Below, piece after piece: positions 1 through 39,068 of a stretch of 39,068 bases of DNA (position 1 is its first letter; each line of letters starts with the position of its first letter). Below the pieces are notes generated by a model. That model did no database searches. It was not told the origin of the DNA and saw nothing but the letters and a program-made list of their open reading frames with translations. The translations under genes were made by a program, and so were the position numbers. Source of the stretch: Opitutus sp. GAS368 (GTDB lineage: Bacteria > Verrucomicrobiota > Verrucomicrobiia > Opitutales > Opitutaceae); contig CAMBVX010000020.1 of assembly GCA_945871085.1 (NCBI GenBank), forward strand, positions 1 through 39,068, written 5' to 3'.

Positions 1-63
1 CGCGCGATGCTGAACACAGGCGCGAGTGCGCGTGAGGTGGCGCAGGCGATCGCGGCGGCCTGA
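1..63 (+). CDS. C-terminal end of a gene truncated by the window edge (…RAMLNTGASAREVAQAIAAA*)
   Basis: Frame open from base 1 to TGA at 61-63; too short to identify. Confidence 0.4.
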   Translation, partial: RAMLNTGASAREVAQAIAAA

Positions 64-114
64 CTGTGACCGTTAAGCTCGCCCGGCCGGATGGACCAAG
101 TTACGAGCGTCGCT

Positions 115-185
115 AATTTCTGGCGCGCGCCCTCGTGGGCGGAGATCGAGCAGGCGGAGGCGGCGGAGCGGGCGGGGGCGGGGAA
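115..185. repeat. Dispersed GC/G-rich repeat, copy R1
   Basis: Shares aatttctggcgcgcgcc and ggaggcggcggagcgggcgggggcgggg with copy R2 (811-881); related to copy R3. Confidence 0.75.
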
Positions 186-269
186 ACCCTGAGGCGGGGC
201 GGGGGTCGCCTGAGTGGCACGGGTAGAATCCGATTTGCCAACCGTGGTTTGCCCGCACAGTTTCCGCCC

Positions 270-491
270 ATGAGCACCGTGCAGGAAATCAAGTCGGCCA
301 TCGAGCAACTCACCCTCGAAGCGCGGGCTGAACTCATCGCCGACCTTTGCGGTTGGAGCGATGATGATTGGGATCGCCAGATGAAGGCGGATGCCTCCGG
401 CGGGAAATTTTTCGTTTTGAACGAGGACGCTGATCGCGCCGTTGGCGCCGGCCAGAGCAAGCCGCTCGATGAGCTCCTCGACCGATCGTGA
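270..491 (+). CDS. Putative type II antitoxin (MSTVQEIKSAIEQLTLEARAELIADLCGW…)
   Basis: 73-aa ORF from the internal ATG at 270; small acidic protein overlapping the next ORF by 4 nt (GTGA). Confidence 0.7.
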   Translation: MSTVQEIKSAIEQLTLEARAELIADLCGWSDDDWDRQMKADASGGKFFVLNEDADRAVGAGQSKPLDELLDRS

Positions 492-748
492 GAATTCCGA
501 GTCGCGGCACGCCGGAATTCTGGCGACTCTACTACACGCTGCCCGCCGAAGTGAGCGCCACCGCCCGCAAGAACTACCGGCTCTGGCAGGCGAATGCGTT
601 TCACCCGTCGCTGCATTTCAAGTCCATCGGGCGATCAAACTGGTCGGCGCGCGTCGGCGATCACTATCGAGCCATCGGAAAATTTGCGGCCAACGAGTTT
701 ATCTGGGAATGGATCGGTTCCCACGCGGACTACGACAAACGTTTCTGA
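488..748 (+). CDS. Putative RelE/ParE-like toxin (…WSARVGDHYRAIGKF…FIWEWIGSHADYDKRF)
   Basis: GTG start overlapping the antitoxin stop; RelE/ParE-like C-terminal pattern (R-x-G-D-x-Y-R…W-I-G-x-H-x-x-Y-D). Confidence 0.75.
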   Translation: MRIPSRGTPEFWRLYYTLPAEVSATARKNYRLWQANAFHPSLHFKSIGRSNWSARVGDHYRAIGKFAANEFIWEWIGSHADYDKRF

Positions 749-810
749 ACTGGGCGCGCCCTTGAATCGGGCGGGGAACGGCGCAGGGGGATAGCCGGCG
801 CCGAAATCTG

Positions 811-881
811 AATTTCTGGCGCGCGCCGTCGTGAGCGAAGATCGAACGGACGGAGGCGGCGGAGCGGGCGGGGGCGGGGCG
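811..881. repeat. Dispersed GC/G-rich repeat, copy R2
   Basis: Near identical to R1; contains gggcgggggcggggcgggg, which matches the G-quadruplex consensus. Confidence 0.75.
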
Positions 882-977
882 GGGCGGTGAGGGAGTGAGG
901 CGTGTGGTGCCGAGGGGCGGTCTGCGAGGGGCGGTCTGCCGCTTGACACCATCCCGCGCCGGAGAACGCTCTACGCC

Positions 978-1211
978 ATGCAAGCAAGCGTCCGCGAGTT
1001 TACCCGCAAGTTTCCCGCGTATCGTCGGGCCGCCTTGGCCGGCAAAGAAATCCGCGTGCAGGACCGTAAGGGCAACGGCTTCGTGTTTCGCGCCGCGCAG
1101 GGCCAGCCGGCGGGCGAACCTGTCAGCCTCGCCGCCGCGATGGGCGATTTGCTCGGTGCGGTGAGCAGCGGCCGGCGCAAGAAGACGCTGGCTGGTTACG
1201 GCCGTGATTGA
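978..1211 (+). CDS. Putative antitoxin of a VapBC-like module
   Basis: 77-aa ORF (MQASVREFTRKFPAYRRAALAGKEIRVQDRKGNGFVFR…) overlapping the PIN toxin start by 8 nt. Confidence 0.65.
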   Translation: MQASVREFTRKFPAYRRAALAGKEIRVQDRKGNGFVFRAAQGQPAGEPVSLAAAMGDLLGAVSSGRRKKTLAGYGRD

Positions 1212-1614
1212 GGCGATTCTCGACACCGGTCCGCTCGTCGGCGCACTCGACCGCGACGACCAGTGGCACGCGTGGGCCGCAGAGCAATTTGCCGCGATCC
1301 AAACTCCCGCGCTCACGTGCGAAGCGGTGATTTCGGAAGCCTGTTTCCTGCTGCGCACGGTGCCCGGTGCGCGGGACAAGATTTTTGCTTTGGTGGAGCG
1401 TGGGTTGGTGCGGGTCGTGCCGGTGTTGCCCGGCGAATCGCCGGCGGTGCGGGCGTTGCTCGCGCGCTACGGGGAGCGCATGGACTACGCGGACGCCTGT
1501 CTCGTGCGGCTGGCGGAACTACACCGGGACCGCCCGGTCGTGACGACCGACGCGAACGATTTTCGAATTTATCGGCGGTTTGGAAAGCAGACGCTGGAAC
1601 TGATCGTGCCGTGA
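1204..1614 (+). CDS. PIN-domain toxin (VapC-like)
   Basis: 136 aa: ILDTGPLVGALDRDDQWHAWA…EACFLL…MDYADACLVRLAE…VVTTDANDFRIYRRFG, PIN acidic residues and VVTTDxxDF motif. Confidence 0.85.
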   Translation: MIEAILDTGPLVGALDRDDQWHAWAAEQFAAIQTPALTCEAVISEACFLLRTVPGARDKIFALVERGLVRVVPVLPGESPAVRALLARYGERMDYADACLVRLAELHRDRPVVTTDANDFRIYRRFGKQTLELIVP

Positions 1615-1639
1615 GCCAAAGCAGCCCGGCGGGTTTGCT

Positions 1640-1711
1640 TGTGCCAAGCGCGCCGACGTGGGCGGACATCGAGCCGGCGGAGGCGGCGGAGCGGGCGAGA
1701 GCGGGGCGGTG
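1640..1711. repeat. Dispersed GC/G-rich repeat, copy R3 (divergent)
   Basis: cgccgacgtgggcggacatcgagccggcggaggcggcggagcgggcgagagcgggg aligns with R1/R2. Confidence 0.65.
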
Positions 1712-1727
1712 AGGGCGGTCTGAACGG

Positions 1728-2115
1728 CTACCAGACCACTTGCACGCTGCAGACCGGGAAAGCGCGGTCGGACGAAACGACCGCCAAGTCGTGCAGCAAC
1801 GCGTGAGCGAGGATTGATGCGGTCGAAAGGGTCCTGGTGTTGTGGCGGCAGTTCGCAGCCGCGCAGCAGGACGTCGGCGGTCATGGGCCGTTCGACCAGT
1901 CCCCATTTCCCAACCTGCTCGGTCCACCACCGGCGCGGCGCATCGGGCAGCACCCGTTTTCCCGCGTGGTGCGTGAGCGTAATTTCCCCGAGCGTCGCAT
2001 GGCTGACCGGCAGCGCGGCCTCCGGAGCCTTGATGGCGGCGGTCGCGGCCGGGCTCAGGCGGGCGGGTTCGCTCGCGAGCCAAAGGAGGGCGCAGGAATC
2101 GAGGAGCCGATTTAC
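1728..2115 (-). pseudogene. Frameshifted PIN-domain toxin (VapC-like)
   Basis: Frame 1 reads (V)NRLLDSCALLWLASEPARLS…LPVSHATLGEITLTHHAGKRVLP…LPPQHQDPFDRI and continues in another frame as ILAHALLHDLAVVSSDRAFPVCSVQVVW*. Join around + 1811-1822 (gaccgcatcAATCctcgct on -), consistent with a 4-nt insertion. No canonical in-frame start at the 5' end. Confidence 0.75.
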
Positions 2116-2354
2116 AACAAATCCAGCTCGTTCATTCCGGCATCATCGAGCGCGGCAAGCGACGCGGAGGTCCACTTAACTGGAGCCGAGGTCGTCACGC
2201 CGACTTTCGGGCGCAACGTTGCGGGCAAGGCGAGGAGCGGAATGAGTTTTGCGACCGCGGTCGCACCGTCGCGCAGGAGAATTTCTTCGCCGTCCTGCAC
2301 CTGATACCAACGTCTCGTGATATTTGGACGATAGTCGAAACACCACTCGCTCAC
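2112..2354 (-). CDS. Phd/YefM-like antitoxin; predicted N-terminus lies in a REP/MITE-like element
   Basis: …YQVQDGEEILLRDGATAVAKLIPL…WTSASLAALDDAGMNELDLL*; the usual Phd N-terminal segment is missing. Confidence 0.6.
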   Translation of the reverse strand: MSEWCFDYRPNITRRWYQVQDGEEILLRDGATAVAKLIPLLALPATLRPKVGVTTSAPVKWTSASLAALDDAGMNELDLL

Positions 2355-2398
2355 GCTCGCAGCTACCAGCAGTCAACAACTCAAATGACGTTGGTCTG
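2300..2398. mobile_element. MITE/REP-like element, copy B
   Basis: 9-bp terminal inverted repeats ACCAACGTC (2306-2314) / GACGTTGGT (2387-2395); the interior ccactcgctcacgctcgcagctacc and terminal tcaaatgacgttggtct match copy A at 6057-6187. Confidence 0.65.
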
Positions 2399-2593
2399 AC
2401 GCATGAGCTGCGGGAAATGGGTTTCGGCGTAGGCCAAGGTCGCTTCCAGGCGGAGACATTGCGGGGAGCCGTCGCCGGGTCAACGAGCCGGCGAATCCTC
2501 GCGGCGGGACCCCGCCGCTGTTCAGCCGGCGGAGACCCGGTGGCGATGGTGCACAACCCCCAGCTGGCGCTCTGGATCCGTTTCGACGCCTGC

Positions 2594-5500
2594 TCAGAAG
2601 CTGCCCTTGAGCCCGGCGGAGAGCTGCACGCCATACGTCGTGACCTGGTAGCGGCGGGCGTAGCCGGGCGTGTCGGGGCCGTAGCGGAGGAGGACTTCGG
2701 GGACGTTGAAGATATTTTGCGCGCTGAGGTAGAGGCCGATGTTTTTCCGGACCTGCCACTCAGCGTTGAGATCGACGGTGGTGCGCGGCTGGCTGTATTG
2801 GAAACCGTTCACGCCCGTCACGACGGCACCGCGCTGGCGGCCGCGGTAGTTCCACTTGGCGAGGAAGGAGAGGGGCCCGCGGTGGTAGCTCGCGCCCCAA
2901 CTGCCGCTCTCGGGGATGAACGCGGTGAAGTTCGCTTGCTGGCTGCCGACGAGCTCGAGCTTGGTGGCGTTGGCAAAAACCTGGATGGTCCGGCCCCACT
3001 CGCCGAGCGGGCGCAGCGAGTGGCGCGCGCTGAACTCGAGGCCGCGTACGCGGGCGATGCCCGGCAGGTTGAACTGCGTGACGAGTTCCCAGCCGGCGTA
3101 TTCGGGGCCGAGGCCGACCGCGGCGAGACTGTCGGCCGTGGCGAGGCGCGTGGAGCTGCCGAAGAAGTCGCGAATCTCCTTGGCGAACCCGCCGACGCTG
3201 AAGAGGCCCCCGGCATCGGTGTAGTACTCGAGGGAGACATCGAAGTTGTCGGCGGACCACGGGCGAAGGCCGGTGTTGCGGATGGTGATGCGGCCGGGGA
3301 GTTGCTGCGGATTGATCGCGGCCTCCAGGTCGGCCTCGTCGATGGTGGAGTTGGGGACGATGTTGGTGAAGTCGGGCCGGCCGTAGGTCTGGGCGAAGGA
3401 CGCGCGCGCCTGAAGATTCTCGCGGATATGGTAGGTGAGGTGAATGCTTGGGTAGTAACCTTCGTAGGTGCGGGCGGCGCGGACGCCGCGCTCCGCACGG
3501 ATGAGACGCAACTCCTCGCCGGAGCCAACGGTGCCGGCAGCGGGTTTGCGGATGCGGGCGCCGGCGGCGGTGTGCGCGTAGGTGCCGTCGGCGTCGCGTT
3601 CCCACACGGCGTTGGGATCGGCGAGGACGCCTTCGCCCTTGGCGGAGGTTTTCTCGAAGCGCACCCCGGTGAGGATTTTCAGGCGGTTGCGGAACAGGCC
3701 GGCCTCGGCTTGTAGGTAGAAAGCGGTGACGCCTTCCTGCAGGTGCTCGGAGTTGTTGACGCGGAACAACTCCTCGGCGACGACCTGCGCGGGTGTCTTG
3801 GACCAGAGCGTGGGGTTGGCCTTGAAGGCCTCCCACGCCTTGTAAACCGAGATCCACGGCATGTTGCGGAAACCAAAACTTTCCTCCTGCCCGACGTAAG
3901 TCGTCATGCGGTAGGGCGTGGGCGAGTCGATCGTGGCGGCGTTGCCGTCGGGGCCGTTGTAGGTCCAGTTGATGCTCTCGCGGCGGACGTCGCGCTGTTG
4001 GATGCGCTCCGAGCCGCCGACCTGGAGCGCGGCGGGAAACGGGAGGAAACCGAGGCTCTTCCGCACGTCGAGTTTGGCGGTGACCATGGCGTCGTGGATG
4101 TAGCGGGGCGTGGAGTTGGCGGTGTTGAGACGGTAGTTGTCGAGGTTGTACAGGTCGACTTCCTGGTTGGCGTTGTCGAAGAGCCGGATGGTGCGCGGGC
4201 GATCTTGATCGACGTCGGCAAGGACGAGGCGGCCGGGATTGCGCAACGCGGTGCCGAGCGTGCGGAAGCGGCCGTGGATCGTATCCTGATAACCGCCTTC
4301 GGACTTGGAAAAACCGAGGCCGCTCTCGACGCGCCAGTCGCCGTTGTCGAAACGATAGCGGGTGTTGCCGGCGCGGGTGTCGAGCTGGTGACGGACGGAG
4401 GCGTGCAGGCCCATGAGCGAGACGCCGGCGCGGCCGGTGGCGCCGTTCGTGAACCCGTCGCCGTAGGTCATCGCCATGCCGCCGACCAGGGTGGGCGTGG
4501 GGTTCGTGCCGGTGTCGAATGCAGCGGACGTCGAGGAGCGGTCGGAGACAAAGCGGCTGGCCTCCACATTGGCGGAGAGCACGCCGTTGGGGGTGACGCG
4601 CCAGTCGGCGCGCACGCCGGCGGAGTTGCGGGTGTTGAGTCGCGGCGAAGCGGGCAACTGGAACTGTTGGAGAAACGGCCGGGCAAACGTCGCGCCGGTG
4701 CCGGCCGCGGTGGCGTTGTAGGCCTTGAGCGCGAGCTGCTGCCACATGTAGCGGTTCTGCACCTGGCCCGTGACGACGAGGCCGAAGTTCCGTGACACCG
4801 GCAACGTGTAGTCGAAGTTCGCGGACGGGCGGACCATCTGGACCTTTTTATCGGGCGTGTGCGGCTGGGCCGCGAGAGCGAGGTGATGCTGGTTGCCGGA
4901 GAGGCTGATCGAGTAGCGGAGCTGCGCGGTTTTCCGCTCAAACGCGCTTTTGCTGACCATGTTGATCGAGCCGGACATCGAGTCGGCGGGCGTCGAGGGG
5001 GTGGGCGACTTCGTGACCTCAAGGCGCGCGAGGTTGTTCATCGAGACCTGCGTGAACTGGAAAACGCGTGAGCTGCCCTGGGGATTGCCGGTGTTGGCCA
5101 GTTGCATGCCGTCGCCCGAGACGACGGCCATGCTCGTGGGAAAACCGCGCACGGCCACCGAGGAGACGGAGCTGCCGGACTCGGCGTCGTATTCCGCGGT
5201 GATGCCGGGGAGAAACTTGAGGAACTCGCCGACGTTGCCGTCGGTGACTTCGCCGAACGCGTCGGCCGCGATCACGTTTTTCAAGTTGGGCGCGAAGCGC
5301 TGTTCGTTGATCGCAATGGCGGCGCCATCGGTCTCGCGGCCGGTCGAGACCTTGAAGGCATCGAGCTGGATGGTGCCGTCCGCCCGAGCGGTGCGTCCGC
5401 CGCTCGCGAGATCGACGTTGCGCTCGACGATCTGGCCCGGCGCCACGGTCACGGTGACCTCCTGCGGGTCGAGCCCGGTGAAGAAAACTTGGAGCACGGT

Positions 5501-5725
5501 CGCGCCGGGGGGCAGGGCGGGGATGCGGTAGGTGCCGGACTCGTCGGTGAACACGACGCGGTCGGTTCCGCGGACGGTGAGGCGGGCGTTGTTGAGGAAT
5601 TGCCCGTTGGCGACGTTTTGCACGCGCCCGGAAATCGCGCCGGTGTTTTCGGCGGAGCGGACGGCGGTGGTGAGGGCGAGGGTGCTCGCAAGAAGGAAAA
5701 CGCCGATGCGACGGAGGAGGTTCAT
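2594..5725 (-). CDS. TonB-dependent receptor with N-terminal carboxypeptidase-regulatory-like domain
   Basis: 1043 aa; signal peptide, GAISGRVQNVANGQFLNNARLTVRGTDRVVFTDESGTYRI, plug-domain signatures (VAVRGFPTSMAVVSGDGMQ, LEVTKSPTPSTPADSMSGSINMVSKSAF), C-terminal aromatic Phe. Confidence 0.95.
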   Translation of the reverse strand: MNLLRRIGVFLLASTLALTTAVRSAENTGAISGRVQNVANGQFLNNARLTVRGTDRVVFTDESGTYRIPALPPGATVLQVFFTGLDPQEVTVTVAPGQIVERNVDLASGGRTARADGTIQLDAFKVSTGRETDGAAIAINEQRFAPNLKNVIAADAFGEVTDGNVGEFLKFLPGITAEYDAESGSSVSSVAVRGFPTSMAVVSGDGMQLANTGNPQGSSRVFQFTQVSMNNLARLEVTKSPTPSTPADSMSGSINMVSKSAFERKTAQLRYSISLSGNQHHLALAAQPHTPDKKVQMVRPSANFDYTLPVSRNFGLVVTGQVQNRYMWQQLALKAYNATAAGTGATFARPFLQQFQLPASPRLNTRNSAGVRADWRVTPNGVLSANVEASRFVSDRSSTSAAFDTGTNPTPTLVGGMAMTYGDGFTNGATGRAGVSLMGLHASVRHQLDTRAGNTRYRFDNGDWRVESGLGFSKSEGGYQDTIHGRFRTLGTALRNPGRLVLADVDQDRPRTIRLFDNANQEVDLYNLDNYRLNTANSTPRYIHDAMVTAKLDVRKSLGFLPFPAALQVGGSERIQQRDVRRESINWTYNGPDGNAATIDSPTPYRMTTYVGQEESFGFRNMPWISVYKAWEAFKANPTLWSKTPAQVVAEELFRVNNSEHLQEGVTAFYLQAEAGLFRNRLKILTGVRFEKTSAKGEGVLADPNAVWERDADGTYAHTAAGARIRKPAAGTVGSGEELRLIRAERGVRAARTYEGYYPSIHLTYHIRENLQARASFAQTYGRPDFTNIVPNSTIDEADLEAAINPQQLPGRITIRNTGLRPWSADNFDVSLEYYTDAGGLFSVGGFAKEIRDFFGSSTRLATADSLAAVGLGPEYAGWELVTQFNLPGIARVRGLEFSARHSLRPLGEWGRTIQVFANATKLELVGSQQANFTAFIPESGSWGASYHRGPLSFLAKWNYRGRQRGAVVTGVNGFQYSQPRTTVDLNAEWQVRKNIGLYLSAQNIFNVPEVLLRYGPDTPGYARRYQVTTYGVQLSAGLKGSF

Positions 5726-6056
5726 GGGGTTAAAAGGTAACGGACAGGTTGTCGGTCAGAGGGAGTAAATTGCAAAGCGGAGGAGCTTGTACCGCATTCG
5801 GTCGGGGGAGTTTACGAGCGCCGACGATGGCGCGACCGTTGGGGCGGACAAAAAATGAACGGGGTAGGGCGGGTCAGTCGATGGGGGACTGGAGGATGTT
5901 CAAGTCGATTCCGGCCGTTTTTTTGCCGCCGGTCGGACTCCGCCGATGAACGTTTCCCTTGAAGCCAGCTTGCCGGCTCGCGGGGTGCGGACTTCGGACG
6001 AGGCTGAACGATGCCTCTGCGGCCCGGGTAACGGCCCCGAGCCGTGGTCGCTATAA

Positions 6057-6187
6057 CCTGATATCAATCGCCCAAATGAGTCAGACTTTGATTTGCCGGG
6101 TAGCCGCGAGCGCCAGCGCGTGGTGATCCGTCCACTCGCTGGCGCTCGCGGCGACCGAATAGTCCAGAGTTCAAAGGACGTTGGTCT
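6057..6187. mobile_element. MITE/REP-like element, copy A, with a long hairpin
   Basis: Perfect 16-bp inverted repeat GCCGCGAGCGCCAGCG (6103-6118) / CGCTGGCGCTCGCGGC (6137-6152), with an inner GTGG/CCAC stem; flanks cctgatatcaa…gacgttggtct shared with copy B. Confidence 0.75.
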
Positions 6188-7061
6188 AGGTGACCGGCGA
6201 GGGCGCGGCGTCGAGCGAGTCGGCCGCGATCGGGGCCAACGTTGCCACTTCGCCGGCGAGGGCCTGGTCGACCCAGCGTTTGATGCGGGTGAGGCCTTCG
6301 TTGCGGCGCGGATCGTCGCGCTTCATGGTGCCGAGCAGATTGATCACGGTCTCGGAGTAATCGAGGGCATTGGCGGTGAGGAGCGTCGGCAGTTCGAAGG
6401 GGTTGATCTCGCCCTTGCGGATCATCGCGCGGGCCTCGCGTTCGAGTTCCATCGTGCTCCCGCCGACCGCGCCGGGGTCGGATTTTCCCTTGGAAAAACC
6501 GCCCCCACCACCCGCCGAGGTGTCGCTGGACTGGCCTTCGGTTTTGCCGCGGGGCTGGCGCTGGAGCTGCGCGGGATACTCTTTGCCGTCGCGGCCCGTC
6601 ACGGTGGTGGGGTGGTCGAGCTTGCCGGCTTGGGCCATTTCGTTGCGGCAACGGCGAACGAGATCGACGGAAACACGGCACAGTTCGGCGAGGACGGGGT
6701 TGGCCTTGTCGGGCCATTCTTCGAGGGCGATTTCGGCGGCGTTACGTTTGTCGGCATTGGTGCGGCAGACGCCGTTGGTGGCGTTGGCGCCGAGGGCGTG
6801 GCGGAGGGCGTCGGAGCGACCGCCGGGCTGGACGGTCGCCAGGATCGTCGGGAGTTGGTTGCGTTTCGTCGCGAGGTAGCGGTGAAAACCGTCGGCCAGC
6901 CAGTAAGTGGCCCCATCAAAATAGACGTCGATCGGGGGGAAGACGGTGCCTTGGGTCATCTCATCGGCGTAACTCTCCACTGCTTCGTCGGTGGTTTGGA
7001 CGCGGGCTTGGGTGCCGCCGTAGAGGTTGATCGAGTCGAGAGGAAGTTTTTGCGGCTCCAT
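6186..7061 (-). CDS. ParB/Srx-like nuclease-domain protein (orphan)
   Basis: LPLDSINLYGGTQAR…FPPIDVYFDGATYWLADGFHRYLATKRN is ParB-N like; Gly-rich linker in the C-terminal half. Confidence 0.8.
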   Translation of the reverse strand: MEPQKLPLDSINLYGGTQARVQTTDEAVESYADEMTQGTVFPPIDVYFDGATYWLADGFHRYLATKRNQLPTILATVQPGGRSDALRHALGANATNGVCRTNADKRNAAEIALEEWPDKANPVLAELCRVSVDLVRRCRNEMAQAGKLDHPTTVTGRDGKEYPAQLQRQPRGKTEGQSSDTSAGGGGGFSKGKSDPGAVGGSTMELEREARAMIRKGEINPFELPTLLTANALDYSETVINLLGTMKRDDPRRNEGLTRIKRWVDQALAGEVATLAPIAADSLDAAPSPVT

Positions 7062-7530
7062 GGGAAAAAGGGTCGTTGATGCCGGGGTTCCGTCTTCGTC
7101 CGCAAGGGGAAAACCGCGCGCGCCGCAGATTCATGGAGCGGCCGGTGGATTTGGGCGGGGCGATGCGCGGAGAGGTGGCCGACGGAAAGCCGTCGCAGGG
7201 GGATTTTTCTGCGGTGGGAGGGCGTTGAGGGGGAAAGCCGGAGCGAAAAATGGCTAAATAATGAACGCACGTTGTTTGGTCGCGGCAGGCGTGCCTGCTG
7301 GCCGGCCGGTCAGGTGGGCGTGGCGCCGCGCTCCGCAGGCACGGAGGCCGGTGGCTACCCGGGCCACCTCAACGGAAACAGCAGAACCATTTTTATGGGT
7401 GGGACGATTTCGCGCCGGGCGGCGGGTTTGAAGTGAAGCGACGGTCGGGTGGGGCGGGTTGCGGATTGTAACCGCGGGGGACTTTGAGGGCTCGCCAAGC
7501 GCAGGACCGGCGGCCTAGTTTGCGCGCACG

Positions 7531-7794
7531 ATGTTCAAAGCCGTTTTTAAGACCGTCCTGTTGCTCGGAATCCTCTTCGTCATGCTCTACGTGGGTATGA
7601 ACAATACCCACGAGATCGATTTTCGGTTTCCGATCGCGGGTTGGACGGACAAGAAGCCGGTGCACGGCTCGGCGGCGCTGATTTATTTCGGCGTGCTCGC
7701 GGTGGGTGTGCTGGCCGGCACGATCTTTCATAGCCTCGGCAGCAGTGGCAGCGATAAGGGCGGCGGGAAGAAGAACAGTTCGAAGGATCGGTAA
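7531..7794 (+). CDS. Small LapA-like membrane protein
   Basis: 87 aa with two TM segments: MFKAVFKTVLLLGILFVMLYVGMNN…ALIYFGVLAVGVLAGTIF. Confidence 0.65.
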   Translation: MFKAVFKTVLLLGILFVMLYVGMNNTHEIDFRFPIAGWTDKKPVHGSAALIYFGVLAVGVLAGTIFHSLGSSGSDKGGGKKNSSKDR

Positions 7795-7814
7795 GCGGTG
7801 ATCGGCTTGCCGGC

Positions 7815-7868
7815 GCTCGTCGCTACGATGCCGCTCGCCGCTACGGTGGGGTTCGTCGCTACGATGGG
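7815..7868. repeat. 18-bp tandem repeat, 3 units
   Basis: GCTCGTCGCTACGATGCC | GCTCGCCGCTACGGTGGG | GTTCGTCGCTACGATGGG. Confidence 0.8.
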
Positions 7869-8599
7869 GTCTGGGTGCGGCGAAGGTTGTCGCAGACGAT
7901 GGCGGCGGCGATGGCGGCGTTGAGTGATTCGGCGCCGCCAAGACGCGGGATCGTCACGCGGCGAGTGACGCACGCGGCGACGGCGGGGGAGAGGCCGCGG
8001 CCTTCGTTGCCGATGACGACGACGGCATCGCGGAGGGGCGGGAGCGCATGAACGTCTTCGCCGGCGAGGTCGCAGCCGAGGATCGGTGAGGTCGTGGTCG
8101 CGAGCGCCTCAGCGAGGTCGACGGTGTGGGCCTTGACGCGGGCGAAGGAACCCATGCTGGCGTTGATGACTTTTTGGTGAAACAGATCGGCGCAGTCAGG
8201 CGAGAGGACGACGCGGTCGAAGGCGAACCAGTCGGCGAGGCGGAGGAGGGTGCCGACGTTGCCGGCGTCTTGCACGCCGTCGAGGGCGAGCGTGAGGCCA
8301 TGGTCAAGGGCGCCCGGCGAGAGTGGGGCGCGGGAGACTTGGCCGACGGCAAGGACGGTGGACGGGGTGGGGAAATGGCTGACGCGGGCCATTTCAGCGG
8401 CGGTGAGGGTGACGAGGCGGGTGGACGGAGGCGGACGGAAGTCCGCCCCACCGGTGGCGTAGATTTCGGTGAAAGGGAAATTTGCGGCGAGGAGTTCGGC
8501 GATGACTTTTTCGCCTTCCACGACGAAGAGGCCGAGGGCTTCGCGGAATTTTTTTTCGCGCAGGGAGCGGAGGCGCTGGAGTTCGGCCTTGGTCAACAT
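7859..8599 (-). CDS. TrmH/SpoU family RNA methyltransferase
   Basis: MLTKAELQRLRSLREKKFREALGLFVVEGEKVIAELL…LDGVQDAGNVGTLLRLADWF…VVIGNEGRGLSPAV…TIPRLGGAESLNAAIAAAI; internal ATG preferred over the ORF start at 8635. Confidence 0.92.
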   Translation of the reverse strand: MLTKAELQRLRSLREKKFREALGLFVVEGEKVIAELLAANFPFTEIYATGGADFRPPPSTRLVTLTAAEMARVSHFPTPSTVLAVGQVSRAPLSPGALDHGLTLALDGVQDAGNVGTLLRLADWFAFDRVVLSPDCADLFHQKVINASMGSFARVKAHTVDLAEALATTTSPILGCDLAGEDVHALPPLRDAVVVIGNEGRGLSPAVAACVTRRVTIPRLGGAESLNAAIAAAIVCDNLRRTQTPS

Positions 8600-8665
8600 G
8601 GCGGGATGCTCGGCTTTGCCGGGCGGGTGACGCAAGCGCGGGTGCGCGAGCGCGCCGGGCCGCGG

Positions 8666-10366
8666 TCACTTACTGCCGTTGGCGAGGATGCCCACGCCCT
8701 TGCCCCGCAGGTCGAGGCGGTGGGCCGTCATGACAAATTCGGCGCGGCCGGCGGAGTAGAGCAGGAGACCGATTTGAAAATCTTCGGCGGGGAGCAGCCA
8801 GCGGCGACGTTGAAAGCGGAAGCCGGAGTGAAGCCATTTCTCCCCGGGGAAGGCGGTTCCGACGTCGGCGCGTTCCTGGGGAATCGTGGTGAAAATGTGA
8901 TGGGACTGTTTGGACTGGAGGATGACGTGGATCTGGCTGGGGGTGGACGTGCTACCGGGGCGGGCGACCCAGCCCTCCATCGACATGACTTGATCATCGA
9001 TATTGATGCGATCGACGTAGTAGGACAGTTCGGTGGTGACCTGCGCATCGGGGAACCAGCGTTGTTTGCACGTCCGGGGCATCCGATAGAGACCGGCCTG
9101 TTCGACTTCGCGCAGGAGTCGCGAGGCGTATTCGGGATTGGGATGGAGCGTGAATCGACCCATGCCGTCGCGGCCGAAGCGTTGGAAATACTCGGTGGCG
9201 TTGTCGCGGCAGATGACCCAGCTCCGGGCGTCGTGGCCAAATTCGGAATTGGCCAGAATGTTAAAAAGGCCGAGGACGGGGAGAACACGAACCAGGAGGC
9301 GATACGGATGCGCGGCATCGTGGCGCTCTTCGAACTGGAGAAAGAGCACGAGGGCCCAGGCGAGTGCGCCCAGAATGTAATAGCGCGAGTAGATGTGGCC
9401 CTGCGTGACGTCCGCGCGACCGATGGCGACGAGCGCGAGGGCCCCAATCGCCCAAAGCGCGAGGGGCACGGCGATACGTTCCCGGGAAAAGGCTCCTTGG
9501 CTGAGGGCGCGGCCGAGGAGGGCGAGGAGGGCGATGCCGAGAAAGGGCTCCGCAGCATCTTGGCCGAGGGCGAGCGGTGCGCCGAGGAGGGAAAGCCAGT
9601 AGTGGAGGACATGTTTGAGCCCGCTGCCGCTCAGCACACTGATGTTGTGGCCTGGATTGAAACTGAAACCGAAGAAGAACACGGCGGCGGTCGCCGCGCC
9701 GGCCAAGAGCCAGAAATTGAAGCGGGACCAGCGGCGCTCGACACCCAGCATGAGTGCGCCCACCGCCCAGGCGACGAGCCCGTGGGCGAGCGTGAAGGTG
9801 GCGAGCAGGGCGAAAAGCATCCCCGTCAGAAAGCCGCCGCGCGTGCCGCGAGAGAGTCCGATCACGCTGACGCCGGCGAGCAAGACGACTTGGAAATGAT
9901 CGATGGAAGAGCCGGCCCACTGGAAGTTTTCGTAGTGCTCAAGTTGGAAAATGAGAAACGCGAGCAACACGCCCAGGCGCACCCGGCGAACCGTGGTGCC
10001 GGCGGTGTAAATGAGCAGCCCACATAGCGCGCAAATGAACAGATTACCGATGGCACCGATGACCGCGAAATTGATGGTGCCCGTAGTCCAGTAGCTGGTG
10101 GCGAACAGGAGGCGGCTGGTAAACGTGCGGTGCTCGTTGCCCAGGGCGAAGAGATTGGCGAGGAGTTGGGACCACGACAGGTCGCTATCGAGGCGCACTA
10201 GGAGGAGGAGGGCGGTGTCGAGTTCGTCCCAATACGCGACATTTCGCGAGACGAGGAGGGCGTGGGTCAGGATGTAGGCGACGGGAATCAGCGCGACCGC
10301 CCACAGGGCGCGAACGAGGACGCGCTCGCTGCGGAAAAAAGGAAAAGTGGCGCTCGGCTCGGACAT
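8666..10366 (-). CDS. Multi-pass membrane protein of unknown function
   Basis: 566 aa with many hydrophobic segments and a C-terminal soluble domain. Confidence 0.8.
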   Translation of the reverse strand: MSEPSATFPFFRSERVLVRALWAVALIPVAYILTHALLVSRNVAYWDELDTALLLLVRLDSDLSWSQLLANLFALGNEHRTFTSRLLFATSYWTTGTINFAVIGAIGNLFICALCGLLIYTAGTTVRRVRLGVLLAFLIFQLEHYENFQWAGSSIDHFQVVLLAGVSVIGLSRGTRGGFLTGMLFALLATFTLAHGLVAWAVGALMLGVERRWSRFNFWLLAGAATAAVFFFGFSFNPGHNISVLSGSGLKHVLHYWLSLLGAPLALGQDAAEPFLGIALLALLGRALSQGAFSRERIAVPLALWAIGALALVAIGRADVTQGHIYSRYYILGALAWALVLFLQFEERHDAAHPYRLLVRVLPVLGLFNILANSEFGHDARSWVICRDNATEYFQRFGRDGMGRFTLHPNPEYASRLLREVEQAGLYRMPRTCKQRWFPDAQVTTELSYYVDRINIDDQVMSMEGWVARPGSTSTPSQIHVILQSKQSHHIFTTIPQERADVGTAFPGEKWLHSGFRFQRRRWLLPAEDFQIGLLLYSAGRAEFVMTAHRLDLRGKGVGILANGSK

Positions 10367-10721
10367 GGTTTGGAGAAAAGAGGGGGGCGAGAGGGGTCGA
10401 ATCAGAATCCGCGGGTGGTCAAAAGTGGTCGGATCGAAACAAGACGCGGGGACCGGCGCACAAGTTCCGCCAAAGTCTGCAACGTCTGCCCGGATTGGGT
10501 GCGGGGATGGGTGAGTTCATGACGGTGGGGGGTGCGAGCAGAGGTATGAAGCAGGCCACGGGGTGAAAAACGAGGGATTTAACGTGACCAAACGGTCAGA
10601 CTCCTGCTGCGAGTGGCAGGTCAGCGGGATTCTCGCCGCCGGCACCGAGAATCTTGGCCGGGCAAACGTGCGGGGCAAATGTTTGGCTTTTCAAGTCGGC
10701 GCCGGTGCGTAGGGTGGCGCC

Positions 10722-11945
10722 ATGAAGCGCCTGATGCCCTGCCTTTTGCTCGCCCTGAGTCTGACCCTCGTCGTCGCCCCGTTTGCGTTTGGGGCGACAG
10801 CCACGCCGGCTGCGCCGGGGTCGGACCGCTCGCCGGTGGCGTCGTTGGCGACCGCGGTGACGACGGTGACAGGGATCGCGATTTCGCCGCTGCTCGGCAC
10901 GGGCGTGTATGGGGCGTGGCAGAATTTTAATGCGGCGGATGACGCGGCGCGGGCGAAGCTACCGTGGTATGCGCAGTGGACTTTTTTCGGGCCGGCGCTG
11001 CTGCTCGTGGGGGCGTGCGCGGCGAAAGATGCCCTGGGCGCGGTGGTGCCACCGGGGCTCAAGAAACCGCTCGATGTGCTGGAGACGATTGAGAACAAGG
11101 CGACGGGACTCGTCGCGGCCGGGGCGGTGGTGCCGTTTACCATGAGTGCGGTTTCCAGCATGTTGCTCGGCGGGAAAGTCGGCGCGGTGGACGGCGCGGG
11201 GACGGCGATCGACGGACTCGCGATGATTCAGATCGGGGCCATGGATTTTTCGGCGGTGCTGAACGTGCTGACGGTGCCGTTCGGTCTCGCGATGTTTGCG
11301 GTCGTGTGGATGGCGTCGCACGCGATCAATGTGCTGATCCTCGTCAGTCCGTGGGGCGCGATCGATGCGGCGTTGAAGGGGATGCGCACGGCGCTGCTCG
11401 GGTTGCTGACCCTGAGTGCGACGATCAACCCATGGCTGGGTGCGGTGCTCTCGTTGGTGGTGATCGTGATCGCCTATTTGGTCGCGGGCTGGGCGTTTCG
11501 CCTGACGGTTTTCGGGACGGTGTTTAGCTGGGATTTCTTCACGCGGCGCAGCGCACGGTTTTCACCGAAGGAGAATGACAACCTCATGTTTTCCGGCGGG
11601 GATCTGCCCGGAGTGCCGATGCGGACCTACGGCCGGTTGGTGCAACGGACGGAGGGCGGACTGGAGTTTTTCTATCGGCCGTGGCTCTGCCTGCCGCCGA
11701 AAGCGGCCCCAGTGCCGGTGGCGAAGACCCAGATTGCGATCGGGCGCGGTCTATTTTTCTCGACGGTGACGGTGCAAGCTGCCGGCACGCTTTTCCTGCT
11801 GCCGCCGCGCTATCGGGGGCATGAAGAGGTGCTCGGGCGGGCGTATCAGTTCGGCGGCGGCGTGCGCGAAGCAGGGCTGCGCAAGGCATGGAGCGTGTTG
11901 CGCGAACTCTTCGGCGGAGTGGCGGCGAAGACGCAGCTCACTTGA
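10722..11945 (+). CDS. Membrane protein of unknown function with signal peptide
   Basis: 407 aa, MKRLMPCLLLALSLTLVVAPFAFGATA… plus several TM segments. Confidence 0.75.
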   Translation: MKRLMPCLLLALSLTLVVAPFAFGATATPAAPGSDRSPVASLATAVTTVTGIAISPLLGTGVYGAWQNFNAADDAARAKLPWYAQWTFFGPALLLVGACAAKDALGAVVPPGLKKPLDVLETIENKATGLVAAGAVVPFTMSAVSSMLLGGKVGAVDGAGTAIDGLAMIQIGAMDFSAVLNVLTVPFGLAMFAVVWMASHAINVLILVSPWGAIDAALKGMRTALLGLLTLSATINPWLGAVLSLVVIVIAYLVAGWAFRLTVFGTVFSWDFFTRRSARFSPKENDNLMFSGGDLPGVPMRTYGRLVQRTEGGLEFFYRPWLCLPPKAAPVPVAKTQIAIGRGLFFSTVTVQAAGTLFLLPPRYRGHEEVLGRAYQFGGGVREAGLRKAWSVLRELFGGVAAKTQLT

Positions 11946-12382
11946 GCGCGAACGCCGTGAACCTCGCGCGCGTCACGCTGCGGTGGTTGCTGGCGATATT
12001 TTTCATCGCGGCGGGCGCGAATCATTTTCGTTCGCCGCAAATTTACCTCGGCATGATGCCGCCGTGGTTACCCTGGCCGGAGACGTTGAACGGGATCAGT
12101 GGGGCTGCGGAAATCCTCGGTGGCGCCGGGTTGATTTGGCCGCAGCCGTGGACGTGGCCGTGGTCGGATGCGCAGGCGCGCGGGCGACTGCGGCGAGGAG
12201 CGGGGTGGGGGTTGCTCACGCTCTTGGTCGCGATCTTTCCGGCGAATCTGCACGTGGCGATACAGGGGAAAATGCCAGGCTTTGACTTCTCACCGATGGT
12301 GCTGTGGTGGCGGCTGCCGTTTCAGGCGGTGTTCATGGCGGCCGTGTGGTGGGTGGCGTTGGCGCAGCGGCGCACCGATTGA
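11942..12382 (+). CDS. DoxX-like membrane protein
   Basis: VNLARVTLRWLLAIFFIAAGANHFRSPQIYLGMMPPWLPWPETLNGISGAAEILGGAGL; TTG at 11942 overlaps the previous stop, GTG at 11957 is the alternative. Confidence 0.7.
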   Translation: MSANAVNLARVTLRWLLAIFFIAAGANHFRSPQIYLGMMPPWLPWPETLNGISGAAEILGGAGLIWPQPWTWPWSDAQARGRLRRGAGWGLLTLLVAIFPANLHVAIQGKMPGFDFSPMVLWWRLPFQAVFMAAVWWVALAQRRTD

Positions 12383-12439
12383 CGTAGGGCGTGACAAAGC
12401 GGCTTGCGAGGAGCGGGGATTCGGCGCGACGCTCGCCGG

Positions 12440-13576
12440 ATGAAACTTCTGTCTCCTCTCCCCCGGAGTGTCGTGGCCGCGCTGGGCGCTCTGGCTGGAC
12501 TGTTCGCATCGCCCATGAAGGCGGCCGAGGTCGCGCCGAAAGCCGCCGAGCGACGCCTGCTCTACGTCGCCGTCCCGGGCATCCGCAACTATCTCGAACG
12601 GGGCGGGCATGGCGTGCTCGTGTTCGATATCGACCGGGGGCATGCGTTCGTGAAACGCATCCCCGCGCGCGGGCTCCATCCGGCCGATGGCAAGCCGCTC
12701 AACGTGAAGGGGGTCGTCGCGAGTGCCGTGACGGGCCGACTTTACGTGAGCACGCTCCAGTTCGTCACGTGTTTCGACGTGCTCACCGACAAGATTGTTT
12801 GGGAAAAGGCCTATGACGGCGGCTGCGACCGCATGTCGCTCTCGCCCGACGGTAAGGTTATGTATCTCCCCTCGCTGGAAAAAGACCACTGGCACGTCGT
12901 CGATGCGCTGACGGGCGATGTCATCAAGCGTCTCGAGCCGATCCCGCGGGCGCACAATACCGTTTTCGGTCTCGATGGTCGGCACGTCTACATGGCTGGC
13001 ATCGGCTCGCCCCTCCTGCATGTCGCCGACACGGCGACCCACACCATCGTGCGGAGAGTCGGCCCGTTTAGCTCGGGCATCCGGCCCTTCACCGTCAACG
13101 GCCGCCAGACCCTCGCGTTTGTGAACGTGAACGGACTGCTCGGTTTTGAAGTCGGCGATCTCGTAACCGGACAGAAACTGCACCGCGTCGAGGTAGCAGG
13201 CTTCAAGCCCGGTGTGCCGAAGCGTCATGGCTGTCCGAGTCACGGCGTCGGTCTCACCCCCGACGAGAAAGAGGTCTGGGTGTGCGACGCGGCGAATCAG
13301 CGGATGCATATTTTCGACGCGACCGTGATGCCGCCGAAACAGGTCGCGAGCATCGAAGTGCGCGACGACCCGGGTTGGATCACGTTCAGCATCGACGGTA
13401 AATATGCCTATCCCTCGACCGGTGAAGTGATCGACGTGGCGACGCGGAAAATTGTGGCGACGTTCAAGGATGAGACAGGCGCGATTGTGGAGAGCGAGAA
13501 GATCGTCGAAATCGACTTTGCCAGCGGTAAACCCGTGCGGACGGGCGATCAGTTTGGGGTGGGGCGGGTGCGGTAG
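12440..13576 (+). CDS. YVTN-type beta-propeller protein, likely secreted
   Basis: Repeated …VYMAGIGSPLLHVADTATHTIVRRV… blade-like motifs; start at MKLLSPLPRSV. Confidence 0.75.
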   Translation: MKLLSPLPRSVVAALGALAGLFASPMKAAEVAPKAAERRLLYVAVPGIRNYLERGGHGVLVFDIDRGHAFVKRIPARGLHPADGKPLNVKGVVASAVTGRLYVSTLQFVTCFDVLTDKIVWEKAYDGGCDRMSLSPDGKVMYLPSLEKDHWHVVDALTGDVIKRLEPIPRAHNTVFGLDGRHVYMAGIGSPLLHVADTATHTIVRRVGPFSSGIRPFTVNGRQTLAFVNVNGLLGFEVGDLVTGQKLHRVEVAGFKPGVPKRHGCPSHGVGLTPDEKEVWVCDAANQRMHIFDATVMPPKQVASIEVRDDPGWITFSIDGKYAYPSTGEVIDVATRKIVATFKDETGAIVESEKIVEIDFASGKPVRTGDQFGVGRVR

Positions 13577-13617
13577 CGGGAAGACGCCGGGGTAACTGTC
13601 CGGCCAATCAGGCCTTG

Positions 13618-13644
13618 AAATTGTGCAACGGGGTTGCACGATTT
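13618..13644. promoter_or_regulatory. Palindrome immediately upstream of the DUF4143 ATPase gene
   Basis: AAAT-T-GTGCAAC-GGG-GTTGCAC-G-ATTT, symmetric except one T/G position; ends 5 nt before the GTG start. Confidence 0.55.
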
Positions 13645-13649
13645 CATAG

Positions 13650-14801
13650 GTGATCGAACGCATCTCCTATCTGCGACGCGTCCGGGCCGGGCTTAAACGG
13701 AACCCGGTGGTGGCGCTGCTCGGGCCGCGCCAGTGCGGCAAGACCACGCTCGCGCGCGAATTCCTGCCCGCCGCCGCGCCCAACTATCTCGACCTGGAGG
13801 ATCCGTCGACCGCTGCGCTTCTGGAGCACCCGATGACCGCGCTCCAGGGGCTGCGCGGGCTCGTGGTCATCGATGAGGCGCAGCGGCAGCCGGGGATTTT
13901 TCCCGTTTTGCGTGTGCTGGCCGATCGCGCGGACCAGCCAGCGACGTTTCTCATCCTCGGCAGTGCGTCACCGGAGTTGTCCCGGCAGTCGTCCGAATCG
14001 CTGGCGGGCCGGATCGAGATCGTCGAGATGCGCGGGTTCGATGGCGGCGAAGTGGGCGAAACGGAACTCAGCCGGCTGTGGCAGCGCGGCGGATTTCCGC
14101 GCTCGTTTCTCGCAAAATCAGAGGCAGACAGCCTGCAATGGCGCCGGGAGTTTGTGCGCACGTTTCTGGAGCGCGATCTCGCGGGGCTCGGCTTCGGCAT
14201 GGCACCGGCGGCGCTCGGGCGATTCTGGACGATGATTTCGCACTATCACGGACAGATATGGAACGGTAACGAGATCGCGGCGTCGCTCGGCATTGCGCCC
14301 AACACTGCGCGCCGCCACCTCGACGCGCTGGAGCAGACTTACATGGTGCGCCGGCTGCCGCCCTGGCACGCCAACCTGGGCAAGCGGTTGGTGAAGACGC
14401 CGAAGATTTATTTTCGCGACAGTGGACTTTTTCACGCGCTCCAAGGGATCGGCGCGGCGGCGGACCTGCACACGCATCCGAAGCTCGGCGCTTCGTGGGA
14501 GGGTTTCGCCTTGGAGGAGGTCATCCAGGCCGTGCAGCCGGACGAGGCCTATTTCTATTCCGTGCACAGCGGACCCGAGCTCGATCTCTTCATGCTGAAA
14601 GGCGGCCGGCGGATTGGTGTTGAGTTCAAGCGCGAGGATGCGCCGCGGCTGACGCATTCAATGGTGACGGCTCTGGCTGATCTGAAATTGCACCGGCTCA
14701 GCGTGATTTACCCTGGTGCACGTCGGTATCGGTTGCGCGACGACGTCGAGGTGCTGCCGCTCAAGGATGCGGCCGATGCAGATCGGATCGAGGGGAAGTG
14801 A
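13650..14801 (+). CDS. AAA ATPase with DUF4143 C-terminal domain
   Basis: Walker A GPRQCGKTTL, Walker B LRGLVVIDEAQRQP, ASWEGFALEEVIQ…GPELDLFMLKGGRRIGVEFKRED. Confidence 0.9.
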   Translation: MIERISYLRRVRAGLKRNPVVALLGPRQCGKTTLAREFLPAAAPNYLDLEDPSTAALLEHPMTALQGLRGLVVIDEAQRQPGIFPVLRVLADRADQPATFLILGSASPELSRQSSESLAGRIEIVEMRGFDGGEVGETELSRLWQRGGFPRSFLAKSEADSLQWRREFVRTFLERDLAGLGFGMAPAALGRFWTMISHYHGQIWNGNEIAASLGIAPNTARRHLDALEQTYMVRRLPPWHANLGKRLVKTPKIYFRDSGLFHALQGIGAAADLHTHPKLGASWEGFALEEVIQAVQPDEAYFYSVHSGPELDLFMLKGGRRIGVEFKREDAPRLTHSMVTALADLKLHRLSVIYPGARRYRLRDDVEVLPLKDAADADRIEGK

Positions 14802-16017
14802 AGCCGCGCGCGGTTCGGTTGAGAATCGTCGAGCCAGCCATGTCCCGCAGCCCCTGCACGAGGCGGCCGAGGCCCTCGGCGGCGGTGGCCGCGGTCAGGG
14901 AACCGTAGGCGACGCGCAGCGCGCAGCCGTGGGTGAGGCCGAAGGCGCTGCCAGGAATCACGGCGATACCGTGTTCGCGGATGAGCCGTTCGGCGACGGT
15001 GAGCGGCGCGTGAGAGGTGTGGACGCGCAGGAGAAAATAAAAGGCACCGTCGGCGGGCGGAATTTCGGCGAGGTCCTCGGTAGCGAGGGGGGCGAGGGCG
15101 CGTTGCACGACGGTGCGCACAGCGGCGAGGTCGCGAAGTTTTTCGCGGACGTAGGCGGCTCCGCCTCCGGCGGAGGCATCGAGCGCGCCGACGGCGGCGT
15201 GTTGGGAAATTACGGGCGAACAGATCAGGAGCGTGTCCTGGATTTTTCGCAGCGCGGTTTCGAGGTGCGCCGGAGAGACCATCCAGCCGATGCGCCAGCT
15301 CGCGAAGCCGTAGGCTTTCGAGAGTGAGTAGAGCGAGATCGTGTGCGGAGCACTGCCGGGGAGCGAGGCCGGGGAGAAATGCGTGGCGTCGCCGTAGGTG
15401 AAGTATTCGTAGGCTTCGTCGTGGACGTGGTAGAGGCCGCGCTCGGCGCAGAGGGCATTGATGGCGCGGAGGGTGGCGGCGGGGTAGACGGCGCCGGTGG
15501 GATTGTTCGGCGAAACGGTGATGATCGCGCGGGTGCGCGGGGTGATGGCGGCGCGCAGGGCGTCGACGTCGAGTTGGTAGGCCGCGTCGGTCGGGACCAG
15601 CACGGGCACGCAATTGGCCAGGGTGATCGCCATCTCGTGATTGAAGTAATACGGCGTCGGCAAAATGAATTCGTCGCCGGGATCACCGAGGGCGAGCACG
15701 GCGTTCATGAAGGCGTTGTTGCCACCGGCGGTCACCATCACGCGGTTGCCATGGTCGGGGCCGGTGAGGACGCCGTTTTCCGTGGCGAGTTTTTGCGTGA
15801 TGGCGTCGAGCAACGCGGAAATGCCGGCGACGGGTTGGTATTTGTGGTTGGCGGGTTCGGCGAGGAAGCGCGCGATTTGCGCGGCGGCGGCGGGGGGCGG
15901 GCCGTAGCCGACGACACCTTGGCCGAGGGAGATCGTGCCGGGATGACGGCGGATGAGATCGGCGATCACGGGGATGATCGGGGACTGGACGGCGTGGAGG
16001 CGGCTGGACTCGGACAT
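14761..16017 (-). CDS. PLP-dependent aminotransferase, class I/II
   Basis: MSESSRLHAVQSPIIPVIADLIRRHPGTISLGQGVVGYGPP…VSPNNPTGAVYP…YSLSKAYGFASWRIGW. Confidence 0.93.
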   Translation of the reverse strand: MSESSRLHAVQSPIIPVIADLIRRHPGTISLGQGVVGYGPPPAAAAQIARFLAEPANHKYQPVAGISALLDAITQKLATENGVLTGPDHGNRVMVTAGGNNAFMNAVLALGDPGDEFILPTPYYFNHEMAITLANCVPVLVPTDAAYQLDVDALRAAITPRTRAIITVSPNNPTGAVYPAATLRAINALCAERGLYHVHDEAYEYFTYGDATHFSPASLPGSAPHTISLYSLSKAYGFASWRIGWMVSPAHLETALRKIQDTLLICSPVISQHAAVGALDASAGGGAAYVREKLRDLAAVRTVVQRALAPLATEDLAEIPPADGAFYFLLRVHTSHAPLTVAERLIREHGIAVIPGSAFGLTHGCALRVAYGSLTAATAAEGLGRLVQGLRDMAGSTILNRTARGFTSPRSDLHRPHP

Positions 16018-16053
16018 AGCGGGATCAGTGGCGGAGCAAATGGATGCGGCGGG

Positions 16054-16144
16054 CCTCACGCCAAGGTCGCGGCGGTCGCAGAGGAAAGGAAACGGGCGGG
16101 GGGGAGAAGGGGAACTTGGCGACCTCTGCGACCTTGGCGTGAGG
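16054..16144. repeat. Inverted-repeat element
   Basis: CCTCACGCCAAGGTCGC(GGCGGTCGC)AGAGG (16054-16084) versus CCTCTGCGACCTTGGCGTGAGG (16123-16144): 22-bp match plus a 9-nt internal duplication. Confidence 0.8.
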
Positions 16145-16190
16145 AATTTCGGTAGGAGGGTTCGAACATGCGGACGGTGTTTTCGGAGCG

Positions 16191-16875
16191 CTATCTGGCA
16201 AACGTGCGCGGCTTCGAGGCGACGGTTTGCGGAAACTCCCTGCCCCACCGCAAAGGCCTATCCTGGGGCGCACGGTCGGCGTCGGGGCGCGGTGTTTGCA
16301 GACATCGTCGAAACGCAGGCTGCATGGGAGACGCCGTGGGATTTTGGAATCGATCTTCGGATTTACGACGATGATCGACTGCGTGAAAGGCGGGGCGTTT
16401 TTGATTTTTTGCGCGGCGGCCCGGGCCTCGGCAGGGCTGAGGGACTGGTCTTTGATGACGGCCTCGAGGCGTTCGAGGTCGGCGAGGGTGACGGGGCCGC
16501 AGGGGTTTTTCCACGTGGCGGGCTCGATGCCGGGAGCGATGAGATTAACGAAACCCTTTTCGTCGCCCTCCTGTCGCCAGCAACCGACGACGAGAATGAA
16601 CGGCTCGGCGATTTTGCGCTGGCGGAGCGCGTCGCCGAGATCGACGGGCGTGCCGTATTTCGCGGCCTTGGGATTCACGGGCGCACCGCCGTGGGCGGTA
16701 TTCGCAGACGGGGGATGTCCCACTTCTGGGTGTAGTTCGCGGGTTTGTAGCCGTCGAAAAACGTGGCGCGCACCCCTTGCTCGAGCACGAGGCCGTGTTG
16801 CCGCACCGCTGGGGCGGCGAGCGAGGCGGCGAAGAGGAAGGCAGGGAACCCGGCGCGCACCACAGCGTGACGCAT
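16191..16875 (-). pseudogene. Conserved-looking protein of unknown function broken by two frameshifts
   Basis: Three frames read as one protein: …VRQHGLVLEQGVRATFFDGYKPANYTQKWDIP | SANTAHGGAPVNPKAAKYGTPVDLGDALRQRKIAEPFILVVGCW…NPKIDSKIPRRLPCSLRFDDVCKHRA | PDADRAPQDRPLRWGREFPQTVASKPRTFAR*. Each join lies at a C run (G run on +, near 16284-16287 and ~16712-16717). Confidence 0.7.
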
Positions 16876-17197
16876 TGACTGGCTGCCGTAGACTGGGGGG
16901 TTGCTCGCCTCAGAGGAGCGCCGGCAAGTCGGCTGACCAGGGGGACGGGGATGGGGTGAAATCAACATGGCGGAAGCAGCTACAGTGCGAGGAGCGTGCG
17001 GACGTCGTGGACAAGGGTTGGGACGCGCATGAGGGGGGAGGTTGGGGCACTGGCGGGGCTGGCACAAGACCGGGCGTCGGAGGGGGGCGATTCTTGGGCT
17101 CGACGCGGGGCGGGCGGTCCGCAACTTTGAGGCTTGGCCAATGGACGCGCAGTTTCCGCCAATCGGCGGCGAGCGCAGTCCGGCGGTCAGCCCCACT

Positions 17198-18535
17198 ATG
17201 TCACCCATGAACCGTCGCCACTTCCTCAAGGCCGCAGCCGTCACCGGAACCGGTCTTACGATCCTCCGCAGCGGCACGCTGTTCGGACAAAATACGCCCA
17301 ACAAAAAACTCAACGTCGCGCTCATCGGCGTGTGGGGCCGCGGACTCGCGCACTACGAAGGGCTGGCCAAAGAAAACGTCGTCGCGCTCTGCGATGTGAA
17401 CGAACTGCGCTTCCCCGAGGCTTTGCAGAAATTCCCCGGCGCGAAGACCTACATCGATTGGAGAAAGTGTCTCGATCACAAGGGGCTCGACGCCATCGTC
17501 TGCTGTACGCCGGACCACCACCATGCCCACATTGCGATTTGGGCGATGAACCGCGGTCTGCATGTTTACATGGAGAAGCCGATCGCCATGAGCGTCGAGG
17601 AGACCCGGATGGTGCGGGCGCTGTATCTGAAGAACAAACACAAGATCGCGACGCAGGCGGGCACGCAGCGACACGCGAGTCCAAATTTCGCGCGCGTGCG
17701 CGAACTCATCAAGGACGGTGCCGTCGGTGACCTCCAAGGAGTGTTTGTATGGGGCAACCGCCAGCTGCGCCAACCGGGCTACCGGCCGGCCGTGGGCACG
17801 CCGCCGAGCACGTTGCACTACGACCAGTGGATCGGGCCGTCGCCGTATCATCCCTACAACCCCGAGTATTTCTCGGCCAAAGCGGGAGCAAATTGTCTCC
17901 AGTGGAATATGTTTTGGGACTTTGGCACGGGCCAGGTGGGCGACATGGGCGCCCACACGATGGACCTCGCGTGGAATGCGATCGACGCCGGGTTGCCGAC
18001 GTCGATCGAGGCGAAGGGCGACGCCTTCAATCCCGATGTCACGCCGGTGGAGCTGACGGCGCATTTTAACCACCCGGCGAACGACTGGCGTCCTGCGATC
18101 CGCGTGAGCTGGTATCAAGGCGGCGCGCTGCCGACGGCCCCGAAGGCTTGGATCGATCTGAACAAGATTGGTCATGGTGTGATGTTCAAAGGTGCGAAGG
18201 GCGTGCTCGTCGCGGACTTTGCGACTCGCATGTTGATTCCGGCGGCGGACTCCTCCGACTTGACGTATTACAAAGTGCGCAAACCTGCCGACGTGACGCC
18301 GCCGATCGGCAACTTCCAGGAGGAGTTTTTCCGCGCGTGCAAAGGGAACCTCAAGACGTCGTGCAATTTTGACTACAACGGGCTCATGACGGAGCAGATG
18401 GCCCTCGGTCTCGCCGCTTATCGGTCGGGCAAGAAACTCGAGTACGACGGGAAGACCGGCACGGTGACGAATGCGCCGGAAGCGAACGCGTTCCTGAAGC
18501 GTCCGTATCGCGACGGCTGGCCGATCAACGGCTGA
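17198..18535 (+). CDS. Gfo/Idh/MocA family oxidoreductase with Tat-like signal
   Basis: MNRRHFLKAAAVTGTGL; KLNVALIGVWGRGLAHYEGL…CDVNE…HVYMEKPIAMSVEE; alternative start 17207. Confidence 0.93.
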   Translation: MSPMNRRHFLKAAAVTGTGLTILRSGTLFGQNTPNKKLNVALIGVWGRGLAHYEGLAKENVVALCDVNELRFPEALQKFPGAKTYIDWRKCLDHKGLDAIVCCTPDHHHAHIAIWAMNRGLHVYMEKPIAMSVEETRMVRALYLKNKHKIATQAGTQRHASPNFARVRELIKDGAVGDLQGVFVWGNRQLRQPGYRPAVGTPPSTLHYDQWIGPSPYHPYNPEYFSAKAGANCLQWNMFWDFGTGQVGDMGAHTMDLAWNAIDAGLPTSIEAKGDAFNPDVTPVELTAHFNHPANDWRPAIRVSWYQGGALPTAPKAWIDLNKIGHGVMFKGAKGVLVADFATRMLIPAADSSDLTYYKVRKPADVTPPIGNFQEEFFRACKGNLKTSCNFDYNGLMTEQMALGLAAYRSGKKLEYDGKTGTVTNAPEANAFLKRPYRDGWPING

Positions 18536-18548
18536 GGCCGTGGGTTGA

Positions 18549-18575
18549 GGGCGGGTCCCGGACCCGCCCTTTTTT
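18549..18575 (+). terminator. Intrinsic terminator
   Basis: GGGCGGGTC-ccg-GACCCGCCC followed by TTTTTT, just after the stop at 18535. Confidence 0.9.
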
Positions 18576-18608
18576 ATTTTCGCCGCCATACACTCCGCAC
18601 GATCGCCC

Positions 18609-19886
18609 ATGCGCTACTCTCCCGTTTTTCTCCTCGGCCTCTTCGTGATTTCGCTGGCGGTCGCGCGCGGAGAATTCCGTGCGGCCGTCATCAAAGTCGA
18701 CATCACGCCCACCACGCCGCAGTGGCTCATGGGCTACGGTCCGCGCCAATCGACGGGTGTGCGCGACAAGATTTACCATCGCATCGCGGCGCTCGACGAC
18801 GGAGGCACGCAGATCTTCCTCGTCGCGTCGGACCTCTGTCTATTTTCGCCCACGGTCTACGACGACGTCACGGCCACATTGAAAAAAGCGCTCGGTCTGG
18901 AGCCACGTCAGCTCTGGTGGACGGTCACGCACAGCCACTCGACGCCGGAGGTCGGTCCGCCCGGGATGTATGATGTCTTGCTCAAGGGGCGTTCCGACCA
19001 TCCTTGGAACCGCGACTATTGCGAATTCGTGAAGGCCGCGCTCGTCGCCGGCATTCGTGACGCCCGCGCCCAACTCGCCCCCGCGCGCGTCGCCATCGGC
19101 ACGGGATTCTCGCGCGCGAACATCAACCGCCGAGCGCGCGACGCCGACGGGAAGATCTCCCTCGGGCTCAATCCCGATGGGCCCGTCGACCGGCAGATTG
19201 GTCTCATCCGACTTGAGCGTCCCGACGGCTCGCCGCTGGGGCTGATCGCCAATTATGCGATGCACGGTACCGTGCTCGCCGGCTCAATGTTGCAAGTGAG
19301 TGGGGACGGTCCCGGCGTCGTCAGCAGCTACGTGGAGGAGAAGATCGGGGCGCCCATGCTCTATATCAACGGCGCGGCGGGCAACCTCGCGCCGATCTAT
19401 ACCGTGCAGGATCTCGCGAAGTCGCACATTGGGGAATTTCGCGTGCTCTTGGGTGACAAGATTCTGGAGGCGAATCGCGCGCTGGGTGCGGGCGTCGACG
19501 GGAAACTCTGGCTCGGAGAAAAATGGATTGAGACGCCGCGCCGCGCGGACCTCGGCTGGTCCGACGAACTCGCGGCCTACGGTGCGCAGAGCGCCACGGG
19601 CGTTGAGCTGGTGCGGATTCCGGTGCGGGCCCTGCGCATCAATGACACCATTTTGTGGGGCAGCCCGGTCGAGCTCTTCTGCGAGATTGCCCTGCGGGTG
19701 CGGGCTGACTCGCCGTTTCGGCACAATTTTTTCTTCGGCTACAGCAATGGTTGGCTCGGCTACCTGCCGACTGCGCAGGCATTTCGCGATGGCGGTTACG
19801 AGCCGCGCACCTCGCCCTTCACCGCGCAAGTCGAGCGTGACTACACCGAAGGCGTGAAGGCGTTTCTGCAAGATGTGCCGCGCTGA
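18609..19886 (+). CDS. Neutral/alkaline ceramidase-like secreted protein
   Basis: FRAAVIKVDITPTTPQWLMGYGPRQSTGVRDKIYHRIAALDDG…WTVTHSHSTPEVG…NGAAGNLAPIY. Confidence 0.85.
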   Translation: MRYSPVFLLGLFVISLAVARGEFRAAVIKVDITPTTPQWLMGYGPRQSTGVRDKIYHRIAALDDGGTQIFLVASDLCLFSPTVYDDVTATLKKALGLEPRQLWWTVTHSHSTPEVGPPGMYDVLLKGRSDHPWNRDYCEFVKAALVAGIRDARAQLAPARVAIGTGFSRANINRRARDADGKISLGLNPDGPVDRQIGLIRLERPDGSPLGLIANYAMHGTVLAGSMLQVSGDGPGVVSSYVEEKIGAPMLYINGAAGNLAPIYTVQDLAKSHIGEFRVLLGDKILEANRALGAGVDGKLWLGEKWIETPRRADLGWSDELAAYGAQSATGVELVRIPVRALRINDTILWGSPVELFCEIALRVRADSPFRHNFFFGYSNGWLGYLPTAQAFRDGGYEPRTSPFTAQVERDYTEGVKAFLQDVPR

Positions 19887-19887
19887 G

Positions 19888-19960
19888 GTAGGGCGAGGCT
19901 TCAGCCCGTCCCCGTGGCGACCACTGCAACCGTGAAAGGCGGGCTGAAGCCGCGCCCTAC
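19888..19960. repeat. Inverted-repeat element
   Basis: GTAGGGCGAGGCTTCAGCCCG (19888-19908) / CGGGCTGAAGCCGCGCCCTAC (19940-19960), 20/21 matching. Confidence 0.85.
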
Positions 19961-20011
19961 TTCCATCCATGCTCGTGCGGGTTTGAACTCTTCCGCGAAT
20001 TCTGTTCGTTC

Positions 20012-21448
20012 ATGCGCATGATCCCATCCGGTGCGCTCGTTCGCTTCGTCCTCGGTATCGCGTTGCTGACCTCCGTGGTCGCCACCGCGTCCGCTCAGGT
20101 AACGAAGCCCAATATTATTTTTATCCTCGCCGACGATCTCGGTTACGGAGAACTCGGCTCCTACGGACAAAAGCAGATTCGCACGCCGAACCTTGACCGG
20201 TTTGCGGCGGAAGGGATGCGTTTCACGCAGTTCTACGCGGGCAGCACCGTGTGCGCGCCGTCCCGCAGTGTGTTGATGACGGGAAAACACACGGGCCACA
20301 CGACCGTGCGGGGCAACGCCAGCAAGATTGGTTACGCGGCACAGACGTTGCGGGCCGACGAAGTGACGGTCGCCCGCGTGCTGCGCGACGGTGGTTATGC
20401 GACGGGCCTCATCGGCAAGTGGGGCCTTGGTGAGTCCGATAGTGTCGGCGCGCCATGGAAGCAGGGCTTCGGCTATTTCTTTGGCTTCATCAATCAGACG
20501 CACGCGCACAACCACTACCCGGATTTTCTGTGGCGTAACGACACCGTGGTGAAGTTGCCCAACGACATCACGCCGATCGGTGCGGTGCCCGGGGCGGGCT
20601 ACGCGACGAAACGGGTCGCCTATGCGAGTGATCTTTTCTTCGAGGAGACCCGCGCGTTTGTGCAGAAAAACCGGGCGCAGCCGTTCTTCCTCTTTTTCGC
20701 GCTCACGACGCCGCATGGGAACAACGAGCGCTCGCGCGAGCTCGGCGAGGGTAACGAAGTGCCCGACCAAGGAGCCTACGCCGACCGGAGTTGGAACGAC
20801 TCGCAGAAAAATCATGCGTCCATGATCACGCGGATGGACGAGGGCGTCGGCGACGTGATGAAATTTCTGCGCGAGCAAAAGCTCGATGAGAACACCCTGG
20901 TGATGTTCTCCAGCGACAACGGGCCGCACCGCGAGGGCGGACCGAACTACGATCCGACGTTCTTCAACTCGAGTGGTCCGCTGACCGGGATCAAACGCGC
21001 GCTCACGGACGGTGGCATCCGCGTGCCGTTCCTCGCGCGGTGGCCGGGGAAAATCAAAGCCGGCGCCGTGTCTGGGCATGTCGGATACTTCGGGGATTTG
21101 ATGGCGACGTGGACCGAATTGGCCGGTGTGGCGCGCCCCACGGTCCACGCGGCCGATAGTATTTCACTCGTGCCGACGCTGCTCAGTGGCGGGGAGCAGG
21201 CGAAGCACGAGTATCTCTATTGGGAGTTTTACGAGGGAGGCGTGTCGCAGGCGGTGTTACTGGGCGACCGGTGGAAAGGCATCCGCTTGAAATCGCAGAC
21301 CGCGCCGATGGCACTCTACGACCTGACGAACGATCTCGGCGAGAAGACCGATGTCGCGGCGAAGAATCCGGAACTGGTGGCCCGAGTGTCCGAGATCATG
21401 CGCACGGCGCGCTACGACAACGAGCACTGGAAGCTGCCGACGAAGTGA
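20012..21448 (+). CDS. Sulfatase (arylsulfatase family)
   Basis: KPNIIFILADDLGYGELGSYGQ…STVCAPSRSVLMTGKHTGH, with CxPSR formylglycine motif. Confidence 0.95.
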   Translation: MRMIPSGALVRFVLGIALLTSVVATASAQVTKPNIIFILADDLGYGELGSYGQKQIRTPNLDRFAAEGMRFTQFYAGSTVCAPSRSVLMTGKHTGHTTVRGNASKIGYAAQTLRADEVTVARVLRDGGYATGLIGKWGLGESDSVGAPWKQGFGYFFGFINQTHAHNHYPDFLWRNDTVVKLPNDITPIGAVPGAGYATKRVAYASDLFFEETRAFVQKNRAQPFFLFFALTTPHGNNERSRELGEGNEVPDQGAYADRSWNDSQKNHASMITRMDEGVGDVMKFLREQKLDENTLVMFSSDNGPHREGGPNYDPTFFNSSGPLTGIKRALTDGGIRVPFLARWPGKIKAGAVSGHVGYFGDLMATWTELAGVARPTVHAADSISLVPTLLSGGEQAKHEYLYWEFYEGGVSQAVLLGDRWKGIRLKSQTAPMALYDLTNDLGEKTDVAAKNPELVARVSEIMRTARYDNEHWKLPTK

Positions 21449-21505
21449 GGCGGGGGTGTGGGCGGGCGGCCGGCGAAGCGCGCCGCGTCTCCCGGCGGCC
21501 CGTGC

Positions 21506-22615
21506 TCACAAGGCGAGCGGCAGCGTGAAGCTGAAGGTCGCGCCCTTGCCGGGTTCGCTGTGCGCCCAGATCTTTCCGCCGTGGTCCTCGACGATGCGTT
21601 TGCAGATCGTCAGGCCGAGGCCGGTGCCGTGGGACTTGCCGTGGGTGGCGAAGGGTTGGAACAGGGATTGGGCGATTTCGGGCGCGATGCCGCGACCGGT
21701 GTCTTCGATTTCGATCTGCAGCGTGCCGTCAATAACCGCGAAACGCAGGGCGATTTTGCCGCCGGTGGGCATCTCGTCGACAGCGTTGTTGAGGAGATTG
21801 TAGAACAGACGTGAAAGGCGTTGGGCCTGGACGCGCACGTCGACTTTGGGGACGGGGTTGCCGAGTTCGATTTGCACCCCGCGCTCTGCAATTTCTGTGC
21901 GAATTTCTTCCACGAGCAGGTCCATGTATCGGGCAAAATTGACGCGGGCGAGCGGCGGGCTCTGGCCGGTGGGCTTGGTGAATTCGATCAGCTCATTCAG
22001 CATGTTGGTCATGCGATCGACCTGTTGCGCGATGCGGCTTTGGGCCTTGATGCGGAGGGGTGGAGTGGTGTGTTCGCTGCAGGCGAGTTCGGCGGCGAGA
22101 CCGATCACTTGGAGCGGATTTTTGAAATCGTGCACGATCGTGCCGGCAAAACGTCCGACGACGGCGAGCCGTTCCGCCGGGATGATTTCATCGAGGTATT
22201 TCTGGTTCAGCGCGCGCAGGCGATTGCTGATCTCGCGGAAGAGGCTTAGTGCCAGCCGTGGGTGCAATTCGAGGAGCACGGTGAGTTGTTCGCGTCCCAG
22301 AAAAACGGTCGTCGTGTCGGTTTCGGCGCGGGCGGTCGCGGACCGCGGAGCGTCGTCGATCACGGCCATTTCGCCAAACAGCTCGTCGGGCCGGATGACG
22401 GCGAGGGTGCGTGGTTCATTGTTGCCGACGACGGCGGTGATCAGCACGCGGCCCGATTCTACGAGGTAAAAACCATCCCCCGGATCACCGGCGGAAAAAA
22501 TCGTCGCGCCCGCCTCAAAGGTCCGCGCCCGACCGGCTTGTTTAAGCGCCAACAACTCATCCCCGCGCATTCCTGTGAACAGCTTGTCGAAAGGTTGGGC
22601 CATTGCTGACTGCAC
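21506..22615 (-). CDS. Cyclic-nucleotide-binding-domain histidine kinase
   Basis: N-terminal [25 protein letters not shown]…[24 protein letters not shown] box [13 protein letters not shown] boxes [28 protein letters not shown]. Confidence 0.92.
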
Positions 22616-22672
22616 CGTAACGACGATCGTCTGACAGTAAAGAGGGGAGATGCCCTAGACGGGGGCTGGAGG

Positions 22673-23191
22673 CTACCTGGCGGCGGGTGCGGCGGGCGCG
22701 GGCATTTTGCAGGATTGCCAGGCGAGGAAGCGCCATTTGCCGTGTTCCTCGCGCCAGAGGGCGAGGATGCTGAGATCGAGATCGTTGGGTTTGCCGGCGG
22801 GGCCGACCTTGACGAGCACGCGGCCGGTCATGGTCGCCAGACCCGCGCCGACGAGCGTGAATTTCCGCTCTGGGTAGTCGAAGCTTTCGTAAACGGATTT
22901 GCGGGAAACGAGTGACGCGATGAGTGATGCCTTGGTGTCGACCTTGCCGTTGGAGTGGGCGTAGTGGAGGTCGTTGGACAGGATGGCTTCGAGGCGGGCC
23001 TGGTCGCCGGCCTTGGTCGCGGAGAGACGCTCGTCGTCGGCGGCGGTGAGCGCGGCGCGGAGACGTTCGCCTTCATTGGCGAAGGCGGGGGCGGGAGATT
23101 TCTCGGCGGCGGCCGCGGGCAGGGCGGGAGCGAGGGCCAAGGCGAACGCCCCAGCCAGGAAGGGCAGGAGCGGACGGAGGGAGGTTTGCAT
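22673..23191 (-). CDS. Secreted NTF2/SnoaL-like protein
   Basis: Signal peptide; LTAADDERLSATKAGDQARLEAILSNDLHYAHSNGKVDTKASLI…GRVLVKV…LALWREEHGKWRFLAWQSCK. Confidence 0.85.
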   Translation of the reverse strand: MQTSLRPLLPFLAGAFALALAPALPAAAAEKSPAPAFANEGERLRAALTAADDERLSATKAGDQARLEAILSNDLHYAHSNGKVDTKASLIASLVSRKSVYESFDYPERKFTLVGAGLATMTGRVLVKVGPAGKPNDLDLSILALWREEHGKWRFLAWQSCKMPAPAAPAAR

Positions 23192-23246
23192 GGGGGCGAG
23201 CGGGTGAGGCCAGGGAGTGGGCTGGGAGCGGTCGTGGTGGGCGTGG

Positions 23247-23756
23247 TTATTTCGCCGGCGGCGTCGGGGGAAGGTTCTTGCACGCTTGCCAAGCGAGGAA
23301 GCGCCATTGGCCGTTTTCCTCACGCCACACGGCGAGGTAGTTGATATCGTTGACCGTTTTTTGGCCGGTGGATTTCTGCTTCATGTGGACCAAGACGCGG
23401 CCCTTCATCAAGACGATGCCGGGTCCGGCGGGGACGAAGGTGCGGTCCTTGTGTTCAAAATTCTCGTAGGCGTTGGCACCGTTGATGACGCCATCCAGTT
23501 GGGAGGCCTTGGTGTCAATTTTGCCACTGGAGTGGGCGTAGTGCAGATCGTCGGAATAGCTGGCGGCGAGGCGCGCCCGATCGCCGGCCTTGGTCGCGGC
23601 GCAGCGAGCGTCGTCCGCCGCGGTGACGGCGGCGATCAGCCGGGCTTGGTCTCGGGCGGCGGGCGCAGGAGATTTTTCTGCGGCCGTCACGACGCTGGTG
23701 AGCGGGGCGAGGGCGAGGAGGCAGCGGAGCAAAAACCGGAGGAGGTGGGCTTTCAT
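23247..23756 (-). CDS. Secreted NTF2/SnoaL-like protein, paralogue of the neighbour
   Basis: Shares TAADD-R-ATKAGD-ARL…DDLHYAHSxGKxDTKAS…GRVLV…WREExGxWRFLAWQxCK. Confidence 0.85.
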   Translation of the reverse strand: MKAHLLRFLLRCLLALAPLTSVVTAAEKSPAPAARDQARLIAAVTAADDARCAATKAGDRARLAASYSDDLHYAHSSGKIDTKASQLDGVINGANAYENFEHKDRTFVPAGPGIVLMKGRVLVHMKQKSTGQKTVNDINYLAVWREENGQWRFLAWQACKNLPPTPPAK

Positions 23757-24093
23757 GGGGAGGGGAGGTGGAAGTGAACGGGGCGGGGAGCGGGCCTCGG
23801 GAAGGAAAGCGGACGGCGTGATTCAGTCGAGCTTGGAGAAAAAACGAGAGAAGCCGGGGTGGAGCCAGCGGTTGCGATCGACGACGGTGGTGGCTTCGCC
23901 GCTGGTTTCAGCGCGGGGCATGAAGCCGAAGACAAGAGAGTCGCGGCGGTGGTCTGTTGGCTTCATGTTGCGAGGTCGCGCTGGTGTGATAACCGCTCGT
24001 CTTTGATCACCCCATGGAGGCTTGCAGCCCGGCAAGATCCGGCCACGCGATCTTGAATGACACGGGAGGGCATCGCGGAATTGTCGGTGAGTC

Positions 24094-24200
24094 TTACTCG
24101 GTTACTTTCCTCTCAAAAAACGGCCCTGAAAAGTGTCACGTATTACGTGACACTCCCCGTGGGAATCCGGGTTTTTCTGGCAATGAACTTAGCCGAGTAA
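24094..24200. mobile_element. MITE-like inverted-repeat element centred on a perfect palindrome
   Basis: TTACTCGG (24094-24101) / CCGAGTAA (24193-24200) flank AGTGTCACGTA-T-TACGTGACACT (24132-24154); the two halves also resemble each other between. Confidence 0.6.
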
Positions 24201-24239
24201 TCTTCGCGCGGATGGCCGGCGTTCCGGTCACCCGTGCAC

Positions 24240-24270
24240 GGCGGCTGGAAAGCCGCCGGTCCGTCGGAAG
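24240..24270. repeat. Short GGAA-loop hairpin, copy 1
   Basis: GGCGGCT-GGAA-AGCCGCC followed by GGTCCGTCGGAAG. Confidence 0.6.
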
Positions 24271-24373
24271 CGTGACCCTGCCGGGGACCGACGATCGGGG
24301 GAGGTGAGCGTAGACGGGAGTGGGTGCCGAATTTTCGTTTGTTTTCGCGGAGGGGCAGGGGAATAGTCCGCGC

Positions 24374-25318
24374 ATGTTGGCACGATCACCCCATGCGGCT
24401 TTGCGCCGGTTGTTTGATGAAGTTGGCGCCGTCGATGCCGTCGGGATCGAGGAGCGTGTCGCGAAATATGGGACGCGTTCGATCAAGAAGGCTGCGAAGC
24501 TCTGGGGCTTAAAACTCGCCGCATCGATGGTCGATCTTACGACGCTGGAGGGCAAAGATACGCCGGGGAAGGTGGCCTCGCTTTGCCAGAAAGCGTTGTG
24601 CCCGCACGACCCGGAGTTGGGTGTGCCGCAGGTCGCGGCGGTGTGTGTTTATCCGGCGATGGTGAAGCACGCGCGCAAGGCGCTCGGCAGCGACACGGCG
24701 GTGCGCATCGCGTCGGTGGCGACGGCGTTTCCCTCGGGGCAGGCGCCGCTGAAAACGCGTCTGGCCGAGGTAAAGGCGGCGGTGGGCGATGGGGCGGACG
24801 AGATCGACATGGTGATCAATCGCGGGGCGTTTTTGTCGGGGGAGTTTGGCGTGATGCAGGATGAAATTCGGGCGGTCGTCGCAGCGTGCGGGGACGCGAC
24901 GCTCAAGGTGATTTTGGAAGTCAGTGAACTGGAAACCTACGACAACATCCGCGCGGCGTCGTTTCTCGCGATGCGCGTGATTCGCGAGGGCGATTTTATC
25001 AAGACGAGCACGGGCAAGACCTCGCTCAATGCGACGCTCGGCAACAATCAGGTGATGATCGAGGCGATCCGTGACTACTATCTCGATACGGGCGTGAGCA
25101 TCGCGATGAAGCCGGCCGGTGGCATCCGGACGGCGAAGCAGGCGTTGACGTTTCTCGTCGCGATCAAGGAGACCCTGGGCGACGCGTGGCTGAATAATGC
25201 GCGGTATCGTTTCGGCGCGAGTGCGCTGCTGAACGACTTGATCCGTCAGATCGCGAAAGAACGGAGCGGGGCCTACCAGGCGCCGTATTATTTCAGCGAA
25301 GCGACGGAGAGCTACTAA
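24374..25318 (+). CDS. deoC: Deoxyribose-phosphate aldolase
   Basis: MVDLTTLEGKDTPGKVASLCQKA…VAAVCVYPAMV…GADEIDMVINRGAFLSGE…DFIKTSTGK…AMKPAGGIRTAKQAL. Confidence 0.95.
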   Translation: MLARSPHAALRRLFDEVGAVDAVGIEERVAKYGTRSIKKAAKLWGLKLAASMVDLTTLEGKDTPGKVASLCQKALCPHDPELGVPQVAAVCVYPAMVKHARKALGSDTAVRIASVATAFPSGQAPLKTRLAEVKAAVGDGADEIDMVINRGAFLSGEFGVMQDEIRAVVAACGDATLKVILEVSELETYDNIRAASFLAMRVIREGDFIKTSTGKTSLNATLGNNQVMIEAIRDYYLDTGVSIAMKPAGGIRTAKQALTFLVAIKETLGDAWLNNARYRFGASALLNDLIRQIAKERSGAYQAPYYFSEATESY

Positions 25319-25328
25319 TTCATGATTC

Positions 25329-25409
25329 ACCACAGAGACACAGAGGCACAGAGAATGAGGCCGAGGATTTCGGGCTTTTCCGACCTCTGTGCCTCCGTGT
25401 CTCTGTGGT
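25329..25409. repeat. Inverted-repeat element (ACCACAGAGACACAGAGGCACAGAG type)
   Basis: 25-bp arms 25329-25353 and 25385-25409, 24/25 complementary. Confidence 0.9.
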
Positions 25410-25425
25410 TCAAAAAATCCTGACC

Positions 25426-26928
25426 ATGCCCACTTTGACTGCCAAAAAAATCTCTACCCGTCCGTCGCGCCCTGCGCCCGAGTTGATCTTCGGCGACCTC
25501 TGGGAGTTTGATCCGGCGCCGGAGACGGCCGATCCGAAGCTCAAGGCGCGCTACGATCTGTTCATCAACGGGCAGTTCGTCGCGCCAAAGTCGGGGAAGT
25601 ATTTCGACTCCATTAATCCGGCCAATGAGCAGAAACTCGCCGAGATCGCGCAGGCGAGTGCCGCCGATGTCGACGTCGCCTATCAGGCGGCCAAGGCGGC
25701 CTACGACAACGTTTGGGGCAAGATGCCGGGCAGGGAGCGGGCGAAGTATCTCTTCCGCATCGCGCGATTGTTGCAGGACCGGGCGCGCGAGTTTGCGGTC
25801 GCGGAGACGTTGGATGGCGGCAAGCCGATCAAAGAGTCGCGCGACTTCGATGTGCCGATGGCGGCGGCGCATTTTTTTTATCACGCGGGTTGGGCAGACA
25901 AACTCGACTACGTGGCGCCGGGTCGGCGGGTCGCACCACTCGGCGTGGTCGGGCAGGTGATCCCGTGGAATTTCCCGTTGCTTATGCTGGCGTGGAAACT
26001 CGCGCCGGCGCTGGCGATGGGGAATACGGTCGTGTTGAAGCCGGCCGAGACGACGTCGATCACGTGTCTGAAGTTGGCGGAAATTTTGCAGGACGCGGGC
26101 TTGCCGCCGGGCGTGGTGAATTTTGTGACGGGTGCGGGCGACGTCGGGGCGGCGGTCATGAATCATCCGATCCCGGCGAAGATCGCGTTCACGGGGTCGA
26201 CGGAAGTCGGCAAGATTATCATGCGCTCGCTCGCGGGCACCGACAAAAAGATGACGTTGGAGCTGGGCGGCAAAGCGGCGAACATCGTGTTCGACGATGC
26301 GCCGTTGAATCAGGCGGTCGAGGGCATCGTCAACGGGATCTTCTTTAATCAAGGCCATGTGTGCTGCGCGGGCTCGCGGTTGCTGGTGCACGAGCCGGTG
26401 GCGGAGCAAGTGCTCACAAAGCTCAAAAACCGCATCAAGGTCCTGCGCGTGGGCGACCCGCTCGACAAGAATACGGACATTGGCGCGATCAACTCGAAGG
26501 AGCAGCTGGCGAAAATCACCTCGCTGGTGGCGAGTGGGGTGAAGGAAGGGGCGGTGTTGTTTCAACCGTCGGGCCGGCTGCCGACGAAGGGTTTCTATTT
26601 CCGGCCGACGATTTTCTCGGGGGTGAGTATGAGCCACCGCATTGCGCGGGAGGAAATTTTCGGCCCCGTGCTGAGCATCCTGACGTTTCGTACGGTGGAT
26701 GAGGCGATCGAAAAGGCGAACAATACGGCCTATGGGCTCAGCGCCGGCGTGTGGACCGACAAGGGGTCGCGCATCCTGAAGATGTCGACGGAGCTCAAGG
26801 CGGGTGTCGTCTGGGCGAACACGTATAATAAATTCGACCCGACTTCGCCCTTCGGCGGCTACAAGGAAAGCGGCTTCGGCCGCGAGGGCGGCCGGCAGGG
26901 GCTGCTGGATTACTGCAAACTGATTTGA
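25426..26928 (+). CDS. Aldehyde dehydrogenase
   Basis: VVGQVIPWNFPLLMLAWKLAPALAMGNTVVLKPAE…FTGSTEVGKII…LELGGKAANIVF…FFNQGHVCCAGSRL. Confidence 0.95.
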   Translation: MPTLTAKKISTRPSRPAPELIFGDLWEFDPAPETADPKLKARYDLFINGQFVAPKSGKYFDSINPANEQKLAEIAQASAADVDVAYQAAKAAYDNVWGKMPGRERAKYLFRIARLLQDRAREFAVAETLDGGKPIKESRDFDVPMAAAHFFYHAGWADKLDYVAPGRRVAPLGVVGQVIPWNFPLLMLAWKLAPALAMGNTVVLKPAETTSITCLKLAEILQDAGLPPGVVNFVTGAGDVGAAVMNHPIPAKIAFTGSTEVGKIIMRSLAGTDKKMTLELGGKAANIVFDDAPLNQAVEGIVNGIFFNQGHVCCAGSRLLVHEPVAEQVLTKLKNRIKVLRVGDPLDKNTDIGAINSKEQLAKITSLVASGVKEGAVLFQPSGRLPTKGFYFRPTIFSGVSMSHRIAREEIFGPVLSILTFRTVDEAIEKANNTAYGLSAGVWTDKGSRILKMSTELKAGVVWANTYNKFDPTSPFGGYKESGFGREGGRQGLLDYCKLI

Positions 26929-26937
26929 GGCGCACAC

Positions 26938-27804
26938 ATGACCCGACTTCCCATTACCAAGACCCCGAAAGTTTACGTGGGCGGCGCGTTTATTCGCTCG
27001 GAGAGCGCGCGCGTTTTTCCACTCAAGGATGCCGACGGAAATTTCTTCGCGAATATTCCGCAGTGCACGCGCAAGGATCTGCGCAACGCGGTCGAGGCCG
27101 CCGCCAAGGCGGGCCCCGGCTGGGCGAAGCGCACGGCTTACAATCGCGGTCAGATCATTTACCGCCTCGGTGAAATGATCGAGGCGCGCGCCGGCGAAAT
27201 GGCTGAGGCGCTGTTGCTCGGTGGTGCTTCGAAAGCCGCCGCGGCGAGGGAGGTGGCGGCGACCGTGGATCGGTTGATCTATTATGCCGGCTGGACCGAC
27301 AAGTATGAGCAGGTGCTGGGCAACGTGAATCCGGTGGCCGCGCCGTATTTCAATTTCACGGTCACCGAGCCGATGGGCATCGTGGGAGTGTTGGCGCCGG
27401 AGGCGTCGCCGCTGTTGGCGCTGGTTTCGCTCTTCGCGCCGGCCATCACCAGTGGCAATACCGTGGTCGCGCTGGCGTCGACGTCGCAGCCGTATCCGGC
27501 GATTCTCCTCGGAGAAATGCTCGCGACGAGCGATCTGCCGGGCGGCGTGGTGAATTTGCTCACTGGGTTTCGGCAGGAAATGATCCCGACGTTTGCGACG
27601 CACCGGCATCTGCGCGCGTTGGTCGGCGTGGCGAATGCCGACGAACGCAAGGCGCTCGCGATCGGTGCGGCCGACAGCATGAAGCGGCTGCAGCTGTTGA
27701 AAGCGGAGGAACCCACGGATTGGTTCGCCGAGGCGGCGCAGAGTCTTTACGCGGTGCGCGACACCTTGGAATACAAGACGACGTGGCACCCGATCGGGGC
27801 GTGA
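26938..27804 (+). CDS. Aldehyde-dehydrogenase-like protein lacking the catalytic C-terminal domain
   Basis: ALDH N-terminal/cofactor-fold similarity (KVYVGGAFIRSESARVFPLKDADGNFFANIPQCTRKDLRNAVEAA…); ends at 288 aa; no ALDH catalytic Cys motif. Confidence 0.85.
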   Translation: MTRLPITKTPKVYVGGAFIRSESARVFPLKDADGNFFANIPQCTRKDLRNAVEAAAKAGPGWAKRTAYNRGQIIYRLGEMIEARAGEMAEALLLGGASKAAAAREVAATVDRLIYYAGWTDKYEQVLGNVNPVAAPYFNFTVTEPMGIVGVLAPEASPLLALVSLFAPAITSGNTVVALASTSQPYPAILLGEMLATSDLPGGVVNLLTGFRQEMIPTFATHRHLRALVGVANADERKALAIGAADSMKRLQLLKAEEPTDWFAEAAQSLYAVRDTLEYKTTWHPIGA

Positions 27805-27820
27805 GGTGGGGGGCAGGTTC

Positions 27821-27850
27821 GGCGACAGGAAGGTCGCCGGTCCGTGGAAG
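27821..27850. repeat. Short GGAA-loop hairpin, copy 2
   Basis: GGCGAC-A-GGAA-G-GTCGCC followed by GGTCCGTGGAAG; parallels copy 1. Confidence 0.6.
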
Positions 27851-27854
27851 AGAG

Positions 27855-28703
27855 TTACGGCGCGGGGGCTGGGGCGAGGGCGAGGCGGAAGCCGAGCGTG
27901 TAGTCGCGCCGGGCGGACGAGCCGCCGCTGCGGGCGGCGGAGCGACCGACGTTGATGGATACGCGCCAACTGCCGCCGCGGGCCATGCGGAAGTGGCCGG
28001 AACTTGGTCCGCACGGATCGGTGCGGGCGGTGCGCGGGTAATCACCATACCAGTCGAAGCACCACTCCAGCACGTTGCCGGACATGTCGTAGAAACCCCA
28101 CGCGTTCGGTTGCTTGGTGGCGACGGGATGCGTGGTCTCGCCGCTGTTCTGCTCATGCCACGCCATCGCGTCGGGGTTGCCGGCGAAGTCGGCGGTGGTC
28201 CCGGCGCGGCAGGCGTATTCCCACTGGGCTTCGGTCGGAAGCGTGTAGATGTAACCCTCGGGCAGACGACCGGCGGCGCGCTCGCGTGCGGTCAGTTTTT
28301 TGCAGAAATCCATCGCATCGAGCCAGGAGACGCGTTCGACCGGAGCGTCTTTGCCGGCGGTGGCGAAGCGGCTCGGGTTGGTGCCGGTGGCGGCCTCGTA
28401 TTGGGCCTGGGTAACTTCCGTTTTACCGAGCCAGAAGCCCTGCGAAAGCGTCACGGGCAGTTGGGGCCCTTCGGCTTTGTTGCGATTGGGTTCGTCGGGC
28501 GGACTGCCCATGCGAAATGTGCCGGGCTTGACCCAAATGAGTTCAAGGTTGAGCGCGGCGAGAAGGCGCGTGTCGACTGAGCTTCGCTCCTCGCCGGCGG
28601 AGAGTGTGGCCGCCGCGAAGACGCCGACGCAGAACAGGGAAAAGCTCAACGCTGGCAGCGACCGTGGCCAACGGGGCGCCGATTGGGGTGGGGTGAGGGG
28701 CAC
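27855..28703 (-). CDS. SUMF1/formylglycine-generating-enzyme-like protein
   Basis: FRMGSPPDEPNRNKAEGPQLPVTLSQGFWLGKTEVTQAQYEA…LPTEAQWEYACRAGT…GFYDMSGNVLEWCFDWYG…RGGSW; GTG start at 28703 is a guess. Confidence 0.85.
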   Translation of the reverse strand: MPLTPPQSAPRWPRSLPALSFSLFCVGVFAAATLSAGEERSSVDTRLLAALNLELIWVKPGTFRMGSPPDEPNRNKAEGPQLPVTLSQGFWLGKTEVTQAQYEAATGTNPSRFATAGKDAPVERVSWLDAMDFCKKLTARERAAGRLPEGYIYTLPTEAQWEYACRAGTTADFAGNPDAMAWHEQNSGETTHPVATKQPNAWGFYDMSGNVLEWCFDWYGDYPRTARTDPCGPSSGHFRMARGGSWRVSINVGRSAARSGGSSARRDYTLGFRLALAPAPAP

Positions 28704-28886
28704 GGGCAAGGTGGGGCGATGGGCGGGTGGCCGGGGGTGGCCGTGCCGCAAGTCTGACAGAAGTGGGTGTGGGGAACTGCGCGGAGTTTGGCGAAAGTGG
28801 AGTGTATTTTGCTCACGAGTTTCTACGGCGCCGAAGAATTTCAGGCCGGGGCTTGAGAAAATAGCGCGAGCCACCTCACTCCCGGC

Positions 28887-30221
28887 ATGTTGAAAACTGA
28901 AAACCGTTTGGTTGATCGATGGTGCTCGGCTTTGGCGCTCCTGTTCGCGCTGGGTGCGTCGTTGGCTGGCCGTGAGGCGCGTGCACAGGCCGTGGCACCG
29001 GCCAGCAATGCGCTCGCACGACAAATTGTGGCGGATCCAAAATTTCGGGCGGCGGTCGGCGTGTTTGACCGCGACTTCGAGCGGTTCGTCGCCGAACTGA
29101 TCAAGCTCACGGAAATTCCGGCGCCGCCATTTGGTGAAGAACCGCGGGCACGGGCTTACATGGCGATGTTGAAAGAGGCCGGGTTGGAGAACGTTGAGAT
29201 GGATGCCGAGGGTAACGTCATGGGCCTGCGTCGCGGTAAGTCTGGCGGCGCGGTGCCGCTCCTCGCCGTGGCGGCGCATCTCGACACGGTTTTTCCGGAA
29301 GGGACCGACGTGAAGGTGAAGCGTCAGGGCACGCGCTTGCTGGCGCCGGGGATTGGTGACGACACGCGGGGGTTGGCATTTGTGTTGGCTTTGATTCGGG
29401 CGATGCGTGACGCGAAGGTCGAGACGGCGGGCGACATTTTGTTCATCGGCAATGTCGGCGAAGAAGGACCCGGCGATCTGCGCGGGGTGCGGTATCTTTT
29501 CACGAAGGGTCCGTGGAAGGATAAGATTAAACGCTTCATCACGGTCGATGGCAGCAATCTCGATTTAATCAGCAACTCCGGGCTCGGCAGTCTGCGCTAT
29601 CGGGTGACGTTTAAGGGGCCGGGCGGACACAGTTGGGGTGCGTTTGGCAACGTGAGCCCAGCGTTTGCGATGGGCGATGCGATCGCGCGCCTCGGTCAGG
29701 TGGTCGTGCCAAAGAAGCCCAAAGTTTCTTACAACGTTGGCATCGTGTCGGGTGGCACGTCGGTGAATTCGATCCCCTTTGAGACGGCGATGGAGATCGA
29801 CATGCGGGCGGTCGATCCGGCGGCGCTAAAGGACATCGACGCAAAATTTAAGCAGATCGTGGCCGACGCGGTCGAGGCGGAGAATGCGATTCGTTCGACG
29901 GCGAATGGGAAAATTACGGTCGAGATCAAACTGATTGGCGACCGGCCCTCGGGCACGACGTCGCCGGACTCGCCGGTGTTGCGGCAGATCGCGGCGACGA
30001 TGGGCGTGTTCGACAAAGTTCCGGTCTGGGACACCAACAGCACGGACGCCAACTTACCGATCAGCCTCGGCATTCCGGCGTTTGCGATCGCGCGCAATTC
30101 TGCCAACAAGGGCGGCCGCGGTCACTCGCTCGACGAATGGGTCGATGTGGAGAAGACGCAGGCGGTGAAAGATTTTGAGCTGGCGGCGGCAATGATCCTG
30201 AGCATCGCGGAATTGCCGTGA
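28887..30221 (+). CDS. M20-family metallopeptidase, likely exported
   Basis: VAAHLDTVFPEGTDVKVKRQGTRLLAPGIGDDTRGLAFVLALIRAM…GNVGEEGPGDLRG…GPGGHSWGAFG. Confidence 0.92.
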   Translation: MLKTENRLVDRWCSALALLFALGASLAGREARAQAVAPASNALARQIVADPKFRAAVGVFDRDFERFVAELIKLTEIPAPPFGEEPRARAYMAMLKEAGLENVEMDAEGNVMGLRRGKSGGAVPLLAVAAHLDTVFPEGTDVKVKRQGTRLLAPGIGDDTRGLAFVLALIRAMRDAKVETAGDILFIGNVGEEGPGDLRGVRYLFTKGPWKDKIKRFITVDGSNLDLISNSGLGSLRYRVTFKGPGGHSWGAFGNVSPAFAMGDAIARLGQVVVPKKPKVSYNVGIVSGGTSVNSIPFETAMEIDMRAVDPAALKDIDAKFKQIVADAVEAENAIRSTANGKITVEIKLIGDRPSGTTSPDSPVLRQIAATMGVFDKVPVWDTNSTDANLPISLGIPAFAIARNSANKGGRGHSLDEWVDVEKTQAVKDFELAAAMILSIAELP

Positions 30222-30327
30222 TCGTCGGGGGCGGGCAGGCAGGCGGGGCGGAAAGCGCGCGCCAATTTTCTCCGCGGCGAATCGAGTCGGGCTTGCCCGC
30301 GGGGGCGGGAGCGGTCTGTTTCATCAT

Positions 30328-30756
30328 ATGAAAAAACCACGAGCGGGGAGTATCATGTGGACAGATTTGACGGTGCCGGATGCGGTCGCGGTGAGCGGAT
30401 TTTACGCGGCGGTGGTCGGGTGGAAATCGGCGGGAATCGAAATGGGCGGCTACCAAGATTATTGTATGATGCCGCCAGGTGCGAAAAAACCGGCGGGTGG
30501 CATCTGCCACGCCCGCGAGGAAAACAAGAATCTGCCGGCGCAGTGGTTGGTCTACATCACCGTCGCAAATCTGCGCAAGAGCCTGAAGGCGTGTGCTGCA
30601 AAGGGCGGTGTGATCGTGGCACCGGAGCGCGACATGGGTGGCGCAAAGATGGCCGTGATCCGCGATCCGGCGGGCGCGGTGGCCGCGCTGTTTCAGCCGG
30701 CGGAAGAAAAACCGGCGAAGAAAACCAAGACGAAGCCCGGGAAGAAATCGAAGTAG
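30328..30756 (+). CDS. VOC/glyoxalase-fold protein
   Basis: IMWTDLTVPDAVAVSGFYAAVVGWKSAGIEMGGYQDYCMM…AVIRDPAGAVAALFQ. Confidence 0.85.
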   Translation: MKKPRAGSIMWTDLTVPDAVAVSGFYAAVVGWKSAGIEMGGYQDYCMMPPGAKKPAGGICHAREENKNLPAQWLVYITVANLRKSLKACAAKGGVIVAPERDMGGAKMAVIRDPAGAVAALFQPAEEKPAKKTKTKPGKKSK

Positions 30757-30762
30757 GCCGCC

Positions 30763-31692
30763 TTACGCCGAGCGCAGGAGGCGCGCGATGGCGCGTTGCG
30801 CGGGCATGGACGGAGCGGTGCCGAATTTCGTGACGGAGAGGCCGGCGGCGGCGTTGCCGTAACGGGCGGCGGACGCGATGTTGCCGTCGAAACGCACGAG
30901 GCCGGCGGCGAAGCCACCGACGAAGGCGTCGCCGGCACCGGTGGTATCGACGACCTTCAGGCCGGTGTGGGCGGGGATAAAAAGGTGGCCACGCGATTGG
31001 GAGACGAAGCAGCCGCGCGCGCCGAGCGTGACGATGATGGTGGGCACATCGAACGACCGGCAGAGGCGGTGGAGGTCGTGGTGGGGTAGGGCGTGCAGCG
31101 ACTTTTCGGTAAAGCCGCGGCGGTTCACGAGGGCGACGAATTCAGTCTCGTTGGGCACGAGCACATCGGTGAGGTCGAGGATGCGCGGGTCGAAATCGGC
31201 CCGCATCGGCGCGGGGTTGAGCACGGTGGTGACGCCGGCGCGACGGGCGGTGCGGAAGACGTGGAGGTTCAGCGCGAGATTGGTCTCGTGTTGGCAGACG
31301 ACGACGCGGGCGTCGCCGAGCAATGCGGCGGGCACATCGCGCGGGGCGAGGGCGGCGTTGGCGCCGAGGGCGATGATGATTTGGTTTTCGCCACGCCGGT
31401 TGACGAGGATGGCGGCGTTGCCGGTGGGGAGTTTTTTGCGGGCAAGGTGCACCGCGATGCCTTCGGCGCGCAGAAATTTCTCTGCATCATGGCCGAAATT
31501 GTCGTCGCCGAGGGCGCCGACGAACGCGGTGGCGGCACCGGCGCGCGCAGCGGCGACGGCCTGATTGGAGCCCTTACCGCCGGGGCCGGTCTTGAAGCGG
31601 CCGACCACGGTCTCACCCGCAGCGGGAAATTCGGTGCAGCTCCACGTGAGATCCTGGTTGAAGCTGCCGATGACGACGATGGAAGAAATCAC
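30763..31692 (-). CDS. Ribokinase-like PfkB-family sugar kinase
   Basis: VVIGSFNQDLTWSCTEFPAAGETVVGRFKTGPGGKGSNQAVAAARAGA…VVDTTGAGDAFVGGFAAGL. Confidence 0.92.
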   Translation of the reverse strand: MISSIVVIGSFNQDLTWSCTEFPAAGETVVGRFKTGPGGKGSNQAVAAARAGAATAFVGALGDDNFGHDAEKFLRAEGIAVHLARKKLPTGNAAILVNRRGENQIIIALGANAALAPRDVPAALLGDARVVVCQHETNLALNLHVFRTARRAGVTTVLNPAPMRADFDPRILDLTDVLVPNETEFVALVNRRGFTEKSLHALPHHDLHRLCRSFDVPTIIVTLGARGCFVSQSRGHLFIPAHTGLKVVDTTGAGDAFVGGFAAGLVRFDGNIASAARYGNAAAGLSVTKFGTAPSMPAQRAIARLLRSA

Positions 31693-31810
31693 GGGGGGAG
31701 GTTAGGAGGGACTCGTCGGGGAAGACAAGCAACGCGCCGCTCATCCTCTGGCGTCCGCCGTTTGTCCAAAGTTTGCGCTGCGAATTGGAAGCGGGTGTAG
31801 TGTGCGCCAA

Positions 31811-32947
31811 ATGGAAGCCGTTCCGACCACTGATGTCCTGTTTGACGCTGGGCTGCGCCGCGAACGCGCGAAGCAGCGGCTCTACGTGATCTGCCAAACG
31901 GTGGGCTGGGGCCTGTTTCTCGTGCTGCAGCTCGCGTTCACCCGAGTCTTTTGGTCGCGCCGGGCGACATCGGCGGCTGAGCAGATCACGGATGTGTGTG
32001 TCATTGTGATGGTCATTCTCCTGGGACTGTTGATTTCGCATTACGCTCGGCGATTGGCCACACGTTGGGGTTGGAAAAATATGGGTTGGCGGGCGTTATT
32101 GCCCCGGGTGCTCGCGGGCAGCGTTGCGCAATCGGCCCTGTGGTCGTTGGTGGGGTTTGGTTTTACGCATGGCGTGTTGCAGCTGCCGGCTCGTTCCGAT
32201 TTTGGGATTTGGGTTTCGATCGCCATCAGCGTGATCAACGGCGCGATGATGTTTGCCGGCTGGTGGTGTGTTTACGTCCTCTACCATCTCTTCGACCGTT
32301 ACAATCGGCTTGAGATTGAGCGTTTGCGGGTGGGCGCGGCGGTGAAAGAAGCGGAGCTCCGGGCGCTCAAGGCGCAGGTGAATCCGCACTTTATTTTCAA
32401 CTCGCTGAACTCGCTGCGGGCATTGATCGACGAAGATCCGGCGCGCGCGCGGCAATCGGTGACGCAGCTCGCAAATTTACTCCGCTACTCGCTGCAGAGC
32501 GGCCAACAGGAGACCGTGCCGTTCGAGGATGAACTGCGGGTGGTGAACGACTACCTCTCGCTCGAGCAGGTGCGGCACGAAGAGCGGTTGCGGGTGCGGC
32601 TCGACATTGCGCCCGAAACGCTCGTCCTGCCGGTGCCGCCGATGCTGCTCCAGACGCTCGTGGAGAATGCGGTCAAATATGGTATTTCCAACCGCACGGA
32701 AGGCGGAGAAATCGCGATCATTGCGCGTTGTGAGGGCGGTGCGCTGAGATTGCAGGTGACGAATCCGGGTGAACTCGCGACGAGTGGGGTGAAGCCACAC
32801 GCGGCGTCGACCGGGGTCGGTTTACGCAATGCGGCCGAGCGTTTGCGGTTGTTGTTTGGCGAGGGAGCGACGCTGCGATTGCGGGCGGAGACACCGGCCC
32901 TGGTGATGGCGGAAGCGATTTTACCTCTGGCGGCGACCCGCGCATGA
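31811..32947 (+). CDS. LytS-type sensor histidine kinase
   Basis: N-terminal TM segments; LKAQVNPHFIFNSLNSLRALIDEDP…LRYSLQSGQQETVPFEDELRVVNDYLSLEQVRHEERL…PPMLLQTLVENAVKYGI. Confidence 0.93.
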   Translation: MEAVPTTDVLFDAGLRRERAKQRLYVICQTVGWGLFLVLQLAFTRVFWSRRATSAAEQITDVCVIVMVILLGLLISHYARRLATRWGWKNMGWRALLPRVLAGSVAQSALWSLVGFGFTHGVLQLPARSDFGIWVSIAISVINGAMMFAGWWCVYVLYHLFDRYNRLEIERLRVGAAVKEAELRALKAQVNPHFIFNSLNSLRALIDEDPARARQSVTQLANLLRYSLQSGQQETVPFEDELRVVNDYLSLEQVRHEERLRVRLDIAPETLVLPVPPMLLQTLVENAVKYGISNRTEGGEIAIIARCEGGALRLQVTNPGELATSGVKPHAASTGVGLRNAAERLRLLFGEGATLRLRAETPALVMAEAILPLAATRA

Positions 32948-33681
32948 AAGCCCTGCTAATCGACGACGAGCGCTTGGCGCGCAACGAACTCCGCCGCTTG
33001 CTCGCGGCCTTTCCCGAGATCGAGATCGTGGGCGAGGCGGCGAACGCGAAAGTGGCGCGCGAGCAGCTCGCCGCACTGCAACCTGACTTGCTGTTTCTCG
33101 ATGTGCAGATGCCGGGCGAGACGGGTATGGAATTTCTGGAGTCGCTGGAGGCGCCGGTGCCGCAGGTGATTTTCACGACCGCCTACGATGAATTTGCCGT
33201 GAAAGCGTTTGAGCTGAACGCGCTCGATTATTTGTTGAAACCCGTGGATCCCGCGCGGTTGGCGCTGGCGATGGGGAAGCTGCACGAGAAAATGGTGGCT
33301 CCGGCGGGCGCCGCAGCGACGGGGAAGACGGCCCCGCGGGATCGGCTCGCGGCGGAGGACAAAGTTTTTGTGCGCGAAGGCGACCGGTGCTGGTTTGTCG
33401 AGGTGCGGTCGATCCGCTTGCTCGAGAGCGAGGGCAACTACACCCGGGTGCATTTTGAGAATGCGCAGCCGCAGCTCTTTCGTTCGCTCAACGCGATGGA
33501 GGAGCGGCTCGACCCGAAGTTTTTCTTCCGCGCGAATCGCCGCGAGATGATCAACCTCGCGTGGATCGACAAGATCGAGCCGTGGTTTAGCGGCGGGCTG
33601 CTGGTGCACCTCAAGGGCGGCGCGAAGGTCGAGCTCAGCCGCCGGCAAGCGCAGGAGTTTCGCGACAAGATGAGCCTGTGA
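32944..33681 (+). CDS. LytTR-family response regulator
   Basis: MKALLIDDERLARNELRRLL…DLLFLDVQMPGETGMEFLE…FTTAYDEFAVKAFELNALDYLLKPV; LytTR C-terminus; ATGA overlap. Confidence 0.95.
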   Translation: MKALLIDDERLARNELRRLLAAFPEIEIVGEAANAKVAREQLAALQPDLLFLDVQMPGETGMEFLESLEAPVPQVIFTTAYDEFAVKAFELNALDYLLKPVDPARLALAMGKLHEKMVAPAGAAATGKTAPRDRLAAEDKVFVREGDRCWFVEVRSIRLLESEGNYTRVHFENAQPQLFRSLNAMEERLDPKFFFRANRREMINLAWIDKIEPWFSGGLLVHLKGGAKVELSRRQAQEFRDKMSL

Positions 33682-33691
33682 ATATTTCTCG

Positions 33692-34435
33692 ATGATCGAA
33701 GCCCGCCACCTCACTAAAACTTTCCGTGACAAGCGGCGCGGTGAGATCCGTGCGGCGGACGACATTTCCTTCCACGTTTCCCCGGGGCAAATTTACGGCC
33801 TGCTGGGGGCCAACGGCGCAGGCAAGACCACGACGTTGCGGTTGCTAGCCACGCTGCTCAAACCGACGGGCGGGAGTGCGACGGTGGCGGGCTTCGATGT
33901 CGCGCGCCAACCGGAGAAGGTCCGGGCGAATGTCGGCTTTCTCGCCGCCAGCACGGCGCTCTACGGCCGGCTGACGGCGCGGGAGATGATCGCGTATTTC
34001 GGGAAACTGAACGGGTTGCCCGACGCGGAGATTCGCGGGCGCACCAAACGCATCGCGGACGAACTCGATATGCACGAATTCCTCGACCGGCGGTGCGATA
34101 AATTTTCCACGGGCATGAAGCAGAAGACTTCGATCGCCCGGACGCTCATCCACGATCCGGCGGTGATGATCTTTGATGAGCCGACGCTCGGGCTCGATGT
34201 GATGACGGCGCGGGCGATCGTGAAATTCGTGCGCGAGTGCCGCAACCGCGGCAAGACGGTGATCTATTCGACGCACGTCATGAGCGAAGTGGAAAAACTC
34301 TGCGACACGATCGGCATCATCCATGGCGGAAAGTTGATGGCCGAAGGGACGCTGGCCGGCTTGCGCGCCACCCATGGCGAACAGGACATGGAAGAGATTT
34401 TTGTGAAGATCGTCGGGGCGGAGGACGCGAAATGA
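33692..34435 (+). CDS. ABC transporter ATP-binding protein, NatA-like
   Basis: [21 protein letters not shown]…[34 protein letters not shown]. Confidence 0.93.
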
Positions 34436-35670
34436 ACTGGACCAATATTCTCACGGTTTATTTGAAGGAGTTGAAGGATTCGCTGCGTGATCGGCGCACG
34501 CTCATTTCGATGGTTGTCATTCCGACAATCGCCATGCCCGGTCTGTTTGCTCTCGTCGCCTTCATTTCATTCAAGGTGGCGAGCGAGGTCGCGGCGACTG
34601 CGCCCACGATCATGGTGATCGGCGGCGACGATTCGCCACGTGTTCGCGGCGCGTTGATCGCGCATCCCACGGTTAAAGTTCTGCCGATAGCCGGGGCGTG
34701 GAAGCAGCAGATTGCCGACAAACAACTGCGCGCCGCGGTCGAGCTGCCGGCGGGCCTCGATGCGGCGCTGGAGCGCGGCGAGTCGCCCGGGATCACGGTT
34801 TACAACTACGACGGCGAAATGCGTTCGGGCCGCGCCGTGCAAGAAGTGCGGGCGTTTTTTTCCGCGTATGCCGAGACGATCGTCGTGGCGCGACTCGGGG
34901 AGCGGGGCCTCACGCCGGCGGCGATCAAGCCCTTGGTGGTGAAAACCGAAAACGTCGCGCCCCCCGAAAAAGTGGGCGGTAATGTGATCGGGGGATTCAT
35001 CCCGTATTTCTTCCTGATCCTCGCCTTCACCGGTGCGATGTATACGGCGATGGACCTGACTGCCGGAGAAAAGGAGCGCGGAACGATGGAGACACTGTTG
35101 TGCAGCCCGGTCGGGCGCGGGGATATCGTGGTGGGGAAATTTCTGATGATTTTGACCGCCTCCCTCGGCACGGTCGCGTGCTCGTTGGTTTCGATGGGGG
35201 TCACGCTGACGGTGGGCGGGGCGCTTCTCGTGCAAAAGATCGGCGCCGCCGGGACCGCGGCGGCGACGCGCTCGGCGGATCGGTTCAGTGCGATGATGAC
35301 GCTAGACCCGCTCGGCCTGATTGGTGTGCTCGGGATGCTGTTACCGATGGTCGTGTTGTTTTCGGCGGCGCTTTTTGCGATCTCGTTGTTGGCGAAAAAT
35401 TACAAGGAAGCGCAGACCTATGTTTCACCCCTGATCATCGTGATCCTGATGCCCGCGATGATTGGAATGCTGCCAGGCGTGGAACTCAACTGGCGCCTCG
35501 CCCTCGTGCCCGTGCTGAACGTCTCACTGGCGAGCAAAGAACTGGTCTCGGGCGTGTGGCATTGGGATCTGCTCGCTTTGATTTTTGGTTCGTCGTGCGT
35601 TTATGCGGCGGTGGCGCTGTGGCTGGCGGTGAAGATGTTCAATCGTGAGGACGTGATTTTCCGGGCGTGA
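34432..35670 (+). CDS. ABC transporter permease, NatB-like (ABC-2 type)
   Basis: VYLKELKDSLRDRRTLISMVVIPTIAMP…TAGEKERGTMETLLCSPVGRGDIVVGKFLM; ATGA overlap with the ATPase gene. Confidence 0.9.
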   Translation: MNWTNILTVYLKELKDSLRDRRTLISMVVIPTIAMPGLFALVAFISFKVASEVAATAPTIMVIGGDDSPRVRGALIAHPTVKVLPIAGAWKQQIADKQLRAAVELPAGLDAALERGESPGITVYNYDGEMRSGRAVQEVRAFFSAYAETIVVARLGERGLTPAAIKPLVVKTENVAPPEKVGGNVIGGFIPYFFLILAFTGAMYTAMDLTAGEKERGTMETLLCSPVGRGDIVVGKFLMILTASLGTVACSLVSMGVTLTVGGALLVQKIGAAGTAAATRSADRFSAMMTLDPLGLIGVLGMLLPMVVLFSAALFAISLLAKNYKEAQTYVSPLIIVILMPAMIGMLPGVELNWRLALVPVLNVSLASKELVSGVWHWDLLALIFGSSCVYAAVALWLAVKMFNREDVIFRA

Positions 35671-35814
35671 CGATGGGGCGGCTGCCATTACGTAAAAAAT
35701 ATTCAAAACCGGGACTTGGACCGGTAAAGCCGCGGTAAAACCCCGGTGCAGCTATGGCGTGCGGAGGGTGATGGGGTCTATGATGGCGAACGTCGGACAT
35801 CCCCTCAAACAGCC

Positions 35815-36414
35815 ATGAACACACTCATCACCTTTCCCGCGCGCCCGCCCGCGCTTAAACTTACGCGTTCAGTCACCGCCGTGCCTGCGGCCGAAGAGAA
35901 ATGGGTCGTGGCGCTCGCCGAGGAACGCCGCCGCCTCGCCGAAGATCATGACGCGTTGCGCGTGCGGGAAGAAAATCTCCGCGACTACGAGTCGAGGCTG
36001 CGCGCGCTTCAGGCGGAAATTGAGGTGGGCCGGACGACCGCCGTCGCGAGCGGGAGAAGCCAGACGCCGTTCGTGCGGCCCACGAGCAAGGCCCCGTTTG
36101 AGAGCGAGGCGGCGCTGCAAGGGGCGTGGGAGAAATTTCACCGCGCGCGCGAACTGCTGGAAGCCGAGCAGACGCACCTCCGCGATGAACGCATCAGCAC
36201 GCAGGAGAGCGAAAAGGAGATCAAGCGTCGCGAGAAAGCGGTGACGGAGCGCGAGGCGCGGGTGGCGGCGCAGGAGCGATTGTTGGCGGAGGCGGACGAA
36301 GCGTCCGCAGCGGCGCAACCGGTCGCAGCGGAGCATACGATGTCGGCGGTGACGCGCCTCACGCGGGCGCCGTTTGACATGGCGCGCTCGATGTTTGGCG
36401 GACGGAAATCGTGA
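35815..36414 (+). CDS. Coiled-coil protein of unknown function
   Basis: 199 aa, extended charged helical region (EERRRLAEDHDALRVREENLRDYESRLRALQ…). Confidence 0.7.
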   Translation: MNTLITFPARPPALKLTRSVTAVPAAEEKWVVALAEERRRLAEDHDALRVREENLRDYESRLRALQAEIEVGRTTAVASGRSQTPFVRPTSKAPFESEAALQGAWEKFHRARELLEAEQTHLRDERISTQESEKEIKRREKAVTEREARVAAQERLLAEADEASAAAQPVAAEHTMSAVTRLTRAPFDMARSMFGGRKS

Positions 36415-36479
36415 CGGCTCACGCGCGTTTTTGAAAAACGGCTTGCGCTGAAGTCGCTGAACACTCATCCCGTCCCGCA

Positions 36480-36605
36480 ATGTATTTTTCCGCCTGCGCC
36501 GTCGCTGCTGCTGCCGCCGTCAAACTGACGGTCGCTAAACGCGCACGCTGGCACGGGTCGGCTTGGCGACGATGGACAGGCGCTGAACTTCAGCGCCACG
36601 GCTGA
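36480..36605 (+). CDS. Candidate leader peptide with three Trp codons (MYFSACAVAAAAAVKLTVAKRARWHGSAWRRWTGAELQRHG*)
   Basis: 41-codon ORF below the ORF-track cutoff, between a TTGAAA element and a terminator; no strong Shine-Dalgarno seen. Confidence 0.4.
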   Translation: MYFSACAVAAAAAVKLTVAKRARWHGSAWRRWTGAELQRHG

Positions 36606-36632
36606 AAAAAGCCGCAACCTGCCACCGCCAAG

Positions 36633-36658
36633 CCCGACTCACCCGAGTCGGGTTTTTT
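36633..36658 (+). terminator. Intrinsic terminator/attenuator-like hairpin
   Basis: CCCGACTC-ACCC-GAGTCGGG followed by TTTTTT. Confidence 0.9.
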
Positions 36659-36708
36659 GTTTTCACGATCCCAACCGCCCGCTGTTCCCTCTCTTCCCAC
36701 TGCTTCCC

Positions 36709-37479
36709 ATGGCTACGCTTCTCGTTCCACCGCCTTCGCCGACCGCCGCTTCGCCGCGCAGCTCGGTGCCTCCTACACAGTCGCCGCCGATCAAGCTGCC
36801 CTCGGTGGCCGGCGGCGGCCGCACGTTGGCTGAATACGCCCAGTTTTTCGCGCTCGATGTGCCGGCGCTGAAGAATCGCGACGTGCTGGATGTCGCGGCC
36901 GGGCCGTCGTCGTTTGTGGCGGAGGCGTGCGCGCGAGGGATTGACGCAGTGGCCGTCGATCCGCGCTACGGCAGCACGCCCGACTCGCTGGCAACGCACG
37001 TGCAGCTCGACGACGCGAGCAGGCGGACGCAGCTGCGCGCGAGGCCGGAGTTGTTTCGGAGGAGAGCGTTTGCTTCGTGCGAGACGGCGGAGGCGGATCG
37101 GCGCAGCGCGGCGCAACGGTTTTTGACGGACTACGAGACGCATTTTGTGCACGGGCGCTACGTCGGCGGGGCGCTGCCACGGCTGCCGTTTTTCGACAAC
37201 GCGTTCGACCTCGTGCTGTGCGCGCACCTGTTGTTTATCTCCGCGAAACGATTTGAGCTGGAGTGGCAGGTCGCGGCGTGCCGCGAGCTGGTGCGGGTGA
37301 GTGCGGGGGAAGTGCGTGTTCATCCGGTGTGCGGCGCGGATGGTAAGCCGTATCCCAAACTCGCGGCGCTGCGGCGGGAGCTGCGGGCCGACGGCATTGG
37401 GAGCGAGGTCGTGCGCGTGGACTATGAGTTTTTCATCGGCAGCAGCGCCATGCTGGTGTTGAAGAAGGGCACGTCATGA
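36709..37479 (+). CDS. Class I SAM-dependent methyltransferase-like protein
   Basis: NRDVLDVAAGPSSFVAEACARGIDAVAVDPRYG…LPFFDNAFDLVLCAHLLF. Confidence 0.8.
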   Translation: MATLLVPPPSPTAASPRSSVPPTQSPPIKLPSVAGGGRTLAEYAQFFALDVPALKNRDVLDVAAGPSSFVAEACARGIDAVAVDPRYGSTPDSLATHVQLDDASRRTQLRARPELFRRRAFASCETAEADRRSAAQRFLTDYETHFVHGRYVGGALPRLPFFDNAFDLVLCAHLLFISAKRFELEWQVAACRELVRVSAGEVRVHPVCGADGKPYPKLAALRRELRADGIGSEVVRVDYEFFIGSSAMLVLKKGTS

Positions 37480-37811
37480 GCCACCCCACCGCCCTCGCCC
37501 GCACGCCGGAGCCGCCTTACTACGCGGTGGTTTTTACGTCGCTGCGCACGGTCGGCGACCACGGCTATGACGCGATGGCGGCGCGCATGGTGGAACTTGG
37601 TTCCAGCTACGAGGGGTTTTTGGGCATCGAGAGTGCGCGCGGCGAGGACGGTATGGGCGTCACCGTGAGTTACTGGCGCGACGAGGCGGCGATCTTTGCG
37701 TGGAAGCGCGATCCGGAACATCAGCAGGCGCAGCGCGGAGGAAGCGAGGTGTGGTATGCCGACTACGCGGTGCGAGTGGCCAAGGTGGAACGTGCCTACG
37801 GGAAATTCTGA
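37476..37811 (+). CDS. Antibiotic-biosynthesis-monooxygenase (ABM) fold protein
   Basis: YYAVVFTSLRTVGDHGYDAMAARMVELGSSYEGFLGIESARGEDGMGVTVSYWRDEAAIFAWKRDPEHQQAQ; ATGA overlap with the methyltransferase. Confidence 0.88.
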   Translation: MSHPTALARTPEPPYYAVVFTSLRTVGDHGYDAMAARMVELGSSYEGFLGIESARGEDGMGVTVSYWRDEAAIFAWKRDPEHQQAQRGGSEVWYADYAVRVAKVERAYGKF

Positions 37812-37814
37812 CGC

Positions 37815-39068
37815 ATGAGCGCCGCACCGTTTCCGCAACACATCATCGCCCGCAAGCGCGATGGACACGTGCTCACGCGCGAGGAAATCGGGGCCTTTGT
37901 GGGCGGTGCGGTCGATGGGTCGTGGGCGGATTACCAACTGAGCGCGATGCTCATGGCGATTGTTTGGCGGGGCATGACACCGCCGGAGACGGCGCACTAC
38001 ACGGAGGCGATGATGCGCTCGGGCGTCGTGGCGGATCTGGCAAGGATCGCGCTGCCGAAGGCGGACAAACATTCGACGGGTGGTGTCGGCGACAAAATAT
38101 CCCTGCACCTCGCGCCGATGATGGCAGCGTGTGGGGTGGTGGTGCCGATGATTTCTGGGCGTGGGCTCGGGCACACCGGGGGCACGCTCGACAAGTTGGA
38201 ATCCATTCCGGGGTTCAATGTGAATCTTTCGCTCGCGGCCTATCGCACGCAGTTGGAGGAAATCGGCCTCGCGTTGATCGGCCAGACCGCGGACCTCGCG
38301 CCGGCGGACAAAAAACTTTACGCGCTGCGCGACGTGACGGCGACGGTGGAGAGCATCCCGCTGATCTGTGGGAGCATCCTGTCGAAGAAACTGGCGGAGG
38401 GTATCGACGTGTTGGTGCTCGACGTGAAATTCGGGCGGGGCGCATTCATGAAGGACCAGGAGAAGGCGCGGGAGTTGGCGTTGGCGCTCGTGTCGGTCGC
38501 GACGGCGATGGGGAAGCCGACGCGCGCGGTGCTGACGGCAATGGACGAGCCTTTGGGGCGAACGGTGGGTAACGCTTTAGAGGTGAGGGAATCGATCGCG
38601 TGTCTGCGCGGCCAAGGTCCGGCGGATGTGATGGAGGTCACCTATGCGCTCGGTGAGCAGATGCTGCTGCTTGCGAAAATGGCGGCGACGAAGGAGGCGG
38701 CGCGCGCTAAATTGGAGGCGAGCATCGTGAGTGGCGCGGCGTTGGAAAAGTTTCGCGCGATGATCGTGGCGCAGGGGGGCGATGCGCGGGTGGTGGACGA
38801 GGGCGCGACGCGGTTGCCGCAGGCGAGGTGGCAGGTCGCGGTGGCGGCGAGTCGGGCGGGATGGGTGACGGAGGTCGACGCGATGGGTGTAGCGCTCGCG
38901 GCCCTACGACTCGGGGCGGGGCGCGCGAAGGCGACGGATGCGGTCGATCACGCGGTGGGTGTGAGCGGGTTGGTGAAAGTGGGTGAGCGCGTCGAGACGG
39001 GTGGGGTGCTCGGGGTAATCCACGCAAACGACGAGGGCGCTTTGTCGGAGGCGCAGGGGATGCTGGCG
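37815..39068 (+). CDS. deoA: Thymidine/pyrimidine-nucleoside phosphorylase (partial, runs off the window)
   Basis: IIARKRDGHVLTREEIGAFVGG…KADKHSTGGVGDKISLHLAPMMAACGVVVPMISGRGLGHTGGTLDKLESIPGF; no stop before the window end. Confidence 0.95.
   Translation, partial: MSAAPFPQHIIARKRDGHVLTREEIGAFVGGAVDGSWADYQLSAMLMAIVWRGMTPPETAHYTEAMMRSGVVADLARIALPKADKHSTGGVGDKISLHLAPMMAACGVVVPMISGRGLGHTGGTLDKLESIPGFNVNLSLAAYRTQLEEIGLALIGQTADLAPADKKLYALRDVTATVESIPLICGSILSKKLAEGIDVLVLDVKFGRGAFMKDQEKARELALALVSVATAMGKPTRAVLTAMDEPLGRTVGNALEVRESIACLRGQGPADVMEVTYALGEQMLLLAKMAATKEAARAKLEASIVSGAALEKFRAMIVAQGGDARVVDEGATRLPQARWQVAVAASRAGWVTEVDAMGVALAALRLGAGRAKATDAVDHAVGVSGLVKVGERVETGGVLGVIHANDEGALSEAQGMLA

Follow-up and report, generated by a model that had tools for sequence, protein, structure and literature searches.

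An attenuator-type leader was found at positions 36443-36662 of the window, the 39,068-nt stretch of Opitutus sp. GAS368 DNA that was analysed. It lies directly 5' of a gene for a class I SAM-dependent methyltransferase (36709-37479, + strand). Judged from sequence, the leader is very probably a ribosome-mediated transcription attenuator that reads the tryptophan supply and controls the methyltransferase gene. The preliminary description had proposed an attenuator-like leader with Trp codons before a methyltransferase gene that is not a trp gene. This is supported by a conserved leader ORF, its Trp codons and two conserved helices, an antiterminator formed by strands 2 and 3 and an intrinsic terminator. 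As a rule, an attenuator that senses an amino acid sits on a gene for the synthesis, import or tRNA charging of that amino acid, and Trp-sensing attenuators are known from tryptophan-making operons. The case presented here is a known mechanism with a new target in a new lineage. No description of such leaders in Verrucomicrobiota was found in the searched open-access literature or in Rfam. An Rfam search at gathering and permissive thresholds gave nothing credible, with no family above the gathering threshold. The leader was the sole candidate on both strands of the 39-kb window for a Trp-containing short ORF followed by a strand-2/strand-3 helix and a terminator, and the same three-part scan of 20 local shuffles returned no candidates. 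All leader features described below are on the + strand.

The window's group was the GTDB family of Opitutaceae-like genomes, which includes Opitutus, Lacunisphaera, Geminisphaera colitermitum TAV2 and Pelagicoccus. The downstream methyltransferase was present in 68 of 200 family genomes. Upstream DNA was read for the fetched homologues; 62 had the leader, two were cut off or partial and three from another branch of the family had no leader upstream. Wherever the upstream region could be read, a methyltransferase of the clade was preceded by the leader (62/62; more than 60 genomes). Cultured carriers include Geminisphaera colitermitum TAV2, a Pelagicoccus strain and Verrucomicrobiae bacterium DG1235 (loci L104, L134 and L117). 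In the phylogenetic tree the leader-bearing methyltransferases formed one supported group (99/95), with the leader in 58/58 compared to 0/23 outside it. Homologues of the methyltransferase occur in many phyla without the leader. A covariance model, R1, was trained on 52 methyltransferase leaders and run over the 200 family genomes. It returned 63 matches at E values of 2.2e-8 or better, comprising 61 methyltransferase leaders and two leaders on which it had not been trained. Weaker matches (E values of about 1e-7 to 1e-3; 18 loci, two in the window's genome) were rejected as plain terminators, belonging to longer genes that lack a comparable leader. Strong matches in a phylum-wide R1 scan, which could miss diverged leaders, were confined to the window's family. 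R1 is a calibrated model for annotating such leaders.

The two untrained-on leaders (L251, G067:C118; L252, G087:C103) precede an anthranilate synthase gene. At these two loci only does the regulated gene make, import or charge Trp; in the window it is a methyltransferase gene with no known tie to Trp, which counts against the Trp reading. The leader peptides are MSKLLPSLLSPAQVGAWWRYSGSEKVTRT and MSHLRSLCFAPAQGWAWWWHSGSEKATRR, with ...GAWWRYSGSEKVTRT and ...GWAWWWHSGSEKATRR. Strand 2/strand 3 and a terminator are present in both leaders, and each has a similarly spaced TTGACA-like element. The trpEGDCBA operon at the L251 locus (907-6619) is compact and its ORFs overlap; six of six genes were matched by Pfam. 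In L252 the check covered the leader, trpE and the beginning of the gene that follows. That a model trained on methyltransferase leaders also picks out the leader of trp operons links the signal to Trp, and this is the strongest evidence for Trp. The TrpE proteins of L251 and L252 are approximately 44% identical to the canonical trpE of other genomes; compared to them, the trpE of those genomes, the window's among them, is of a distant type. The trp operon of L251 and L252 was possibly acquired horizontally. The upstream regions of canonical trpE in the window's genome and about 37 relatives contained no WW leader with a terminator, and so Trp biosynthesis there would be controlled otherwise, a further point against the Trp reading.

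The leader ORF (36480-36605) has 41 codons followed by TGA and encodes the peptide MYFSACAVAAAAAVKLTVAKRARWHGSAWRRWTGAELQRHG. It contains three Trp codons (36549-36551, 36564-36566 and 36573-36575). Trp codon 24 (36549-36551) is the conserved control codon, and WW or WWW is found here in half of the relatives. The ORF was present in 62/62 relatives, with a length of 26 to 45 codons and an ATG or GTG start, and each of these ORFs had an in-frame Trp codon. At least two Trp codons, a clustering typical of Trp attenuators, were present in 55/62 and WW or WWW in 32/62, for example ...GAWWRGSKVWRW. Example leader peptides from relatives are MKNAAASSLETGALLGKGAWWRCSKVWRWRS and MNATATYAEYAVPAMTYARGWWWRRTAWRW. 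Residues in the N-terminal half were not conserved. Substitutions there were evenly spread over codon positions 1, 2 and 3 (255, 289 and 246, respectively), and a peptide function of this part was therefore rejected. Residues free to vary are as expected if the control codons alone matter. Arg was set aside as the sensed amino acid because no Arg codon was common to all leaders.

Near the control codons the leader ORF is Arg- and Lys-rich in the window's own subclade, which counts against the Trp reading. Such peptides (KRARW...WRRW) could stall the ribosome as macrolide-induced leaders do, in which case the ORF would respond not to Trp but to a stalling drug or to translation stress in general. 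This alternative draws on the methyltransferase target, on the R-x-R-like motifs (KRAR) of the subclade and on the uORF attenuators of such kind already known (PMC8632094). It is very unlikely, as many distant leaders have no R-x-R (GAWWRGSKVWRWRS) and the Trp codon alone is shared by every leader. The freely varying N-terminal residues, the trp operons preceded by the same leader and the lack of an rRNA-methyltransferase family match for the methyltransferase also argue against it, and the leader is read here as sensing Trp.

Strand 2, the antiterminator 5' arm (GGCTTGGCG, 36560-36568), pairs with strand 3, the antiterminator 3' arm (CGCCAAGCC, 36626-36634), which overlaps the base of the terminator 5' arm. 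The intrinsic terminator (36630-36658) has an 11-pair stem (36630-36655), a 4-nt loop and a U-run to 36658. It is located between the leader ORF and the methyltransferase gene, as in an attenuator, and is the best-conserved part of the leader. Two hairpins (36579-36597 and 36599-36614) were predicted by folding within the antiterminator loop; hairpins recur at this place in relatives with variable sequence. The leader ORF, both of these hairpins, a third hairpin at 36517-36531 and the terminator had all been placed correctly in the preliminary description. This third hairpin is weak when relatives are compared. A pairing of 36555-36564 with 36630-36640 had also been proposed; it exists, but the conserved core is the longer pairing of strand 2 with strand 3.

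Both helices were supported by covariation. In the strand 2:3 helix 93.4% of cells were paired, with changes on both sides at 6/9 pairs. In the terminator helix 97.5% of cells were paired and 7/11 pairs had changed on both sides. In controls with the partner slid by 1-3 columns, pairing was at most about 50% for strand 2:3 and about 56% for the terminator. The pairing score of strand 2 with its own strand 3 was 985 compared to 823 (sd 17) for permuted partners and was reached in 0/2000 permutations, a figure uncorrected for relatedness. In one such change, TTGG to TCGG in strand 2 pairs with CCAA to CCGA in the partner; Trp 29 becomes Arg and the first Trp stays. The anti-antiterminator 1:2 pairing was weak (own score 723.5, permuted 695, sd 14; 43/2000 as high). 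On the 3' side of strand 2, at the last Trp codon (RRW/WRW; columns 45-50 of alignment A2), GATGG was kept in most leaders although a ribosome stalled at that codon would mask strand 2. The conserved GATGG may have a role in RNA pairing rather than decoding.

As expected of an antiterminator, the covarying strand 2:3 helix and the 5' arm of the terminator have 4-7 nt in common at most loci. A real caveat is that exclusion of the terminator is confined to its base, the lowest 4-7 pairs of the stem. The first Trp codon is mostly 11, 14 or 17 nt from the start of strand 2, in whole-codon steps as W turns into WW or WWW. With this spacing a ribosome at the (last) Trp of the cluster would leave strand 2 mostly free, and a ribosome at the stop codon would cover it. 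Folding with the 5' parts masked agreed with the spacing on this geometry. The fold of the leader with no ribosome had a z of -2.6, and the region from the control codon to the U-run had a z of -4.5. When strand 2 was exposed in the way a ribosome at Trp 24 would expose it, most of the predicted antiterminator helix had pair values of 0.85-1.0; with strand 2 masked only the full terminator remained. In equilibrium folding with strand 2 exposed, most of the antiterminator coexisted with a 7-8 pair upper terminator hairpin, so that switching would rely on the base of the stem by the U-run or on kinetics. The exclusion may be partial or kinetic and the switching incomplete.

A promoter-like element (36443-36470) precedes the ORF. 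It is comprised of CTTGC (-35-like; 36443-36447), a spacer of about 17 nt and xCATcc (-10-like). The TTGAAA palindrome (36426-36440) of the preliminary description is present but not conserved; it is CTTGC at 36443 that is conserved instead, 36-40 nt 5' of the start codon in most relatives. A strict sigma-70 scan gave no consensus promoter. TTG was found 32-41 nt 5' of the leader start codon in 53/62 loci, with a peak at 36-39 nt that is somewhat favoured by the method, since start codons were chosen partly by distance to the TTG/promoter-like feature. A Shine-Dalgarno-like motif was present in 1/62 related leaders. Taken with the TTG distance, this fits a transcript that starts at or beside the start codon, and the leader ORF is apparently leaderless.

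In the proposed mechanism RNA polymerase would start at or next to the start codon of the ORF, and a ribosome would load on this leaderless ORF. With ample charged tRNA-Trp the ribosome would reach the stop codon and cover strand 2, strand 3 would pair with strand 4 to form the terminator, and an RNA of about 180 nt would be released. When Trp is short the ribosome would stall at Trp codon 24 and leave strand 2 largely free for strand 3. The strand 2:3 pairing would then break the base of the terminator, and the methyltransferase and following genes would be transcribed.

The terminated RNA of about 180 nt could instead act mainly in trans, as a small RNA or small mRNA, with cis control of the methyltransferase secondary. 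A promoter-like element of its own, a leaderless ORF and a strong terminator would yield a discrete RNA, and S. meliloti rnTrpL/peTrpL, for which a trans-acting role was proposed, is a precedent (PMC7298713). A plain small RNA has no need of the strand 2:3 covariation, which together with the strict association with one downstream gene points to cis control. Beyond the Trp cluster the peptide was also not conserved, and a mainly trans-acting RNA is considered highly unlikely. The terminated leader may still serve as a small RNA in addition to its cis role.

The gene context was compared at 46 loci. An ABM monooxygenase gene was a neighbor at 13, deoA at 20 and the coiled-coil gene at 22. As the neighboring genes vary, the methyltransferase is the constant target. 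In the window the ABM-domain monooxygenase-like gene (37476-37811, + strand; Pfam PF03992) overlaps the methyltransferase stop codon and is probably co-transcribed with it. The coiled-coil gene (35746-36414) is upstream and encodes a protein of 222 amino acids with no Pfam match above cutoff. Upstream of it is a LytTR-type two-component system (histidine kinase, response regulator) with an ABC-2 transporter pair after it (31802-35670).

The strong conservation of the terminator would also suit a terminator serving the upstream gene only, with the ORF and the pairing as by-products. Against this, the coiled-coil gene is upstream at only 22/46 loci and the leader stays with the methyltransferase. 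In addition the ORF, the Trp codons, strand 2 and the promoter-like element are all conserved. These comparative data refute the by-product explanation unless the covariation is an artefact, which leaves it extremely improbable. A lack of conservation in relatives, or conservation as a plain terminator of the upstream gene, would have spoken against the preliminary description by its own terms; neither was seen. In related genomes the ORF and the pairing were conserved, the leader followed the methyltransferase rather than the upstream gene, and the same architecture preceded two trp operons. Control of the methyltransferase by a Trp attenuator is the reading followed below.

The methyltransferase of the window has 256 amino acids, one of them Trp, and a borderline match to Pfam Methyltransf_11. 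AlphaFold2 gave a model with a pLDDT of 85.6, and Foldseek aligned it to many class I methyltransferases at low identity with no substrate assignment. Sequence searches of NCBIfam and the PDB found no convincing relative. The Trp content of the leader-bearing methyltransferases was 0.25 per 100 amino acids compared to 0.71 in homologues without the leader. Trp-free proteins accounted for 29/58 of the leader-bearing and 0/36 of the homologues without the leader (p = 4e-11, uncorrected for phylogeny). A low Trp content would be expected of a protein produced under Trp scarcity. In the leader-bearing proteins FFGRS takes the place of the motif VPWGRS seen in other phyla. In L073 and L074 (G194 and G068) the leader was intact and the methyltransferase frame was short after the conserved GR motif; the gene is possibly decayed or frameshifted. 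The homologue at G011:C1:1899784-1900539 was matched in two pieces of one 339-aa frame, with the leader present and a GTG start, which suggests an insertion between motifs.

A Trp leader on this gene suggests a role for the enzyme when tryptophan is depleted. A bolder and tentative possibility, to which somewhat less than even weight is given, is that the methyltransferase is a dedicated Trp-limitation enzyme, selected to be nearly Trp-free and expressed solely under a shortage of charged tRNA-Trp. Such an enzyme would carry out an undescribed step in the Trp economy or starvation response of Opitutaceae under an attenuator shared with, and possibly recruited from, a trp operon. Conservation of an attenuator on its gene throughout a bacterial family gives this uncharacterised methyltransferase a testable physiological context, Trp limitation. 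The leader also adds to the attenuator ORFs outside Proteobacteria that appear to be leaderless.

The leader was compared to known systems. In E. coli trpL a pair of neighboring Trp codons precedes Arg (PMC1183508). Many leaders here share this feature (WWR), along with alternative 2:3/3:4 helices and an intrinsic terminator before the first gene, with no sequence homology shown. The leader here differs in that it is on a methyltransferase gene rather than trp genes and is apparently leaderless; its antiterminator overlaps only the base of the terminator and the 1:2 helix is weak or absent. The trpL mRNA of Sinorhizobium meliloti begins with the ATG, and consecutive Trp codons decide between terminator and antiterminator (PMC7298713). 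This trpL-trpE(G) attenuator resembles the leader here in its leaderless ORF (putative here) and consecutive Trp codons, while the target gene differs and the ORF here is longer (26-45 compared to 14 codons). The trpL leaders in the trpR-trpB intergenic region of Chlamydia, a member of the same superphylum, have predicted Trp-rich leader peptides near a Trp gene (PMC3937554) but differ in host pathway, sequence and target. The uORFC-8-2 motif before cysS in Rhodobacterales (PMC8632094) is similar in that ribosome-mediated attenuation was predicted comparatively, with tandem control codons and a non-biosynthetic target. There Cys codons precede a tRNA synthetase gene with an obvious logic, whereas here Trp codons precede a methyltransferase gene.
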